Made by a program: the position numbers and the translations under genes. From Micromonospora sp. NBC_01699 (lineage in GTDB: Bacteria > Actinomycetota > Actinomycetes > Mycobacteriales > Micromonosporaceae), in assembly GCF_036250065.1 (NCBI RefSeq), contig NZ_CP109199.1:1240001-1304000 (forward strand): 64,000 bases of DNA, written 5' to 3'. Below, in pieces: positions 1-64,000 of the stretch. The notes beneath the pieces were generated by a model. It had not been told where the DNA came from. It was given only the letters and a program-made list of their open reading frames with translations, and did no database searches. Every line of letters begins with the position of its first letter. Position 1 is the stretch's first letter.

Positions 1-1537
1 CCACCGGCTGGTCCACCTCGAACCGGCCGAGGTGGACCTGATCTGCTCGCCGGCCCGCCCGATCCTGCTCGCCCGCAAGCGGGCCGGTTCCCTGCCGGAG
101 AGTGTCGCGCCCCGCAACCCCAACCTCGGCGTGATGCTGCCCTCGGCGCCGCACCACCACCTGCTGCTCGACGAGCCGGGACTCGGCACCCTCGTAATGA
201 CCAGCGGCAACATCTCCGGTTATCCGATCGCGTACCGGAACGAGGAGGCGCTGGAGCAGCTCTTCGAGATCGCCGACGTGATGCTCTACCACGACCGGGA
301 CATCGAGATCCGGGTGGACGACTCGGTGGTCCGGCTCTCCACCCACCCCGAACTGGAGCGGTCGCTGCTCACCTTCCTGCGCCGGGCCCGGGGCTACGCG
401 CCGTACCCGGTCGACGTCGGGCGGCCGTTGGCCACGGTGGTGGCCTACGGCGCGGAGTTGAAGACGACAGTGGCGCTGAGCAGCGGTAACCGGGTCTATC
501 TGAGCCAGCATATCGGCGACCTGAAGAACGACGAGACCTACGCGTCGCACCGCCGGGCCGCCGAACACCTGGCCGGTCTCTACGAGATCCGGCCACAACT
601 GCGGGCGTACGACCTGCACCCGCAGTTCCGTTCCACCAGGTCGGCGTCGGCCGGTGACGCCGAGGAACCGGCGACCGAGTTCGTGCAGCACCACCACGCG
701 CACATGGCGTCGTGCATGGCCGAGCACCGGCTCACCGGCCCGACGCTCGGTGTTGTCTTCGACGGGGCCGGCTACGGCGAGGACGGGACGATCTGGGGCG
801 GGGAGTTCCTGCTCGGCGACTACGCGTCCGTACGGCGGGTGGCGCATTTGCGACCACTCGCGCTGGTCGGCGGCGACCAGGCGGTGCGCGAGCCCATCCG
901 GACCGGGCTCGCCCTCGCCCTCGACGCCCTCGACGACCCCGACCTGGTCACGGCGGCGTTCCCGGTGCTCGCCACCCTCTCCGAGCAGCACCGGCACGTC
1001 TACGGCCGGATGGCGGCCCGTGGCATCAACTCGCCGATGACGTCGAGCATGGGTCGCCTCTTCGACGGCATCGCCGCGCTGCTCGACGTCTGCGTCCGGG
1101 CCGAGTACGAGGCACAGGGGCCGATCGAGCTCGAAGGGCTGCTGGAGCGCGACCTGAAACCGGACCGGGCCTACCACTTCGACGCCGAGGTCACCGGCGG
1201 GGTCACCCAGCTCGACCCCCGGCCGGTGGTCCGCGCGGTCGCCGCCGACCTGGCCGCCGGGATCGACCTGCCCCGGATCAGCCGCCGGTTCCACACGGCC
1301 GTGGTCGATGCCGTGACCAGGCAGTGCCTGGCGGTACGCGACACCACCGGGGTCGACCGGATAGTCCTCTCCGGTGGTGTCTACCTGAACGAGTTCCTGC
1401 TGGTCAATTGTATGATCGACCTCGCCCGGCAGGGTCTGACCGTGCACTGCCACCGGCAGGTGCCGACCAACGACGGAGGGATCGCCCTCGGCCAGGTGCT
1501 GGTCGCGGACGCCCGTACCCAGACAGGAAACCGGTAG
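1..1537 (+). CDS. hypF: HypF-type carbamoyltransferase, C-terminal part (5' end outside window)
   Basis: HypF makes the carbamoyl/cyanide precursor for the NiFe-hydrogenase active site: it forms carbamoyl-adenylate and passes the carbamoyl group to HypE. The reading frame is open from base 2 and ends with TAG at 1535-1537, so the acylphosphatase and zinc-finger N-terminus lies outside the window. What remains is the end of a YrdC-like domain (VMTSGNISGYPI, then RVDDSVV) followed by a Kae1-like domain. Visible Kae1-type motifs are the metal-binding FVQHHHAHM, the glycine-rich FDGAGYGEDGTIWGGEF, LSGGVYLNEFL and the terminal TNDGGIALGQ. The YrdC-then-Kae1 order fits HypF and not the antibiotic O-carbamoyltransferases, which have the reverse order. 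The following aminotransferase begins two bases after the stop, so the two are probably co-transcribed. No hydrogenase gene is visible here. Confidence 0.9.
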   Translation, partial: HRLVHLEPAEVDLICSPARPILLARKRAGSLPESVAPRNPNLGVMLPSAPHHHLLLDEPGLGTLVMTSGNISGYPIAYRNEEALEQLFEIADVMLYHDRDIEIRVDDSVVRLSTHPELERSLLTFLRRARGYAPYPVDVGRPLATVVAYGAELKTTVALSSGNRVYLSQHIGDLKNDETYASHRRAAEHLAGLYEIRPQLRAYDLHPQFRSTRSASAGDAEEPATEFVQHHHAHMASCMAEHRLTGPTLGVVFDGAGYGEDGTIWGGEFLLGDYASVRRVAHLRPLALVGGDQAVREPIRTGLALALDALDDPDLVTAAFPVLATLSEQHRHVYGRMAARGINSPMTSSMGRLFDGIAALLDVCVRAEYEAQGPIELEGLLERDLKPDRAYHFDAEVTGGVTQLDPRPVVRAVAADLAAGIDLPRISRRFHTAVVDAVTRQCLAVRDTTGVDRIVLSGGVYLNEFLLVNCMIDLARQGLTVHCHRQVPTNDGGIALGQVLVADARTQTGNR

Positions 1538-1539
1538 CC

Positions 1540-2964
1540 GTGAGCGCAGAGGTGGCAGTTCACAGCGATGAGGCGGCGGCTCGCGGCGGTGCCGTGGCGA
1601 GCACCCATGACGTGCCGATGGACAGTCCGATCCGGACCGACGGCTTGGTGATCGGCGACGATGCGTACGCCTTCGTCCGGGCTCGTGAGTCCAGCGCCCG
1701 GACGTACGCCAACGACGTCGACCGGGTGCTCGGCTACGGCCGGCTGGCCCGGGTGCAGGACACCGACGGTCGGGTCTACCTGGACTGCCTCTCGGCGGCC
1801 GGCACCCTCGCCCTCGGGCACAACCATCCGGCGGTCGACACCGCCGTGCGCGAGTATCTCGACTCGGGCGGGTTGCAGCAGGCACTGGACCTGACCACAC
1901 CGGCCAAGTACCGCTTCCTGCGTACGCTCTACCGGCTGCTGCCGGCGGGTTTCGCCGCCACCGCGAAGGTGCAGTTCTGCGGTCCCAGCGGCGCGGACGC
2001 GACCGAGGCGGCGGTCAAGCTGTTCAAGTCCGCCACCGGACGCCGTACAGTGCTCGCCTTCCACGGCGCCTACCACGGCATGACGGCCGGCGCGCTGAGC
2101 CTGACCGGCAACCTGCGGGCCAAGGAACGCGTGGCGTCGCTCATGCCGGACGTGCACTTCCTGCCGTACCCCTACGACTACCGCTGCCCGTTCGGCCTCG
2201 GCGGTGCCCAGGCGACGCGGGCCGGGCTGCGTTACATCGAGAGCGTCCTGACCGATCCGGAGAGCGGGATCACCAAGCCGGCGGCGATCATCATCGAGGC
2301 GGTGCAGGGCGAGGGCGGGGTCATCCCGGCGCCGCCCGAGTGGCTGCGGGGCCTGCGCGAGATCACCGCCCGGCTGGACGTCCCGTTGATAGTGGACGAG
2401 ATCCAGACCGGCTTCGGCCGGACGGGGCACATGTTCGCCTTCGAACACGCCGGCATCGAACCGGACGCCGTGCTCCTGTCCAAGGCGGTCGGCGGTGGGT
2501 ACCCGCTCTCCCTGGTGGCGTACCACGAGCGGTACGACGGCTGGCGGCCCGGATCGCACGCCGGCACCTTCCGGGGCAACCAGCTCGGCATGGTGGCCGG
2601 CGCCGCGACCATGGCGTTCATCGAGTCGAACGGCCTGGTCGAGCAGGCGGCGGTCAAGGGCGAACTGCTCGGCTCACTGCTGCGTGCCATCGCCGCCCGG
2701 CGTCCGGAGATCGGCGACGTACGCGGTCGCGGCCTGATGTGGGGCCTGGAGATCGTCGACCCCGACGGACCCGTCGACGCGCTCGGCAGCCGGCCGCCGG
2801 ACGGTGTCCGGGCCCGCGAGCTGAAGCGCCGCTGCCTCGACAACGGGCTGCTGATCGAGAGCGGGGGCCGGCACGGCGCCGTGCTTCGGCTGCTGCCGCC
2901 GCTGGTCATCACCGAGGAGGAGATCGCGGAACTGGGCGAGAAGCTGGACCGCTCGTTCGACTGA
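1540..2964 (+). CDS. Diaminobutyrate--2-oxoglutarate-type class III aminotransferase
   Basis: A 474-residue PLP-dependent fold-type I aminotransferase. Close relatives interconvert L-aspartate semialdehyde and L-2,4-diaminobutyrate with glutamate as amino donor. Seen directly: FCGPSGADATEAAVKL (PLP phosphate region), VDEIQTGFGRTG with D286/E287, and LLSKAVGGG with the Schiff-base lysine at about K315. The PYPYDYRCPFG stretch is characteristic of the diaminobutyrate branch. The GTG at 1540 is chosen because AGGAAA at 1525-1530 gives good spacing; ATG 1618 is an alternative that would remove 26 poorly conserved residues. The gene directly follows hypF. It is not in an ectoine operon (no ectA or ectC nearby), so the product could feed a siderophore or a peptide metabolite, perhaps the cluster beginning at 5409; that link is inference. 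Confidence 0.85.
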   Translation: MSAEVAVHSDEAAARGGAVASTHDVPMDSPIRTDGLVIGDDAYAFVRARESSARTYANDVDRVLGYGRLARVQDTDGRVYLDCLSAAGTLALGHNHPAVDTAVREYLDSGGLQQALDLTTPAKYRFLRTLYRLLPAGFAATAKVQFCGPSGADATEAAVKLFKSATGRRTVLAFHGAYHGMTAGALSLTGNLRAKERVASLMPDVHFLPYPYDYRCPFGLGGAQATRAGLRYIESVLTDPESGITKPAAIIIEAVQGEGGVIPAPPEWLRGLREITARLDVPLIVDEIQTGFGRTGHMFAFEHAGIEPDAVLLSKAVGGGYPLSLVAYHERYDGWRPGSHAGTFRGNQLGMVAGAATMAFIESNGLVEQAAVKGELLGSLLRAIAARRPEIGDVRGRGLMWGLEIVDPDGPVDALGSRPPDGVRARELKRRCLDNGLLIESGGRHGAVLRLLPPLVITEEEIAELGEKLDRSFD

Positions 2965-3039
2965 CCGGGCTCGTCGGCGTCCGGCCCGGCGACACCGCCG
3001 GTCCACGGCCCGAACCGATCGCGCCCACGGAGGATCGCG

Positions 3040-4179
3040 ATGGCGTCAGGAAGGTCATCGCCCACCACCGACGATCCGATCACCGAAGCATCCCCCGGGG
3101 CGGACGGCGCGCGTAGCGAGGCGGTGCTGCGTAGCGAGGCGGTGCGGGTCCGGATACGGCTGCTCGACCGGGTGCTGCTCGACCGGGACCGTGGCCTGCG
3201 CCGGGTGCGTCGCCGGCTGACCGACACCCTCGGCCTGCGCGGCACCACGGCGTTCGACCGGGCGTTGCTGCGCGAACTCGCCGGGTCGAACAGCCCGGGT
3301 ACGCGCCACGGCGCGTGCGCCGCCAGGATCTGCCCGCCGGACGGCCGGCTGCTGCTGGAGTACGAGTACCCACCGCCCGACGTGATCCCGGCGGCGACCG
3401 GGTACCACGGCGATCCGGTACGCCCCGAGCCCCGTCCCGCCACCGAGATCGGCACCCGGTACGCGTACCTCCTGGCCCGGATCACCCTGCGGGTCCTGGC
3501 CGGCGCGTTCGACGCCACGCCGGCCTCCCTGGTGGACCGGATAGTCCTCAACGGCTACCGGACCACCGGCCCGACCAGGACCCTGCTGGTCAGTACGGAC
3601 GCCATCCGGGACAGCTTCGAGCGGCTCGACCTGGACGCCCCGGCGCCTGACCCGGTGACCTGCCTGCGGCTCGGGCTGGGGGCGCGGGTGTCGCCACAGC
3701 CGTACGCGTCGCTGCCCGTCGAGCCCGTCGCCGATGTCGACCTGTCGGACTGCCGGTTCGTCGAGCAGACCGGGCCGACGGTCGACCTGTCCGGGCGCCC
3801 GGACCTGCGGACCCTGCCCTCGGCTGAGTACGCGCAGGTCATCCGTTGCCTCTTCGAGGCGCTCGGCTGGTCGGACTGGACCGTGCGGGAGTCGTCGGGT
3901 GCCGACGTCGACGCGCTCGCGATCGACCCGGTCGGCGGCGGGGTGCGGGTGGTGCAGGCGTGGCGGCACGGTGTCGGGGCGGCCGGGGTGCAGGACCTGG
4001 TCGACACGCTGGACAACTGGTCGGCCGGAGCGGGCGTACTGGTCAGCGCGGGGCCCATCGGCACGGCCGATCGGGCCCGCGCGCTCGGCGACGGTCGCAT
4101 CGAGGTGGTCGACGGCGGTCGCCTGCGGTTGATGCTGCGCGAACACCTCGTGCCGGACCTGGTGGTGGATCCGGACTGA
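3040..4179 (+). CDS. Mrr-type restriction-endonuclease-fold protein with a substituted catalytic lysine
   Basis: A 379-residue protein whose last ~115 residues (about 260-370) follow the Mrr catalytic-domain pattern: a conserved LFEALGW helix, VDALAIDP with the acidic residue D291, VVQAWRH, GVQDLVDTL, GVLVSAG and a final IEVVDGGRLRLML. In active Mrr-like enzymes the third motif is Q-x-K; here it reads Q306-A-W308, so the catalytic lysine is replaced by tryptophan. The N-terminal region (105-245), including the LEYEYPPPDVIPA segment, matches the extension found in actinobacterial restriction-system proteins. A strong GGAGGA at 3029-3034 sets the ATG start. If the lysine is really lost the protein may bind DNA without cutting. 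A tandem 18-base repeat lies near its 5' end. It stands alone, 75 bases after the aminotransferase, and points toward the VWA gene. Confidence 0.7.
   Translation: MASGRSSPTTDDPITEASPGADGARSEAVLRSEAVRVRIRLLDRVLLDRDRGLRRVRRRLTDTLGLRGTTAFDRALLRELAGSNSPGTRHGACAARICPPDGRLLLEYEYPPPDVIPAATGYHGDPVRPEPRPATEIGTRYAYLLARITLRVLAGAFDATPASLVDRIVLNGYRTTGPTRTLLVSTDAIRDSFERLDLDAPAPDPVTCLRLGLGARVSPQPYASLPVEPVADVDLSDCRFVEQTGPTVDLSGRPDLRTLPSAEYAQVIRCLFEALGWSDWTVRESSGADVDALAIDPVGGGVRVVQAWRHGVGAAGVQDLVDTLDNWSAGAGVLVSAGPIGTADRARALGDGRIEVVDGGRLRLMLREHLVPDLVVDPD
3111..3146 (+). repeat. Two tandem 18-base in-frame repeats
   Basis: The unit GCGTAGCGAGGCGGTGC plus one base occurs twice in a row inside the Mrr-like gene and encodes RSEAV(L/R) twice. 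The GCGAGGCG core recurs in the repeat at 16621-16665, suggesting a family of small GC-rich repeats that tolerate insertion into reading frames. Confidence 0.7.
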
Positions 4180-4236
4180 CGACCCGGTTCTCCGGCCACC
4201 AGACCACGACGGCCGTCGCGTCCGGGACCACCGGTC

Positions 4237-4260
4237 CGGCCACCGCTTCGGGGGTGGCCG
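4237..4260. terminator. GC-rich hairpin between convergent genes
   Basis: CGGCCACC at 4237-4244 pairs perfectly with GGTGGCCG at 4253-4260 around an 8-base loop. It lies between the stops of the convergent Mrr-like and VWA genes, so it could terminate transcription from both sides. There is no U-tract, as is common in actinobacteria. Confidence 0.55.
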
Positions 4261-4261
4261 C

Positions 4262-4846
4262 TCAGGTGCTCAGTGCCGGCAGCGCGGTGAAGTGCTCGGT
4301 GGGCGCCTCGATGTGCAGACCCTGCACTTGGGACGGGTCCGCGAGGCTGGCCGAACTGGCCCGGATGCTGCCGATGAGAGTGTTCATGATCTCGCGTACC
4401 TGGACTGCCGGGTCGTCGTGCTTCGCCTCGAACGCGAACCGGGTGGCGATCCGTCGCAGGGTCTCGCGATTGGCGTCGCCGAAGCCGAAGCTGACCACCT
4501 CCGGGCGGTAGATCGGGGTGCCCCTCGCCAACTCGGCCAGGTCCCGGTCGATGGCGGCACGCAGACCGCGGAACGCCTCGGCGAGGTCGGTGCCGCCCTC
4601 CACGAGTACGTCGGGGATCGCCACCTCCGCCAGGTGACACAGGGGCAGCTGCGTCCGCACCTCGTCGGAGAACGTGACGAGTGCGATCCGGGCGATCTCC
4701 CCGACGGTCGGGTTCGATTCCATTTCGAGTTTCAGATCCGGTAGCGCCGTGTTGAGGGCCTCGATCGGACCACCGGCCATGGAGGCACTCACGTCAACGA
4801 GCAGGAATACCGGGAACACCCGGAACTGCTCGGCGGGTGTGCTCAC
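4262..4846 (-). CDS. Short von Willebrand factor A (TerY-like) domain protein
   Basis: A 194-residue protein that is nearly all VWA domain. The metal-ion-dependent adhesion site is visible in part: DVSAS at residues 18-22 and the threonine of GGTDL near 86. TerY-type VWA proteins normally have a further segment ending in a DG-x-PTD motif that supplies the third MIDAS aspartate before the RPVVVSFGFGDAN-type strand. Here residue ~114 (YRP) runs straight into EVVSFGFGDAN, so about 25-30 residues including that motif seem to be absent. The deletion keeps the frame. The GTG start at 4846 has a GGGAGAG ribosome site. The zinc-ribbon gene lies immediately upstream on the same strand, so the pair is probably one operon; VWA/zinc-ribbon pairs are common in tellurium-resistance-like and conflict-related systems. 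Confidence 0.75.
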   Translation of the reverse strand: MSTPAEQFRVFPVFLLVDVSASMAGGPIEALNTALPDLKLEMESNPTVGEIARIALVTFSDEVRTQLPLCHLAEVAIPDVLVEGGTDLAEAFRGLRAAIDRDLAELARGTPIYRPEVVSFGFGDANRETLRRIATRFAFEAKHDDPAVQVREIMNTLIGSIRASSASLADPSQVQGLHIEAPTEHFTALPALST

Positions 4847-4884
4847 GGTCTCTCCCTACCGATCGGCGATACCTGCGGGGCGGA

Positions 4885-5244
4885 TCAGTCCGATCCGGGG
4901 CCGGGGAGACTGTCGATGACGCCGTCGACCGGACCCGAGTTGCCGCACCGTCGACAGTGGAACGCCTCCCACGACTCGTCCCAGCAGCCGAGTTTCCGAC
5001 ACCGGCCGCACCGTACGAAACTCGCCGCCCCGCAGTGCGGGCATCCGGTGTAGCCCTCGGCGACGCCGAACGAGGCATGGGTGGTCCCATCCTCTCCGGG
5101 GATGACGCTGCCGGGGCGCTGGCGCGATGCGCCGACAGCGACGTACCCCTGCTCCTGGCGGACGAAGCGGATGACCGACGGTTGGCTCGAACGGCTGCAC
5201 AGCATGTTGACGAACAACAGCGCGTCGCTCACGACGCACATCAT
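4885..5244 (-). CDS. Zinc-ribbon protein resembling the TerY C-terminal metal-binding domain
   Basis: About 119 residues. The C-terminal half carries paired zinc-binding cysteines: CPHCG, CGRC, a lone C before WDESW, then CRRCG, the pattern of the zinc ribbon found at the C-terminus of TerY-like proteins. The N-terminal half begins MMCVVSDALLF and contains a QEQGYVAVGASRQRPG stretch. The reading frame is open farther upstream, but that stretch is arginine/proline-rich and looks non-coding. The best-supplied start may be the GTG at 5232 with GGTGGG 12-13 bases before it; ATG 5244 or 5241 are alternatives. The stop is 38 bases before the VWA start, so the two are likely co-transcribed and may form two halves of what is one chain elsewhere. 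Confidence 0.6.
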   Translation of the reverse strand: MMCVVSDALLFVNMLCSRSSQPSVIRFVRQEQGYVAVGASRQRPGSVIPGEDGTTHASFGVAEGYTGCPHCGAASFVRCGRCRKLGCWDESWEAFHCRRCGNSGPVDGVIDSLPGPGSD

Positions 5245-5408
5245 CCCACCGCATCGCCTGTCAGGGCTCGGCCTGGTGAGGCTCCGGGCCGGGACTCGGG
5301 TTCCGTCGCGGGGCGTGGAGGCCGTTTCCCAGGGTCGTCCACCCTGGCTATTTGATCGACGGATGTGATTTCCTGAGTGCCTTGCGGTTCGTGGTGTGGG
5401 GGTGACTC

Positions 5409-6785
5409 TTGGTTGTTGGTGCCGATATCCGGGCGGATCCGGACACTGCCGGCGGCGAGTCGTCACCGGCCGCCCCCACCGACGGGGGGCCGGCACGCCC
5501 GGTGGTGGTGAGTCGGGACTTCGGACTGTTCTGGGCGGCCCAGACGGCCAGCGCCGTCGGCGACCGGATCACCGGCTTCACCGTTCCGACCATGGCCATT
5601 CTGTTGCTCGACGCGTCCAACGCCGAGGTGGGGCTGGTGGCGGCGGCGGGCTGGCTGGCGTACCCGATTGTCGGCCTGTTCGCCGGTGCCCTGCTGGTCC
5701 GGGCCAACGTGCTACGGATCTCGGTGTACGCCGAACTTGTCCGCTGCGGGGTGTTCGCGCTGCTGGCGACGGCCGTGGTCGCCGGCTGGATCACCTCCGT
5801 CGGCCCCGTCGTCGCCCTGGTGGCCGCCGCCGGTGTCGCCACGGTGTTCAGCGACCTGTCCGGCCAGATCATGGTGCCGGCACTCGTGCCGCCGACCCGG
5901 TTGGTCGGCGCGAACTCCCGGCAGCAGGGCTCGGACAGCGCGTCGAAGCTCGTCGGTCCCGCCCTCGGCGGGGTGATCATCGGTGGGCTCGGCGCCGTCG
6001 CCGCGTTGCTCGTCGGGGCCGTCCCGTTCCTGCTCTCCGCGCTGTGCCGGGCACGGATCCGCCTCGCCCGACCGCCCCGGCCCGACCGGACGTCGGTGCT
6101 GGCGAGAGTGCGGGACGGACTGCGCTTCACCCGCCACCATCCCGTGCTTGCGCCACTGGTCGCGAGCGCCGCCTTCCGGGCGTTCGGGATCGGTGCCGTC
6201 GACGCGGTCCTGCTGCTGTTCGCCTACCGCGCACTCGGCATGTCCAGCGCGACAACCGGACTGCTGCTCGCGGTCGGTGCCGGGGCCGCGCTGGTCGGGG
6301 TGGTCTGCGCCGGGCCGTTGACCCGGCTGCTCGGCGCCCGGGGCGCGCTGGTGGCGACCTGCGCCGAGGGGCTGGCCTGGTGCGCGCTGCCGCTGTGCCT
6401 GCTGGTGTCGGCGCCGGTTGTCCTGCTGTTCGCGCTCAGGGCGTTCTCCGCGCTGTGGATGCCGACCTGGGGGGTGGTGGTCACCAGTGTGCGGCAGCGG
6501 GTGACCCCGGCCGACCGGCAGGCGACGGTACACGCCACCGCCCGCGTACTGACCTCCTCGGCGATTCCGCTCGGCGCGCTCACCGGCGCGATGGCCACGA
6601 GCCTGGCCGGTGGCGTACTCGGCTCGTCGGCGGGGCTCGCCGTGGTGATCGCCGCCGGGGGGCTGTGCATCGCCGGCTCGGTTCTGCTGCTCCCCGCGCG
6701 GCTGCCGGACCACAACGACCGCCGCCGTCCGTACCGCCTCGACAGTTGGGAGGGGTCATGTATCCCGAAACCACCAGGACACTGA
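5409..6785 (+). CDS. Major facilitator superfamily exporter (DHA3/EntS-like)
   Basis: A 458-residue polytopic membrane protein with roughly 12 hydrophobic segments. It begins with a ~35-residue cytoplasmic lead, then VSRDFGLFWAAQTASAVGD, the usual opening of the macrolide/enterobactin-type MFS drug exporters. Family members export small molecules by proton antiport. The TTG at 5409 is preceded by GGGGGTG, but a later GTG near 5505 (VVVSRDF) is possible. Its 3' end overlaps the radical SAM gene by 28 bases, so translation of the two is likely coupled. The likely role is export of, or self-resistance to, the cluster product. Confidence 0.85.
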   Translation: MVVGADIRADPDTAGGESSPAAPTDGGPARPVVVSRDFGLFWAAQTASAVGDRITGFTVPTMAILLLDASNAEVGLVAAAGWLAYPIVGLFAGALLVRANVLRISVYAELVRCGVFALLATAVVAGWITSVGPVVALVAAAGVATVFSDLSGQIMVPALVPPTRLVGANSRQQGSDSASKLVGPALGGVIIGGLGAVAALLVGAVPFLLSALCRARIRLARPPRPDRTSVLARVRDGLRFTRHHPVLAPLVASAAFRAFGIGAVDAVLLLFAYRALGMSSATTGLLLAVGAGAALVGVVCAGPLTRLLGARGALVATCAEGLAWCALPLCLLVSAPVVLLFALRAFSALWMPTWGVVVTSVRQRVTPADRQATVHATARVLTSSAIPLGALTGAMATSLAGGVLGSSAGLAVVIAAGGLCIAGSVLLLPARLPDHNDRRRPYRLDSWEGSCIPKPPGH

Positions 6786-7933
6786 ACGCCAAGGAGTTCG
6801 CCGACATCAAGCACACGGTGTCGCTGCGGTCGGCGGCACGAAGGCACTCGCGGGAGGACCCCGGCTACGCGGCGTCGCTGCCGCAGGAGATCAGCCTCCA
6901 GCTCACCTACCGGTGCAACCTGCGCTGCGTGCACTGCTACCAGTGGAACGAACAGGGCTTCTTCCGCGACTTCAGCTCGGTCAAGCAACGTACGGAGCTG
7001 GAGATCGGGGTGGTGGAGGAGGTGCTGCGGGTCACCGCGCCCAGCCGGTCCAAGCTGTTCCTGTGGGGCGGCGAGCCGCTGATGTACACCAGGTTCGCCG
7101 AGGTGGCCGAGCTGTTGGAGCGCTACCCGCGCACGGTGAACATGTGCACCAACGGCCTGCTGTTCCCGCGTCGGCTCGACGACCTGCTGCGCATCGGTGC
7201 GAACCTGAACCTCCTGGTCAGCCTCGACGGGCTGGGCGAGGAGCACGACGCGATCCGTGGCCGGGGCACCTTCGCCCGGACCACCGAGAACATCCGGCGC
7301 ATGCTCGAACTCAAGCGCGCCGGTGAGTTCGACGGAGAGGTCTCGCTGTCCTGCATGGTCTCCCACGTCACGGTGGGCACGATGTACGAGTTCATGGAGT
7401 GGGCCGAGGAACTGGGCGTCAACACCGTCTACTTCCAGTTTCCCTGGTACATCAGCCCCGAGGTCGCCCGAGCCATGGACGAGCTGTACGAGAAATCGTT
7501 CGCCTGGCTGGACAACGACACCGGCACCAGCAAGCCGACCTGGCACTCCTACACCTACCGGCTACCACCCGAGCTGCTACCGGACCTGCGCGAGTCGATG
7601 GCGCGGCTCGCCGCCCGCCGGTGGGGGGTGCGGGTGCGCTACCAACCACAGTTGGAACCTGACGAGTTGGAGGATTTCATCCTCGGCACCTCACGGCCCG
7701 CGCAGGGCCGCAGCAAGTGCCTCGCGGTGTCCAACCGGCTGGAGGTGCATGCCGACGGCAACGTCAGCTCGTGCAAGTTCTTCCCCGAGTTCGTGGTCGG
7801 CAACCTGCACGACACCGGCGTGGTCGAACTGTGGGGCGGGGAGGCGTTCCGCGAGGTACGCAAGATTCTTTCGGCCGGCGGCATGATGCCGGTCTGCTCG
7901 AAGTGCATCCTTCTATACCTGAACGGGGTGTGA
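6758..7933 (+). CDS. Radical SAM enzyme with SPASM-like C-terminus
   Basis: A 391-residue protein. The iron-sulfur/SAM motif C53-x3-C57-x2-C60 (YRCNLRCVHC) and the GGEP motif at 104-107 are intact, as are MCTNG (130s) and the SLDG strand. The C-terminus has C321, then VHADGNVSSCKFF (C339), a GNL-x5-VVELW segment and C380/C383, matching a reduced SPASM/twitch domain that binds an auxiliary cluster. Enzymes with this build modify peptides or carrier-bound substrates. The ATG at 6758 has GGGAGGGG just upstream. The carrier protein starts 3 bases after its stop, suggesting the substrate may be tethered to that carrier. No precursor peptide is evident next to it. The exact reaction cannot be read from the sequence. 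Confidence 0.88.
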   Translation: MYPETTRTLNAKEFADIKHTVSLRSAARRHSREDPGYAASLPQEISLQLTYRCNLRCVHCYQWNEQGFFRDFSSVKQRTELEIGVVEEVLRVTAPSRSKLFLWGGEPLMYTRFAEVAELLERYPRTVNMCTNGLLFPRRLDDLLRIGANLNLLVSLDGLGEEHDAIRGRGTFARTTENIRRMLELKRAGEFDGEVSLSCMVSHVTVGTMYEFMEWAEELGVNTVYFQFPWYISPEVARAMDELYEKSFAWLDNDTGTSKPTWHSYTYRLPPELLPDLRESMARLAARRWGVRVRYQPQLEPDELEDFILGTSRPAQGRSKCLAVSNRLEVHADGNVSSCKFFPEFVVGNLHDTGVVELWGGEAFREVRKILSAGGMMPVCSKCILLYLNGV

Positions 7934-7936
7934 CCG

Positions 7937-8197
7937 GTGGACGAGGTGTACGCGAAGATCAAGAACGTGCTCGCGGGCGTACTCGCGAACGGCACCGAGG
8001 CGGCCGACATCCCCACCGACGCCGACCTGGTGGAGGAGTACGGGCTGGACTCGTTGCAGGCGATCTCCTTCCTGCTCGGGGTGGAGGACGCCTTCGACAT
8101 CGAGCTGGACTACGAGTCGCTGAGCCTCGACCTGCTGCGCTCGGTGCGTACGTTCGGCGCCTGGATCGTCGCGCTGGACGGCGTGACGGTGCGGTGA
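7937..8197 (+). CDS. Acyl/peptidyl carrier protein
   Basis: An 86-residue acidic four-helix carrier. The phosphopantetheine serine is S39 in EEYGLDSLQAISF, and the downstream EDAFDIEL helix is typical of ACPs. The GTG start at 7937 lies 3 bases after the radical SAM stop, and its stop overlaps the GTG of the ATP-grasp gene (GTGA). No ketosynthase or adenylation domain is in the cluster, so loading by the ATP-grasp enzyme or in trans is the simplest idea. It is a biosynthetic carrier and not the housekeeping AcpP, judged by context. Confidence 0.9.
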   Translation: MDEVYAKIKNVLAGVLANGTEAADIPTDADLVEEYGLDSLQAISFLLGVEDAFDIELDYESLSLDLLRSVRTFGAWIVALDGVTVR

Positions 8198-9558
8198 CGG
8201 CGGCGCTCCGGCTCGGGACCTTCGACGCCGAGCGTTCGTGGCGACCGGCGGACCTCGCCCGGCTGCCCGAGATGACCGAGCTGGCGTCGTCGGCGCGGAC
8301 GCGGGTCGCGGCGATGGACGAGGTGCTCGCCGGCATGTGCGCACCCGGCGACACCCTGGTCACCCGGCGGCCGATGGACGCGGAACTGCTCTCGGTGCTC
8401 GCCGACGCCGGCCTGCGCTTCGCCAACCACGCGGTGGCGGCCCCTCGGCAGGCCGTCCCGGAACAGGCGGCCCCGGACCCGGTGGCGGACAGCGTGGTCG
8501 AGCTGTTCGCCACCGATCCCGCCGCACCGCGCCTGCTGCGGGTCCACCGCCTCACGCCGTACGCGGTCACCGGGCCGGTCGCCGCGCTCGCCGACGCGGT
8601 GCCGGGCGGGTCGCCGTACCGGTTGCCGGCGGTGGTGGACGTGGCCCGGGTCAACTCGAAGACCTGGTCCAACGAACTGGTGGGTGAACTCGGACTGCCC
8701 GGCGCGGGCGTGTCGGTGTTCTCCACCGGGGAGCTGGCCGTGGCGGTGGCGGACGCGGGGTTCCCGGCCGTGGTCAAGGACCCGTTCGGGGTCAGCGGCA
8801 GCGGGGCGTTGGCCGTGCCGTCGCCGGGTGTCCTGCGGGCGATCACGCGGACCCTCGACCGGCAGGTGGCCGACGGCAAACGGGTGGAGCTGCTCGTACA
8901 GCCGCACTACGTCAGGCGGCACGACGTGTCCGGACACGGCGAGCTGACGTACGACGGCGGTTGGCGCTGGCTCGGGCTCTGCTCCGTACGCAATAGGGGT
9001 TTTCGCTTCACCGGCGCCGGCCCGGCGGACGACGACGTGGCGCCGCTGGAGCCGGCGCTGCGTGCGGTGGCCGACGAGGTCGCGCGACGCGCGTACGCGG
9101 CGGGCTACTGGGGGCCGTTGTCGATCGACTCGATGGTGCTCGCCGACGGCACCCTCGTCCCGGTGCTGGAGGTCAACGCCAGGGTCTCGCTCGGCCGACT
9201 GACCCTCGACGTGGACCGTACCTGTGCCGGTGAGCCCGACGAGCCGGCGCGCTGCCACCTCTGGCAGATCGAGTTGACCGCACCGCCGGAGATCACCACC
9301 GGCCGGCTGCTGCACGCGCTGCGCCGGGACGGGCTGCTGTACCGGCTCGGGGCGGGAAACCGGGCCGGCTGCGTCCCACTCGGCGGCGTGCCCGCCGCTG
9401 CCGGCCAGGGCGGTCCCGAACGGCAGGCGGCGCCGGTGATCCGGTGGCACTGCGTCCTGCGCTGTCTGCCCGGCGAGGTGTCGACGTTGCGGGAACGCGT
9501 GCTCGCGTCGCTGGCGTCGGTCGGGCTGCGTCAGCCGGGGCTGGCGCATGCGGCTTGA
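8194..9558 (+). CDS. ATP-grasp domain ligase
   Basis: A 454-residue protein with an ATP-grasp fold: a substrate/N-lobe region, then AVVKDPFGVSGSGALAV (ATP-binding lysine and glycine-rich loop, about residues 188-205) and LEVNARVSLGRLTL (Mg-binding E and N). ATP-grasp enzymes join a carboxylate, through an acyl phosphate, to an amine or thiol. Its position beside a carrier protein and a condensation domain suggests that it forms an amide, or charges the carrier. The GTG at 8194 overlaps the ACP stop by four bases, giving tight coupling. It differs from D-Ala-D-Ala ligase and RimK in overall length and N-terminus, so I do not assign a named subfamily. Confidence 0.78.
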   Translation: MTAALRLGTFDAERSWRPADLARLPEMTELASSARTRVAAMDEVLAGMCAPGDTLVTRRPMDAELLSVLADAGLRFANHAVAAPRQAVPEQAAPDPVADSVVELFATDPAAPRLLRVHRLTPYAVTGPVAALADAVPGGSPYRLPAVVDVARVNSKTWSNELVGELGLPGAGVSVFSTGELAVAVADAGFPAVVKDPFGVSGSGALAVPSPGVLRAITRTLDRQVADGKRVELLVQPHYVRRHDVSGHGELTYDGGWRWLGLCSVRNRGFRFTGAGPADDDVAPLEPALRAVADEVARRAYAAGYWGPLSIDSMVLADGTLVPVLEVNARVSLGRLTLDVDRTCAGEPDEPARCHLWQIELTAPPEITTGRLLHALRRDGLLYRLGAGNRAGCVPLGGVPAAAGQGGPERQAAPVIRWHCVLRCLPGEVSTLRERVLASLASVGLRQPGLAHAA

Positions 9559-10603
9559 GCTGGGACTCATCGGAGCCACCGGGATCGCCGCGCGGGCGGT
9601 GATCGCGCCGAGCGGGTCGATCCCCGAGGTGGCGGCGGTCGCGGTCGCGGCGAGCGACCCGGACCGGGCCCGGACGTTCGCGCGGCGACACGATCTGGTA
9701 CGGGTGCACCGCGACTACGCCGCGTTGATCGCTGATCCCGCGCTGAACGCGGTGTACGTCTCGCTGCACACCTCCGCGCACGCCCGGTGGGCGGAGGCGG
9801 CCGCGCGTGCGGGCAAGCACGTGCTGGTGGAAAAACCGATGTGCCTGACCGTGGCCGAGGCAACCGCGCTGGTGACCGCGGCCGGCACCGCCGGTGTGCA
9901 CGTCAGCGAGGCGGTGCCGACCGCCGGACATCCGTGGCAGGACTCGGTACGGGCGATGATCGCCGACGGCCGCTTCGGTCCGCTGCGGGTGATGGCGACC
10001 ACCATCGAGTTCACCGCACCGGCCGCCGGCGGGTACCGGCTGCGTCCCGAACTCGGCGGCGGCATCTTTCTGGACGCGGCGAGCTACTGGCTACAGGCGG
10101 TGCAGGCGACCATCGGCCTGTCCGGGGCGCGGGGCCGGGGCCGGCGAATCCGGGTCGCGCCGAGCGGGGTCGACATCGAGTTCGCCGCCCACCTCGAACG
10201 TGGCGGCGTACGGGCCGAGCTGGCGTGCCGGTTCGGCCAACGGACGGTGGCCGAGCACGAGTTCCGGTTCGCCGACGCGCGGGTCCGGGTGCGGGCCTTC
10301 CTCCGGCCGACCGTCGGCGCCATGCCGCTGAACATCGCGGTACGGCACGCCGACGGTGGCACCGCCATCGAGTCGTTCCCGCCGATCGCCTACTACGACC
10401 GGCAACTGCGGCGGTTCGCCGAACTCGTCGGTGACAACGGGCCGGCGCGTACCGCCGAGCTGGCCGCCACGGCGGAGCGGATCGCCGCGATGGCCGCGAT
10501 CCGAGACGACGCCGAGCGGCATGACGGCGCGCGGTATGAGGCGGGGCGGCATGACGGCGTGCGGCATGACGGCGTGCGGGACGAGGCGGGGAGGGTGGGG
10601 TGA
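9548..10603 (+). CDS. Gfo/Idh/MocA-family NAD(P)-dependent oxidoreductase
   Basis: A 351-residue oxidoreductase. Evidence is the N-terminal Rossmann start GLIGATGIAARAV, the family hallmark EKPMCLT at about 96-102, and an alpha/beta C-terminal domain with GGGIFLDAASYWL. The family oxidises or reduces carbonyl, hydroxyl or imine groups, often on sugars or cyclitols, using NAD(P)(H). It overlaps the end of the ATP-grasp gene by 11 bases. The last ~30 residues are a low-complexity RHDG/DEAG tail made by a tandem repeat, probably not part of the enzyme fold. Confidence 0.88.
   Translation: MRLELGLIGATGIAARAVIAPSGSIPEVAAVAVAASDPDRARTFARRHDLVRVHRDYAALIADPALNAVYVSLHTSAHARWAEAAARAGKHVLVEKPMCLTVAEATALVTAAGTAGVHVSEAVPTAGHPWQDSVRAMIADGRFGPLRVMATTIEFTAPAAGGYRLRPELGGGIFLDAASYWLQAVQATIGLSGARGRGRRIRVAPSGVDIEFAAHLERGGVRAELACRFGQRTVAEHEFRFADARVRVRAFLRPTVGAMPLNIAVRHADGGTAIESFPPIAYYDRQLRRFAELVGDNGPARTAELAATAERIAAMAAIRDDAERHDGARYEAGRHDGVRHDGVRDEAGRVG
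10517..10590 (+). repeat. Imperfect 15-base tandem repeats in the 3' end of the oxidoreductase gene
   Basis: CGGCATGACGGCGTG occurs back to back at 10547-10561 and 10562-10576, with a near copy at 10517-10531 and related ATGAGGCGGGG-type sequence between. It is in frame and adds a repetitive Arg/His/Asp/Gly tail. It lies just before the overlap with the next gene, so it also spaces the translational coupling. Confidence 0.75.
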
Positions 10604-11613
10604 CCGGCGAGATGACGATCGACGTGACCGGGCGGCGGGTCCGGCCGGACCGGGCGCGGCTGACCGAGATGTTGGCTCGGGCCGGGGTGGCCGACCCGTC
10701 GGGCGCGCTGGTCGAGCCCCTGGCCGGGGGGACGTTCAACAGCGCGTACCGGGTGGTCGCGGGGGAGCGGCGGCTGGTGCTCAAGATCGCTCCACCGCCG
10801 GCGGCGGCGGGGCTGACGTACGAGCGGGGGTTGCCGGCCACCGAGGCCGCCTTCTACCGCGCGGCGGCGGGCGCACTCGCCGTGCCGGAGGTCGTGCACC
10901 TCGACACCGAGCGCGACCTGCTGCCCACCGACTGGCTGCTGATGACCGAGCTGCCCGGCGTCAACTGGTTCGCCGGCCGGCACCGGCTCGACGACCGGCA
11001 GGGCGCGTCGCTGCGCCGGCAACTCGGTACGGCGGTCGCGGGGCTGCACCGGGTCACCGGAACCGGCTTCGGGTACCCCCAGCTCGGGCTGGCCGCCGAC
11101 TGGCCGACCGCGTTCACCGGCATGATCGACGCGGTTCTCGCCGACGCCGTCCGGTACGGCGTCGAGCTGCCGGTGCCCGCCGAGGCGCTGCGGGCACGGC
11201 TGGTGCACGGGCGCCCCGCGCTCGCCGAGGTCACCGTGCCCACCCTGGTCCACTTCGACCTGTGGCCGGGCAACGTGCTGGTCGACCCGGACCCGGTAAC
11301 CGTCACCGGGGTGGTTGACGGGGAACGCGCGTTCTGGGGCGACCCGCTGGCCGAGCTGCCGTCGCTCGGCCTGTTCGGGCTGGCCGAGGAGGACCCGGAC
11401 CTGGTCGTCGGCTACCGGGCGGCGGGCGGGATCCTGGAACTCACGGCGGCGGCCCGGCGACGACTGGAGCTGTACCGCGTCTACCTGTACCTGATCATGA
11501 CCGTCGAGACGGTTCCGCGCGGCGCTACCGGCCCGTCGGATCGTGCGCTGGCCAGGCTGGTGGCCACGCACCTGCGGGCGGCGGTAGACCGGCTGGCGGG
11601 GGCCGGGTCGTGA
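10600..11613 (+). CDS. Aminoglycoside/choline-kinase-like phosphotransferase (APH family)
   Basis: A 337-residue small-molecule kinase of the protein-kinase-like fold. The N-lobe has AGGTFNSAYRV (nucleotide loop) and LVLKIAP (lysine). The catalytic motif H218-F-D-L-W-P-G-N225 and the metal-binding VVDGERAFWGDPLAE follow. APH enzymes phosphorylate hydroxyl groups of antibiotics, amino sugars or other small metabolites. Here it could phosphorylate a pathway intermediate, or protect the producer by modifying the product. Start GTG 10600 overlaps the previous stop (GTGA), and its own stop overlaps the next start in the same way. Confidence 0.85.
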   Translation: MTGEMTIDVTGRRVRPDRARLTEMLARAGVADPSGALVEPLAGGTFNSAYRVVAGERRLVLKIAPPPAAAGLTYERGLPATEAAFYRAAAGALAVPEVVHLDTERDLLPTDWLLMTELPGVNWFAGRHRLDDRQGASLRRQLGTAVAGLHRVTGTGFGYPQLGLAADWPTAFTGMIDAVLADAVRYGVELPVPAEALRARLVHGRPALAEVTVPTLVHFDLWPGNVLVDPDPVTVTGVVDGERAFWGDPLAELPSLGLFGLAEEDPDLVVGYRAAGGILELTAAARRRLELYRVYLYLIMTVETVPRGATGPSDRALARLVATHLRAAVDRLAGAGS

Positions 11614-12662
11614 TCGAGGTGCTCACCTCCGGGGTCGCCCTCGGCGTGCACGTACCCGGCCTGCTGCTGGCCGACCGGCTTCGGGAGCGGGGCATGCCGG
11701 CGCGGGTGACGGTGCTGGAACGGTTGCTGCCACCGGCCAAGCTGGCCACCACCAGGGCGATGAAGGTCGCCTTCCACCGGGATTTCCGGGTCGCGTTGAC
11801 CGGGCAGCGGATCGCGACCAACCCGTTCGACGCGGTGCCGGACGATCGGCTCGACGAGCTCTTCGCCGACTGGTCGACCCGGCGACCACGCCGGTTCGTG
11901 GTGTTCTCCGGGTACTGGCTGCCCATCGTCGCCCGATACGCCGACGGTTGCGGCGATGTCGACGTGATCGTGTGCCACGTCGACTCGGTCGCCTCGCCGT
12001 CGTTTCGGGACACCACGACGTACGCGGGCACTCGGGTCTGGCTCGCGGACGCCGACCGTGGCACGATCCCGACCACGATCCCGGTGTCGCACGCGCCGCC
12101 CGTACCGTGGCCGGAGCGGGACCGGACCCTGCTGCTGCACGGTGGTGGTTGGGGGATGGGCACCTACCGCGAGCATCTTGCCGAGCTGGTCGGCGCCGGC
12201 TACTCGCTGGACGTCGTCGCGCACGAGCCGGCCGACGCGACGGTCGACGACCCGGCGGTGCGTTACCACCTCGTCGATCCCGACTGGCATCCGTGGGCCG
12301 ACGACGGCTACCCGCCACTCGGTCGGTTGCGCCCCGACAACCCGCCCGTCTTCGTCCGTGGGACCGGTCACCATCCGTCGTTCGATCTGACGCGTACGTC
12401 GATGGCGGTGGTCAGCAAGCCGGGCGGTGGCACGCTGCTCGACTCGCTGTGGTCGGCGACCCCGCTGGTGCTGCTCAAGCCGTTCGGCGACCACGAACGA
12501 CGCAACAGCGAGCTGTGGCAGCGGCTCGGATTCGGCATCACCTTCGAAGACTGGCGCGACCGGGGGTTCCCCGCCGACGCGCTGGCGCGGGCGCACACGG
12601 CCCTGTCCGGCGCGGCACGACGGGCACCGGACCTCACCGAACTGCTGCTGGCGAGCCGCTGA
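11610..12662 (+). CDS. GT-B-like glycosyltransferase-related protein
   Basis: A 350-residue protein with the plan of a GT-B enzyme: an N-terminal Rossmann-like half, and a C-terminal half with VVSKPGGGTLLDSLWSATP followed by LLKPFGDHERRNSELW. This resembles the nucleotide-sugar-binding end of MurG/UDP-glycosyltransferase proteins, in which a glycine-rich loop and an acidic residue contact the donor. It would transfer a sugar, or act as a related sugar-nucleotide enzyme, in the cluster. The similarity is fold-level, so the donor cannot be stated. GTG 11610 overlaps the preceding stop. Confidence 0.62.
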   Translation: MIEVLTSGVALGVHVPGLLLADRLRERGMPARVTVLERLLPPAKLATTRAMKVAFHRDFRVALTGQRIATNPFDAVPDDRLDELFADWSTRRPRRFVVFSGYWLPIVARYADGCGDVDVIVCHVDSVASPSFRDTTTYAGTRVWLADADRGTIPTTIPVSHAPPVPWPERDRTLLLHGGGWGMGTYREHLAELVGAGYSLDVVAHEPADATVDDPAVRYHLVDPDWHPWADDGYPPLGRLRPDNPPVFVRGTGHHPSFDLTRTSMAVVSKPGGGTLLDSLWSATPLVLLKPFGDHERRNSELWQRLGFGITFEDWRDRGFPADALARAHTALSGAARRAPDLTELLLASR

Positions 12663-12711
12663 TGGTCACCGCCGTCGCCGAGCCGACCCACCGAGCAGGG
12701 GAGGACGATCG

Positions 12712-13962
12712 ATGAACACCACCTGGCCACTGTCCGTCTGGCAGCGCTTCATGGTGAACGGGGAACGCAGGCGACCCGGCAGGGCGACGGACCCGTGGTT
12801 CACCGTCAACGCCGTACTGCTGGTGGAGGGCGCGCTGGACCTGCGGATCCTCGCCGCCGCCGCCGACGACCTGGTCGCCCGGCACGACCTGCTGCGTGCC
12901 CGGGTCGACCTCGACACGGGCACGCAGGTGGTCGAGGACTCGCTGCCCGCGTCGGTCGAACTGCTTGACGGATGGTCGGGTGCCGCCGAAGAGTTGCTGC
13001 ACCATCCGGTGCCCGTCGCGACCGGGAGTTCGCCGCTCGTGCTGCGCGTGGTGCGGCGGTCATCCCACGAGCACCTGCTCGCGGCGCACCTGCACCACCT
13101 GTTCGGCGACCCGGTGACGCTGTGGCGCATCCTGCGGGACCTCGGCGACCTGTACGCCGCCCGCTGCGGGGCGCCGTCGCCACCGCCGCCGACCGGACAG
13201 TACGGCGAGTACGCGGCGCACGAGGCGGCGGTGGCCGGCGCGTACGAGGCCGAGGCGGGGCGGTGGTGGCGGGACGCGTTGGCCGATGTCGCCCTCGCCA
13301 CTGCGTCGGCCACGGCCAGGGACGCGCCGTTCGCGGTGCGTCGGCCGGTGCTGTCCGGCGACGACCTCGCCCGGTTGGAGGCGTGGGCCCGCGCTCGGCG
13401 GAGCACGCTGTTCGCGGGCCTGCTCGCGGTGTTGACCGAGCGGATGGCGGCGCACGTCGTCGCGGGCACGGGTGACCATCTGCTGTTCAACACGCTGTTC
13501 GAGCGTCGGGACGGGCCCCGGTGGCGAACCATGGCCGGCCCGTGCCTGGCCCCCTCGTACGTGGCGGTGCCGTTGACCGCGACCGCCGACCCGCACGCGG
13601 TGGCGCTGGCGTTGAGCGCGGCGGTGCGGTATTCCCGATACCCGACGTGGACCCTGGATCGGGTGACCCGCGGGTCCGTCAACTTCGCGACGTTCGTGCC
13701 GTTCGTCGAGCTGATTCCGCAGCTGCGCCCGGACACGATCCCGTTCGGGCCGGCGTCGGCCGTGGTGGCGGCCGCCGCCGGAGAGCGGGACTCCGGCGAG
13801 ACCTCCTTCCTCGGGCTCAGGTTCCGCAGGGACACCGACGGATCGTTGGTCGCGCACGTACGGGGCGACGGCGTGGGGTGGACCGGGCAGGCCGTGCGTA
13901 CGGTGCTGGACGGCATGCCGGCGGGGGTGCGTGCCGTGGCGGGGGTGCGCTCGGCGGGCTGA
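12712..13962 (+). CDS. Stand-alone NRPS condensation-domain protein
   Basis: A 416-residue single-domain protein with the condensation fold: the opening PLSVWQRFM, LAAAADDLVARHDLLRARV, and the active-site motif H128-H129-L-F-G-D133-P. The canonical motif is HHxxxDG, so the catalytic histidine and the aspartate are kept and only the final glycine is changed to proline. Later pieces such as FNTLFERRD and FATFVPF fit the second lobe. Free condensation domains catalyse amide or ester bond formation between a carrier-bound acyl group and an acceptor. GAGGAC sits just before the ATG. It follows the glycosyltransferase by 49 bases and ends the plus-strand cluster. Confidence 0.8.
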   Translation: MNTTWPLSVWQRFMVNGERRRPGRATDPWFTVNAVLLVEGALDLRILAAAADDLVARHDLLRARVDLDTGTQVVEDSLPASVELLDGWSGAAEELLHHPVPVATGSSPLVLRVVRRSSHEHLLAAHLHHLFGDPVTLWRILRDLGDLYAARCGAPSPPPPTGQYGEYAAHEAAVAGAYEAEAGRWWRDALADVALATASATARDAPFAVRRPVLSGDDLARLEAWARARRSTLFAGLLAVLTERMAAHVVAGTGDHLLFNTLFERRDGPRWRTMAGPCLAPSYVAVPLTATADPHAVALALSAAVRYSRYPTWTLDRVTRGSVNFATFVPFVELIPQLRPDTIPFGPASAVVAAAAGERDSGETSFLGLRFRRDTDGSLVAHVRGDGVGWTGQAVRTVLDGMPAGVRAVAGVRSAG

Positions 13963-13969
13963 GTCCCGG

Positions 13970-14635
13970 CTACCCGTGGTGGTCCCGGCCCGGTTTGCGG
14001 GCGACCAGCCAGGTGGTGATCGGCCACTTCGGATTGTCGCGGACGGCGAGCCGGTGCAGCGGGTGCCAGCGGGCCGACGGAACCGGCCGGAAGCGCAGCC
14101 CGAGCCTGGTCAGCGGGAGCAACGCCAGGTTGCCCCAACCGCCGACCTCGACCGGGTCGGCGACGCCACGGCAGAGCAGACGAAGGGCCTGCGGGGTGAA
14201 CCTCCAGAAGTCCTGGGGCGCGCAGTGGATCTCGTTGAAGAAGCAGGTGGTGTGGATGACGTAGCCGCCGGGCCGGGTGACCCGTACGCTCTCCCGGAAC
14301 GCGACGAACGGATCACCCTCGACGTGTTCGAGCACCTGGTCGCTGAGCACCACGTCGAAATGGTCGTCCGGAAATGACAGCGCCAGCATGTCGAACTCGG
14401 GATAGTTCGCCTCGACGATGCTGGCGTCCGCCAGGCCGATATGACCCGCGAATGGCACCGAGCCGCTGATGGCCAGCACGTTCAGGCCGGCGCCGCCACG
14501 GCGGTCGATGGTGTCCGTGACGACCGATTTCAGCCGGTCGTACATGACATAGCGGGTGAAGTGCGGCCGTGGGGCCGGCGCGGGTTGGTCCGTGGGTCGG
14601 CGGCGCAGTGTCCGAGCTATCCAGGTATCGACCAT
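13970..14635 (-). CDS. Class I SAM-dependent methyltransferase
   Basis: About 221 residues with a Methyltransf_11-type core: LNVLAISGSVP (motif I region), FDMLALSFPDDHFDVVLSDQVLEHV (motifs II/III) and RPGGYVIHTTC. The LEH-V and RPGG pieces are common in natural-product methyltransferases. ATG 14635 is chosen because GAGGAG lies 7 bases upstream; an ATG 45 bases earlier is possible. It converges on the condensation gene with only 7 bases between the stops, so it may belong to the same cluster while being separately expressed. Confidence 0.8.
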   Translation of the reverse strand: MVDTWIARTLRRRPTDQPAPAPRPHFTRYVMYDRLKSVVTDTIDRRGGAGLNVLAISGSVPFAGHIGLADASIVEANYPEFDMLALSFPDDHFDVVLSDQVLEHVEGDPFVAFRESVRVTRPGGYVIHTTCFFNEIHCAPQDFWRFTPQALRLLCRGVADPVEVGGWGNLALLPLTRLGLRFRPVPSARWHPLHRLAVRDNPKWPITTWLVARKPGRDHHG

Positions 14636-14859
14636 GGTCGGTCTCCTCGTTTCTTTCGGGAGTGATCCGCATTTGGCCACGCATCGTCGCCCGGATGGTC
14701 AATGTGTGGCAAGGGCCGGGCGCCGCCGCGTTCCCATGCCGGTGGCCGAGGTCATCCGTGGGTTCGCGGTGTTTGTTGCGGGTTGGGTCGCCGGTCCTGC
14801 CGCCGCGTCCGGCCACTGATGCCATCGGGACGCCCCCGGCGGGCACAAAGCGTCAATCG

Positions 14860-14912
14860 CGTACATCGTTTTTGGCGTGGGTACATAAAAGACGATGTAC
14901 GAGTCAAAAACG
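14860..14912. promoter_or_regulatory. Nested inverted repeats in the 5' region of the first CATASP/CATRA pair
   Basis: CGTACATCGT at 14860-14869 is mirrored exactly by ACGATGTACG at 14892-14901. A second overlapping pair is CGTTTTTG at 14867-14874 with CAAAAACG at 14905-14912, so two alternative hairpins could form. Between the arms is GGGTACATAAAAG, an unusually AT-rich stretch with a possible -10 or stress-sigma-like element. The rest of 14636-14932 contains no gene that I can support. The element could be an operator or an RNA switch for the micro-ORF and the CATASP gene. Confidence 0.5.
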
Positions 14913-14932
14913 TTGGTTCCCCCGGAGGTGCC

Positions 14933-14974
14933 ATGTCGTCGGCGGGGCAGTACGACGTGACGATGTACTACTAG
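14933..14974 (+). CDS. Possible 13-residue leader or signal peptide ORF
   Basis: ATG at 14933, preceded by a perfect GGAGG at 14924-14928, encodes MSSAGQYDVTMYY and stops with TAG at 14972. The CATASP gene starts 9 bases later. It has a better ribosome site than the gene it precedes. It could be a translated leader that controls the downstream pair, or a small signalling peptide; both are guesses. A short ORF of this size can arise by chance. Confidence 0.35.
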   Translation: MSSAGQYDVTMYY

Positions 14975-14983
14975 GATCCGGTC

Positions 14984-15355
14984 ATGAGACTCTTCCGCCG
15001 AAGGGACGATGCCCCTTCCGGTTTCGGAGACACGGCTCTGGTCACGGAGATGGTCAGGACCCTCGGCGATACCCGGAAGTGGACCCTCACGGCCGACCAG
15101 TGGCAGGAAGTCGATCAATTGCTCGTCGTGATCGAGAACGCCGTCGCCGCCCGTGACACGGAAACACTTCGCCGGGCCGGAGCCGATCTGGAACTGGCCG
15201 AGTCGGTGCGGATAACCAGGATCGGGTCGGTGCCACGGGTGCCGCCGCCCGAACGGGTCCGCGAACGGGTCAATCGTCTGATCCACAGCCTGACCGGAAC
15301 CGATGCCGGTGCGCCGACCGAAAAAGATGACGATGGACACGCCGGACATCGTTGA
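14984..15355 (+). CDS. CATRA-associated small protein (CATASP-like), copy 1
   Basis: A 123-residue helical protein. Its features match the small proteins that precede CATRA proteins in actinobacterial conflict loci: WTLTADQWQEVDQLL, then paired helices with LRRAGADLEL, a conserved SVRITRIGSVPRVPPP linker and RERVNRLIHSL. The family has no known enzymatic activity; gene-neighbourhood work (Pfam CATASP) links it to CATRA/caspase/TPR systems. Its 3' end overlaps the CATRA-TIR gene. The second copy at 18777 precedes a second CATRA gene in the same way, which strongly supports a functional pairing. Confidence 0.7.
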   Translation: MRLFRRRDDAPSGFGDTALVTEMVRTLGDTRKWTLTADQWQEVDQLLVVIENAVAARDTETLRRAGADLELAESVRITRIGSVPRVPPPERVRERVNRLIHSLTGTDAGAPTEKDDDGHAGHR

Positions 15356-17279
15356 CCAGCAACTGGTGATCCATGTCTTCTGGCCCGTCGGCGGGGCGCG
15401 GGCGGACCGGGCGTACCGCGATCTGGATGAGTTGTGGGCCGGCTGCCGGCACGTTTTCGGCATGACCGATCCCATTCCGGGCACCGGTCTGCCCGCTCAT
15501 CTTCCCGATACGATCGCCGACCTGCTGACGTCGCCGAGCACGCCGGTCGACGGCGCGGCGATCGCCGGCCAGGAGCGACCCGGTACGGGATACCAGGCGG
15601 TGCTGCGTCGACACCACGACGTGTTGAACCTCTCCGTCGCGCTCGCACCACGGGTTGATTCCGGCGCCCCGGTTGTCACCGTCGATGCCGCGATGGCAGT
15701 CGAACCGTCACGCTGGTGGAGTGAGCTGGAGCGGCGGTGGCGCAGGACTGCCGACCGGCTGACCGGCGACGCGCTCGGCGAGGTCAGACTCCACGTCGGC
15801 CTACTGGCCCCCTCGGGCACGACGGGACAGCAACTCACCGCAGCGGAGCCGACCGGCCATCACGGGCCGACCGGCCATCACGGGCCGACCGGCCATCACG
15901 GGCCGACCGGCCAGCCGGAGGCGCCGGGCGCCGGTGCCGAGCTGGGCCGCCGGCTGGGCGTGCTGCTGGCACCGGGCCCGGACGGCGACGGGTGGTGGAC
16001 CGGGGGCAGCGACACCGACGACGGGTTCGCGGTCTGGGAGACGTCCCCGCGCGAGGATGCCCGGACCCTGCGCCGGATGGTGGTGGTGGCCGACGAGCAC
16101 CGCGACGCCGAGCTGAGCGCGTGGCTGTGGTCGCGGGGCGACCTGGTGATCCCCCCGCTCGCCCGGTATCTGCTGCACGCGGCCAAGGTGCGGTACCAGA
16201 TCCGGGTGTGGCAGCGCGACCGCCCGCAGGACGACCACCACACCGGTACGGAGCAGATGGTCGAGCGCCTGCGCCCCCTGCTGACACCCGGTTCCCATGT
16301 GGAGCCGGCAGGCGTACGGGTCGGCACCTCGACCGATCTCGTGGCCGCCGCCTCGGGGCTCGGCGCGCTCCGCAGCGGGGAGATCGAGGCGGTGCGGACC
16401 GGCACCGCCCTGCTGGAGATGCGCCGGACGGTAGAGATCGCGGCGGCGAACATGGACGCGGTGCCCGGTATCCACGGCTGCCGCCGGGACGGGCGGGGTC
16501 CGTTCGACGACGACCGGTCGCTCGCGGCGTGGTTCATGAGCCAGTTGACCGACGACGCGGACTACCTGGAGCAGACGGTCCGCCGGGCCCGGCAGATCGG
16601 CACAATCAGCGCCGAGGTGATCAGCGAGGCGAGGGTCAGCGAGGCGAGGAGCGGCGAGGCGAGGAGCGGCGCGCTGGTGCCGATGCAGCAGGCGGCGCCC
16701 GTGGGCAGAGCGGTGGAGGGGCGGCACGACATCGACCGGACCCGTGGCGTGTTCGTCGTACACGGCCGTGACGGCAACGTACGCGACCGCATGTTCGACT
16801 TTCTCCGTACGCTGGAACTGCGTCCCCTGGAGTGGGAGACGCTGGTGGCGGCGTCGGACAGCACCGCCCCCTACCTCGGTGACGTGGTCGCTCGGGCGGT
16901 TTCCCTGGCCCAGGCGGCGGTGGTCCTACTCACCCCGGACGACCAGGTGAGCCTGCACCCGAGCCTGCGCAGTGCGAGCGACTCCGAGCAGGAGTCCGGG
17001 CCGGGCATGCAGGCCCGACCGAACGTGCTGCTGGAGATGGGCATGGCGTTGGCCACCTATCCCCGGCGTACGGTGTTGATCCAGGTCGGCGAGCTGCGCC
17101 CGATCGCGGACCTGAACGGTCTCAACTTCATCCGGCTCAACGACAGCCCCGACTGCCGACGGAAGATCGCGGGACGGTTGCGGCAGGCCGGATGTCCGGT
17201 CAACGACGAGGGCTCGGACTGGTTGGCCCCGGGTCGGTTCGCCGATCTGGACGCCTACCGGCGGCGGCCGCAGCCGTAG
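15327..17279 (+). CDS. CATRA-domain protein fused to a C-terminal TIR-like nucleotide-binding domain
   Basis: A 650-residue protein. Residues ~1-460 form a CATRA-type region parallel to the protein at 19084: both share an HVFWPVG/HLFVALTGP start, a LARYLLHAAKVRY / FARYLMHAAILRY block, and MRRTVEIAAANM / MRRTVQIASANM. From about residue 472 there is a TIR-like domain: VFVVHGRDGNVRDRMFDFL, an ALLTP-type strand and NVLLEMGMAL, where E570 matches the glutamate used by TIR/PCTIR NADases. Such domains cleave NAD+ or make ADP-ribose-type signals in immunity. Two repeat tracts sit in the linkers. Start ATG 15327 is chosen by analogy with copy 2; ATG 15303 is an alternative. It ends 3 bases from the convergent SARP-macro gene. 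Confidence 0.72.
   Translation: MTMDTPDIVDQQLVIHVFWPVGGARADRAYRDLDELWAGCRHVFGMTDPIPGTGLPAHLPDTIADLLTSPSTPVDGAAIAGQERPGTGYQAVLRRHHDVLNLSVALAPRVDSGAPVVTVDAAMAVEPSRWWSELERRWRRTADRLTGDALGEVRLHVGLLAPSGTTGQQLTAAEPTGHHGPTGHHGPTGHHGPTGQPEAPGAGAELGRRLGVLLAPGPDGDGWWTGGSDTDDGFAVWETSPREDARTLRRMVVVADEHRDAELSAWLWSRGDLVIPPLARYLLHAAKVRYQIRVWQRDRPQDDHHTGTEQMVERLRPLLTPGSHVEPAGVRVGTSTDLVAAASGLGALRSGEIEAVRTGTALLEMRRTVEIAAANMDAVPGIHGCRRDGRGPFDDDRSLAAWFMSQLTDDADYLEQTVRRARQIGTISAEVISEARVSEARSGEARSGALVPMQQAAPVGRAVEGRHDIDRTRGVFVVHGRDGNVRDRMFDFLRTLELRPLEWETLVAASDSTAPYLGDVVARAVSLAQAAVVLLTPDDQVSLHPSLRSASDSEQESGPGMQARPNVLLEMGMALATYPRRTVLIQVGELRPIADLNGLNFIRLNDSPDCRRKIAGRLRQAGCPVNDEGSDWLAPGRFADLDAYRRRPQP
15855..15914 (+). 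repeat. Three-and-a-third 18-base tandem repeats encoding GHHGPT
   Basis: GGCCATCACGGGCCGACC is repeated exactly at 15855, 15873 and 15891, with a partial fourth copy, inside the CATRA-TIR gene. Identical codons imply recent expansion. The encoded His/Gly/Pro tract is likely a flexible linker within the CATRA region. Confidence 0.9.
16621..16665 (+). repeat. Three 15-base tandem repeats before the TIR-like domain
   Basis: TCAGCGAGGCGAGGG-type units lie at 16621, 16636 and 16651 and encode (S/G)EAR(S/V). They separate the CATRA region from the TIR-like domain. The GCGAGGCG core is shared with the repeat at 3111. Confidence 0.8.
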
Positions 17280-17282
17280 CGG

Positions 17283-18593
17283 TCAACGACTGTTCAGGTG
17301 CGCGGCGACGTCCAGTACGTCGATCTTCCCGATCTCGCCCGGCGGGATCACGATCCGCAGTTCGGGACAGAACATCCGGCTGCGGGAGTGGGTGAGGAAC
17401 GAGTCCACGATCTCCTTGAGTAGGTCCTCGCGCCCGACCGGGCCGATCCTCGCCAGTCCGGAGCCGACCAGGGGCATCGCCACCGCGCCGAGCTGCCCGT
17501 GCCGATGGACCGCCTCCCAGAGGCGGTCCAGGCTCTCCCGCAGATCGGCGAGGCTGGACCGGGCGACCAGGTCGTTGCCCATGTGGCTGTAGGCGAGCCC
17601 GAAGATCCGCTTGCCGGACTGGTTGAGCACCGCCACGGTGCCGATCGGGTAGCGGGTGAGCTTGCCGCGTCGTTTCGTGGCTCGGCTCTCGCTGCCCGAC
17701 TTGGGCACCTGGGCGAGTGCCGAACGCAGGTCGCGGTCGAGCCAGAGCCGGTCGCCGCCGTACCGGCGGCGCAGCAGCTGGCCCTGGATGCTGGCGCTGT
17801 TGATCACCACATCCCGGTTGGTCGCCGTGTCGAAGGTGTCGCTGAAGCCCACCACGAGGTGGGCGTCCTCCTGCGCGAACAGGTCACCGTCGAGCACCAC
17901 GATCCGGGTACGCAGCGACGGGAACGCGCGCTGGGTCAGGCTGCGCGGCCGATTCTGCTTCTGCCGGCGCAGCTCCGCGACCAGTTCGGCGATCTCCTCG
18001 TCGGCCGGGTCCTCGGCCAGCAGCGCGCGACCGGTCTCCAGCGCCCGGTCGAACTGACCGACGTCGCGGTACGCCCGCAGCAGGGCCCGTTCGGCGGAGG
18101 CGCGGAGCAGCCTCAGTCGGCGGATCGGGCCCTCGGCGAACGCGTACTGCTCGGCGTCGAGCAGGGGACGTCCGCGCCACAGCTCACGCGCGGTGTGCAG
18201 CAGCCCCAGTGCGGTGGCGGGGTCGGAGCCGTGTGCCTGCTCGACGATCCGCCGGTAACGGAGCACGTCGACCTGTTCCGGGTCCAGCACGAGCTGGTAC
18301 GCCGAGGTGTGTCCACGGTCGGTGCGCAGTATCTCCGAGCTCTCGCCGGGATGTTCCGGGTCGAGCAGCTTCCGTAGCTCCACTATGCGTTTCTGTACGC
18401 TGATCCGCTCCCTGCGCCGGTCCGGCCGCACCGACGGCGGCCAGATGTCGCGGAACAGCTCGTCCACCGTGACCATCTGTCCCTCGGCGAGTACGAGCCG
18501 GATCAGCACCGAGGTCGTGATCGGCGCGAGTCTCGTGGTGTGCCCGTCGATTTCGACGACGGTGCGGCCGAACATCGTTATCCGGCAACGCAT
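17283..18593 (-). CDS. SARP-type regulator fused to a ThsA-type macro domain
   Basis: A 436-residue two-part protein. Residues 1-100 form an OmpR-like winged helix (FGRTVVEIDG, VTVDELFRDIWP, ISVQKRIVELRKLL), and about 105-215 form the helical bacterial transcriptional activation domain, together a SARP. From ~228 on it switches to a macro-like domain of the Thoeris ThsA kind: VVLDGDLFAQEDAHLVVGF, DTFDTATNRDVVINSASIQG, YPIGTVAVL, and PLVGSGLARIG before IVDSFL. The macro domain of some Thoeris effectors binds TIR-made ADP-ribose-type molecules; that this one does is inference. ATG 18593 has GGGAGGGG 7 bases upstream. It lies between the two CATASP-CATRA pairs, convergent with the TIR-bearing one and divergent from the other. 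Confidence 0.75.
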   Translation of the reverse strand: MRCRITMFGRTVVEIDGHTTRLAPITTSVLIRLVLAEGQMVTVDELFRDIWPPSVRPDRRRERISVQKRIVELRKLLDPEHPGESSEILRTDRGHTSAYQLVLDPEQVDVLRYRRIVEQAHGSDPATALGLLHTARELWRGRPLLDAEQYAFAEGPIRRLRLLRASAERALLRAYRDVGQFDRALETGRALLAEDPADEEIAELVAELRRQKQNRPRSLTQRAFPSLRTRIVVLDGDLFAQEDAHLVVGFSDTFDTATNRDVVINSASIQGQLLRRRYGGDRLWLDRDLRSALAQVPKSGSESRATKRRGKLTRYPIGTVAVLNQSGKRIFGLAYSHMGNDLVARSSLADLRESLDRLWEAVHRHGQLGAVAMPLVGSGLARIGPVGREDLLKEIVDSFLTHSRSRMFCPELRIVIPPGEIGKIDVLDVAAHLNSR

Positions 18594-18650
18594 CGGCACC
18601 CCTCCCACGTCCGGCCCGAATACCGCGATTCGAGCGTACGGAGGCCCGGT

Positions 18651-18715
18651 TTCGTAAGCAAACCGGAAGCAGACCGGAAGCGGACGGGATGCGGGTCGGG
18701 GCTTTTTCCGGAAGC
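18651..18715. promoter_or_regulatory. 11-bp-phased direct repeats, probable SARP binding boxes
   Basis: In the 183-base divergent gap between the SARP-macro gene and the CATASP2 gene, ACCGGAAGC occurs at 18662 and 18673 and ACGGGATGC at 18684, each exactly 11 bases apart. Weaker copies lie at 18651 (TTCGTAAGC) and 18695, and TCCGGAAGC lies at 18707. SARP regulators are known to bind heptameric direct repeats spaced 11 bp. The array lies about 60-120 bases upstream of both starts, so it could govern the regulator itself and the ten-gene operon. Confidence 0.7.
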
Positions 18716-18776
18716 TCGTCCGATGGTCTGCTGGACCCTGTCCGGCGGGTGCGGCCATTGGCGAGTGAAAGGGGCG

Positions 18777-19115
18777 ATGTCACGGATGAAAGCCACCAAT
18801 CACGACCAGTTGCTCCGCAATCTACGGGAAATTCTGGTCGATCTTGTCCGGTGCGAACTACCACCGTCGGCGTGGGATCGGGTCGAACGTTCCATCACGG
18901 TGATCAACACAGCTTTGTCGACCTCCGAGTGGTCGGCGATATCCACCGAGACGGCCGTACTCGAATCCGTCGTTCCCAGTCGGGCGAGGCCACTGGACAG
19001 CCCTCCCGAGCCGGTGTCGGCCAGCCTCCGGGAGCGGATCTCCACGCTGATCCACCGGGTCGACCAAAAGTGGGGTGAGGACGATGGCGGAAAGAAGCGC
19101 CCCGGAAAGCGCTGA
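18777..19115 (+). CDS. CATRA-associated small protein (CATASP-like), copy 2
   Basis: A 112-residue helical protein sharing the outline of the copy at 14984: LPPSAWDRVERSI, a central helix pair, a proline linker (RPLDSPPEPV) and SLRERISTLIHRV. Compared with copy 1 the RITRIG core is not conserved. ATG 18777 follows AAAGGGG; ATG 18786 is an alternative. It overlaps the CATRA gene by 32 bases and is the first gene of a long co-directional series to 34432. Confidence 0.62.
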   Translation: MSRMKATNHDQLLRNLREILVDLVRCELPPSAWDRVERSITVINTALSTSEWSAISTETAVLESVVPSRARPLDSPPEPVSASLRERISTLIHRVDQKWGEDDGGKKRPGKR

Positions 19116-20646
19116 CCTGACCGGCCTCGAATTCGCCGGGCACCTGTTCGTCGCGCTGACCGGGCCGGAGCGGAGCCCGGGGTACGACCACCTCACCGAG
19201 GTCTGGCGCCGGTGCGCGGAGATCCTGGGGATCGGTACGCCGATCGAGGCGCTCGGGCTGCCCGCCGTCCTGCCGACCACGCCCGACCTGCTGCCGCCCG
19301 GCAGCGGTCCGGTGGCCGCGGCGCAGCGGCCCGGCGCCGAGGTCCGCCAGGCGTTCGTCTACCGGGAACACGACCTGCTCTGCCTGTCGGCGATGCTCGT
19401 GGCCCGGGGCCCGGACGAGGGCTGGAGCGAGTTGGAGCGGGACTGGGCGCGGGTTGTCGGGGCACCGGACGACCTACCGCTGGGTGAGGCGAGGTTGCTG
19501 CTCGGGCAGCGACGCGGTCGGGCACGCTGGCTGCGCGGCCCCACCCGGGTTCCGCTCGGCCGGCGGGTTCCGGCGCGCCGGCGACCGGGTCGGCGGGCTG
19601 CCACGGCCGTGGTCACCGGCGATGGACTGGCGGTCCGTGAGCTGTCACCGGCCGGGGACGACCGGAGCCGGCGCCGGCTGGTCGTGACCGCGCCGCCCGG
19701 TGACGGCGACCGGCTCGGCTCCTGGGCCTGGGCGGCCGGGCGCCCCGAACCCGCGCCGTTCGCCCGCTACCTGATGCACGCCGCGATCCTGCGGTACGAG
19801 CTGCGGGTGTGGCTCGCCGGACAGCACTTCCGGCAGCTGCGGCACCGGGCCGACGCGACCCTCGGCGAACTGCTGCCGGCGCTCGCCGCCGAGCCCGACG
19901 GGTCGCCCGGCCGGTGGAACGGGTACGCCCGCCGGCTGGACCTGCTGGTCGCGGACGAGGCGGGCCTGGTCGGTGCCGCCGCCCAGTTGCGCGGCATGCG
20001 CCGTACGGTGCAGATCGCCTCGGCGAACATGGCCCAGGCCGTCCGGACCGAGGAGCCCGGTTCGGCGTACGGCGGCTTCGATCCGTTCGCCGACGATCGT
20101 GACCTGGCGGTGTGGTTCGAGCAACAGCTCGACGACGACGTCGAGTACCTGGAGGCGGCGCTGCACCGGGCCGGCACGGTCGGCGCGCTGCTCGACCAGA
20201 GCGTGCAGCGCTGGGAGGCGCGGCGGCGGGAACGCCTGGTGCTGGTGCAGACCGCCGTCCTCGGGGCGGTGGTGATGGTGCTGACGGCGACCCAGGCGTT
20301 CCAGTACCGGGTGCCGCTGCCCGGTCCCGTACAGCCCGCCGTGATCGCCACCCTCGGGGCCGTCACCTTCTCCCTCCCGCTGGTCGTGGTCCGGCTGACG
20401 TTCGCCCGTCGCGGCGGCACGACCGTGTCGCTCGAACGGCTGGGCCTGGCCTCGCTCGTGGCGGCGGTGGTGTGGACCGCCCTGTCCTGGGCCAGCCACC
20501 GGGTCTGGCCCGGCGTCGCCGACTGGTGGTGGACCGGTGCCGCGGTCGTGGTCGCCTTCGCCCTGACCTGGGTCGGCATGTCGCTGGCCCGACGGTGGTC
20601 CGTCAGGGAGATACAGCAGGCGCGCCGGACGCCCATGAAGGAGTGA
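19084..20646 (+). CDS. CATRA-domain protein with a C-terminal four-helix membrane domain
   Basis: A 520-residue protein. Residues 1-375 are the CATRA-type region shared with the protein at 15327 (matching blocks include FARYLMHAAILRY, MRRTVQIASANM, FDPFADDRDLAVWFEQQLDDD). Instead of a TIR-like domain it has about four membrane helices between 385 and 505 (starting LVLVQTAVLGAVVMVL; ending VVVAFALTWVGMSLA). A membrane C-terminus in place of a soluble enzyme suggests a membrane-perturbing or membrane-anchored effector. The GGTGAGG just before ATG 19084 fixes the start. GrpE follows after 35 bases. Confidence 0.7.
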   Translation: MAERSAPESADLTGLEFAGHLFVALTGPERSPGYDHLTEVWRRCAEILGIGTPIEALGLPAVLPTTPDLLPPGSGPVAAAQRPGAEVRQAFVYREHDLLCLSAMLVARGPDEGWSELERDWARVVGAPDDLPLGEARLLLGQRRGRARWLRGPTRVPLGRRVPARRRPGRRAATAVVTGDGLAVRELSPAGDDRSRRRLVVTAPPGDGDRLGSWAWAAGRPEPAPFARYLMHAAILRYELRVWLAGQHFRQLRHRADATLGELLPALAAEPDGSPGRWNGYARRLDLLVADEAGLVGAAAQLRGMRRTVQIASANMAQAVRTEEPGSAYGGFDPFADDRDLAVWFEQQLDDDVEYLEAALHRAGTVGALLDQSVQRWEARRRERLVLVQTAVLGAVVMVLTATQAFQYRVPLPGPVQPAVIATLGAVTFSLPLVVVRLTFARRGGTTVSLERLGLASLVAAVVWTALSWASHRVWPGVADWWWTGAAVVVAFALTWVGMSLARRWSVREIQQARRTPMKE

Positions 20647-20681
20647 TCCGTGTACCACGCACAGGCACATCCGAGCTGGAT

Positions 20682-21341
20682 ATGGACATCCTGAATCAGG
20701 ATCGGCGGAACACAGTGGACGACACAATCGATAATTCGTCGCAGGACCTTCATGTCCCCATCCCCCGTACGGACGACACGGTCACGCCGGACGAAACGCG
20801 CGACGATGCCGACCGGTTCGCCGAGCTCGTTGCCGTACTCGCCGAGATCCGCGGTGAACTGGTCCGGGGGAACGAACGCGCGGTCGCCCGCGAAAGGGTG
20901 ATCGACCGTCTGCACGAGGAGAACCAGCGGCTCCGGGCGGGCGAGTACCGCGCTCTGGTTCGGCCACTCGTGACCGATCTACAGAGCCTGCGCAACGACC
21001 TGCTCCGGCAGGGCGCCGGACTGGCCGAGCCGGTCAGCCCCCGGGCCGCCGCGAACCTGCTGGCCAGCTTCGCCTTCAGCGTCGAGCTGACCCTGGAACG
21101 GGTCGGCGTGCAGGTGCTGCGGGCCGAGCCGGGTGTTCCGTTCGAGCCCGGTACGCACCGGGCGGTCGGCGTGGTCCCCACCCTCGACCCGGATCGGGAC
21201 GGCACCGTCGCCGCACTGGTCAGCGACGGATACCTGGACGTGGCGGCGGCCCGACCGCTCGTGCCGGCGTCGGTCACCGTACACCGTTTCACCGGACCCC
21301 CGGCCGAGCCGGCCGAATCACGCTCGGATGAGGAGAGCTGA
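20682..21341 (+). CDS. grpE: GrpE-like nucleotide exchange factor
   Basis: A 219-residue protein with an acidic, disordered N-terminus, a long coiled coil (ADRFAELVAVLAEIRGEL through ENQRLRAGEYRAL) and a C-terminal beta domain with FEPGTHRAVGVVPT and TVAALVSDGYL, matching GrpE. GrpE releases ADP from Hsp70. The stop overlaps the Hsp70 start by one base, so this is a dedicated exchange factor for that Hsp70 and not the housekeeping dnaK-operon copy; no dnaJ or hspR accompanies it. The ATG 20682 ribosome site is weak. Confidence 0.78.
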   Translation: MDILNQDRRNTVDDTIDNSSQDLHVPIPRTDDTVTPDETRDDADRFAELVAVLAEIRGELVRGNERAVARERVIDRLHEENQRLRAGEYRALVRPLVTDLQSLRNDLLRQGAGLAEPVSPRAAANLLASFAFSVELTLERVGVQVLRAEPGVPFEPGTHRAVGVVPTLDPDRDGTVAALVSDGYLDVAAARPLVPASVTVHRFTGPPAEPAESRSDEES

Positions 21342-23029
21342 TGTCCCAGGAACAGGTCACCTATTTTGGAATCGACCTCGGAACCACCTACTCGGCCATC
21401 TCGTACATTGACGAGACCGGACGGCCGACGGTCGTGCGGGACGTGATCGCCGAGAGCGACACGATGCCGTCCGTCGTCTATTTCGAGAGCGCCGACAACG
21501 TCATCATCGGCGCCAACGCCCGCAACATGGCCCGGATCGACCCGGAGAACGTGGTCGAGCGGGTGAAGCGGCAGATGGGCCGGGAACGCCAGTGGGAGTT
21601 CTTCGGTACGACGCAGAATCCGGCGTCCATCTCGGCGCTGATCCTGCGCCGGCTCGCCGACTACGCGCAGGAGTACACCCAGCGCGAGGTCAAGCAGGTG
21701 GTCATCACCGTCCCGGCGTACTTCGGCATGCTGGAGCGGGACGCGACCCGCAACGCCGGGACGATCGCCGGCCTGGACGTGATCGGCATCGTCCCGGAGC
21801 CGGTCGCCGCCGCTTTGCAGTACGAGATGATCGGCGACGCCACCGAGAAGACCGTGCTCGTCTACGACCTCGGCGGCGGTACGTTCGACACCACCGTCAT
21901 CCGGGTCACCGCCGGGGCGATCGAGGTCCTGTGCACCGACGGCGACCAGGAACTCGGCGGCACGGACTGGGACGACCGGCTGGTACAGCACCTGTTGCAG
22001 GAGTTCACCGCCGCCGCGAACCCGACCGAGGACCCGGCCGAGGACGCGCAGTTCATGCAGGAACTGATCATCACCGCCGAGCAGGTCAAGCGGGCCCTGT
22101 CACAGGTGTCGTCGCGACCGGTCCCGCTCCGGTTCGCCGGCGCCTCGGCCGTGGTCACGGTGACCCGCGAGACGTTCGAGGAGATCACCCGGGACCTGCT
22201 CGACAACACCATCGCGATCACCGACCGCACCCTCGGGAAACTGGGCGACAAGAGCGGCAGCGGCAGCCCCAAGGACCTGATCGACGAGGTCCTGCTCGTC
22301 GGCGGATCGACCAAGATGCCGGCGGTGTCCGCCCGGCTGACCGAGACGTACGGCTGGCGCCCGCACCTGCACGACCCCGACCTCGCGGTCGCCAAGGGAG
22401 CGGCGAGGTACGCGCTCAGCCGCGCGGTCTGGCGTTCCGACGACACCGCCGGGGCGGACAGTACGCCGCCGAGCGCCAGCGAGCGCGCCGAGCGGATCAA
22501 CACCCTCGCCGGCCTGACCGGCCTGGCGCCGGAGGCGATCGCCCAGGTGTCGGAGAAGCGGATCACCACCGTGCTGCCGAAGGCGTTCGGGGTACGGCTG
22601 GTCGACGCCTCGAAGCCGGACTACGACGAGTCCAACCCGGAGGCGTCCTTCTACATCGCGCACATGGTGCACGCGGACGACCCGCTGCCCAGCGGCCCGC
22701 ACCGGCTGGACGCGCTCACCCTGGTCGACAACCAGCAGGCCGTCGAGGTGGTGGTGTACGAGCAGGCGGGCACGGTGGAGAGCCCGGACCTGTTCGCGAA
22801 CAAGCCGGTGGACAAGGGTGCCGGGCTGATCAGCGGGCTACCTCGGCTACCGAGGCACTCGCCGCTGCTGATCACCATGACGGTGAACGAGGACGGCCTG
22901 CTCACCGTGCACGCGGTCGAGCCCGGCTCCGGCCGGGACCTGACCATCGAGGTCCGGGTGAGCACCCTCACCGAGGAGGAGATCCCGCAGTTGCGGGCGA
23001 TGGTGTCGGCGATCGCGGTCAGGTCCTGA
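21341..23029 (+). CDS. Hsp70/DnaK-family protein of the conflict operon
   Basis: A 562-residue Hsp70. The ATPase domain is complete: FGIDLGTTYSAI (phosphate 1), ITVPAYFGMLERDATRNAG, VYDLGGGTFDTTVI (phosphate 2) and VLLVGGSTKMPAV (adenosine). The substrate-binding beta part follows (ITTVLPKAFGVRLVD onward), but the chain ends soon after, so the long helical lid of DnaK (usually ~610-640 residues) is mostly absent. Lid-less Hsp70-like ATPases occur in actinobacterial conflict operons, where they may act as regulated switches. It overlaps grpE by one base and leaves a single base to the next gene. Confidence 0.9.
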   Translation: MSQEQVTYFGIDLGTTYSAISYIDETGRPTVVRDVIAESDTMPSVVYFESADNVIIGANARNMARIDPENVVERVKRQMGRERQWEFFGTTQNPASISALILRRLADYAQEYTQREVKQVVITVPAYFGMLERDATRNAGTIAGLDVIGIVPEPVAAALQYEMIGDATEKTVLVYDLGGGTFDTTVIRVTAGAIEVLCTDGDQELGGTDWDDRLVQHLLQEFTAAANPTEDPAEDAQFMQELIITAEQVKRALSQVSSRPVPLRFAGASAVVTVTRETFEEITRDLLDNTIAITDRTLGKLGDKSGSGSPKDLIDEVLLVGGSTKMPAVSARLTETYGWRPHLHDPDLAVAKGAARYALSRAVWRSDDTAGADSTPPSASERAERINTLAGLTGLAPEAIAQVSEKRITTVLPKAFGVRLVDASKPDYDESNPEASFYIAHMVHADDPLPSGPHRLDALTLVDNQQAVEVVVYEQAGTVESPDLFANKPVDKGAGLISGLPRLPRHSPLLITMTVNEDGLLTVHAVEPGSGRDLTIEVRVSTLTEEEIPQLRAMVSAIAVRS

Positions 23030-23030
23030 C

Positions 23031-25730
23031 TTGTCCACCTTCGACACCGCCCGCTACGACCGGGAGGTCATCGGCCCGCTCCGCGGCCGGCACGGCCGAT
23101 TGCCTCCCGGCGACCTGCGGGTCCGCTACGCGATCGAACCGGGCATGGACCGGTCCGCGATCGAGGAGCGGCTGCGCAAGGTACGGATGTACTGGAACCA
23201 GAAGGCGACCGGCCCGGCCGCCCAGGCCGCCACCCGGGTCTGTCAGCGGCTGCTCGCCGCCGACGAGGAGATCGTCCGGAGCGCCGGTGCCCGGATGCTC
23301 GACCCGACGTGGTGGCAGCAGCAGGCCGCGGAGCACGGCGAACGGGCGAAGGCCGCCGTGACCGACCTGGTCCGCGACCTGCGTGACTCGTACGGGGGCA
23401 CCGGTCGGATCACCCGTCAACAGCTCGCCGCCATCGTCACCCACCACCAGGCGTCGCTGCGCCAGGGACAGATCGACAGCGCGGTGCAGCAGGCCAGGCT
23501 CGCCGTGGTGGATCCGGTCGAACTGCCGCAGGAGAGCGGGATCGACCGGACCGCGTACCGCAGTCTGAGCGAGAACCTGGCCATCGCCGGGGTGCCGACC
23601 ATCGTCCAACTGCTCCACCCTGACCTGCGCCAGCCGTTCCGCCTCGCCCACGGCTTTGCCGTGCCGGGGCGGACCGAACTGAGGCTGGACGCGGCCACCG
23701 TCGACCAGCAGACGACGGCGTCGAACACCGCCGCCTTCTCCTCCACCGTCCAGGCCCGCAAGAACGCCCTGGTGGCGCTGCGTACCGCGGCGAAGCAGGG
23801 GCGGGACCTGACCACGCTCGCGCTCTACCAGGTGGTCGAGCAGCTGCGGCAGGGCAGGGCGAACGGCCTGGCCGACCGGATGCTGGTGCGCGGCGCGGTC
23901 GAACTCGGCCTGGCCGCCGAGGACGCCGAACTGCTGGTGCTGAGCCTGCCGGCGGTCAGCGGCACCCCGGTCAGCGCCGCCGGCCAGGTGCGGGAGCTGC
24001 TGGGCCGGGGCGAGCTGCGGACGGCGGCGCAGCGGCTGACGGCGGTGCCGGCCGGCGATCCGGACCGGGAGGCGATCCGGCAGGAGATCGCCGACGCCGA
24101 GCGCCGGCTGACCGAGCTGCTGGCCGAGGCGGACCGGGCGGCGGCGGACGACCGGGAGGAACTGGCCGAGCAGTTGCTGCGCCGGGCCGCGGCGACGGCC
24201 TCCGACGACGAGCAGACGGCCGGGCGGCTGCGCCGGCTACGTCCGCCGCCGCCCGAGGACCTGCGGATCGAGCCGGCGGCCCGGACGGCGCTGCGCTGGA
24301 CCGGACCGACCACGGGGCTGCCGGACCTGCGGTACCGGGTGGTCCGGGGCGCGGGCGGTCCACCGGCCACCCCCGGCGACGGCACGCTCGTGGCGGAGAC
24401 CGCCGAGGTCACGGCCGTCGACACCGACCCGTTGGTGGCCCGGCCGTCCGGGTACGCGGTCTTCGTCGCCAGCGGCACCGGGACCTGGTCCCGCCCGGTG
24501 GCGGCGACGGTCACGGTCGCGCCACCGGTGGGGGAGGTGACCATCCGGGCCACCCGCCAGCGGGTGAGCGCGGCCTGGCGTACGCATCCGGCGGTGGTGG
24601 CGGTTCGGGTGCGGCGTACCGAGGGCCGGCGTCCCACGTCGGCGACGGACGGTGTCGTCGTCGAGGCCGCACCGGACGGGTTGACCGACGACGACGTCCG
24701 GGAGGGGGTCGAGTACTTCTACAGCCTGGTCGCGGTGTACCGGGACGAGGATTCCCGCGAGGTCGCCTCGACCATGGTCACCGTCTCGGCGGCGCCGCGA
24801 CCGACGGCGAGCGCGGTGGAGACGCTCACCGTCGAGCCGGTCCGGGTGGACGGAAACCGGGCCCGGGTACGGCTCAGCTGGGTCCGTCAGCCCGCGATCG
24901 AGGTACGCGTCCGGCGCGCGGCGACCAGGCCGACCTGGCAGCCGGGCAGCCGGCTGTCGATCTCGGCGATCGACGGGTACGGCACCGAGGTGACCGGGCC
25001 GGTCGTCGACGTCGGCGAGCGCTCCTCGATGGAGGCGGACGTCCCGCTCGGCTTCCACATCTACGTGCCGTTCGCCGTCGGCGGTGAGGGCGTGCTCGCC
25101 GGCCGGTCCGTCGCCCAGGGGCTCGCCAACCCGGTCGACCAGCTCCGGGTCGAACGGGTCGGCGACCGGGTGGCGGTCTCCTGGGTCTGGCCGGAGCAGG
25201 TGAGCATCGCGGAGGTGAGCTGGGAGCGGGACGGCCGCTCGTCGTCGGTGACCCGGGTGACCCGCAACCAGTACGTCCAGGAGAACGGCTGCCGGCTGAG
25301 CGCGGACGCCCGGCCCGGTCGGGTCACGGTGGTGGGCATCACCGCGGGTGCGAACGGCGAGGCCCGCTCGCCCGCGGTGGTGGTCGACGTGCCGGGGCGG
25401 GCCGCGCGCCTGCGCTACACCATCGCCCGGCCGGCCGGGCTGCGCAACCGCCTGTCCCGCCGCCGGGTCGTCACGGTCACGGCGGAGGCCCAGTGCAGCG
25501 TCGAGGAGCTGATCGTGGTGGCCCGGCCCGGACCGGTCATGCCGGTGCGCCCGGCCCAGGGTACGGAGATCGTCCGCGCCTCCGGGCTGGACTTCAGCGC
25601 GGGGCAGAGCCGGCAGATCGAGTTCGAACTCCCGCCGGACCTGCCCCGCCCGTACTGGATCCGTTGTTTTGTCGAACCGCCAACCGGTGTGACCCTGGTG
25701 GATCCGCCGGTCGACCACTTGAGGGTGTGA
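23031..25730 (+). CDS. Large helical protein with C-terminal FN3/Ig-like repeats
   Basis: An 899-residue protein with no catalytic motif that I can see. Residues 1-400 are helical, with an early segment (KVRMYWNQKATG, AATRVCQRLLAADEEI) and a coiled coil near 345-395. From ~405 on there are several ~95-residue beta-sandwich repeats of the fibronectin III kind, each with a conserved core (LRIEPAARTALRWTGP, EVTIRATRQRVSAAWRT, RVERVGDRVAVSWVWP) and a tyrosine or valine-rich strand. FN3-like modules serve as protein-protein adaptors. Placed directly after Hsp70 and before the GTPase, it may be the client or scaffold linking the two. The TTG start at 23031 is 1 base after the Hsp70 stop. Confidence 0.6.
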   Translation: MSTFDTARYDREVIGPLRGRHGRLPPGDLRVRYAIEPGMDRSAIEERLRKVRMYWNQKATGPAAQAATRVCQRLLAADEEIVRSAGARMLDPTWWQQQAAEHGERAKAAVTDLVRDLRDSYGGTGRITRQQLAAIVTHHQASLRQGQIDSAVQQARLAVVDPVELPQESGIDRTAYRSLSENLAIAGVPTIVQLLHPDLRQPFRLAHGFAVPGRTELRLDAATVDQQTTASNTAAFSSTVQARKNALVALRTAAKQGRDLTTLALYQVVEQLRQGRANGLADRMLVRGAVELGLAAEDAELLVLSLPAVSGTPVSAAGQVRELLGRGELRTAAQRLTAVPAGDPDREAIRQEIADAERRLTELLAEADRAAADDREELAEQLLRRAAATASDDEQTAGRLRRLRPPPPEDLRIEPAARTALRWTGPTTGLPDLRYRVVRGAGGPPATPGDGTLVAETAEVTAVDTDPLVARPSGYAVFVASGTGTWSRPVAATVTVAPPVGEVTIRATRQRVSAAWRTHPAVVAVRVRRTEGRRPTSATDGVVVEAAPDGLTDDDVREGVEYFYSLVAVYRDEDSREVASTMVTVSAAPRPTASAVETLTVEPVRVDGNRARVRLSWVRQPAIEVRVRRAATRPTWQPGSRLSISAIDGYGTEVTGPVVDVGERSSMEADVPLGFHIYVPFAVGGEGVLAGRSVAQGLANPVDQLRVERVGDRVAVSWVWPEQVSIAEVSWERDGRSSSVTRVTRNQYVQENGCRLSADARPGRVTVVGITAGANGEARSPAVVVDVPGRAARLRYTIARPAGLRNRLSRRRVVTVTAEAQCSVEELIVVARPGPVMPVRPAQGTEIVRASGLDFSAGQSRQIEFELPPDLPRPYWIRCFVEPPTGVTLVDPPVDHLRV

Positions 25731-25733
25731 CCG

Positions 25734-26945
25734 ATGCGCGGAAAGAGTTTCTGCCCCTACTGCTACCACCGGATTCCGCTGCGGAAGCTGTGGTACCAGT
25801 GCAACGGACGAGGATCGAACAAACGGGAGGGTTGCCGGGCCGAGTCGTCCGACGAGGCGCGGGCGAGGGAGTTCAAGTACACCGCCAAGCTGCGCCCGTC
25901 GTACGGTCCGCCGAGGTTCCGCCCCACCAGGGCGCCCCGGCAGGGGACCTGCCCGGACTGCGGCGGCGTCAGCGGGATCCGGGTCTGCCCGAACTGCCAC
26001 ACGCCGCTGCCACCGGGCTTCGAGGACTCGCGCAGCCCGCTGATCGCCATGATCGGGGCGAAGAACACCGGCAAGACGGTCTATCTCACCGTGCTCGCCA
26101 ACGAGCTGCGGACCAGTCTGCGTCGGCGGTTCCAGGCCGACGTCCGGCTCACCGCCGACCTCCAGGACGACCAGGAGTCGTCACTCCAGCGGCTGGACAA
26201 GCAGATCGAGCTGCTCTACCACAAACGTACGCTGTTGGACTTCACCAGGTCGGCCGCGGAGAACGACGGCCGGCGGGACGCGCTGGTCTTCGAGTGGCGC
26301 CAGGCCCGCCGCCGCCGGCTCGCCGGCACCCACCTCCGGACCACCTACCTGTCGTTCTACGACACCGCGGGCGAGGACTTGAGCAGCCGGGCCAACACGG
26401 TCGAACTGAAGTACCTCGACGCCGCCGAGGCCCTGATCGTGCTGCTCGACCCGTTCATGCTGCCGCAGGCCCGTGACCGCCTGCACGTACCGAAGGAGGC
26501 GATCAACGGCCAGCCGATCATGGAGGTGCTCGGCAACGTCACCGACACGCTGCGGGAGAGCCGCCGGATCGGGAACAGGCGGATCGACCTGCCGGTCGCC
26601 GTCGTCTTCGCCAAGATAGACGCGTTCTTCGAAGCGCTCGGCAGCGACCATCGGCTGCTCAACCCGCCGGACAGCAGCACCGGCTACTACGACGAGACCG
26701 CCGGCCGGGACACCCACGAGGACGTACGCGCGCTGCTCGACGACTTCGGCGCGGACGCCGTCGACACCCACCTGACCGCGCACTACCGCGACTTCCGCTA
26801 CTTCGCCGTGTCGGCACTGGGCGCGCAGCCGGACTACCGGGGGGCGGCGGTCGAGTCCGGCGGCGTACGGCCGTTCCGGGTGGACGAGCCGCTGCTGTGG
26901 CTGCTGAGCCGCTTCGGGGTCGTCCCGTCCCGGGAGCGGAAATGA
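25734..26945 (+). CDS. Double zinc-ribbon GTPase (DO-GTPase-like, first of pair)
   Basis: A 403-residue protein. Two zinc ribbons lead: CPYC at 7-10 with C23/C34, and CPDC at 73-76 with CPNC at 85-88. The P-loop is G108-AKNTG-K114-T115, the G3 motif is D210-TAGED, and AVVFAKIDAF supplies a G4-like KID. The domain belongs to the TRAFAC-type GTPases that occur in pairs with GAP1 proteins in conflict systems (Pfam DO-GTPase families). It is cytosolic, with no membrane helix. Its stop overlaps the next start (ATGA). A switch role is likely; the effector is not known. Confidence 0.75.
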   Translation: MRGKSFCPYCYHRIPLRKLWYQCNGRGSNKREGCRAESSDEARAREFKYTAKLRPSYGPPRFRPTRAPRQGTCPDCGGVSGIRVCPNCHTPLPPGFEDSRSPLIAMIGAKNTGKTVYLTVLANELRTSLRRRFQADVRLTADLQDDQESSLQRLDKQIELLYHKRTLLDFTRSAAENDGRRDALVFEWRQARRRRLAGTHLRTTYLSFYDTAGEDLSSRANTVELKYLDAAEALIVLLDPFMLPQARDRLHVPKEAINGQPIMEVLGNVTDTLRESRRIGNRRIDLPVAVVFAKIDAFFEALGSDHRLLNPPDSSTGYYDETAGRDTHEDVRALLDDFGADAVDTHLTAHYRDFRYFAVSALGAQPDYRGAAVESGGVRPFRVDEPLLWLLSRFGVVPSRERK

Positions 26946-29359
26946 GCGACGGATTCGAAACCCTGATCTACACCGACTGCCGTCCGGGCCAGGGCCTCCA
27001 GGGGTCACCCGGCCTCCAGTTCCAGGCCCGGTCGCCGGACGCCGATCCGGAGGCGATGAAGCTGGTCCAGTCCACCCTGCTCTACGAGTCGCCGACGAGC
27101 TGGATGGGGCAGGGGCGGCCGGTCGGGTCGTACCCGCGTTCCCTGGCCCACGTCGTGGACCGCTACTACGCGACCGGCGCCGGGGTGTACCTCGGCCGGG
27201 AGGCGAACGGCGCCCGTGAGGGCAACCAGCTCACCCACGCCGTCGTCACCACCGACCCGGACGCGTACGGTGCGGTCCGCCCGGCGCAGCTCTTCGGGGC
27301 ACCGTTCTGGACCACCGAACCGGCCCCCACCACCCACTGCGACCCGCTCGGCGACGACGACTGGGAACCGGGGCCGCTCGACGCGTCCCGGGTCCAGGAA
27401 CTCGTACGCACCACGCCGGGCGGGCGTGACCTGCTCACCGCCCTGCTCTCGGCGTTGCAGCGGCTGCCCGAGCCGAACGCCCCACGGGTGCTGTTCGTCT
27501 GCGACGACCCGCTGCCGGTGCTGGGCTGGATCACCGCCGGCACGCTGCTGCTGCCGCAACGGCAGGCGCTCGGCGTCAGCTTCAAGGTCTTCACCACCCG
27601 CCCGTCGTACGCCGTCGCGCAGGTGCTCGCCGTCCACCCGGACTGGAACCGCCAGCACCCGACGGTGGCGAACGACCAGGGGTACGTCGTGATCGACCTG
27701 ACCCGCAACGAGTGGACCCCGGTGGCGCCCACCGCCTCGGCGTCGCTCTGGGCCGGCCTGTTCTGCACCGGCGACCCGTACGACGTGGTGGACGCCGTGG
27801 AGGTCGGGGTGACGCTGGGACTGCCCGACGAGCAGACGGTGCCGGTGGTCGCGGCCGCCGTACTGGGCCGACAGCCGGAGCCGGAGCATGTGCTGCCGCT
27901 GGTCCGCTGGCTGCGGGACGGGCCGGCGGAACAACTGCGCAGCTACGGCGGGGGCGTCGCCGACCTGCTCACCCGGGACGTGACCGGCCTGCCGGCCGCC
28001 GCGCTCGGTGTGCTGGACGAGGTCGCGCTGGCTGGTCACCGTACCGATCCCGGCTCGCCGGTGTGGGGCGCGGACCGGGTCGCCGCGATCCGGCAGGCGC
28101 TGCTCGCCGCCGAACTGCACGTGGCGGTCACCGGCGGTGCATCCGGCTCGGATCGGGTGCCGCGGCTGCCGGAACCGCTGTGGACCGCCCGGCACCGGCG
28201 GGAGGGCCAGCGACGGCTGGCCGAGACGCTGGCGTCGGCCGCGCCCTCGGGCTTCGAGGCGGCCCTGCGGGTCGCCCGGCGGTTCGAGTTGGCCGCGCCG
28301 ATCCGGGACGTGCCGGCGGCGGCCAGGGCGTTCGTCCTGGACTGGGCCGACCACCCCGAGCACGGGTACGACCCCGCGCTCTGGCCCGACGACGGCATCC
28401 TCGCCGACCTCTGCCGCGACGAACTGCGGCACCGGGCCGCCGGCAGCCCGCAGGCCGCGCAGACGATCGCCGACGCCTGGTGGCCGATCCTCGAACCCCG
28501 GTTGCAGACGGTCGAGACCGACCTGGACCGGGCGGTGCTGTCGGCGGCGGTGCTGCACCTGCCGGCACCGCGCCGGCGTGAGCTGGTCCACCAGTTCCTT
28601 CGGGGCGCGCTGGTCGACGCCAGGTCGAGCGCCGGGCTGGTCGGTGTGCTCTTCGCCCGCAGCCCGGCGAACCCCGACGAGTGGGAACTGCTGCTCCAGG
28701 AGGTTCCGCCCCGGACACCGCTGCCGCCGGACGTCTTCCGCTCACTGCGGGCCGCGCTGCTCGACGCCGACCTGTTGCCGCAGCGGGAGCTGAAAATGTG
28801 CCGGCAGCTGCGGAAACGGGGTCTGTTCGTACCGGACCAACCGCTGGCGCAACTGCTCGACGCGGTCGAGTCGCTGCCCGACCTGACCCGTGAACTCGCC
28901 CGCGCCACCCGCCGGAACAGGATCCTGTCGGCCACGCTGGCCGTCCTGCCGCCGAACGTGGTGCGGACGTACGCGGACGACCTGCGCACCGCGTTGCTGG
29001 ACAACCGGCGGCCGGACGTGGTGGTGGATCTCCTGGCCGAGCTGCCCGGACTCGTTCCGGCGTACCTCGACCAGCTCTGCGAGTCGACCCGCAGACCGGG
29101 TCAGGTGTGGCACGCGGTCACCGCGTTCCTGATCGGCACGGACGCCCGGACGCTGCCGAAACTCGGCCGGGCGAAACGGTCGGAACTCGGCCGGGCCGGG
29201 CAGCGCTGGCTGGCGCGGGCCAACGAGCGACAGGTCGCCGCCGCCACCGAACTGGTCCGGGACCTGGAACGCCGGGAGTTGACCGCCCGGTGGGAGGAAC
29301 ACGTCACGACCGCCAAGGAACGGGGCTGGCTGGGCCGGCTCTGGCATCGGAGCAGGTGA
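26942..29359 (+). CDS. GTPase-associated protein 1 (GAP1)-like
   Basis: An 805-residue protein whose start (TLIYTDCRPGQGL, GLQFQARSPD, then RSLAHVVDRYYATG and GREANGAREGNQLTHAVV) matches the N-terminal domain of GAP1 proteins that are always found beside conflict-type GTPases. A middle domain (LLPQRQALGVSFKVFTTRP) and a long helical, leucine-rich C-terminus follow. GAP1 proteins are thought to form a complex with the GTPases; an actual GTPase-activating function is not proven. It sits exactly between the two GTPase genes with a 4-base overlap upstream and a 3-base gap downstream. Confidence 0.72.
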   Translation: MSDGFETLIYTDCRPGQGLQGSPGLQFQARSPDADPEAMKLVQSTLLYESPTSWMGQGRPVGSYPRSLAHVVDRYYATGAGVYLGREANGAREGNQLTHAVVTTDPDAYGAVRPAQLFGAPFWTTEPAPTTHCDPLGDDDWEPGPLDASRVQELVRTTPGGRDLLTALLSALQRLPEPNAPRVLFVCDDPLPVLGWITAGTLLLPQRQALGVSFKVFTTRPSYAVAQVLAVHPDWNRQHPTVANDQGYVVIDLTRNEWTPVAPTASASLWAGLFCTGDPYDVVDAVEVGVTLGLPDEQTVPVVAAAVLGRQPEPEHVLPLVRWLRDGPAEQLRSYGGGVADLLTRDVTGLPAAALGVLDEVALAGHRTDPGSPVWGADRVAAIRQALLAAELHVAVTGGASGSDRVPRLPEPLWTARHRREGQRRLAETLASAAPSGFEAALRVARRFELAAPIRDVPAAARAFVLDWADHPEHGYDPALWPDDGILADLCRDELRHRAAGSPQAAQTIADAWWPILEPRLQTVETDLDRAVLSAAVLHLPAPRRRELVHQFLRGALVDARSSAGLVGVLFARSPANPDEWELLLQEVPPRTPLPPDVFRSLRAALLDADLLPQRELKMCRQLRKRGLFVPDQPLAQLLDAVESLPDLTRELARATRRNRILSATLAVLPPNVVRTYADDLRTALLDNRRPDVVVDLLAELPGLVPAYLDQLCESTRRPGQVWHAVTAFLIGTDARTLPKLGRAKRSELGRAGQRWLARANERQVAAATELVRDLERRELTARWEEHVTTAKERGWLGRLWHRSR

Positions 29360-29362
29360 GCC

Positions 29363-30982
29363 ATGTCCTACACCTATAACTACCACGACGAGGGCGATCA
29401 CGGCGGTCAGTACAACCTGCTGTGGCCGCTCGTGCTGATCGGCGGGTACGTCTTCCTCTGCCTGCCCGTGCTCTTCTACTTGTTCACCTCGCTCGCGGTG
29501 ATCGCCGTACCGTTGACCGTGCTGGCCGGAGTGGCGTTCGCGGTGCTCCGGGTGGTGAGCACGCTGGCCGGGCGGGCACCGAAGGCCCGGATCGTCACGC
29601 CGGCCGACGAGGCGGCCAGGTACGCGAAACGGATCGAGCGCGACCCCGAGTTCAGGGTCGACGTCGCCTGGCCGAGCTACTTTCTCGGCCAGGTCCGCCA
29701 CGACCAGTGGGCGGCGGCGCGGTGGGTGTTCCAGGACCTGCGGTGGGTCGGGCAGCGGGCCGCCGGGTACCTGTCCCGGGACCGGCTGAAGTCATTCCTG
29801 ATGCTCTGGCCGCTGTTCCTGCTGTTCGCCATGATCGGGTTGTCGGTCGGTCTGCTGCTCGGACTGGTCCTGGCCGTCGTGATCAACGCTCTGGTCACGG
29901 TCGTGCTGCTCGGGTACGGCTTCGCCGCCGTCGGCGTGCTCCGGGCGGCCGGATCCGTACGGCAGCGGCTGCGCAGGTCCCAGCCGATCTGCGCCAAGTG
30001 CTACCACATCTCCCCGCTGCCGGCGTACCGCTGCCCCGGCGACCACCCCGACGGCAAGAACCTGCACCGGGACCTCCGGCCGGGCCGGCTGGGCCTGCTG
30101 TGGCGACGCTGCGTCTGCGGCACCCGGTTGCCGACCAGCCGGGGACGGGCCGGCCGCACCCTCGTCGCGGTCTGCCAGAAGTGCGACCAGCCGTTGCCCA
30201 GGGGCGCGGCGGCCGTCACCGACGTGCGGATTCCGGTCTTCGGCGCCCCCTCGGCCGGCAAGACCCAGCTCATCTCCAGCGGGGTGGTCGGGTTGGTAGA
30301 CCTGAGCGGGAAACGGAACCTGGTGATCAAGATGGCCAGCGACGACGGCGACACCCATCTGCGGACCTACCGTCAGGTCGTCGGCACCGACGTGCTGCCG
30401 ACCAAGACCGGCACCGAGAAACCGGTCGGGGTCGCGGTGTCGCTGCGGCGGCGCAACCGGCAGGTGCTGATGCACGTCTTCGACGCCGCCGGCGAGGCGC
30501 TGTCGCGGGCCAGCGGCAACGCTGACTACTCGTACCTGGACACGGCCAGGACGCTGCTGTTCGTACTCGACCCGTTCAGCATCCCGGATGTTCGGGACGA
30601 GATGACGTCGGCGTACCCGCACCTGGCGCAACAGGCCAACGTGGCCCGGGACGCGCCCGAGGACTCGTACAACGGCACCGTCAACCGGCTGCGGCAGTAC
30701 GGCGTCCGGACCAACCGGCAGCGGGTCGCGTTCGTGGTGACCAAGGTCGACCTGGTCACCCAGATGCCGATCGGCGGCGGGCTCACCGTGGGTCGGTCCG
30801 CCTCGGACGCCGTACGGCGCTGGCTCACCGACCGTCGCCTGGAGAACCTGCTGCTCGCCGCCGAGCGGGACTTCGGCGCGGTCGAGTACTTCGCCATCTC
30901 GGCCAAGGAGAGCGACCGGCACAACGCGCTGGCCCCGTTCGCCTGGCTGCTGAAGCAGGAAAAGTTCGCCCTGACCGGCTGA
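29363..30982 (+). CDS. Membrane-anchored zinc-ribbon GTPase (DO-GTPase-like, second of pair)
   Basis: A 539-residue protein. Two hydrophobic blocks (about 19-65 and 145-195, perhaps four helices) precede zinc-ribbon cysteines (CAKC, CRCVCG-type pair, CQKC) and a GTPase domain: P-loop G294-APSAGKT, G3 DAAGEA, FVVTKVD as G4 near 460, and AISAKE as a G5-like end. It is the membrane partner of the soluble GTPase at 25734, so the pair could act across a membrane-cytosol interface with GAP1. ATG 29363 follows the GAP1 stop by 3 bases. Confidence 0.78.
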   Translation: MSYTYNYHDEGDHGGQYNLLWPLVLIGGYVFLCLPVLFYLFTSLAVIAVPLTVLAGVAFAVLRVVSTLAGRAPKARIVTPADEAARYAKRIERDPEFRVDVAWPSYFLGQVRHDQWAAARWVFQDLRWVGQRAAGYLSRDRLKSFLMLWPLFLLFAMIGLSVGLLLGLVLAVVINALVTVVLLGYGFAAVGVLRAAGSVRQRLRRSQPICAKCYHISPLPAYRCPGDHPDGKNLHRDLRPGRLGLLWRRCVCGTRLPTSRGRAGRTLVAVCQKCDQPLPRGAAAVTDVRIPVFGAPSAGKTQLISSGVVGLVDLSGKRNLVIKMASDDGDTHLRTYRQVVGTDVLPTKTGTEKPVGVAVSLRRRNRQVLMHVFDAAGEALSRASGNADYSYLDTARTLLFVLDPFSIPDVRDEMTSAYPHLAQQANVARDAPEDSYNGTVNRLRQYGVRTNRQRVAFVVTKVDLVTQMPIGGGLTVGRSASDAVRRWLTDRRLENLLLAAERDFGAVEYFAISAKESDRHNALAPFAWLLKQEKFALTG

Positions 30983-30994
30983 GGAGTGTTCGAC

Positions 30995-31177
30995 ATGACC
31001 GACCAGGAGACCCCAACCAGACATCCGGTCCCCGGCGGGTACTGGGCCGGCCGGGTGGTGCTGATCGTCGCGCTGCTCGGTGTGCTGGCGACGGCGGTTG
31101 TCGTCCTGGCACTCGCCAGCGCCGACGAGGCCGCGCCCGTACCCTCTCCCACGCCGACGGCGGGCGTCACACCGTGA
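30995..31177 (+). CDS. Small single-pass membrane protein
   Basis: Sixty residues: a short polar N-terminus (MTDQETPTRHPVPGGYW), one strongly hydrophobic helix (VVLIVALLGVLATAVVVLAL) and a proline/threonine-rich tail. ATG 30995 is chosen because GAGGAG (30981-30986) stands 8 bases ahead. It lies between the membrane GTPase and the CHAT protease. Possible roles are anchor, regulator or pore-forming peptide; none is shown by the sequence. Confidence 0.6.
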   Translation: MTDQETPTRHPVPGGYWAGRVVLIVALLGVLATAVVVLALASADEAAPVPSPTPTAGVTP

Positions 31178-31195
31178 CCACGGGAGGTTGCCGAC

Positions 31196-34100
31196 GTGTC
31201 CGATCCGGCTGATCTCGCCGCCCGGTGGACCCGTTACTGGGAGCTGCCCGACCTGCCCGAGCACGCGGACGAGGCGGAGGAACTGCTCACCGGGCTGGTC
31301 GAGCTGCGGGCCGAGTACGCGGCGATGGCACCCGGACCCGACCGGGACCTCGTCGCCCTGTACGTCGGCCTCGCGCTGACCCAGTCCGACGAGGTGGACG
31401 ACCAGCGGGCCGCCATCGGACTGCTGGCCGGTCCGGTACGGCGGCTCCCGCCGGAGGAACCCTGGCTGGCCGGCGCCGCCATGCGGCTGGCGCAGGCGAT
31501 CGTGCTCGCCGGTCTGCCGGCGGACGCGCCCCGAGTCACCGAGGCGGCCGTCCGGGCGGCCGAACTGGTCGATCCGTCCGAGCGGTGGCAGTTCTGGCTG
31601 CTGCTGGCGAAGCTGTGCCAGCTGCACTGGGACACCGGGCCGTTCGCCGAGCTCAGAGCGGCGTCGATCACGTTCGCCACGGCCGGACTGGCGGTGCCGG
31701 CGCCCCCGGAGATGCCGTTGGAGTTGCACTTCCTCCGGCTCCTGGCGGTGCTGGCCGGACCGGACGGGGCACAACGGCTGAGCACCGAACCGGCACTGGT
31801 CGACCAGGCGTACGCCGCGTGGCGGTCGGTGTCGGGATCGGACAGCCGGGACCGGTTGTCGCTGGCCCTGGCGCTCGCCGCGTCCCTGCTCTGGGAGTCC
31901 GGCCGGTTTCCGATTCCCCCGCCGGTCCTGCGCGTCATGTACGAGACCGGCATCCGGGCCCCCGGCCTGCCGGACGAGGTCCGCAACCGGGTCCGGGCCC
32001 AGCTGGCCGGCTCGAAGGCGGTCCTGGCCGCCCTGGGCAACCTCCCGCCGGGGGAGAGCGCCTACGCCGACGTCAAGGAGATCGCGACCGCCGTCGGTGG
32101 GCTGGACGGCGACACCGACGAGCTGGGCCGGGAACTGCTCGCGCTGGTCAGGAAGGCGCTACCCGCCCTCGGGGCCGACCGGGCCCTCGACATCGGGGAC
32201 CGCGCGGCGCAGGAGAGCGCCCTGGTCGCACTGCTCGACCTGTTCGAGGGGGCGGGTGACGTCGGCGGGCCCACCGGACGGCTGGCCCGGATGGCCCGGC
32301 TCGCGAAGGAGGTCGACCGGACCGGTGATCCACGGTTGCGCGCCGAGCTGACGGCATCGGCGAGCCGGCTGGCCCGCGATTTTCCCGACGACGAGTTGAT
32401 GCGGTCGGTCGCCTGGCTGCTGCCGCTCATGACGTACGCCGCGCAGCCGGGTGCGGCGGCGCGACCGGTGCCCGAGGAACTGCTGCGACCGCCCGCCTCG
32501 GCCGGGCTGCCGGTGGCCGTCGTGCGGCTGGGACGCCTGGTCACCACGTTGGCCCGAGCCAACGAGGCGGGGGCCGACGCGCTCAGGCTGCGCGGGCTCG
32601 CCGACGAACTGGAGCCGATGCTCGCCGAGGCGGGCCTGGGTACCAGGTTGAGTGCCTGGACCCTTGAGACGATCACGATGATCCGGCTCCGGGTGGCCCG
32701 ACTCACCCGCGCGCCGTCCGACGTACGGGCCGCGGTGGATCGGGGCGAACAGACCGTACGGATGGTCGGCGGGCCGGACCGCCCCAGGTGGGAACAGGTG
32801 GCCCGGTACCTGGCCGAGGCGCTGCGCCTGCGTGATGGCGGTGCCGGCGCCGATCGCCGACGGGCCCGTGACCTGGATCTGGCGAGCCTGCGCGGCCACG
32901 CCTGGCAGACCATGCTCCAGTCGGGTACGCGGCACGCGGTGGCCGCCGCCACCCGGGCCGCCGCCACGGCCGCCAGGGTCGCCGCGAACTGCTTCGACGA
33001 CCGGGCGTACGACGACGGGGTCCGGGCCCTCGACGCCGGCCGGGGCCTGGTGCTGTACGCCGCCACGGCATCGCGTTCGGTGCCGGAACTCCTGCGCGGC
33101 GCCGGCCGTCCGGACCTGGCCGACGAATGGTCCGCGGCCGACGGGGCCGGACCCCGGACCGGCTACGTCCCGGACGACCTGCGGCACCGCGCCCTGCTGG
33201 TGCTGACCGGGCTGCGCTCGGCGACCGCCGCCACCCGGGTGACCACCACCGGCACCGGATCGACCCGCCTGCTCGATCCACCGGAGCTGGACCAGATCCG
33301 GGCGGCACTGACCACGATCGGGCTCGACGCGCTGGTCTACCTGGTGCCGGGCGCGCCGGGCCGGGCCGGCGCGATAGTGGTCGTCTCCGCGACCAGGCCG
33401 ACGGCCGTGCTGCCCGCCCCGACGCTGACCCCCCGTACGGCACCGGCCGTCGTCGACTACCTGCGCGCCACGCGGGACCGGCAGGCCGCCACCGAGCGGC
33501 GGATCGAGGTCGAGGCGCGGTGGCGGGACGCGCTCGACCGGCTGGGCGAGTGGGCCTGGCCGGCGGCGATCGAGCCGTTGCTCGACCATCTGCGCGGCTG
33601 GCGGCTGGGGCGGGAGCCGAGGATCGGGCTGGTCCCGATGGGCGTGTTGGGTGCGGTGCCGTGGCACGCCGCCAGTCGTACCCGGCGCGGCCGCACCCGG
33701 TACGCGGTCCAGGACCTCCAGCTGTCGTACGTGCCGTCGGCGCGGCTGCTGTGCGAGGTCGCCGCCGCACCGGCGACGATCGGCGAGGACGCCCTGATCG
33801 TCGGCAACCCCGACGAGTCGCTGAGGGGGGCGGCCGAGGAGGCGCGGGCGATCCGGGACGCGTTCTACCCCCGTGGCCGCTACCTCGCCGGCGACGCGAC
33901 CGCGGACCGGGTACGCGGCTGGCTCGCCGGACGGACCAGATCCGGTCACCGGGGCGTACTGCACCTGGGATGCCACGGTCTCGCGTCACCGGCACAGCCC
34001 TGGCTGTCCGAGCTGACCCTGGCCGGGGGACAGAAGCTCACCGCGGGCGAGTTGCTGGACCTCGTACCCGATGGTTCGACGCTGGTGGACCTGGTCCTGC

Positions 34101-34432
34101 TCTCGGCCTGCGAGACGAACGTGACCGGTGAGGACTACGACGAGGCGTTCAGTCTCTCGACCTCGTTCCTGGTCGCCGGGGCCCGGTCGGTGATCGGATC
34201 CTGCTGGCCGGTGCCCGACGACGCGACCGCGCTGCTCATGTACATGGTGCACCACCACCTGCGGGAGCGGGGACTGTCGCCGGCGGCGGCGCTGCGCGCG
34301 GCGCAGCTGTGGATGCTGGACCCGGACCGGGCGGCACCGGCGAGCATGACACCGGGGCTGCGGAACCTCGCCGACCGGGCCCGCTTCGCCAAGCCGATCG
34401 CCTGGGCCGGCTTCACCCACGTGGGCCGGTGA
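31196..34432 (+). CDS. CHAT-domain (caspase-like) protease with TPR-like N-terminus
   Basis: A 1078-residue protein. The first ~750 residues are helical with TPR-like repeats (e.g. ARAALRLRD-type helices, FDDRAYDDGVRALDAGRGL). The C-terminal CHAT domain has LIVGNPDESLRGAAEEA, then LHLGCHGLAS with the catalytic H927, and LLSACETN with the catalytic C972, followed by SFLVAGARSVIGSCWPVPD. CHAT proteases are relatives of caspases and separase, and several act as executioners in bacterial immunity. It is the last and largest gene of the operon, fitting the role of final effector. GTG 31196 has GGGAGG about 10 bases upstream. Confidence 0.85.
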   Translation: MSDPADLAARWTRYWELPDLPEHADEAEELLTGLVELRAEYAAMAPGPDRDLVALYVGLALTQSDEVDDQRAAIGLLAGPVRRLPPEEPWLAGAAMRLAQAIVLAGLPADAPRVTEAAVRAAELVDPSERWQFWLLLAKLCQLHWDTGPFAELRAASITFATAGLAVPAPPEMPLELHFLRLLAVLAGPDGAQRLSTEPALVDQAYAAWRSVSGSDSRDRLSLALALAASLLWESGRFPIPPPVLRVMYETGIRAPGLPDEVRNRVRAQLAGSKAVLAALGNLPPGESAYADVKEIATAVGGLDGDTDELGRELLALVRKALPALGADRALDIGDRAAQESALVALLDLFEGAGDVGGPTGRLARMARLAKEVDRTGDPRLRAELTASASRLARDFPDDELMRSVAWLLPLMTYAAQPGAAARPVPEELLRPPASAGLPVAVVRLGRLVTTLARANEAGADALRLRGLADELEPMLAEAGLGTRLSAWTLETITMIRLRVARLTRAPSDVRAAVDRGEQTVRMVGGPDRPRWEQVARYLAEALRLRDGGAGADRRRARDLDLASLRGHAWQTMLQSGTRHAVAAATRAAATAARVAANCFDDRAYDDGVRALDAGRGLVLYAATASRSVPELLRGAGRPDLADEWSAADGAGPRTGYVPDDLRHRALLVLTGLRSATAATRVTTTGTGSTRLLDPPELDQIRAALTTIGLDALVYLVPGAPGRAGAIVVVSATRPTAVLPAPTLTPRTAPAVVDYLRATRDRQAATERRIEVEARWRDALDRLGEWAWPAAIEPLLDHLRGWRLGREPRIGLVPMGVLGAVPWHAASRTRRGRTRYAVQDLQLSYVPSARLLCEVAAAPATIGEDALIVGNPDESLRGAAEEARAIRDAFYPRGRYLAGDATADRVRGWLAGRTRSGHRGVLHLGCHGLASPAQPWLSELTLAGGQKLTAGELLDLVPDGSTLVDLVLLSACETNVTGEDYDEAFSLSTSFLVAGARSVIGSCWPVPDDATALLMYMVHHHLRERGLSPAAALRAAQLWMLDPDRAAPASMTPGLRNLADRARFAKPIAWAGFTHVGR

Positions 34433-34534
34433 GCCGTACGTCGGTCGGGTCCGACCGCCGTGGACCATGGTCATTTAAGTGAGGTTGGTCTATGTTATGG
34501 CGGCCACCCCGGCTCCGAACACAGTGGAGGCACC

Positions 34535-35167
34535 ATGGTCGCGCCGTCGCCGGCTCGGACGCGCAGCACGGTCGTGCTGATTGTCGTCGGTACGGTCTGG
34601 TTGACCCTGGCCGTGATCGCGGCCTGGGCCGGTCTGGTCGTACGCGATCCGGACGAGCCACCGCTGCGGATCGGCCTCGCCGCCGGGTTGCCGGTCGTGC
34701 TGGTGGGACTGGCCCTGCTCATGCCCCGGTTCCGGGCCTGGGTCGAGACGCTGGACCTGGCCGTACTGATCAATCTCCAGTGCTGGCGGGTCGCCGGTTT
34801 CGCGTTCCTCGCGCTGTACGCACAGGATCTGCTGCCGGCCAGTTTCGCCCTGCCGGCCGGTCTCGGGGACATAGTGGTCGGGTTGGCGGCGCCGTTCGTG
34901 GCGATCTACGTACTGCGCCGGGGACGGGCCGCCCGGCCGATTTTCCTCGGTTTCACCTTCTTCGGAATTGCGGACTTCGTCGTAGCGATCGGGCTCGGCA
35001 TCATGAACGGCATCGGCGCGCGGGAAGCGCTGCCGGACGGCACACTGATCACCCCGCCCATGGCCGAGTTGCCGTTGAGTCTCATTCCCACGTTCGCGGT
35101 GCCCTTCCTGCTCGTACTGCACCTGATGTCGCTGGTCCGGTTCCGGGCCCACCTGGCCGGGCGGTAG
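34535..35167 (+). CDS. Integral membrane protein of unknown function
   Basis: A 210-residue protein with about six membrane helices (first VVLIVVGTVWLTLAVIAAW, last PTFAVPFLLVLHLMSL). There is no enzyme or transporter motif that I recognise; similar small actinobacterial membrane proteins are annotated only as hypothetical. ATG 34535 has GTGGAGG 5-6 bases ahead. It follows the CHAT gene after 102 bases that contain a CGGTCGG/CCGACCG hairpin (34442-34457), so it is probably a separate transcript from the island. Confidence 0.65.
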   Translation: MVAPSPARTRSTVVLIVVGTVWLTLAVIAAWAGLVVRDPDEPPLRIGLAAGLPVVLVGLALLMPRFRAWVETLDLAVLINLQCWRVAGFAFLALYAQDLLPASFALPAGLGDIVVGLAAPFVAIYVLRRGRAARPIFLGFTFFGIADFVVAIGLGIMNGIGAREALPDGTLITPPMAELPLSLIPTFAVPFLLVLHLMSLVRFRAHLAGR

Positions 35168-35170
35168 CCG

Positions 35171-35188
35171 GTCGGCGGTCCCGCCGAC
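35171..35188 (+). terminator. Short perfect hairpin after the membrane protein gene
   Basis: GTCGGCGG at 35171-35178 pairs with CCGCCGAC at 35181-35188, only 4 bases beyond the stop codon. No U-tract follows. Confidence 0.45.
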
Positions 35189-35299
35189 AATCGGTCGAGC
35201 GACCACGGCGATCGTGGATACGACCGGACCGGTCGGTCCCGATCGGATAGATGACCAGGGGTGCCTTCGGAGACGCGAACAGGGCTACAGTTCGCGTCT

Positions 35300-36127
35300 A
35301 TGCGACGGTGGTCACTGCGGCGGCGACGACGTGGTGGCCGCCGGATCGCCGCGGTGATTGTCGGGACGGGGACCGCCCTGATGCTGTCCGGCACACCGGT
35401 GCTCGCCGCCCCGAACACCACCGACGTCAGCCTCGTCTACTGCACCTCACCGGCGCGACGGGCGGACCTGGTGGCCGCGGTCGCGGTACTCGGTCTGGCA
35501 CAGCGGGGAGCGACCCCGGACCGCATTCTCGCCGACGGCCGGGACCAATCGGTGGAGGAATGGCGAACCGCCCATCGCGATCAGTTCGACCGGGCCTGCG
35601 AGGCGTTGATCGCCGCCCGTCAGCACGACACCGGTGCGGCCGCGTCCGGCGGCGGTACGTCGTGGTGGTCGATCATCGGAACGGCACTCGTCACCGGTTT
35701 CCTCGGCTGGTTCTTCGGAGCCCTGCTCGCCGGTGCGGGTGCCCGCCGACTGGAGGCGGAGAACCTGCGTCTCGCGTCGATCGCCTTCGTCGGTGCCAGC
35801 CAGCGGCTCGTCCGCCTGCTGGCCGGCAAGCGCCCCGGCGCCCCGCCTCCGGACGACGAGGTGCACCAGTGCCGCAACGCGCTCGCGAACGCTCTCGACC
35901 AGGCGGGCGGCCGATGGTTCTGGCGTCGGCCGAGACAGCTGCGCGCGTCGCTGGACGGGCCGAGGTTCGGGCCGGCGATGACGCAGGGCTGGTGGGAGGA
36001 CGACGAGACCGAGCGGCGCCGGGACCAGCTCGTCACGGACCTGTCCCGGCTCGGCAGCGAGATAGAACGGGTGGCCCAGGCGTTGCAGACCCCGGCCCGA
36101 CCGCATCCGGGGATGTGGCGGGAGTGA
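35300..36127 (+). CDS. Membrane-anchored protein with exported N-terminal domain
   Basis: A 275-residue protein. An Arg-rich start and a hydrophobic stretch ending PVLAA look like a Sec signal peptide or signal anchor. An exported region (DVSLVYCTSPARRADLV..., residues ~38-115) is followed by a membrane helix (WWSIIGTALVTGFLGWFFGA) and a cytoplasmic coiled tail (RRLEAENLRLASIAFVGA..., DLSRLGSEIERVAQAL). This layout suits a sensor that reports to the two NTPases downstream. No known family is recognised. ATG 35300 is preferred; GTG 35261 is an alternative that would hide the signal peptide. Confidence 0.55.
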   Translation: MRRWSLRRRRRGGRRIAAVIVGTGTALMLSGTPVLAAPNTTDVSLVYCTSPARRADLVAAVAVLGLAQRGATPDRILADGRDQSVEEWRTAHRDQFDRACEALIAARQHDTGAAASGGGTSWWSIIGTALVTGFLGWFFGALLAGAGARRLEAENLRLASIAFVGASQRLVRLLAGKRPGAPPPDDEVHQCRNALANALDQAGGRWFWRRPRQLRASLDGPRFGPAMTQGWWEDDETERRRDQLVTDLSRLGSEIERVAQALQTPARPHPGMWRE

Positions 36128-36159
36128 CCACCACCGAGACCACCGTGCAGGGAGACGAC

Positions 36160-37107
36160 GTGCCGGAGCCCGACCCGATCGGCCCGACGAACCCGTTCGC
36201 CATTCCGGGTCTCCCGGCCGCGGACGCACCACTCAACCCGGTGGAACATCCCGAGCAGGAGAAACTGTACGTCGACGTCGACAACACCGGAATCGCGTAC
36301 TCCGAATTCGCCGGGTCGATCGGTGATCCGCGTCAGTTGTCACAGCGCGGCCGGCTCATCGTCGTCACCGGCAGTTCGAGCACCGGCAAGTCGGCACTGA
36401 TCAACAGGTGCGTCAACGATCTGGCGAGGAAGCTGAGAGCGGCGAACTTCCAACCGAAGATCGTCGATCTACAGTACGTCGCCTGGTCGGGTGACGACGG
36501 TGAGCAGGTGCAGTCCGCCTCCTCGCGTCGGCAGACCGTGATCGCCGCGCTGGCCACCGCGCTCTGGGCCGACCAGGGACTCATCAGTGCGGAGGCGCCG
36601 AACGTGTTCAGTTCGGGCCTCGATCCGATGCGGCACCTCGCCGCGCTGATGGACAAACGGGTGGTCGCGCTGGTGCTGTTGCCCTCGACCGACCTGGCGT
36701 CCGAACTGATGGAATACGCGCTCAGCGCCCCCGGAAAAGTGATCTTCTTCGGGGAGACCTCGGTGGACTGGGACCAGCAGCGGCACCGCGACTTCACCCG
36801 GCGGAATCTCGCTCCGCCGATCCATCTCCAGCTGGGCACCATCACGGTGGATCACGCCCTGGAGTTCACCACGCGTCGGTTGGACGAATCGCAACACCGG
36901 GATTCGCTGCCCAGGGTCGGAAGGGAGACGCTGGACGCGTTGACCAAGGACCGAAGTATGTCCATTGGTGAGCTTCAGACGCTATTCTACGGCTTGTACG
37001 ATGAGTTCCGGCACCAGCCGCCCGGGTCGATCGGAGAAGTGACAATCGACCACATCGGCCGTTACTACATCAGGCACGCCCCGCGCCTCAACATGGTGTC
37101 CCCATGA
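36160..37107 (+). CDS. P-loop NTPase of the membrane-anchored three-gene unit
   Basis: A 315-residue protein with Walker A GSSSTGKSAL after a beta strand (LIVVTGS), and a later ALVLLPSTDL strand where Walker B would lie; the acidic pair there is not obvious. It resembles small AAA/STAND-like ATPases. GTG 36160 is preferred because of CAGGGAGAC just upstream; GTG 36124 would overlap the previous stop (GTGA) and add 12 residues. Its stop overlaps the next ATG (ATGA), so it works with the larger ATPase. Confidence 0.6.
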   Translation: MPEPDPIGPTNPFAIPGLPAADAPLNPVEHPEQEKLYVDVDNTGIAYSEFAGSIGDPRQLSQRGRLIVVTGSSSTGKSALINRCVNDLARKLRAANFQPKIVDLQYVAWSGDDGEQVQSASSRRQTVIAALATALWADQGLISAEAPNVFSSGLDPMRHLAALMDKRVVALVLLPSTDLASELMEYALSAPGKVIFFGETSVDWDQQRHRDFTRRNLAPPIHLQLGTITVDHALEFTTRRLDESQHRDSLPRVGRETLDALTKDRSMSIGELQTLFYGLYDEFRHQPPGSIGEVTIDHIGRYYIRHAPRLNMVSP

Positions 37108-39395
37108 GCGGCGGCACGGCCACCCGGATGGCGGACCGCAACCCGTACCCGCCGAGTGCGGTCGCGCAACTCGCGGCCTTCGGGTCCAGCCAGTTCACCA
37201 TCGTCACCCCGCCGATCCGGCAGGCCATCGCGGCGCTCGACGAATACCTCAACCACCGGGAACGCGCCGACCCGAGCGATCCCGCCCCGCCCGGACAGGT
37301 GCTGGCGATCGTCGGCGACTACGGCAGCGGCAAAACCCACCTGGCGGCGTACCTGCTGCGCTATGCCGAGGAGCGGACCGGGGGTGCCGCCCAGACGCTG
37401 CACCTGACCGCGCCGCCGGAGACCTTCGTCGACCTGTACCGCACGTTCGTGAACAAGCTCCAGGAGCGCCGGGGCATAGTCGACACGCGGCTGCGGCAGT
37501 ACTACGCGGACGTGGTGGCACAGGCGCTGCGGTCCTCCGCGGTGACCGCCGGCCTCGCCGACAGACTGGCCGCCGGCCAGGTCGACCCCGTCGGGGTCGT
37601 ACGCGAGTTCCGGCTGCCGGAGAACGTGTTCCTCCAGCAGTTGCAGGAACGACTGCGGGCCATCACCGACGACGCGGCCTTCAGCGTGGCGCTGACCCTG
37701 CTGCTGCGGGGCGGCTTCGACGAGGCGGTGTGGGCGTGGTTCTCCGGGGGCGAGCCGTCCGAGGTGCTCCGGGAGCGCGGCATCACCACCTCGCTGATGG
37801 GCAGCGAGACGAAGGCGCTCGAAGCGATGGCTGTGTTCGCGCTGCTCATCGGGCACGGGACCAACCGCTTCGTGGTGGTGATCGACGAACTCGACCAGTT
37901 GATCACCGCTGCGGGCCGCCGGGCCGACGCGATCGAGGCGTTCAAGGAACTGCTCCGGGTGTTCGCCAAGTCCGGCACCTTCCTGGTCCTGGCCGGTCTG
38001 CCGGACCTGCTGGACGTGCTGCGTCGGGACGTGGTCGACCGGTTCGGGACCCCGGTACGGATGTGGAAGCTGACCACGGCGGACGCGCTGGAATACGTAC
38101 GGGCCCGGCAGGGTGGCGGTTTGGCGCCGTTCGACGAGGAGACCGTACGGTTCGTGGTCGACACGGTCGACGGCTCCCCGCGCGGCGTGGTGACCCTGCT
38201 CTTCCACCTCTGGCGGCGCGCGTCGGGCACCGGCAAACCGGTGACCCCGACCATGGTGCACGAGGTGGCCCGGACCATCTACGACGTCGCCGACGGGGAG
38301 CGGGCGTCGAGCGACATCATCCAGGTGCTGCGCGGCCACGGCTGGGAGTTCATCCCGGACTTCCAGGTCGGCGACACCCCGGAGAGCCGGGTCGACTTCT
38401 GGGTGTTCATGGGCGGTCAGGAGAGCGGCTGCGCGATCCTGCTCACCGAGTCGCTGTTCACCGACGCCGACGTGGACCGGCTGGTCGAGCGGGCCCAACT
38501 GGTCGAGCGGCTGCACCAGTGCGAGGTGGTGCTGGTAGTGCTCGGGCGACAGCTACCGGAGCGGTACCAACGCCGACTCACCGAGGCGTACCACCGCGAG
38601 CCCCTCCGGTACGACCGGCGCTCGTTCGTCGACCGGTTCCTGGTCGAACTCAAGAGCATCGCGGCGAACCTGAGCGTGCCGGTCGACGACCAGCTGCCGG
38701 GTGCCCTACAGCAGTATCTTGAGCGTTTCAGCCGGCACCAGACGCGTACCCAGCACACCCTCGCCCAGTTGACCGGCCAGGTCGAACGGGCGCTCGGCGA
38801 ACTGGCCCGGATCCGGTCGGCCCCCGTACGCGGCACCGAGCCGGCCGGGCTGCCGACCTCGACCGCCGACGGGCAACCGGGGCCGGCAGGGTTGCCCGCC
38901 GCCCTGCCCGCTCCGGTGGCCGAACTCTTCACCGACGCGCTGACCTCCGTCGACATCGCCGCCCCGATGGAAACCGTGCTGCGAGCCGCGTTCGACCTCT
39001 CCGCCGCCACCGACAACGTACGGATGGTGGTGCGGGCCGGGCTGCCGACCGACGGCGTCCAACTCGGCGCCGGTGTCGCCGCGTTGCTGACCATCCTGGT
39101 CCGTGCCTTCGGTGACGCCGTCGCGGGCTGGTACCGGGCGCTCGGGGACGACGGGACGCTGTCGTTTGCCGAACGCGAGAACATCGTCACCCTCGGCCAG
39201 GTCTTCGACGCGGCCTACGAGAACCTGTCGGTGTACCGGCTGGATCCGGTCGCCGAGTTGATCGGCCAGGCGCGGCAGGCCGGCGTACCGGGAATCACCG
39301 CGCCCCGGCCACCGCAGGTGCAGGACACCCTCGGCGGGTTCGGTGGCCGGGTCGGCAGGACCGTACTGGCCGGGTTCAACGGCGGGGACCGCTGA
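37104..39395 (+). CDS. AAA-type ATPase with C-terminal helical region
   Basis: A 763-residue protein. Residues 60-400 form an AAA-like ATPase: AIVGDYGSGKTHLAAYLLRY (Walker A), FVVVIDELDQLI (Walker B with D-E), and a GTFLVLAGLPDLLD sensor strand. A VDFWVFMGGQESGCAILLTESLF nuclease-like or sensor segment and long helices (ERFSRHQTRTQHTLAQL) follow. The family resembles KAP/STAND-like ATPases of conflict systems. It overlaps the upstream NTPase by four bases and the opposing gene at 39376 by 20 bases at its 3' end. Confidence 0.68.
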   Translation: MSGGTATRMADRNPYPPSAVAQLAAFGSSQFTIVTPPIRQAIAALDEYLNHRERADPSDPAPPGQVLAIVGDYGSGKTHLAAYLLRYAEERTGGAAQTLHLTAPPETFVDLYRTFVNKLQERRGIVDTRLRQYYADVVAQALRSSAVTAGLADRLAAGQVDPVGVVREFRLPENVFLQQLQERLRAITDDAAFSVALTLLLRGGFDEAVWAWFSGGEPSEVLRERGITTSLMGSETKALEAMAVFALLIGHGTNRFVVVIDELDQLITAAGRRADAIEAFKELLRVFAKSGTFLVLAGLPDLLDVLRRDVVDRFGTPVRMWKLTTADALEYVRARQGGGLAPFDEETVRFVVDTVDGSPRGVVTLLFHLWRRASGTGKPVTPTMVHEVARTIYDVADGERASSDIIQVLRGHGWEFIPDFQVGDTPESRVDFWVFMGGQESGCAILLTESLFTDADVDRLVERAQLVERLHQCEVVLVVLGRQLPERYQRRLTEAYHREPLRYDRRSFVDRFLVELKSIAANLSVPVDDQLPGALQQYLERFSRHQTRTQHTLAQLTGQVERALGELARIRSAPVRGTEPAGLPTSTADGQPGPAGLPAALPAPVAELFTDALTSVDIAAPMETVLRAAFDLSAATDNVRMVVRAGLPTDGVQLGAGVAALLTILVRAFGDAVAGWYRALGDDGTLSFAERENIVTLGQVFDAAYENLSVYRLDPVAELIGQARQAGVPGITAPRPPQVQDTLGGFGGRVGRTVLAGFNGGDR

Positions 39396-40539
39396 CCGGC
39401 GCACCGTCGCCCAACGCGGTCAGCTCGGCCGCCAGGTGCGCGACCTTGACCTCGGCCAGCTGCACCTTGTCCTGGTCGAGCGTGACCGCGAGCAGGTAGT
39501 CGCCGTTCGTCAGCGGGTAGCAGAACACGGCGCCCTGTTCCACGTCGAGCACCGCCCGCGCGAGCCGTTCGCCGATGGTCAGGTAGGCGCCCCGGGTGAG
39601 GTTGCGGACGCGTTCCTCGACCCGGGTGCCGAACTCCCGGTACATCAGTCGCCGCTCGGGCACGTCGACGCCGCGGAAGAAGTGGCCCAGCCGGTCGGCG
39701 CCCAGTACGTCGACGGCGAGCATGACCCGCCCGCCCCGGCAGAGCGCCGTGTAGTGGAGGTCGTCGGCGCTGAGGTAGCGCCGGCACACCTCGTACGCCC
39801 GGGGGTCGTCGCCGGTCGGGTCCGCGTACAGGTCGGGATCGTCGGTTGGCGGCAGCTCCGGGCTGTCGTGCATCCGGGCGTCCAACTCGGCCAGGTTGTC
39901 GACCGGCGCGACCGGCGCGTCGTCCGGCGTCGCCGACTCCAGGCCCTGTTCGGTCAGCCACAGCCAGCCGCCGTAGTCGATCTGGCGCTGGTGGAAGCTG
40001 GCCCGCAGGTCGTTCGCGAGCGCCGACATCGCCCGGTCCGCGGCCTGGACGGAGACCCACGCCGGCTGCGGCGGGTGGTCGCCCGGCTCCGGCGGCGGGG
40101 TCGGCGCGACGCCGAACAGGAACTGCCCGCGCGCCACCCGCAGGCAGAACAGCGCGGCGTCCCGGCCCTGGAGGACGAACCGGATCAGGTCCCCGCTGTC
40201 CGCCGGCCGGAGCTCCTGGTCGAGTTCGGCCATGTCGTGCACCACGTGACCACCGGCCGCCTCGTGGTCCTCCACCTCGTTGTCGTCCGCGTCGCGGTCG
40301 TACGTCGCCCAGCCGTCCTCTTCGGCCGGATCGGGGTCGACCCCGGCCACCGGTCCGCTCACCAGCGACAGCGTGAAGTCGTACGCGCCGCCGGTGTAGT
40401 AGCCGATGTGGGTCAGCCCGTGCCCGCCGAGCAGCAGCTCCTCGCAGCGTCGTACGTCGGCCTCGCGGGCCGGGCCGTAGCGCAGCCCGTGCCGGCGGAT
40501 GATCCGCACCGGCGTACCGGCACTCTCGGCGCCGCTCAT
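39376..40539 (-). CDS. Unrecognised protein of the FxSxx-type locus
   Basis: A 387-residue acidic, soluble protein. Two similar-looking parts can be seen: residues ~115-200 (LIRFVLQGRDAALFCLRV, QFLFGVAP) and ~255-380 (VMLAVDVLGADRLGHFF, GAVFCYPLTNGDYLLAVTL). Between them is an Asp/Pro-rich linker. The second part is faintly reminiscent of roadblock/longin-type domains, but I do not assign a family. It starts 49 bases after the stop of the large TPR protein gene, same strand, so it is likely the third gene of that operon. Confidence 0.55.
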   Translation of the reverse strand: MSGAESAGTPVRIIRRHGLRYGPAREADVRRCEELLLGGHGLTHIGYYTGGAYDFTLSLVSGPVAGVDPDPAEEDGWATYDRDADDNEVEDHEAAGGHVVHDMAELDQELRPADSGDLIRFVLQGRDAALFCLRVARGQFLFGVAPTPPPEPGDHPPQPAWVSVQAADRAMSALANDLRASFHQRQIDYGGWLWLTEQGLESATPDDAPVAPVDNLAELDARMHDSPELPPTDDPDLYADPTGDDPRAYEVCRRYLSADDLHYTALCRGGRVMLAVDVLGADRLGHFFRGVDVPERRLMYREFGTRVEERVRNLTRGAYLTIGERLARAVLDVEQGAVFCYPLTNGDYLLAVTLDQDKVQLAEVKVAHLAAELTALGDGAPVSGPRR

Positions 40540-40588
40540 CGCGTCTCCCCTTCGTCCACGGTCACCGTGAAGTGGCTTCGATCGCCGG

Positions 40589-43500
40589 TCATGTCTCGGG
40601 AACCTCGATGTCGACGTAGGCGACCGCGCGGGTCGGGACCGTGCCGCCGACCGGATCAGTCGCCGACGCCAGCCGGGCGAGGCCCCGCTCGGCGACCGCG
40701 ACGTACCGGTGGTCGGTACCGAGGAACAGTCGGCACTGGGGGAGCGTCTCCGACAACAACTGCCCGGCCTCCACGAACCTGCCCGCCTCGGCCAGGTTGC
40801 CGGCCTGGTTCAGGGCGGCGCCGAGCGTCCACGGGTGGGTCCGTTCGCCCCGGCGGCGGTCGCGCAGCCCGTCCAGGGCCTGCTGGCCGAGGGCGATCGA
40901 CTGTTCGTGCTGTCCGAGGCGGGCGAGGTACACCGCCAGGTTCGTCCGGCAGATCGCGGTGAACGGGTGGTCGCCGGTGTACTGCTCCTCGTAGTCGCCG
41001 AGCGCGTCCCGGGCGATCTCGACCGCGGGCCGGGGCTCGCCCGCGAGGTAGTAGTCGGCCGCGACGTTGAGCTGGCAGGCCCGCGTACGCGGATGGAACT
41101 CACCCAGTACGCGACGCAGCGCCACGAGCGTGGCGCCGTTCAGGTCCTTGGCCGGGTCGCCGGCACCCGCGCGGCGGCGGGTGACGCCCAGCCGGGCGGC
41201 GATCCGCAGCACGTCCGGGTGGTCGTTCGACCGGTGGATGCGGCGTAGCTGCTGATGCGCCTCGACCAGCAGTTCGGTGGCCTCCACCAGCCGACCCAGC
41301 TCGCGCTGGTAGGTCCCCACCTCGGCCGCGGACCACCAGGTGAGCGGGTCGTCGTCACCGAACAGCCGGCGCCGCCGCGCCAGTACGTCGGATTCCCGGG
41401 CGAGCGCGTCCTCGACGAAGCCGGCGAGGTAGGACGAGAGCCCGAAGTTGTGCGCGGCGCGCAGCGTCTGCGGGTGGTCGCTGCCCAGGGTGTCCCGGAA
41501 CGTGGTCCAGGTGACCCGGTCGTCGGCCCGCGCGGCCTGGAACTGGCCCAGCCCGCGCTGGTCACCGGCCCGCCCGCGCCGGTTCACCAGCACCCGGGGA
41601 TGGTCGGCGCCGAGGATCCGGGCACCCTCGGCGATCGCCTGGGTGTCGAGCGCGAGGGCGCTGTCCGGCCGACCGGCGGCCCGTTCCAGGTCGGCGAGGT
41701 GCGTCGCCAGGCGCAGGGTCAGCCGGTCCGGCGCGTCGATGGCCGTACGCCAGCGGGCCAGCACCGACCGCCCGATCCGCAGCCCCTCCGACTGGTGTTC
41801 GAGCTCCGGTGAGCGGCTGAGGTAGCCGAGCTGGGTGACCACCCACAGGCGCACCTCCGGCGGGCCGTCGGCGGTCAGGGCACCGGAGCCGGCCAGGTGG
41901 GTCTGCAACTCGGCGAGGTCGGCCCGTACCCGGTCGTCGGGGTCGACCATGCCGTCGCCGGGAGCGAATCCGGCCAGGCCAAGCTGCAACCGGGCCTGTC
42001 GCCGCCGAGCCAGGTCGTCGCCCATCGCCTCGCGCATCGCGGCCTGCAACGCGGGGTGCGTGTACAACCGGGCGCCGCTGCCCCAGTCGACGTCGAACAG
42101 GCCGTACCGGGTCCCGGCGGCGAGCGCGTGCTCCAGTTCCCAGGCGTCCTGCCGCAGCGCCGCGGCCTGGTCCCGCAGCGCCGCCGTCTCCTCCGACGTC
42201 GCACCGGACTCCTCGGCCAGTGCCGCCGCGAGCTGCTCGACCACCGGGCGCGAACGCAGCACCCGCAGCGCGATCCCGTCGGGCGAGACGAAGGCGCAGA
42301 ACTGGGCGAGCACGATCGCCCGCCGGCCGGTCACGTCGTCGGACAGGAGCCGCAGCGCCGCGGCGAGCACGTCGGACAACCGGTCCGCCGACGTCGCCGA
42401 ATCGGGTACGGGACCGAGCGCCTCCAGGAACGCGGGCACCGCCGCGTCGGCGGCCCGCGAGTGTGCCACCCCCTGTTCGCCGCTGAGTACGAAACCGGCC
42501 TGCCAGAGGACCCCGGCGGCGAGTCGCAGGGTGAGCGGCATGCTGCCCAGCCGCCCGAGCAGCAGCCCGGCGTGCTCGTCGGAGATGTCCCGCGCCGGCG
42601 AGCGCAACAGGGCCACCCCGTCGGACCGGTCCAGCCCCGCCACCTCGACCGTGCCGGCCGCCGCCAGCGGCAACGCGGCCGTCGTCCAGGTCACCAGTAC
42701 GTGACCGGGGCCCTCGGAGGGCAGCAGGCTGGCGTCGAGGGCGTCGGTCGCCCCGTCGTACACCAGCAGCCAGGGGGACGGCCAGGTCCGCAGGCTGTGC
42801 AGGACCTCGGCGACCGGGTCCCGCTTGGGCGGCACGCCCAGCCGTACCGCGAGCTGGGTCAGCCGGGCCCGGATCTCCCGCTCGTCGTGGGCCGGCAGCC
42901 ACACGACGATGTCGTAGTCGCCGCCGAACAGGTTCACGTACGCCCGCGCGATGCCGCTCTTGCCCACCGCGGGTGGCCCCTCGACGCAGACCGGACGGGC
43001 GTTGCGGGACCCGAGCAGCAGGTCGCGTACGGCTTCGATCTCCCGCTGGCGGCCGACGAACGGGCGTACCGGACGGGGCAGGCCCAGCCGCAGCGGACTG
43101 GGGATCGACGGCCGTACCGGGAACCGGGGCGGCCAACCGGACAGCGCGCCGGGGCGGGTGTCCCGGGCCAGGCCGAGCAGGGCGAACAGCCGTTCCCTGG
43201 CGCCCTCCTCCGGCTCGGTGCCGCGGCCGGTCAGCTGTGCGGTCCGGACACCCGGTGGCCCGTCGTCGGCCGGGATCCCGCCGGGTTGCCCGCCGGTGGA
43301 CGCGGCGGGTGCGGTCAGCGCCACCAGGATCTCCGGCCCGCCGCCGGCCTCGGGCGCCGGGCCGAGCCGGGCCAGCAGCCGGGTCAGCGCGGCGGAGCGG
43401 GTGTCCGAACCGATCACCAGCACCGTGCCCCCCGCCGGTACGCCGTCCGGGTCGGAGCCGAGCACCAGGCGCGGGGCGGGTAGGCCGACACCCCGGAGCT

Positions 43501-44650
43501 GGACCCGGATCCAGTCGGCCCAGGGCCGGTCCCGGAGGCTGTGGACCAGGTGGATCCGTTCGGGGGCCACCGCCGACTGTAGGCCCCGACTGCGTCGGTA
43601 CCGGCGCCGCGCGACGTCCGACACCAGCGGCACCGGTCCGGTCGTGCGGTGCAGGAGCGCGTTGAGCAGGGGCTGGTAGCCGGCGAGCATCGCCCGCCGG
43701 ACGGGGCCGTCCTCGGCCAGGGTGATCAGTGTGCGGTCCTGGTCGACGTGGGGCAGCTCGAAGAAGAGCAGGTCTGCGGCCGGGCCGGCGTTGGCGGCGT
43801 CGCCGGCCGGACGCGCGGCCGTGACCCTGTGCTCCACGTCGTACAGCGCGGTCCGGAACGCCTGCTGGATGTGCTGCCGGTTGCGCAGGCCGGCGAGGCT
43901 GTCCGGGTCGTCGAAACGGGCCGTGACAACGATCGTCTGTAGGCCGCCGGGGACCTGCCCGCTGATCCGCCGGGCGATGTCGGTCGCGTCCTCCAGCCGC
44001 TGGCGCTGGTAGGTCAGGCAGACGGTGACCGCGTCGGACACCGCGGCGATGCGAGCGCCCACCGTGTCGTCCGGCGCGGGCGGCTCGTCCACCAGGACGT
44101 AGTCGTAGCCGGACGCGCGCAGGTTGCGGCGGAGCTGGCTCATCGACAGCACCTCGGCGTGCCCCGGCGCGGTGAAGTCGTCGGGGCCCGGTTTGCCACC
44201 GGGGCGCCAGACCAGGTCCAGCACACCGCCGGTCGGCACGCCGAAGGGTACGTACCGCTCCAGTCGCAGTGCCGGATGCGCGTGTGGGGCGTGCAGGTCG
44301 GCCGGCTGCTGTCGACCCTCGGGGCCGAGCCCGGCCGTGGCCCGCCCGGACCAGGAGGCGTCGACCGGATGGGCCAGCAGGGTCGCCAGGGTGTGGCCGA
44401 GGTCCGCCGGGAGCAGGAGGTCGACCGGCCCGGTCCGGGTGGGGTAGGTCGGAAGGTAGCCCTGCACCCGCCGCTCCTGCGGGTCGAGGTCGATCACCAG
44501 CACCCGCCGCCCGGCGCTGGACAGCATCCAGGCGAGGTTGGCGACCACACTGGTCCGGCCGGCGTTGGCGCCGGTGGCCACGAAGGACACGATCCACGCT
44601 GTCGACGCGCCGTCCTGCCCGCCCGCGTCCTGGTACGTCCCTGCCGTCAC
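40589..44650 (-). CDS. FxSxx-type ParA/TIR/NB-ARC/TPR multidomain protein
   Basis: A 1353-residue protein with the domain order of FxSxx-COOH-system TPR proteins. Residues 1-~345 are a ParA/MinD-like ATPase with the deviant loop G27-ANAGRTS and VLVIDLDPQ. About 363-490 is TIR-like (IHLVHSLRDRPWADWIRVQL, VLVIGSD). About 530-800 is an NB-ARC NTPase (PFVGRQREIEAVRDLL, P-loop GPPAVGKSG near 560, WLLVYDG). From ~960 there are TPR repeats with the typical ILGADHPRVL and TLGSDHPQTLRAAHN spacing. Such proteins are STAND-type switches that sense a cue with the TPRs. GTG 44650 overlaps the stop of the FxsA-like gene (GTGA), so the two are co-translated. Confidence 0.78.
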   Translation of the reverse strand: MTAGTYQDAGGQDGASTAWIVSFVATGANAGRTSVVANLAWMLSSAGRRVLVIDLDPQERRVQGYLPTYPTRTGPVDLLLPADLGHTLATLLAHPVDASWSGRATAGLGPEGRQQPADLHAPHAHPALRLERYVPFGVPTGGVLDLVWRPGGKPGPDDFTAPGHAEVLSMSQLRRNLRASGYDYVLVDEPPAPDDTVGARIAAVSDAVTVCLTYQRQRLEDATDIARRISGQVPGGLQTIVVTARFDDPDSLAGLRNRQHIQQAFRTALYDVEHRVTAARPAGDAANAGPAADLLFFELPHVDQDRTLITLAEDGPVRRAMLAGYQPLLNALLHRTTGPVPLVSDVARRRYRRSRGLQSAVAPERIHLVHSLRDRPWADWIRVQLRGVGLPAPRLVLGSDPDGVPAGGTVLVIGSDTRSAALTRLLARLGPAPEAGGGPEILVALTAPAASTGGQPGGIPADDGPPGVRTAQLTGRGTEPEEGARERLFALLGLARDTRPGALSGWPPRFPVRPSIPSPLRLGLPRPVRPFVGRQREIEAVRDLLLGSRNARPVCVEGPPAVGKSGIARAYVNLFGGDYDIVVWLPAHDEREIRARLTQLAVRLGVPPKRDPVAEVLHSLRTWPSPWLLVYDGATDALDASLLPSEGPGHVLVTWTTAALPLAAAGTVEVAGLDRSDGVALLRSPARDISDEHAGLLLGRLGSMPLTLRLAAGVLWQAGFVLSGEQGVAHSRAADAAVPAFLEALGPVPDSATSADRLSDVLAAALRLLSDDVTGRRAIVLAQFCAFVSPDGIALRVLRSRPVVEQLAAALAEESGATSEETAALRDQAAALRQDAWELEHALAAGTRYGLFDVDWGSGARLYTHPALQAAMREAMGDDLARRRQARLQLGLAGFAPGDGMVDPDDRVRADLAELQTHLAGSGALTADGPPEVRLWVVTQLGYLSRSPELEHQSEGLRIGRSVLARWRTAIDAPDRLTLRLATHLADLERAAGRPDSALALDTQAIAEGARILGADHPRVLVNRRGRAGDQRGLGQFQAARADDRVTWTTFRDTLGSDHPQTLRAAHNFGLSSYLAGFVEDALARESDVLARRRRLFGDDDPLTWWSAAEVGTYQRELGRLVEATELLVEAHQQLRRIHRSNDHPDVLRIAARLGVTRRRAGAGDPAKDLNGATLVALRRVLGEFHPRTRACQLNVAADYYLAGEPRPAVEIARDALGDYEEQYTGDHPFTAICRTNLAVYLARLGQHEQSIALGQQALDGLRDRRRGERTHPWTLGAALNQAGNLAEAGRFVEAGQLLSETLPQCRLFLGTDHRYVAVAERGLARLASATDPVGGTVPTRAVAYVDIEVPET

Positions 44651-44967
44651 GTGAGCATGCCGTCCTCGTGCGGATCCGCGTCAATATCGGTCAAGCTAGC
44701 ATCGGTGGCCGGATTGACGTACCTCTGCGCGTCCAGGTAATTCTGGAAACCGGCGTAGCCCGTCGACCGGCTGCCCACCTCTTCGATGAGCCGCCGAAGT
44801 GACGCGTGCAGCACCGACGGCGGCAACGCCTCCAGTTCCTCGATGCCCAGGTTGGCGGCGTTTATCAGGTCCGAGGTGTGGATTTGTTCGTCGCGATTCA
44901 CCTGTTCGACCATGCGCGCCACGCTTTCGGCTGGCTGGGAGACGGGCCGACCTACGAGCACCGCCAC
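44647..44967 (-). CDS. FxsA-like small protein with extended C-terminus
   Basis: A 106-residue protein. Residues 33-70 (LINAANLGIEELEALPPSVL, then LRRLIEEV) follow the FxSxx-COOH small-protein pattern in which a LxxLxxSVLxxxLRRxLxEV helix leads to a terminal AGFxSxx. Here AGF74-QNYL occupies that site, with asparagine replacing the serine, and the chain runs on for 28 more residues to HEDGMLT. So the modified FxSxx terminus seems lost. GTG 44967 gives the full length; ATG 44913 is an alternative. The 121-base gap upstream is shared with the divergent HExxH gene and contains a repeated CGTTG-x-TCG motif. Confidence 0.55.
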   Translation of the reverse strand: MAVLVGRPVSQPAESVARMVEQVNRDEQIHTSDLINAANLGIEELEALPPSVLHASLRRLIEEVGSRSTGYAGFQNYLDAQRYVNPATDASLTDIDADPHEDGMLT

Positions 44968-45088
44968 CGGGGGGGATCGCCATCTTAACCGTTGTCGATC
45001 GTTGATCGTCCCGGTCCAATATCGAGCGGTGCGGTACGCCGTTACGATGGCATATGCTGGGCGGTGCCCAACGACCGTGGGAGTCGGC

Positions 45089-46468
45089 GTGGATCCGCCA
45101 TTTCATCAGCTACCAGCCCATCTCTTCGCGGCCATTGCCTCGGGTGCCGGCGGGGTCGAGGCCATGCGGGTGCTCTCGGTCGCTCAATACAGTAAAAATC
45201 TGCTGCTGATTCAAGCTTTAGTCGAGTTGATGACAGAGCACCGGCACCCCGACCTGGTGGCCGTACGCCGGGCCGTCCGGCTGCTGCACGAGGTGCGCGC
45301 CGCCGCTCCGGTGCCGACCGCCGAGGTGCTGACGTACCCGTCGGTCAGCGCGTGGTTGGCCGGCACGGTGGCCCTGCTGGCCGGGGGACGCGCGGCCGAG
45401 GCGCGGCCGGGCCGGATCGCCGCGGTCACCGCCACGGCCGCCCTGCGTGCCCGGTTCCCGCTCGTGCTCGAACTGCCCGAGGCCGCCCGGGTGGCCGGCG
45501 GCGTGACGCTCCCGTCGCTGTACCGGGTGCACCTCGGCCGGGACCGACCCGGCCCGCTGACGATCCGGACCTCCACCGATGGTCCGGCCACACTGGACGG
45601 TGCCCCGGATGAGGTGCGGTGGCAGGCCGTCCGGCGCCTGTCGACCAGCCACGCCGGTCTCTCGCTCACCGTCTGTCTGGACGGCATCGGGCGGTTCTGC
45701 GACTGCGGCTGCGCCGGTGCCGAGGAGTCCGCCGACGACCGGGTGGACGACGAATGGTACGAGCACCTCGTGGTCGCCTGGCGGATCCTGGTGGACCACC
45801 ACCGGCACCTGGCCGAGGAGGTGGCCGGCGGCATCCGCATGATCTCGCCGATGACCGGACCGGAGCGGGGCCAACGCAGCGGCACCTTCCGGCACGCGCC
45901 GGGCTGCATCGCCATGTCCCGTCCCGTCGACGGTCGGTCCGCCGCCGTGACGCTGGTGCACGAGACCCAACACACCAAGCTGTCCGGGCTGATGAACCTC
46001 TTCCCGCTGATCACCCCGGGTCCGGACACGCGCTTCCCGGCGCCGTGGCGCAGCGACGACCGTCCGCTCGACGGGCTGCTCCAGGGGATGTACGCGCACC
46101 TCGGGGTGACCGGCTTCTGGCGCGAGCAGCGGCACCACGAGCACGACCCCGAGGCGGCGCTGTGGGCGGCGGTGGAATTCGCCCGGTGGCGCGACGGCTG
46201 CCGCGAGGTGGCCGAACTCCTGCTCGGCACCGGGCGGTTGACCGACACCGGTCGTCGGCTCGTCACCGGCGTACGGCGGCGCCTTGACGGCTGGTACGCC
46301 GACGAGGTGCCGCGTCGCGCGGTGTCGATCGCGGCGCGGCTGGCCGCCAGCCGGCACGGCGCGGACGGCGCCGCTGCCGCCGAGGCCGATCCGTCCGGGC
46401 GGGCCGGTCGGGCCGGGGCCGACGCCGGCACGGGCACCGGTCGGACGACTATCCGGGTTCGGACGTAG
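45089..46468 (+). CDS. HExxH-motif putative peptide-modification protein
   Basis: A 459-residue protein with LVHETQHTKLSGL, the HExxH metal site (H291, E292, H295). The family is known from FxSxx-COOH loci, where it accompanies or is fused to the FxsB radical SAM maturase; its chemistry is not settled. The N-terminal half is helical (FHQLPAHLFAAIASG), and the far C-terminus is a Gly/Ala-rich tail. GTG 45089 with GGGAG 5-6 bases ahead is the best start. Leucine codon TTA is used at 45218, rare in such GC-rich genomes. It is divergent from the FxsA-like gene, and no FxsB gene lies next to it. Confidence 0.72.
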   Translation: MDPPFHQLPAHLFAAIASGAGGVEAMRVLSVAQYSKNLLLIQALVELMTEHRHPDLVAVRRAVRLLHEVRAAAPVPTAEVLTYPSVSAWLAGTVALLAGGRAAEARPGRIAAVTATAALRARFPLVLELPEAARVAGGVTLPSLYRVHLGRDRPGPLTIRTSTDGPATLDGAPDEVRWQAVRRLSTSHAGLSLTVCLDGIGRFCDCGCAGAEESADDRVDDEWYEHLVVAWRILVDHHRHLAEEVAGGIRMISPMTGPERGQRSGTFRHAPGCIAMSRPVDGRSAAVTLVHETQHTKLSGLMNLFPLITPGPDTRFPAPWRSDDRPLDGLLQGMYAHLGVTGFWREQRHHEHDPEAALWAAVEFARWRDGCREVAELLLGTGRLTDTGRRLVTGVRRRLDGWYADEVPRRAVSIAARLAASRHGADGAAAAEADPSGRAGRAGADAGTGTGRTTIRVRT

Positions 46469-47687
46469 TCGGCGACTGCGCCGGTCGGGTCTGGCCCGGC
46501 ACCGGCGGTCGACGGCCGAGCATGGACCGGTGTCCGTCACCGGTGGTCGGACCCCGGCCGCTGTCGAGCAGACCGTTGCTCGCCGCGTGCAGCACCGCCA
46601 CGACGAAGATGGCGGGCGCCACGATGCCGACGGTGCCGGGAAAACTCGGCTCCAGCAGCAGCGCCAGGATGATCGCGGTGATGCCGTTCTGCTGGCCGAA
46701 CGCGAGGTAGACCCGGTCGCGCCGGCCGATCCGGGCCGGGATCAGCAACCCGACCACGATCTGGGCCCCGAACGCGGCGACGCCGAGGAGCAGGCCGGCG
46801 ACCAGTTGTACGCCGTCGGCCAGGGCGAGGCCGAGCAGGAAACAGGCCGACACGAAGGCGGTCTGGGTCAGGCCGTTCAGCAGCCGGCCGAGGTGGGGCC
46901 GGAAGTAGAGGCCGAGCAGCGCCACCGCCAGCGCCAGCGAGTACGCGACGGCAACCCCGAGCAGCGCGACCAGGGTGACCACCTCGAACACGTCGAGGAT
47001 GCGGCGGTACCGGCCCGGTCCACCGGCCGGGGTCGCGACGCGGGCGCGGACGAGTCGGCCGAGCGCCCAGAGGCCCAGCCCGAGCGCGGCCAGGGCGAGG
47101 TTCTGCACGATGCCGAGCCCGAACGAGTCGCTGGTGGCGCCGCCGGGTGCGAGCGGGCCGTGGCCGTCCGGACCCCGTTCGAGCAGCCAGGCCGCGCCGT
47201 AGATGGTCAGTACCACGGTGATCGGGTCGTCGAACGACGCCCAGGCGGCGAGCAGTCCCCGGGCCCGGGCCGACATCCGCGAGCCCTCGTTCATCGCCGC
47301 GACCGCCAGCGGGTCGATCTGGGCGACCGCGAGCCCCAGTACGGCGAACCTCGGCTCCCGGTAGACCAGGTACATCACCCCGGCCACCAGCGCCGCCTTC
47401 GCCAGTACGCCGACCGTCACGGCCAGCACGACCGTACGGACACCGACCCGGAGTTCGTCCACGGAGATGCCGTAGGTGCTGCTGTAGAGGCCGACGACCA
47501 GCAGGACGGTGGCGATGGTCAGGTAGCCGGCGGAGCCCCGCAACGGTTCGAGGTCGGCCTGGGCGGCGAACAACCACCCGAGACCAGCCGTGACGCTGAT
47601 CAGCGCGAGCCGGCCCAGACCCCACACGTCACGGCGTCCGCGCCGGGGCGGGGCGGGTGGCGCGTCGCCGTCGGAGCACGGTTGCAC
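46449..47687 (-). CDS. Cation/proton antiporter (CPA family)
   Basis: A 412-residue membrane protein with 10-12 helices. The core of the CPA fold is present: AQIDPLAVAAM and, one helix later, ASFDDPITVVL, where the paired aspartates are the ion-binding residues. Earlier STYGISVDELRVG fits the same family. It would exchange Na+ or K+ for protons across the membrane. GTG 47687 is chosen as the first start after a basic, low-complexity stretch; longer versions are possible. Its 3' end overlaps that of the HExxH gene by 20 bases (convergent). Confidence 0.82.
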   Translation of the reverse strand: MQPCSDGDAPPAPPRRGRRDVWGLGRLALISVTAGLGWLFAAQADLEPLRGSAGYLTIATVLLVVGLYSSTYGISVDELRVGVRTVVLAVTVGVLAKAALVAGVMYLVYREPRFAVLGLAVAQIDPLAVAAMNEGSRMSARARGLLAAWASFDDPITVVLTIYGAAWLLERGPDGHGPLAPGGATSDSFGLGIVQNLALAALGLGLWALGRLVRARVATPAGGPGRYRRILDVFEVVTLVALLGVAVAYSLALAVALLGLYFRPHLGRLLNGLTQTAFVSACFLLGLALADGVQLVAGLLLGVAAFGAQIVVGLLIPARIGRRDRVYLAFGQQNGITAIILALLLEPSFPGTVGIVAPAIFVVAVLHAASNGLLDSGRGPTTGDGHRSMLGRRPPVPGQTRPAQSPTTSEPG

Positions 47688-47782
47688 GATATCCCGCCCT
47701 GGATCGAGGCTCAACGATAGTTTTCCGACTCGTCGGGGCGGCTGTCGTCGCCGCACACTCTCGTCAACGGATCGGGACGCGA

Positions 47783-47821
47783 GTGGTGACCCTGCCGGCG
47801 CGGGTGGTGACCCTGCCGGCG
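47783..47821. repeat. Two direct 18-base repeats, 21 bases apart
   Basis: GTGGTGACCCTGCCGGCG occurs at 47783-47800 and again at 47804-47821, just before the stop of the broken gene at 47825. Probably a local slippage duplication; no function is evident. Confidence 0.8.
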
Positions 47822-47824
47822 TCC

Positions 47825-48210
47825 TCAACCCATACGCCCGATGCTCGGCTGGCCGACCGCCTCCACCCGGTCGCGGAGCGCGTCGCACTCCTCCAGCAGA
47901 CGGGTGTAGTGCTCCAGGATCGTCTCCAGGTCGACCAGTGCCGCGTCGCGTCGCTGCTCGCGCTCGCGCGGGGCGTCGCGCAGGCCCCTGCCCCGCTCGC
48001 CGAGGACCTCCAGTTCGGCCCGGTGCCGGGCGGCCAGTGCCTCACCCAGGTACGCGGACAGGTCCCGCTGCTGGTTGTCGAGATCGCGCTCGGCTGTCCG
48101 TCGCGCGGACTGGATCTTCGACAGGCCGAGCGGCGGTGGCCGTACCGGACCGGGATGATCCGGGCGAACTGCGCCAGCACGTCATGCCGTACCCGGAGTA
48201 TTTCGTTCAC
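47825..48210 (-). pseudogene. Frameshifted small coiled-coil protein gene
   Basis: A GTG at 48210 with a perfect GGGAGG ahead starts VNEILRVRHDVLAQFARIIPVR in one frame. Around 48110-48150 that frame loses coding character. The adjacent frame, which has no start of its own, continues as a clear coiled coil (LSKIQSARRTAERDLDNQQ, AARHRAELEVLGERGRGL, ALVDLETILEHYTRLLEEC) and stops at 47825-47827. The two halves together would make a ~128-residue helical protein. A one-base indel, either real or a sequencing error, explains this best; programmed frameshifting cannot be excluded. Confidence 0.55.
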
Positions 48211-48386
48211 GACGGCCTCCCTGCCGATGGCCCGCGCTCGGTGGAGCCACTCCGGACCTGACCGACGGTCACCGAAGATGCTATGAACGTCGGTACCCGT
48301 GCTTCCCATCAGAGGATGGGGTTTGCCGATCCGAGCAGTGCTGGAATTGAGGCCGACGAGACGCGCGCACTGGCGGGAAGGTGGAT

Positions 48387-48413
48387 TTGACAAAGGATTC
48401 CGGCGCTTAGAGT
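48387..48413 (+). promoter_or_regulatory. Possible sigma-70-type promoter
   Basis: TTGACA at 48387-48392 is a perfect -35 box; TAGAGT at 48408-48413 is a fair -10 with a 15-base spacer. It would drive the Crp/cyclase-like remnant that starts at 48472. The rest of 48211-48471 holds nothing else that I can support. Confidence 0.4.
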
Positions 48414-48471
48414 GACGGCCAGTTGGAGACAACCACGGCGGAGCGGGTCGGAGTCTCGGAGCGTGTCGACA

Positions 48472-48966
48472 ATGGCGGCTGTAGACGGCTCGTCGCGATT
48501 TGAAAATGTCCGGTGGTCGCGCGGGACCCTGCTGCACGACCTCCAACCGGCCGATCGGTCCGCACTACTCGCACTCAGCACGCAACGATCATTCGGAGTC
48601 GGTGAGGCGCTGATGATCGAGGATGACCGGGGAACCGACGCGTACGTACCGGACCTCGGCGATCGTACGGCGGCACAACCGGCGAATGGACCGGACCGGC
48701 TGCTGCGCATCATCCAGTTCGCCTGCCTCAGAGCCCGCGTACGACGCGTCGCCGGCTCCGGCGGCAGCGCGGGCGACGGCGCAAGCCGGGTGCTGGTCCT
48801 GCCGCCGGCCGCCGACCTGGCCCGGGTGGTGCCCGCGCTGGTGCTCGGCCTGCGCCACGGGCTGCGCGAGTCGAACCGCGAGAGCGGACCCGACGGTCGG
48901 ATCCGGTTGCGTACGGTGCTCGCCGCCGGCCGGATCGGCCGGGGTGCCACCGGTTTCCTCGGCGGA
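48472..48966 (+). pseudogene. Remnant of a Crp-type domain joined to a cyclase-like domain
   Basis: From ATG 48472 the protein begins like an actinobacterial Crp/Fnr sensor (WSRGTLLHDLQPADRSALLA, FGVGEALMIEDDRGTDAYV), but the cyclic-nucleotide barrel stops there. It then runs into part of a nucleotide-cyclase-like domain (DRLLRIIQFACLRARVRR, VLVLPPAADLARVVPALV, RIRLRTVLAAGRIGRGATGF) that is itself cut off near 48966. The reading frame continues to 49371 only as antisense to the secreted-protein gene. Two lost segments suggest decay of a once longer regulator; it has no DNA-binding domain left. Confidence 0.5.
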
Positions 48967-49074
48967 GTCACCGGCCACCCTGGCCGCGCCCGGCTGACGC
49001 GTGCGGGCGACCCGGACGAGGCCGGGCCGCCCTCCGGCGGTGGTGCGGTCGCACCACCGCCGGTGTCGGTTGGT

Positions 49075-49650
49075 TCAGGACCAGCGCAGCGAGCTGGTCT
49101 CGTCGTCCATCCACCCCATGTCGGACAGCCCGCCGTCGTACGCGGTCGAGATCCCGCCGAAGTAGCTGTGCTCGTAGTGCTTCGTCCAGCAGTTCGAGAA
49201 GCCCCGGTACGAGCCGATCTCGTCGTTCCAGTTCGACGGCAGGGCGGCGAACTCCCAGTCGACGTCGCCGGTCGTGCCGGTGCAGCCCCACGGTGCGGTG
49301 AAGGTGTACGTGGAGCCGCTGAAGCCGCTGTCCCAGTACTCGATGCCGATCAGGACGTCGACCGCGATTGAGGCGCGGTCCTTGGTGGCGCCGGTGGCGC
49401 CCAGCCGTGCGGTCAGGTCCCTGTCCCGCAGGGCCGCGCCGGCGTCGGCGGGGGCGTTGGTGACCCGGCCGTCGGTGGCTTCGGCGATGGCCCGGGTGAA
49501 GCTGGTGTAACACGCCGGCGCGGCGCTCTTCGCCGCCAGGTCGACCACGCAGTGCAGTGGCTGTGCGGCGGCCTGGGCAGGGGTCGCGACGAACGCGAGT
49601 CCCAACGCCGCCATGGCGATGGTCACGGATGCCAGGGTGCGGATTCGCAC
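49075..49650 (-). CDS. Secreted beta/gamma-crystallin or I36-inhibitor-like protein
   Basis: A 191-residue exported protein. A clear signal peptide (VRIRTLASVTIAMAALGLAF, cleavage after ATPAQAA) precedes a domain with STYTFTAPWGCTGTTGD, LPSNWNDEIGSYRGFSNC, HYEHSYFGG and a terminal ETSSLRW. This matches the paired Greek-key pattern seen in beta/gamma-crystallins and in the I36 peptidase-inhibitor family (aromatic-rich strand, then W-N-D and a YFGG turn). Four cysteines could form disulfides outside the cell. GAGGAG 6 bases before GTG 49650 sets the start. It is divergent from the AfsR-type regulator. Confidence 0.68.
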   Translation of the reverse strand: MRIRTLASVTIAMAALGLAFVATPAQAAAQPLHCVVDLAAKSAAPACYTSFTRAIAEATDGRVTNAPADAGAALRDRDLTARLGATGATKDRASIAVDVLIGIEYWDSGFSGSTYTFTAPWGCTGTTGDVDWEFAALPSNWNDEIGSYRGFSNCWTKHYEHSYFGGISTAYDGGLSDMGWMDDETSSLRWS

Positions 49651-49732
49651 GGGGTTCTCCTCGGTCGGGGTGGTCGGCACCGGCTCAACCGGGCCGGTGT
49701 ATCCACAGTGGTGTCGGACCCTGGTCGCGAAC

Positions 49733-49750
49733 CTTGCGACAATCTTGCGG
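49733..49750. promoter_or_regulatory. Direct heptamer repeat, 11 bp apart, upstream of the AfsR-type gene
   Basis: CTTGCGA at 49733 and CTTGCGG at 49744 start exactly 11 bases apart, the spacing bound by SARP-family regulators. It lies ~60 bases before the regulator at 49809 and ~85 before the divergent secreted-protein gene. With only two copies, chance is possible. Confidence 0.4.
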
Positions 49751-49808
49751 ACCGCGCAGCATCGACAGCGGGGACGACCACTGGCAACGTTGATCACCGG
49801 GAGCGGGT

Positions 49809-52679
49809 ATGGAGTTCCGGCTGCTCGGTGAGGTGCAGGTACGGGCCGGCGGCGAACTGCTCGACCCGGGCACCCCGAGGCAGCAGGCGGTGCTGGCCGT
49901 ACTGGCGGTGGAGTCGCCCCGGCCGGTCGACATCGGGACGCTGGTCGACCGGGTCTGGGGCGACGCCCCGCCGGTGGCCGCCCGTAACGTGCTCTACTCG
50001 CACCTGAGCCGGATCCGCCGCCTGCTCACCGCGGCCCAGCCGGCGCCGCCGGGCACGGCGCAGCCGGGGACGGCAGGGGCGACAGCGGCGGCGGGGGCGC
50101 GGATCGAGCGGCGGCACGCCGGGTACGTGTTGACCGTCGAACCGGACCGGGTGGACCTGCACCGCTTCGGTCGTCTCGTACAGCAGGGTCACGACCCGCT
50201 CCGACCCGACGCCGAGCGGGCCACCGCGCTCGCCGACGCGCTCGCCCTCTGGCGCGGGACACCGCTCGCCGGTGTCCCCGGCGTCTGGGCCGAACAGGTA
50301 CGCGCCACCTGGCACCAGCGCCGGCTGGATGCCCTCGTGCAGTGGGGCCGGATCGAACTCCGGCTCGGCCACCCCGGCATCGTGATCACCACCGGGTCGG
50401 CGCTCGCCGCCGAGTACCCCCTGGTGGAACCGATCGAGGTGCTGCTCATGCGGGCCCTGCACCTGGCCGGGCGGAACGCCGAAGCCGTCGACCGCTACAC
50501 CGCCACCCGGCAGCGGCTCGCCGACGAACTCGGCACCGACCCCGGCCCGGAACTGCGTGCGCTGCACCGGGCCATCCTGCGCGGCGAGGCGCCGGCTGCC
50601 GCCGTACCGGAACGGGTGGTCACGGCCGCGCGGACGGTGACCCCACCGGCGCAGCTACCCCCCGACGGGTACGGCTTCGCCGGGCGCGACCGCGAGCTGC
50701 GTCAACTGGATGCCGTGTTGGCCGCCGCCGGTGACCAGCCCACCGCACTGCCGATCGTCGCGGTGTCGGGCACCGCGGGCGTCGGCAAGACCACGCTCGC
50801 GGTGCACTGGGCACACCTGGTCCGGGACCGGTTCCCCGACGGGCAGCTCTACCTGAACCTGCGCGGGTTCGACCCCACCGGTACGCCGGTCGCGCCCGCC
50901 GAGGCGGTACGCGGCTTCCTCGACGCCCTCGGCATGCCGACCGACCGAACCCCGACCGGCCTCGAAGCACAGGTCGGCCGGTACCGCAGCCTGCTGACCG
51001 GACGCCGGGTCCTGCTGCTGCTGGACAACGCCCGCGACGCCGAGCAGATCCGCCCGCTGCTGCCCGGCGCACCCGGTTGCCTGGTCGTGGTGACCAGCCG
51101 CAACGAACTCACCGGCCTGGTCGCCGAGGGCGCCCGGCCGCTGACGCTGGGCCTGCTCGACGACACCGACGCCCGCGAACTGCTGGCCCGCCGGCTCGGC
51201 CCCGAGCGGGTGGCGGCCGAACCCGCAGCGGTCGCCGAGATCGTGGCCCGCTGCGCCCGGCTGCCGCTGGCCCTGGCCGTACTGGCCGCCCGAGCCGCCA
51301 CCCATCCGGATTTCGGGCTCGCCGTACTCGCCGACGAGCTGGGCCGGGCCCGGGGCGGGCTGGACGAGTTCGCCGGGGCCGACCCGGCCACCGACGCGCG
51401 GGCCGTCTTCTCCTGGTCGTACCTGCAACTGAGCCCCGCCGCGGCACGGATGTTCCGGCTGCTGGGGCTGCATCCGGGACCCGACATCGGCACGGCCGCC
51501 GCGGCGAGCCTGGCCGGGCTGCCGGTCGTACGGGCCCGTCCGCTGCTGGACGAGCTGGCCCGCGCACACCTGCTCGCCCGGCACACCCCCGGCCGGTACG
51601 TCTGCCACGACCTGCTTCGCGCGTACGCCAGCGAGCAGGCACACCTGGTCGAGCCGGACGACGAACGGCGAGCCGTGCTGCGCCGGGTGCTGGCCCACTA
51701 CCTGCACGGTGCCGACGTGGCGGACCTGCTGCTCAACCCGCACCGGCTCGACCCCCCGGTGCTGTCCGTGCCACCGACCGGGGTCACCGTGGACCGGCTG
51801 GCCGACCACGGGGCGGCGCTGGCCTGGTTCGATGCCGAACGTCCGGTACTGCTCGCGGCGATCCGGCAGGTCACCGGGTTCGACGTGGAGGTCTGGCAGC
51901 TGGCCTGGATGCTGCGGCGCTTCCTCGCGTACCAGGGGCACTGGCAGGACTCGATCGACGCGCTCTCGGCCGCGTTGGCCGCCGCGCGCCGGCTCGACGA
52001 TCCGGGCCGGCAGGCGTTCGCGCACTGCTTCCTCGGCTGCGCCCACGTCTGGCTCGGTCGCCACGAGGCCGCCCGGACCCGGTTCGACGCGGCGCTGGAG
52101 CTGTACCGGGTCGCCGGTGACCGGATCGGTGAGGGCAACACCCACCACCACTACTCCTGGATGCTCGACCGGCAGGACCGCCACGAGGAGGCGCTGGCGC
52201 ACGCCGAGCGGGGCCTCGACGCGTTCCGGGCCGCCGACCACCGGGCCGGGCAGGCCAAGGCCCTGAACGCGGTCGGCTGGTTCCACACCATGCTGGGCCG
52301 GCACACCGATGCGCTCGGCTACTGCCGACAGGCGCTGCGGATCCAGGGTGAGCTGGACGACCGGCTCGGTCAGGCCGAGACCTGGGACAGCCTCGGGCAC
52401 GCGTACATGCGGCTCGGTGAGCACGCCGAGGCGATCTCCTGCTACCGGTCGGCGATCGAGCTGTACCGGGACTTCCACTACAGCTACAACCGGGCCCACG
52501 GGCTGGCCGCCCTCGGCGACGCCCACCACGCCGCCGGTGACCTCGACTCGGCCGGTGCCGCCTGGCGGGCCGCGCTGGACGTACTCGACGGGCTCGGGCA
52601 CCCCGAGGCCGACCCGGTCCGTACGAAGCTGGACAAGCTGGCCGGCGGCGCGGCCGCCACCGGTTTTCCGCTTGACTGA
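49809..52679 (+). CDS. AfsR/SARP-type transcriptional regulator with NB-ARC and TPR domains
   Basis: A 956-residue regulator. Residues 1-95 are the winged helix (MEFRLLGEVQVRAGGELLDP, LVDRVWGDAPP), about 100-260 the activation domain (VDLHRFGRLVQQG, WRGTPLAGVPG, LGTDPGPELRALH), about 290-590 an NB-ARC ATPase with P-loop GTAGVGKTT near 320 and LLLLDNARD, and ~690-950 TPR repeats (DPGRQAFAHCFLGCAHVWLG, AEAISCYRSAIELYR). AfsR-like proteins activate secondary-metabolite or development genes after sensing with the NTPase/TPR part. ATG 49809 follows a GGGAGCGG element. A small protein gene lies 69 bases downstream in the same direction. Confidence 0.9.
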   Translation: MEFRLLGEVQVRAGGELLDPGTPRQQAVLAVLAVESPRPVDIGTLVDRVWGDAPPVAARNVLYSHLSRIRRLLTAAQPAPPGTAQPGTAGATAAAGARIERRHAGYVLTVEPDRVDLHRFGRLVQQGHDPLRPDAERATALADALALWRGTPLAGVPGVWAEQVRATWHQRRLDALVQWGRIELRLGHPGIVITTGSALAAEYPLVEPIEVLLMRALHLAGRNAEAVDRYTATRQRLADELGTDPGPELRALHRAILRGEAPAAAVPERVVTAARTVTPPAQLPPDGYGFAGRDRELRQLDAVLAAAGDQPTALPIVAVSGTAGVGKTTLAVHWAHLVRDRFPDGQLYLNLRGFDPTGTPVAPAEAVRGFLDALGMPTDRTPTGLEAQVGRYRSLLTGRRVLLLLDNARDAEQIRPLLPGAPGCLVVVTSRNELTGLVAEGARPLTLGLLDDTDARELLARRLGPERVAAEPAAVAEIVARCARLPLALAVLAARAATHPDFGLAVLADELGRARGGLDEFAGADPATDARAVFSWSYLQLSPAAARMFRLLGLHPGPDIGTAAAASLAGLPVVRARPLLDELARAHLLARHTPGRYVCHDLLRAYASEQAHLVEPDDERRAVLRRVLAHYLHGADVADLLLNPHRLDPPVLSVPPTGVTVDRLADHGAALAWFDAERPVLLAAIRQVTGFDVEVWQLAWMLRRFLAYQGHWQDSIDALSAALAAARRLDDPGRQAFAHCFLGCAHVWLGRHEAARTRFDAALELYRVAGDRIGEGNTHHHYSWMLDRQDRHEEALAHAERGLDAFRAADHRAGQAKALNAVGWFHTMLGRHTDALGYCRQALRIQGELDDRLGQAETWDSLGHAYMRLGEHAEAISCYRSAIELYRDFHYSYNRAHGLAALGDAHHAAGDLDSAGAAWRAALDVLDGLGHPEADPVRTKLDKLAGGAAATGFPLD

Positions 52680-52748
52680 GCGTGTCCGAGGCGGCACCGT
52701 ACTGCATCAGGTCGTGCTCACCGGGTAACGCCCCTTGGAGGCTCCACA

Positions 52749-52994
52749 GTGACCGCAACGCCGATCAACCAGACCGACATCGACGGCCTCGCGGCGGCGC
52801 TGGACGGGCTCGACCTGCCGCCCCGGCAGCGGGCGCTACTGGCGTCGATCGTGGCGGCGGCCGCGAAGTACGCGGACGAACAGAGCCTGAGCACCGAGGA
52901 CGCGCCACCGTCCTTCGCCGAGCAGTTCGCCGCCGCCTACACCCCGGGTGCGGCCGCCTTCCTGGTCGGGCACCACCACATCAGCCGGGGCTGA
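52749..52994 (+). CDS. Small protein encoded after the AfsR-type regulator
   Basis: Eighty-one residues, GTG start with a strong TTGGAGG 8 bases ahead. It has a short polar start, a helical middle (LPPRQRALLASIVAAAAKYADEQ) and an end with SFAEQFAAAYTPGAAAFLVG and HHH. The FAAAYTP-type segment followed by a hydrophobic patch recurs in small actinobacterial proteins next to regulators. It could be a signalling or RiPP-like precursor peptide, but no modifying enzyme is adjacent; I leave the function open. Confidence 0.6.
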   Translation: MTATPINQTDIDGLAAALDGLDLPPRQRALLASIVAAAAKYADEQSLSTEDAPPSFAEQFAAAYTPGAAAFLVGHHHISRG

Positions 52995-53016
52995 CGCCCG
53001 TAGCCGTGGCAACAAC

Positions 53017-53051
53017 GTGGGCGGGGGGCCGACGATCGACCCCCCGCCCAC
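53017..53051. terminator. Strong 12-bp bidirectional hairpin terminator
   Basis: GTGGGCGGGGGG at 53017-53028 pairs perfectly with CCCCCCGCCCAC at 53040-53051 around an 11-base loop. It lies between the convergent small-protein and ABC permease genes. Confidence 0.8.
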
Positions 53052-53072
53052 CCCCCGTTGCTGCCGGTGGCG

Positions 53073-54209
53073 TCAGTTGCCCCGGTTCCGCCAGGCGGCG
53101 GCCAGCGTGGTCCGTCCGTTCGTACGCAGCAGCGACCCCTCGTACAGGCGGGCGGCGAACAGCAGTACGGCCACCGCGGCGCCGAGCAGGAGCAGCAGCG
53201 CCAGTACCGGCTCCCAGCCGGCGGCCTCGCCGAGGAACAGCCGTACCGGCATGGCGGTCGGGGCGGAGAACGGCACGTACGACAGCACGGTCATCAGGCT
53301 GTTGTTGTCGCTGCCGAAGATCACCGCGAAGAACGGCACCAGCACCAGCAGCTGCACCGGCATCGACACCGAGCCGATGTCCTCCTGCCGGCTGACCAGC
53401 GCGCCGGTCACCGCCCAGATCGCCGCCAGCAGCACGAATCCCACCAGGAAGAACGGGATGAACCAGCCGATCGCCGGGGCGAGCTGATCCATGATCGCGC
53501 CGCTGTCGGTGACCGTCATGCCGACCACGGCGGCTATCGCGATCAGCACGATCTGCCCGATCGCCAGTGCGCTGGCGGCGATCACCTTGCCGGCCAGCAG
53601 GGCGCGTACGGGCACGGTGGCGACCAGGATCTCCACGATCCGGGTCTGCTTCTCCTCGGTGACGCTCTGCGCGATCTGGATGCCGAAGGTGATCGAGGTG
53701 AAGAAGAAGACCATGCCGAACACCAGCGGCACCAGCAGCCTGACCACCGGGTCCACCGCGTTCGGGGCGAGCAGCTCGACCGGGGGAGCGGTGCTGAGTG
53801 CGCCCACCACGTCGCTCGGCGCCTCGTCCAGTGCCAGCACCCGGACCCCGTTCGGGCCGACGACCACGGCCGAGTCGACGTCCTCGGACAGGACCAGGTC
53901 GCGGGCCGCCTGCTCGTCGGCGACGGTCCGCACCTCCAGCCCGGCCCGGTCGAGCACCTCGGCGGCCTCGGATCCGACCACGGCGACGCTGGACGGTCCG
54001 CCGGACAGCATCGCCGGCAGCACGGTCGAGGCGACCGTGAGCAGCAGGAAGAACACGGTGCTGAACAGGAACGCCTTGTCCCGCAGCTTGGTCCCGATCT
54101 CGCGTCCGGCGACCAGGCCGACCGACTGCCAGAACGAGTTCGTGTGCCGGGTCGGGGCGGCGGCAGCGGTGCCGGTGCCGGTCGGCTGGGTCTGGCTGGT
54201 GAGCGTCAT
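53073..54209 (-). CDS. ABC-2-type transporter permease (NatB-like)
   Basis: A 378-residue membrane protein: one N-terminal helix (FLFSTVFFLLLTVASTVLPAML), a ~130-residue extracytoplasmic domain (VAVVGSEAAEVLDRAGLEV...), then five helices, with the conserved QSVTEEKQTRIVEILVATV loop typical of NatB-type ABC-2 permeases. With the ATPase it would export an ion or a small molecule. Its ATG overlaps the ATPase stop (ATGA). A histidine kinase/response regulator pair follows upstream on the same strand, probably governing it. Confidence 0.85.
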   Translation of the reverse strand: MTLTSQTQPTGTGTAAAAPTRHTNSFWQSVGLVAGREIGTKLRDKAFLFSTVFFLLLTVASTVLPAMLSGGPSSVAVVGSEAAEVLDRAGLEVRTVADEQAARDLVLSEDVDSAVVVGPNGVRVLALDEAPSDVVGALSTAPPVELLAPNAVDPVVRLLVPLVFGMVFFFTSITFGIQIAQSVTEEKQTRIVEILVATVPVRALLAGKVIAASALAIGQIVLIAIAAVVGMTVTDSGAIMDQLAPAIGWFIPFFLVGFVLLAAIWAVTGALVSRQEDIGSVSMPVQLLVLVPFFAVIFGSDNNSLMTVLSYVPFSAPTAMPVRLFLGEAAGWEPVLALLLLLGAAVAVLLFAARLYEGSLLRTNGRTTLAAAWRNRGN

Positions 54210-55090
54210 CGTGCGATCTCCCGGAAGATTTCGGCGAGCGACGGAACGATCGGGCGGAAGGCGCGTACGGGTTCCCGTTCCAGGACCCGCCGCAGCACCT
54301 CCTGGTCGTCGCTGGGCGAGTGGATGTCGATGACCGCCCGCGCCCCGTCGAGGTCGACCACGGTGACGCCGGGCAGGTCGCGTACCCAGCCGGCGTCGGT
54401 GTCGACAACCAGCTCGTAGCGCGGCGAGGCGTGCTTGCGGCGCAGGTCGGCGCGACTGCCGGCGGCGCGGATCGTACCGTCGGCGATGATCACCAGGTCG
54501 TCGCAGAGCCGTTCCACCACATCGAGCTGGTGGCTGGAGAACAGCACCGGTACGCCGCGCGCGGCGCGTTCCCGCAGCACCCGGACGATGACGTCGACGG
54601 CCATCGGGTCGAGCCCGGAGAACGGCTCGTCGAGCACCAGCGCGATCGGATCGTGTACGAGCGCGGCGGCGATCTGCGCCCGCTGCTGGTTGCCCAGCGA
54701 CAGCGTGTCCAGCGCGTCGTCGGCCCGTTCGCCCAGCCCGATCTGTTCGAGCAGGTCGTCGCTGCTGCGCCGGGCCGCCGGGGCGGTCATCCCGTGCAGC
54801 CGCCCCAGGTAGACGAGCTGTTCGCGGACCTTCATCTTCGGGTACAGGCCGCGTTCCTCGGGCATGTAACCGAAGCTGCGCCGCAGCGTGTGGGTGAGCG
54901 GGTCCCCGTCCCAGCTGACGTCGCCCGAGTCGGCGGCGAGCACCCCGAGGATGATGCGCATCGAGGTGGTCTTGCCGGCACCGTTGGCGCCGACGAAGCC
55001 GGTCATCCGGCCGGCGCCGATCTCGAACGAGATGTCGTGCAGCACCCGGCGGTCACCGAACGTCCGGCTCACGGACGCGACGCGGAGCAT
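54206..55090 (-). CDS. ABC transporter ATP-binding protein (NatA-like)
   Basis: A 294-residue ATPase: Walker A GANGAGKTTSMR, Q-loop region SFGYMPEERGLYP, signature LSLGNQQRAQIAAAL (a variant of LSGGQ), Walker B ALVLDEPFSGLDP and the switch histidine in SSHQLD. A ~70-residue C-terminal domain follows. It energises the overlapping permease. Start ATG 55090 is followed upstream by 179 bases with a hairpin (55200-55223). Confidence 0.92.
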   Translation of the reverse strand: MLRVASVSRTFGDRRVLHDISFEIGAGRMTGFVGANGAGKTTSMRIILGVLAADSGDVSWDGDPLTHTLRRSFGYMPEERGLYPKMKVREQLVYLGRLHGMTAPAARRSSDDLLEQIGLGERADDALDTLSLGNQQRAQIAAALVHDPIALVLDEPFSGLDPMAVDVIVRVLRERAARGVPVLFSSHQLDVVERLCDDLVIIADGTIRAAGSRADLRRKHASPRYELVVDTDAGWVRDLPGVTVVDLDGARAVIDIHSPSDDQEVLRRVLEREPVRAFRPIVPSLAEIFREIAR

Positions 55091-55199
55091 GCGGTCTCCC
55101 TCTGCTTGGACGTGATTCCCGGCCGGTCGGCTCGGGCGATCCGCGTTCGAGCGTAGAGGGATTCACCGGCGTTGACGTCCGGCGCCCGACGGACCCGGT

Positions 55200-55223
55200 G
55201 GGGTCCGCCGCGCGACGGACCCC
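55200..55223. terminator. Hairpin between the response-regulator and ABC transporter genes
   Basis: GGGGTCCG at 55200-55207 pairs with CGGACCCC at 55216-55223 around an 8-base loop. For minus-strand transcription it stands just after the response-regulator stop, so it may end or attenuate the kinase/regulator transcript before the transporter genes. Confidence 0.55.
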
Positions 55224-55269
55224 GGTGCTCCGGCGGGGTCCGCCGTCCGACTCGCGGTGGAGCGGGCGG

Positions 55270-56022
55270 TCAGCCCTCGGCCGTACGTGGGGTCACCACG
55301 CCGTGTTCGTACGCGAAGACCACCGCCTGCGTACGGTCGCGCAGGTGCAGTTTGGTCAGCACCCGGGACACGTGGGTCTTGACCGTCGCCTCGCCGAGCA
55401 GCAACTGGCCGGCGATCTCGGCGTTCGAGGCGCCGCCGGCCAGCAGCACCAGCACCTCGTGCTCCCGTTCGGTCAGCCCGGCCAGCGGCCCGTCGCCCCG
55501 GCCGGAGCGTTGCCCGGGTGTGCCCGGTGCCGATGCCGGATCCGGTGTCGGCACCGCGGTGGGTACGGGCGCGGTGAAGGTGGCGATGACCCGTTTGGTG
55601 AGCTGCGGGGCGAGCAGGGCGTCACCGCGGGCGACCACGCGTACCGCCTCGACCAGGTCCTCCGGGGTGCCGTTCTTGAGCAGGAAGCCGCTCGCGCCGG
55701 CCTGCAACGCGGCGAAGAGGTAGTCGTCCCGGTCGAAGGTGGTCAGAATCAGCACCGCCGCGCCGCCGGTCGCCGAGGCGGCGACGATCCGCCGGGTGGC
55801 CTCCAGCCCGTCGAGGACCGGCATCTCGACGTCCATCAGCACCACGTCGGGGCGGTGCCGGGCGGCCAGTTCGACCGCTTCGGCGCCGTCGGCGGCCTCG
55901 TCCACCACCTCGATGTCGTCCTCGATCTCCAGGATGACCCGGAAGCCGGCGCGAAGCAGTCGCTGGTCGTCGACGAGCAGCACCCGGATCGGGGCGGGCG
56001 GGGGATCGGACTCCGGGTTCAT
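55270..56022 (-). CDS. NarL/LuxR-type response regulator
   Basis: A 250-residue regulator: receiver domain with VLLVDDQ and the phospho-acceptor D64 (DVVLMDVEMP), a Pro/Ala-rich linker, and a LuxR-type helix-turn-helix (LTEREHEVLVLLAGGASNAE, then GEATVKTHVSRVL). Phosphorylation by the adjacent kinase would control DNA binding. ATG 56022 overlaps the kinase stop (ATGA). The likely target is the ABC exporter next to it. Confidence 0.93.
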   Translation of the reverse strand: MNPESDPPPAPIRVLLVDDQRLLRAGFRVILEIEDDIEVVDEAADGAEAVELAARHRPDVVLMDVEMPVLDGLEATRRIVAASATGGAAVLILTTFDRDDYLFAALQAGASGFLLKNGTPEDLVEAVRVVARGDALLAPQLTKRVIATFTAPVPTAVPTPDPASAPGTPGQRSGRGDGPLAGLTEREHEVLVLLAGGASNAEIAGQLLLGEATVKTHVSRVLTKLHLRDRTQAVVFAYEHGVVTPRTAEG

Positions 56023-57347
56023 CCGGCGTCCACGGTTTCGGCCGGTCGGCTCTCGTCGTGCAGGGGGAGTCGGGCGCGTACCCGGAATCCGCCGCCGTCG
56101 CGGGCACCGACCTCCAGCACGCCGCCGTGCGCCGCGACCCGCTCCCGCATGCCGATCAGCCCGAGTCCGCTGCCTTCCGGGCGACGGGCGGCGTTCTCCG
56201 TCCGGGTGCGACCGTCGTCGGCCACGTCCACCTCGATCTCCTGTCGCAGGTAGCGGATCCGTACGTCGACCAGGCTGGCGCGGGCGTGCTTGATGGTGTT
56301 CGTCAGGGCCTCCTGCATGATTCGGTAGATCGCCAGGGAGAGCGAGTCGGTCAACGGCACCGGTTCGCCGAAGGTACGGAAGTCGACCGTCAACCCGGCC
56401 TCCCGCGCCCCGCTGAGCAACGTCTCGACCTGGTCCAGCCGGTGTCCGGTCGGCTGCCCGTCGAGCGGGCCATCGACGTGCTGCGCCGGCTGCTCGGCCT
56501 GTCGCAGCACGCCGAGCAGCCGGCGCAGCTCGTCGATGGCGGTCCGGGCGGTCTGCTCGACGGCGGCGAGCGCGGTCTTTGCCTTCGGCGGGTTCTGGTC
56601 CATCACCCGCCGCGCGGCGGCGGCCTGTACGCCCATCACGGCGACGTGGTGGGCGACGACGTCGTGCAGCTCGCGGGCGATGCGTACCCGTTCCTGGATC
56701 ACCGCGCGCTCGGCGAGCTCGGCCTGGGACCGGCGCAGCGCCTCGGTCTGCACCTGCACCTCGTGCTGCCGCCGGCCCGACAGCCAGGCGGTGTTCCCGA
56801 ACAGGTACGCGAAGACGAAGTACACCAGGTTGAACACCAGCGAGTTGAGCAGCACCGCGAGCAGGGGCGGTAGCGGGCCGGCGGCACCCGCGAACGCGTC
56901 CGGTGGGATGTCCGCCATCGACGTCACGACGCTGATGATCAGCCAGGCGAACATGGCGACGATCACCAGGATCCGGACCACGGCGGCCCGCCGACGGTCG
57001 CGTCCCCAGGCACCGAGCGTGTAGATGGCGATGAACAGGGCGACCGACGAGACCACGTTGTCGACGTTCGCCCTGGTCTGGGCGCCGATGAACAGTGCGG
57101 CGGTCAGCAGGGTGGTCACCTCGGGCCAGCGTCGCCGCCAGGCCATCGGTGCGGTGATCCCGACGATCCAGGCCAGCTGTTCCGGCCACGGCGGTGGTGG
57201 GCCGAACGCGAACATCCCGGCGCTGTTGAGCAGCAGCACGCTGAGCAGTCCGCAGCCGACCAGCAGCGCCCCGAGTTGCCAGTCGTGCCGGCGCTGTGAC
57301 GCGGTCGGTCCGGGACGCACCCAGTGCTGCGCCTCCTGCGTGGTCAT
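56019..57347 (-). CDS. NarX-type sensor histidine kinase
   Basis: A 442-residue kinase with about five N-terminal membrane helices, a coiled linker, the HisKA_3 dimerisation motif RIARELHDVVAHHVAVM (phospho-acceptor H228) and an ATPase end with EALTNTIKHA (N box), DDGRTRT (a changed D-x-G box) and GLGLIGMRERV. There is little extracytoplasmic sequence, so it likely senses a membrane cue. ATG 57347 is preferred; TTG 57365 is possible. No clear ribosome site, so it may be leaderless. Confidence 0.9.
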   Translation of the reverse strand: MTTQEAQHWVRPGPTASQRRHDWQLGALLVGCGLLSVLLLNSAGMFAFGPPPPWPEQLAWIVGITAPMAWRRRWPEVTTLLTAALFIGAQTRANVDNVVSSVALFIAIYTLGAWGRDRRRAAVVRILVIVAMFAWLIISVVTSMADIPPDAFAGAAGPLPPLLAVLLNSLVFNLVYFVFAYLFGNTAWLSGRRQHEVQVQTEALRRSQAELAERAVIQERVRIARELHDVVAHHVAVMGVQAAAARRVMDQNPPKAKTALAAVEQTARTAIDELRRLLGVLRQAEQPAQHVDGPLDGQPTGHRLDQVETLLSGAREAGLTVDFRTFGEPVPLTDSLSLAIYRIMQEALTNTIKHARASLVDVRIRYLRQEIEVDVADDGRTRTENAARRPEGSGLGLIGMRERVAAHGGVLEVGARDGGGFRVRARLPLHDESRPAETVDAG

Positions 57348-57385
57348 GGTGCGGAAGCCTAACAACGGGATCGGTCCCGCCTACC

Positions 57386-57823
57386 TCAGCGGATCGACTC
57401 GGCGGTGGCCTTGAGCGCGGCCAGCCAGGCGGTGAGCGAGGCGGTCAGGGCGGCCTGGAGACCGGTCGGGTCGGCCAGCACGGGTTCGCCGGCCCACGAC
57501 TCGGCCGTGTGTACGGCGACCCCGTCGGTGTTCTGCTCGAACGTCCAGACGTGCACTCCGTCGATGCCGTGTGCCGGTCCGCTCCAGGCGATCCGGCGCA
57601 GCGGTTCGAGTTCGCCGACGACGGAGGTGATGGCGAGCCCGGCGGTCTCCCACTCGAACGAGCCGCCCACCGCCAGCGGGCCGGTGAGCCGGGCGCGGGT
57701 GATCTCAGGGTGCCAGACCGTCCACTCGTCCACGGCGGTGTGCAGCTCCCAGATCGTCTCCAGCGGGGCGTCGACGATGGTGGCCAACTCGACGATCACC
57801 GGCGCGCTGCGGTCGATATCCAT
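57386..57823 (-). CDS. SRPBCC (START-like) family protein
   Basis: A 145-residue protein with the SRPBCC pattern: VIVELATIVDAPLETIWEL at the start, the WTVWHPEI core, FEWETAGLAITSVVGEL, and a C-terminal amphipathic helix. These proteins bind hydrophobic ligands in a helix-grip pocket. It lies 21 bases downstream of the TetR gene, so the two are one transcript; a regulator plus ligand-binding protein next to an exporter suggests a response to a lipophilic compound. Confidence 0.8.
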   Translation of the reverse strand: MDIDRSAPVIVELATIVDAPLETIWELHTAVDEWTVWHPEITRARLTGPLAVGGSFEWETAGLAITSVVGELEPLRRIAWSGPAHGIDGVHVWTFEQNTDGVAVHTAESWAGEPVLADPTGLQAALTASLTAWLAALKATAESIR

Positions 57824-57844
57824 GATCGTTACCTCGGTCCCTGT

Positions 57845-58432
57845 TCAGGTCGTCCGGGGACGGCGCAGACCGAGGACCCGGCGGCCGACGTCGAGCAGGA
57901 CCTCCCGCAGTTCCGTGTCGTCCAGATCGCGTGCGGTCGGCTTCGAGGCCGCGGCGGCGATGCCGAACAGGGCCACCTGGGCGCTGATCCCGCCCTGGCC
58001 TCGGGGAAGGTGACCGGCGAGCAGGCCGCAGGGCTGTTCGAGCAGGATCGACGCGTTTTCCTGGTCCTTCAGCAGCGGCTTGACCCCGGGGTCGACCTGG
58101 AGCAGGGCGATCAGGGACCGGTGCCGCAGCGCGAGGTCCACCCAGCCGACCAGCATCCGTTCCGCCCGCGCGGTGGGGGTGCGCTGTGCCGAGGCGGCGG
58201 CGAGTACGGCCGCCACGTCCTCGACGGCGGGCCGGATGACCGCGGCGAGGATCTCGTCCCTGGTCTTGAAGTGGTGGTAGACGGCCGCCTTCGTGATGCC
58301 GAGCTGGTCGGCGATCATCTGGAGCGAGGTCCCGGCGAAGCCCCGGTGGCAGAACAACTCCAGTGCGGTGTCGAGCAGCCGGACGCGGGTGCTCTCGGTG
58401 GCGACTGTCTCGCTGAGCGGGCTCGCGGTCAC
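57845..58432 (-). CDS. TetR-family transcriptional regulator
   Basis: A 195-residue repressor. The N-terminal helix-turn-helix is ALELFCHRGFAGTSLQMIAD followed by GITKAAVYHHFKTRDEIL; the rest is a ligand-binding helical domain. Such regulators repress adjacent exporters until a ligand binds. It is divergent from the MMPL exporter, and the 354-base gap between them carries seven operator-like palindromes (58509-58662), the probable binding site. GTG 58432 is the start. Confidence 0.9.
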   Translation of the reverse strand: MTASPLSETVATESTRVRLLDTALELFCHRGFAGTSLQMIADQLGITKAAVYHHFKTRDEILAAVIRPAVEDVAAVLAAASAQRTPTARAERMLVGWVDLALRHRSLIALLQVDPGVKPLLKDQENASILLEQPCGLLAGHLPRGQGGISAQVALFGIAAAASKPTARDLDDTELREVLLDVGRRVLGLRRPRTT

Positions 58433-58508
58433 ATCTCCTCCTTCGCGTACCGGCTGGGCGGGCTGCGGACTGAGGTCAAGCCTATCCCGCCGTCCAGCAG
58501 GTTTTCAG

Positions 58509-58662
58509 CTTGTCGACCGGCAGGGAAAGGGCTAGCCGGTCGGCAGGTCCTTACCTTGCCGATCGGCTGGACGATAGCCTGCCGATCGGCAAGGCGCCAG
58601 CTAGTCGATCGTTAGGTGTGTCACTTGCCGATCGGCTAGTGCTCGCCTTGTCGATCGGCTAG
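58509..58662. promoter_or_regulatory. Seven tandem palindromic operators phased at 23 bp
   Basis: Seven 16-base sites of consensus CTTGCCGATCGGCTAG start at 58509, 58532, 58555, 58578, 58601, 58624 and 58647; every interval is exactly 23 bases (7-base spacers). Cores are CGATCG in five sites, CGACCG in site 1 and CGGTCG in site 2. A degenerate eighth copy may lie at 58486. They fill the gap between the TetR and MMPL genes, so they are best read as a TetR operator array. The remaining parts of 58433-58786 contain the two start regions and no gene that I can support. Confidence 0.88.
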
Positions 58663-58786
58663 CTTCAGAGCTTATCGGGAACACCGTGCAGGTGTCTTCA
58701 CCTGGTGTTTGTCGATCATGCCCCAACGCCTTGACGCCGCGACGGCGCAAGGATGACGTCCCCCTATCTGTCCTGGAGCGGATCTC

Positions 58787-60997
58787 GTGGCAACGTTTCT
58801 CTACCGGATAGGCCGGTTCTCGTACCGTCGCCGATGGCTGGTGACCGGACTGTGGGTGCTGCTGCTCGCCCTGGTTGGCGTGGGAGCGGCCACCACCTCC
58901 GGCACCATGTCCAACTCGTTCAGCGTCCCCGGCACCGAGGCACAGCGGGCCATCGACCATCTCGCCGAACGCTTCCCCCAGGCAAACGCCAGCGGCGCCA
59001 CCGCACGGGTGGTGTTCGAGGCACCGGACGGGCAGACACTCACCGACCCGGCCAACCGGGCAGCGGTCGGCGACGTCGTCAACGCCCTGACCGCCGCCCC
59101 GAAGGTGGTCGGCGTGGTCGACCCGTACCAGGCCAACGCCATCTCACCCGACGGGCGGTACGGCATCGCCCAGGCCCGCTACTCCGTACAGGGACCGGCC
59201 CTGGAAACGGCGGACCGCGACGCGCTGGTGCGGACCGCCGACGTCGGCCGGGCGGCCGGGCTGACCGTGGAGATCGGCGGCGACGCCCTCCAGTCCTCGC
59301 CGGAAACCGGAATCACCGAGGTCATCGGCATCGTGATCGCCGCGGTCGTGCTCGCGCTCACCTTCGGCTCGCTGGTCGCCGCCGGCCTGCCGCTGCTCAC
59401 CGCGCTGGTCGGAGTCATGGTCGGGCTCGCCGGCATCACCGCCGTCTCCGGCTTCGTCGACATCAACGCCAACAGCACCATCCTCGCGCTGATGCTCGGC
59501 ATCGCCGTCGGCATCGACTACGCCCTGTTCATCGTCTCCCGCTTCCGGCACGAACTGGCCGTCCGCAGGGACCCGCTCGAAGCCGCCGGCCGGGCCGTCG
59601 GCACCGCCGGATCCGCGGTCGCCTTCGCCGGCCTGACCGTGATCATCGCGCTGGCCGGGCTCTCCGTGGTCGGCATCCCGGTGCTGCGCTCGATGGGCCT
59701 GGCCGCCGCCGCGACCGTCGCCATCGCCGTACTGGTCGCGCTCACCCTGCTGCCCGCGCTGCTCGGCTTCGCGGGTAAGCGGATCACCGGTGGCCGACGC
59801 GCCCGCGACCCGGAGTCCGACCGGGGCAGAGCGCCGATGGGCGAGCGGTGGGCCCGGTTCGTCACCCGCCGCCGGGTGCCGGTGCTGGTGGCGGCCGTAC
59901 TCGGGCTGGGCGTGCTCGCGATCCCCGCCGCCGACCTGCGGCTGGGCTTCCCCGACGACGGTACGGCGGCCGCCGAGACCACCCAGCACAAGGCGTACGA
60001 GATGCTCAGTCTCGGGTTCGGGCCCGGCTTCAACGGCCCGCTCACCGTCGTGGTGGACGGCGACGGCGGTGACGTCGGCGCGGCGGCCACCGAGGCGACC
60101 GGCACGATCAGGAGCCTGCCCAACGTCGTCTCGATCAGCCCGCCGGTGATCAGCCCGGACGGCAGTACCGCACTGCTCACCGTCACCCCGGCCACCGGAC
60201 CCAACGACCCGGCCACCACCGACCTGGTCACCGACATCCGCGACCGGCAGTCCGACCTGCGTACGGCCACCGGCGCCGAAGTCTCCGTCACCGGCTCGAC
60301 CGCGGTCAACATCGACGCCTCCAGCCGGGTCAACGACGCGTTCCTGCCCTACCTCGGGCTGGTCGTGGGGCTGGCGTTCCTGATCCTGCTGCTGATGTTC
60401 CGCTCGATCCTGGTGCCGCTGAAGGCGACGCTCGGCTTCCTGCTCAGCGTCGGGGCCACCTTCGGTGCCATGGTCGCCGTCTTCCAGTGGGGCTGGCTCG
60501 GCTCGGTGTTCGGCGTCGAGGAAGCCTCGCCGATCGCACCGATAGTGCCGGTGCTGCTGATCGGCATCCTGTTCGGACTCGCCATGGACTACCAGGTCTT
60601 CCTGGTGACCAGGATGCGCGAGGACTACGTGCACGGCCGTACGGCGCAGGAGGCGATCGTCACCGGGTTCCGCCACGGGGCCAGGGTGGTGACCGCCGCC
60701 GCGATCATCATGATCAGCGTCTTCGGCGGGTTCATCTTCGGCGACCAGGTGCTCATCCAGTCGATCGGGTTCGCCCTGGCCTTCGGGGTGCTGGTGGACG
60801 CGTTCGTCGTACGGATGACGATCGTGCCGGCGGTGATGTCGCTGCTCGACCGGTCGGCCTGGTGGTTGCCCCGCTGGCTGGCCCGGATCCTGCCCGTGGT
60901 CGACGTCGAGGGCGAGCGACTCGCCCGCGATCTCGGCCCGGACGGCGGCGACGACCCGGTCACCGAGCCGGAACTCGTCCCCGCCGGCGCCCGGTAA
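58787..60997 (+). CDS. MMPL/RND-type exporter
   Basis: A 736-residue membrane protein with the two-fold RND plan: a helix near the N-terminus, an extracytoplasmic domain, six helices with the proton-relay motif GIAVGIDYALFIVSRFRHE, a second extracytoplasmic domain, then six more helices with GLAMDYQVFLVTRMRED. MMPL proteins export lipids or lipophilic compounds with the proton gradient. GTG 58787 with GGAGCGG about 8 bases ahead is the start. Seven phased operators lie upstream, so tight repression is expected. A strong terminator follows at 61015. Confidence 0.92.
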   Translation: MATFLYRIGRFSYRRRWLVTGLWVLLLALVGVGAATTSGTMSNSFSVPGTEAQRAIDHLAERFPQANASGATARVVFEAPDGQTLTDPANRAAVGDVVNALTAAPKVVGVVDPYQANAISPDGRYGIAQARYSVQGPALETADRDALVRTADVGRAAGLTVEIGGDALQSSPETGITEVIGIVIAAVVLALTFGSLVAAGLPLLTALVGVMVGLAGITAVSGFVDINANSTILALMLGIAVGIDYALFIVSRFRHELAVRRDPLEAAGRAVGTAGSAVAFAGLTVIIALAGLSVVGIPVLRSMGLAAAATVAIAVLVALTLLPALLGFAGKRITGGRRARDPESDRGRAPMGERWARFVTRRRVPVLVAAVLGLGVLAIPAADLRLGFPDDGTAAAETTQHKAYEMLSLGFGPGFNGPLTVVVDGDGGDVGAAATEATGTIRSLPNVVSISPPVISPDGSTALLTVTPATGPNDPATTDLVTDIRDRQSDLRTATGAEVSVTGSTAVNIDASSRVNDAFLPYLGLVVGLAFLILLLMFRSILVPLKATLGFLLSVGATFGAMVAVFQWGWLGSVFGVEEASPIAPIVPVLLIGILFGLAMDYQVFLVTRMREDYVHGRTAQEAIVTGFRHGARVVTAAAIIMISVFGGFIFGDQVLIQSIGFALAFGVLVDAFVVRMTIVPAVMSLLDRSAWWLPRWLARILPVVDVEGERLARDLGPDGGDDPVTEPELVPAGAR

Positions 60998-61014
60998 CAA
61001 CCGGACCGCCGCAG

Positions 61015-61065
61015 GCCGGGGCGGTCACCCGATACGCCTCCCCGCGTACGGGTGACCGCCCCGGC
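61015..61065. terminator. 17-bp perfect bidirectional hairpin
   Basis: The arm at 61015-61031 (GCCGGGGCGGTCACCCG) is the exact reverse complement of 61049-61065, with a 17-base loop. It lies between the convergent MMPL and formate-dehydrogenase genes and reaches the last base of the latter's stop codon. Confidence 0.85.
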
Positions 61066-61286
61066 TACCTCTCGCTCAACAACCGGGCCGCCGCGAGCGC
61101 CAGCGGGTCGAGCTCGTCCGGCTCGGACTCGACCCGGCGATCCAACTCGGCCCGCATCCGCGGATCCCAGAACAACCGGACGTGCTCGGCGATCTCCTTC
61201 GCCGCCACCTCCGCCGGCAGGTGGTGGAAGTGCAGCGCGATCTCGTTGACCAGCCGGACCGACGGCGCGGCACCCTGACCCGACAC
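61065..61286 (-). CDS. fdsD: Formate dehydrogenase delta subunit (FdsD-like)
   Basis: Seventy-three residues: RLVNEIALHFHHLPAEVAAK, then EHVRLFWDPRMRAELDRRV, the hallmark of the small delta subunit of NAD-dependent formate dehydrogenases. It is needed for assembly or activity of the complex. GTG 61286 begins one base after the alpha-subunit stop, so the two are co-translated. Confidence 0.85.
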   Translation of the reverse strand: MSGQGAAPSVRLVNEIALHFHHLPAEVAAKEIAEHVRLFWDPRMRAELDRRVESEPDELDPLALAAARLLSER

Positions 61287-61287
61287 G

Positions 61288-64000
61288 TCAGTCCGCCAAC
61301 GCCGGCAGGAGCACCTCGTCCTGTGCCGCCCGAGCCGGCGGCCTGGAGTGCTTCAACCCCACCTGGACCGCGGTGACCTTGTACTCCGGGCAGTTTGTGG
61401 CCCAGTCGGAGTTCTCCGTGGTGACCACGTTCGCGCCGGTCACCGGGTGGTGGAAGGTGGTGTAGACCACGCCGACCGGCATCCGGTCGGAGAGCACGGC
61501 CCGCAGCGAGGTGGCACCGACCCGGCTGGCCAGGGTCACCTCGTCACCGTCGTTGATGCCGCGTACCTCGGCGTCGTGCGGGTGCAGTTCGAGTACGTCC
61601 TCCCGGTGCCACGCCACGTTCGCCGTACGCCGGGTCTGCGCGCCGACGTTGTACTGGCTCAGGATCCGGCCGGTGGTCAGGATCAGCGGGTACTTGCGGG
61701 TGCTGCGTTCCTTCGTCGCCACGAACGGGGTCGGTACGAACCGGCCCTTGCCACGTACGAAACCGTCGACGTGCATCGTCGGCGTGCCCTCGGGCGCGTT
61801 CTCGTTGCACGGCCACTGCACACTGCCGAGCTTGTCCAGCACCTCGAACGAGACGCCGGAGAAGGTCGGGGTGAGCGCGGCGATCTCGTCCATGATCTCG
61901 CGCGGGTGGCTGTAGCTCATCGGGTAGCCCATCGCCTCGGCGATCTCGCAGACGATCTGCCACTCGTGCTTGCCGGTCTTCGGCGCCATCACCGGGCGTA
62001 CCCGGTTGATCCGGCGCTCGGCGTTGGTGAACGTGCCGTCCTTCTCCAGGAACGACGTGCCGGGCAGGAACACGTGCGCGAACTTGGCCGTCTCGTTCAG
62101 GAACAGGTCCTGCACCACCACCAGTTCCAGCGCGCCCAGCGCGGCGAAGACGTGCTTGGTGTTCGGGTCGGACTGGGCGATGTCCTCGCCCTGCACGAAG
62201 AGCGCCCGGAAGCTGCCGTCGACGGCAGCGTCGAACATGTTCGGGATCCGCAGCCCCGGCTCCGACATCAGCGGCCGACCCCACATGTTCTCGAACACCG
62301 CGCGTACCGCGTCGTCGGAGACGTGTCGGTAACCGGGCAACTCGTGCGGGAACGAACCCATGTCGCAGGAACCCTGCACGTTGTTCTGCCCGCGCAGCGG
62401 GTTGACCCCGACGCCCTCGCGGCCGATGTTGCCGGTGACCATGGCCAGGTTCGCCATCCCCATCACCATGGTCGAGCCCTGGCTGTGCTCGGTGACACCG
62501 AGACCGTAGTAGATGGCGGCGTTGCCGCCGGTGGCGTACAGCCTCGCTGCCGCCCGTACCTCCTCGGCCGGAACGCCGGTGATCTCCTCGACCGCCTCCG
62601 GGCTGTTGTCGAGACGGGAGATGAACTCGGCCCAGCCGTCGAAGTCCTCGCACCGCTCGTCGACGAACGCGCGGTCGTAGAGGCCCTCGGTGAGCACCAC
62701 GTGGGCCAGCGCGTTGACGATGGCGACGTTGCTGCCGGGGGCGAGCTGGAGGTGGTGGGTCGCCTCGATGTGCGGCGACCGGACCAGGTCGATCCGGCGC
62801 GGGTCGATGACCACGAGCCTCGCGCCCTCGCGGAGCCGGCGCTTCATCCGGGAGGCGAAGACCGGGTGCCCGTCGGTCGGGTTCGCGCCGATCACCAGGA
62901 TCACGTCGGCCTTCGCGACCGAGCGGAAGTCCTGGGTGCCGGCCGAGGTGCCGAAGGTCTGCTTCAGCCCATAGCCGGTGGGGGAGTGGCAGACCCGGGC
63001 GCAGGTGTCGACGTTGTTGTTGCCGAACGCCGCCCGGATCATCTTCTGCACCACGTACACCTCCTCGTTGGTGGTACGCGAGGAGGTGATGCCGCCGATC
63101 GCGCCGACCCCGTGCCGGGCCTGGATGTCGAGCATCCTGGTGGCCACGTGGTTGATCGCGGTGTCCCAGTCGACCTTCTGCCACTCGTCGGTGATCTTCT
63201 CCCGGATCATCGGCGACATCTGCCGGTCGGGGTGGGTGGCGTAACCGAAGGCGAACCGGCCCTTCACGCAGGAGTGGCCCTCGTTGGCCCCACCGTCCTT
63301 GTACGGCACCATCCGGACCAGCTCGTCGCCGCGCAGCTCGGCCTTGAACGAACAGCCGACCCCGCAGTACGCGCAGGTGGTGACGACGCTCCGGCTCGGC
63401 ATGCCGAGCTGCACCACCGACTTCTCCTGGAGTGTCGCCGTCGGGCACGCCTGTACGCAGGCACCGCACGACACGCACTCGGACTCCATGAACAGCTCGC
63501 CCGCACCGGCGCTGACCTTCGACCCGAAACCACGCCCCTCGATGGTCAGCGCGAACGTGCCCTGCACCTCGCCACAGGCCCGTACGCAGCGGGAACAGGC
63601 GATGCACTTGGACGACTCGAAGTCGAAGTACGGGTTGCTGGTGTCCTTCGGCGCGTCCAGGTGGTTGGCGCCCTCGTAGCCGTACCGGACCTGGCGCAGC
63701 CCGACCGCACCGGACATGTCCTGCAACTCGCAGTCGCCGTTGGCGGAGCAGGTCAGGCAGTCCAGCGGGTGGTCGGAGATGTACAGCTCCATCACGCCCT
63801 GGCGCAGCTTCTCCAGCTTCGGCGTCTGGGTGCGTACCTTCATGCCGGCGGCGACCGGGGTGGTGCACGAGGCGGGGCTGCCGCGCCGGCCGTCGATCTC
63901 GACCAGGCAGAGCCGGCAGGAGCCGAACGCCTCCAGGCTGTCGGTGGCGCAGAGTTTCGGGATGTCGATGCCGGTCAGCGCGGCGGCGCGCATGACGGAG
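61288..64000 (-). CDS. fdsA: Formate dehydrogenase alpha subunit, N-terminus outside window
   Basis: The frame is open to the window edge; about 900 residues are visible. In order: part of a [2Fe-2S] domain (LCATD...SCRLCLVEI), a histidine/cysteine cluster site, two [4Fe-4S] ferredoxin motifs (CIACSRCVRACG and CVSCGACVQACP), the [4Fe-4S] site of the molybdopterin domain (CAYCGVGC), the catalytic RVCHSPTGYG with the Mo-ligand cysteine, and the C-terminal dinucleotide-binding domain. This is the NAD-dependent, multi-cluster FdsA/FdhA type that oxidises formate to CO2 with a bis-MGD cofactor. Partner beta/gamma subunits would lie upstream of the window. Its delta subunit follows after one base. 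Confidence 0.93.
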   Translation of the reverse strand, partial: SVMRAAALTGIDIPKLCATDSLEAFGSCRLCLVEIDGRRGSPASCTTPVAAGMKVRTQTPKLEKLRQGVMELYISDHPLDCLTCSANGDCELQDMSGAVGLRQVRYGYEGANHLDAPKDTSNPYFDFESSKCIACSRCVRACGEVQGTFALTIEGRGFGSKVSAGAGELFMESECVSCGACVQACPTATLQEKSVVQLGMPSRSVVTTCAYCGVGCSFKAELRGDELVRMVPYKDGGANEGHSCVKGRFAFGYATHPDRQMSPMIREKITDEWQKVDWDTAINHVATRMLDIQARHGVGAIGGITSSRTTNEEVYVVQKMIRAAFGNNNVDTCARVCHSPTGYGLKQTFGTSAGTQDFRSVAKADVILVIGANPTDGHPVFASRMKRRLREGARLVVIDPRRIDLVRSPHIEATHHLQLAPGSNVAIVNALAHVVLTEGLYDRAFVDERCEDFDGWAEFISRLDNSPEAVEEITGVPAEEVRAAARLYATGGNAAIYYGLGVTEHSQGSTMVMGMANLAMVTGNIGREGVGVNPLRGQNNVQGSCDMGSFPHELPGYRHVSDDAVRAVFENMWGRPLMSEPGLRIPNMFDAAVDGSFRALFVQGEDIAQSDPNTKHVFAALGALELVVVQDLFLNETAKFAHVFLPGTSFLEKDGTFTNAERRINRVRPVMAPKTGKHEWQIVCEIAEAMGYPMSYSHPREIMDEIAALTPTFSGVSFEVLDKLGSVQWPCNENAPEGTPTMHVDGFVRGKGRFVPTPFVATKERSTRKYPLILTTGRILSQYNVGAQTRRTANVAWHREDVLELHPHDAEVRGINDGDEVTLASRVGATSLRAVLSDRMPVGVVYTTFHHPVTGANVVTTENSDWATNCPEYKVTAVQVGLKHSRPPARAAQDEVLLPALAD

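Follow-up and report, generated by a model that had tools for sequence, protein, structure and literature searches.

A SARP-type regulator fused to a ThsA-type macro domain beside a CATRA-TIR gene: a candidate transcriptional receptor for TIR signalling

Type II Thoeris defence systems pair a TIR protein, ThsB, with ThsA, a TM-macro protein of which structures from E. coli and P. corrugata are available (PDB 8v6q, 8v6r, 8v6s). The output of Thoeris is described as abortive infection (PMC11204291). AfsR and other Streptomyces SARPs (PDB 8k60, 8hvr) combine a wHTH with a BTAD domain and bind direct repeats 11 bp apart. According to one study, the repeats of SARP operators lie 11 or 22 bp apart, the last repeat stands 8 bp from the -10 element, and the afs box of AfsR has two repeats (PMC10936776). 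The transcription factor Csa3 (CARF-wHTH) of CRISPR systems responds to an immune second messenger, said to be cyclic oligoadenylate. The nearest precedents in idea are the SLOG-HTH fusions of phages and NrtR (Nudix-HTH), in which a DNA-binding domain is joined to a sensor of NAD+ or ADP-ribose derivatives; the SLOG-HTH fusions are sporadic and their sensing role is a suggestion, while NrtR is reported to sense ADP-ribose (PMC9503650). Phage TIR-SLATT loci are also said to carry a separate HTH factor sometimes (PMC9503650). No transcription factor acting as a Thoeris receptor was found in the open-licence papers that we searched by title and by the beginning of the abstract.

The window analysed here, by which we mean the whole 64,000-nucleotide stretch from Micromonospora sp. 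NBC_01699, contains a gene whose product joins a SARP-type regulator to a ThsA-type macro domain (SARP-macro). The features around this gene are as follows.

14984..15355, plus strand: CATASP small protein, overlapping the start of the CATRA-TIR gene (Pfam)
15303..17279, plus strand: CATRA-TIR protein, 658 aa, with CATRA-N, CATRA-C and a CAP12/Pycsar-type TIR domain at residues 483-613 that holds Glu578 (Pfam, alignment)
17283..18593, minus strand, ATG at 18593: SARP-macro gene, 436 aa, with wHTH at about 19-94, BTAD at 118-205 and ThsA-type macro domain at 231-416 (Pfam, PADLOC, PDB sequence search, AlphaFold2 with Foldseek)
18633..18638, minus strand: TACGCT, possible -10 element of the SARP-macro gene, 14 bases past the last heptamer
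18653..18715, minus strand: GCTTCCG repeat array, candidate SARP operator (pattern counts, upstream comparison)
Heptamers of the array, minus strand: GCTTCCG at 18709-18715, then 16 bases, GCATCCC at 18686-18692, GCTTCCG at 18675-18681, GCTTCCG at 18664-18670 and GCTTACG at 18653-18659
18777..19115, plus strand: the other CATASP, on the far side of the array and divergent from the SARP-macro gene (Pfam)
19075..20646, plus strand: candidate membrane effector of 523 aa, the second CATRA protein, whose residues 388-505 include four hydrophobic segments (Pfam, hydrophobicity)
20682..21341, plus strand: 219-aa protein, member of the divergent gene run (codon-usage gene finder)
21341..23029, plus strand: Hsp70-like protein (Pfam)
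23031..25730, plus strand: 899-aa protein without a Pfam match at E 0.1
25734..26945, plus strand: DO-GTPase2-like protein (Pfam)

Two pairs of a CATASP and a CATRA-N/CATRA-C protein are therefore seen here, at 14984-17279 and 18777-20646. CATRA ternary conflict systems resemble this locus in these proteins and, for some of its relatives, in caspase-like partners (PMC8195603). Tandem PTGHHG repeats (15849-15917) lie within the CATRA-N part of CATRA-TIR. The name CATRA reportedly goes back to Burroughs and Aravind in 2020.

The C-terminal part of the SARP-macro protein matches ThsA_Macro (PF20016) at residues 231-416 with 199.1 bits against a cut-off of 25 (E 7e-59). The BTAD at residues 118-205 is also over its Pfam cut-off (40.6 against 22.1 bits), and Trans_reg_C at residues 19-94 stays under it (22.3 against 26.2 bits). 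The ThsA models of PADLOC match the protein as well (best 4.2e-68), and its nearest solved structure by sequence is the macro domain of EcThsA (8v6q, 2.6e-13). An AlphaFold2 model computed with 32 sequences has a mean pLDDT of 89.5 and a pTM of 0.52, so the domains are individually confident and their mutual placement is not. By Foldseek, one part of the model pairs with ADPR-bound EcThsA (8v6r, TMt 0.80), and another with the SARP of AfsR in its transcription complex (8k60, TMt 0.70). The protein is thus a macro protein by sequence family and predicted fold, and a SARP by its BTAD and AfsR-like predicted fold, with the OmpR-type wHTH under the Pfam cut-off. The first-pass annotation had proposed a SARP factor fused to a ThsA-type macro domain; the fusion is confirmed, and the macro fold of the C-terminal part is borne out.

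Within the phylum, 3 of 396 genomes, the window's among them, have PF20016 over its cut-off. Phage sequences gave no match to SARP-macro, and PHROGs gave none at E 0.01. None of the 82 matching plasmid records has a single place covering more than 80% of the query, and among the 12 plasmid matches listed, only the macro part matched.

Type II Thoeris and this locus have in common a TIR partner and a macro domain of one Pfam family and fold, but here the output domain is SARP-type, the TIR is of the CAP12/PCTIR family and fused to CATRA, and four ligand contacts are changed. The pair of ThsB-type TIR and TM-macro ThsA is absent: the one PF20016 match of the genome is the SARP fusion. Compared with AfsR and other SARPs, the protein shares the wHTH and the BTAD, and direct repeats 11 bp apart lie upstream of its gene as a candidate operator, but a macro sensor replaces NOD/TPR, the heptamer is GCTTCCG, the candidate -10 lies 14 bp away, and four repeats rather than two stand in step. 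Csa3 would work in a similar manner but is built of unrelated domains, and the SLOG-HTH fusions and NrtR differ in both the sensor and the DNA-binding domain.

We then consider the macro pocket. In EcThsA, ADPR is contacted by D83, L113, N114, S175, S217, G218, T220, H259 and K262, and a quadruple mutant of D83, S217, T220 and K262 is reported to lose ADPR binding (PMC11204291). These contacts were placed through the PDB sequence alignment with an offset of 37, which reproduced the residue letters of the paper. Their equivalents in the window protein are, in order, D237, I269, Q270, S336, S378, G379, A381, P417 and E420. Four contacts are kept (D83, S175, S217, G218), one change is conservative (L113I), and four are changed (N114Q, T220A, H259P, K262E). 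Gln270, the counterpart of N114, is Gln in all 141 aligned rows, 76/76 of SARP-macro and 65/65 of other macro proteins, and Arg382 shows the same counts. Asp237 is found in 76/76 and 64/65 rows and Ser336 in 75/76 and 62/65, where the conservation of S336, like that of D255, is partly by choice because both sit in the search patterns of the scan. Position 417, Pro in the window, is Arg in 61/76 SARP-macro and 61/65 other rows. By the first-pass annotation, a predicted structure lacking the macro fold or a pocket lost across homologues would have spoken against the proposal; neither is seen, and Asp237, Gln270 and Arg382 are invariant in the 76 SARP-macro rows. Most departures from EcThsA are common to SARP-macro and the other macros, which favours one ligand for both.

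The TIR partner may give a hint about this ligand. TIR residue 484, which we take to be the Tyr/Phe/Ala position of the active site, is Phe in every one of the 72 rows that have a residue there. In three macro-partnered ThsB subfamilies, the active site is reported to have Tyr, and NADase TIRs usually have Phe or Ala (PMC11204291). If Phe484 occupies that position, the ligand may be something other than His-ADPR.

In the 8.28 Mb genome, the only PF20016 match, SARP-macro, and the only PF10137 TIR match, CATRA-TIR, are neighbours of each other. The gap of 3 bases given by the first-pass annotation is correct (17280-17282). CATRA-TIR lies on the plus strand and meets the SARP-macro gene tail to tail, so the pair is not an operon. 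The catalytic glutamate, which had been numbered E570, is present as well; that number counts from the ATG at 15327, and counting from 15303, where the longest ORF starts, gives residue 578. Glu occupies this position in 73 of 74 aligned TIR rows, with a gap in the remaining one.

Among 60 related genomes, three full-length relatives of the window protein were found. A scan of GTDB contigs with an alignment of full-length relatives, whose sample was drawn with two patterns inside the macro domain and ranked by likeness to the fusion, gave 77 loci from the best 80 of 122 relatives. From the scan loci and two others, with L024 excluded as a copy of L070, we obtained 74 loci with SARP and macro in one frame. 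Within these loci from the best 80 of 122 relatives, 66 of 74 have a homologous TIR, which is no farther than 3.5 kb in 64 of them and more distant in L053 and L056. Of the eight TIR-less loci, L035, L054, L057 and L083 are cut off by a nearby contig edge, one flank of L032 is 3.5 kb long, and the sequence around L030, L070 and L099 extends for about 10 kb in both directions. On the L070 (= L024) contig of genome G025, the nearest PF10137 matches lie 17.5 kb (a weak one) and 21.8 kb off. For comparison, 8 of 61 related genomes, including that of the window, have PF10137 over its cut-off, and all four genomes with a full-length SARP-macro belong to these eight. The distance from SARP-macro to TIR is about 0.14 kb in G000, about 0.13 kb in G048 and 2.3 kb in G033.

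The partner TIR is mostly plain, CATRA-fused in 11 of the 66 loci, and 52/66 have a plain TIR upstream in the same orientation. In the Streptomyces loci read, the plain TIR runs into a TM-macro gene, which is divergent from SARP-macro. The earlier interpretation of a relay, in which the TIR product switches on the SARP, gains from the fusion, the fold, the TIR glutamate and the TIR neighbourhood, and has to be qualified in that the genes are convergent, the pocket identity with EcThsA is partial and the partner is mostly a plain TIR. The conserved neighbourhood of SARP-macro and TIR across genomes favours the relay idea.

A further likeness to type II Thoeris is a second macro protein in 54 of the 74 SARP-macro loci. 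It appears to be mostly TM-macro-like, as a hydrophobic segment precedes its macro domain in 46/54 at a threshold of 1.6 and in 53/54 at 1.3. In a macro tree of 99 of the 141 rows, from which short and near-identical rows were dropped, 2 changes account for the SARP-macro label, where shuffled labels need 32.6 on average, which indicates that the SARP-macro and other macro architectures were rarely exchanged. At pocket position 378, both macro proteins of a locus carry the same residue in 44/54 loci (S,S in 29 and A,A in 15), an agreement that is weak because the loci are related. L025:7715-10594 encodes a tandem pair of macro proteins, with ORFs of 667 and 290 aa, some 20 kb from the SARP-macro on its contig; a CATRA-TIR ORF is overlapped at its end by the first of the pair.

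Upstream of the SARP-macro gene, the last four heptamers of the array are stepped by 11 bp, matching the spacing of SARP operators and making the array a candidate operator. The 8.28 Mb genome contains a single exact GCTTCCGN4GCTTCCG. When one mismatch is tolerated, the genome count of 10 equals the 10 of the backwards control, so only the window place stands out; at up to two mismatches, there are 4 matches in the window, and 5 of 100 shuffles reach that count. A scan with the sigma-70 consensus found no promoter in 18560-18800. The candidate -10, TACGCT, follows the last heptamer at 14 bases instead of the 8 of the SARP rule.

The 20 loci compared for the upstream array are the window and 19 others picked by arrangement (no divergent TM-macro neighbour of the Streptomyces kind; L022 and L032 carry a second macro protein), a set drawn up after the upstream sequences had been viewed. 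In this set, 15 of 20 loci (the window and 14/19 others) have an array with at most 4 mismatches in 21 bases in the 300 bases upstream of SARP-macro, against 8 of 4896 control windows. L023, L031, L054, L091 and L099 lack an array so defined, and in L023 three GCTTCCC heptamers nonetheless stand at the predicted start. In four of the 15 array-bearing loci, a TANNNT stands 14-15 bases away (14 for the window, L028 and L034; 15 for L032), in three it is at 19 (L029, L045, L048) and in two at 31-32, and six have none; the 19-base spacings could fit if a degenerate last repeat is allowed. On the side facing SARP-macro, 9/15 loci have a TANNNT no more than 60 bases from the array, compared with 212 of 2058 intergenic 60-base stretches of the same loci; on the far side, 1/15 has one within 120 bases. 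This bias in the sequences points to autoregulation first.

The same upstream test was positive in 0 of the 55 other SARP-macro loci. In these loci plus L101, an exact heptamer pair is present in 52/56 (plus strand 37, minus strand 43, both 28), and the arrays of the 55 lie mostly at outer cassette edges, pointing outward, with no obvious promoter. We considered them as promoters of the outward genes in Streptomyces and set this aside, as no conserved -10 was seen by eye. Altogether, the exact pair is found somewhere in 58 of 74 SARP-macro loci and in 0 of 7 macro loci without SARP (6 distinct places), and the backwards pattern has no match in 121 loci. Across 295 Streptomyces genomes, a three-heptamer array with at most one mismatch occurs in 25, PF20016 in 33 and both in 21 (Fisher 5e-20), and the backwards control pattern in 2. 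By comparison of coordinates, 25 of the 30 Streptomyces array places are within 5 kb of PF20016, 1 is on another contig of such a genome, and 4 are in PF20016-free genomes.

The candidate effector genes across the array vary. Since raw ORF lists are dominated by spurious GC-rich ORFs, genes next to the arrays were called with our own codon-usage gene finder, which is approximate. The operons found there encode CATASP-CATRA (window, L028), CATASP-CHAT (L034), CHAT (L070), TPR-CHAT (L030), a long CHAT protein (L056), caspase C14 (L022) and a plain TIR operon (L037, L065). In L031, which has no array by the above definition, a CHAT gene is divergent from SARP-macro. Across the array of L029 (6049-9809) stand a 65-66-aa protein and radical SAM and asparagine-synthase-like genes, possibly a RiPP set. 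A 65-66-aa protein is also seen at L045:7326-9821, where the likeness to the L029 set is one of gene sizes only; L048, too, has genes of similar size by the gene finder.

Based on these observations, we propose, with a probability of roughly 60%, that SARP-macro is a ligand-gated one-component factor for TIR signalling. Upon infection, the neighbouring TIR, here CATRA-TIR, would turn NAD+ into an ADP-ribose-type nucleotide, which the C-terminal macro domain of SARP-macro would bind. By analogy with ThsA (PMC11204291), the ligand would make the macro domains assemble. The assembly would align the N-terminal SARP domains along the GCTTCCG array in 11-bp steps, with cooperative occupancy of three or more repeats. 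The array-bound SARP domains would then recruit RNA polymerase and upregulate SARP-macro's own gene and, probably, the divergent run of CATASP, CATRA(TM) and Hsp70. Support for this chain, which is comparative, sits at its two ends, the TIR linkage and the array; we infer the ligand, the assembly, the array binding, the activation and the targets. Several observations count against it: the four changed contacts, in view of the ADPR loss of the quadruple mutant, the three loci with about 10 kb on either side and no TIR (L030, L070, L099), and the 14 bp to the -10 together with the 0/55 upstream arrays of the other loci.

A broader version is a widespread and modular Actinomycetota relay, in which the TIR nucleotide is read in parallel by a TM-macro effector and by SARP-macro, assembly on GCTTCCG is cooperative, and effectors are swapped (CHAT, caspase, CATRA-TM, RiPP-like). 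We hold it tentatively, at a little under even odds; if true, it would be a transcriptional arm of Thoeris signalling. To our knowledge, the known outputs of Thoeris disable the cell. TIR pathways of animals switch genes on, and with SARP-macro as receptor, the same alarm would be answered in that way. The relay idea lends itself to testing, with 74 loci to choose from, varied candidate target genes, and a pocket and a DNA array that are both defined.

We regard it as unlikely that SARP-macro acts in the opposite sense, as a repressor or two-way switch that sits ligand-free on the array, keeps the immune genes low and is released by the TIR nucleotide. The position of the array just upstream of the likely promoter is in keeping with repression, as are the Nudix or WYL factors, described as negative regulators, of other ADP-ribose-related defence loci (PMC9503650); however, the fold match is to AfsR, which is a transcriptional activator (PMC10936776). 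We give somewhat less credence to a macro domain that senses general NAD+/ADP-ribose metabolism with no dedicated TIR product, the TIR linkage then reflecting a shared location in defence islands. Such a sensor would agree with the partly changed pocket contacts and with the report that ThsA macros bind plain ADPR too (PMC11204291). On the other hand, a TIR is found in 66/74 loci against the background of 8/61 related genomes over the cut-off, and among the plain SARP matches listed, none lies near a PF10137 place when the lists are compared by reading.

Least probable, in our view, is that the GCTTCCG arrays are the ends of a mobile defence cassette and not operators, with SARP-macro acting elsewhere. 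This explanation draws on the Streptomyces loci, where a cassette of roughly 5.6-6.2 kb with a small ORF, an ORF of about 525 aa, TIR, TM-macro and SARP-macro lies between inverted GCTTCCG arrays (L058:5852-11444, L104:5787-11438 and similar). Where both strands carry arrays, in 27 Streptomyces-type loci, they enclose a stretch of 5.0-6.2 kb, once 10.3 kb. Among 225 locus pairs, which are not independent, with more than 80% of the enclosed stretch aligned, less than 20% of the 2.5-kb flank aligns in 191 on the left and in 176 on the right. One cassette-free site was found, in G562, where the L104 flanks are contiguous save about 44 bases; the missing upstream array in 55/55 loci of the other arrangement also fits mobile ends. 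Moreover, inverted arrays occur near 1733 and 7029 of L122 (G539:C1:2975001-2990000), in a Streptomyces genome without PF20016, and arrays around unrelated genes there count against the ligand-gated receptor as well. By contrast, the array lies inside the locus, upstream of SARP-macro, in the window and 14/19 loci of the same arrangement, TANNNT stands beside it at recurring spacings, and no transposase family was found in the four L058 cassette proteins scanned.

The genes between the G539 arrays look like glycerol uptake, glycerol kinase and dehydrogenase genes, as named by eye from their first residues. At the site of the L104 cassette, G547 holds about 3.4 kb of other DNA. The TIR proteins of the cassettes (L058:8232-8951, L104:8159-8905, L040:7835-8584) start with Asn/Gly-rich stretches, for example NNNNGGNVNSGTQTF in L058.
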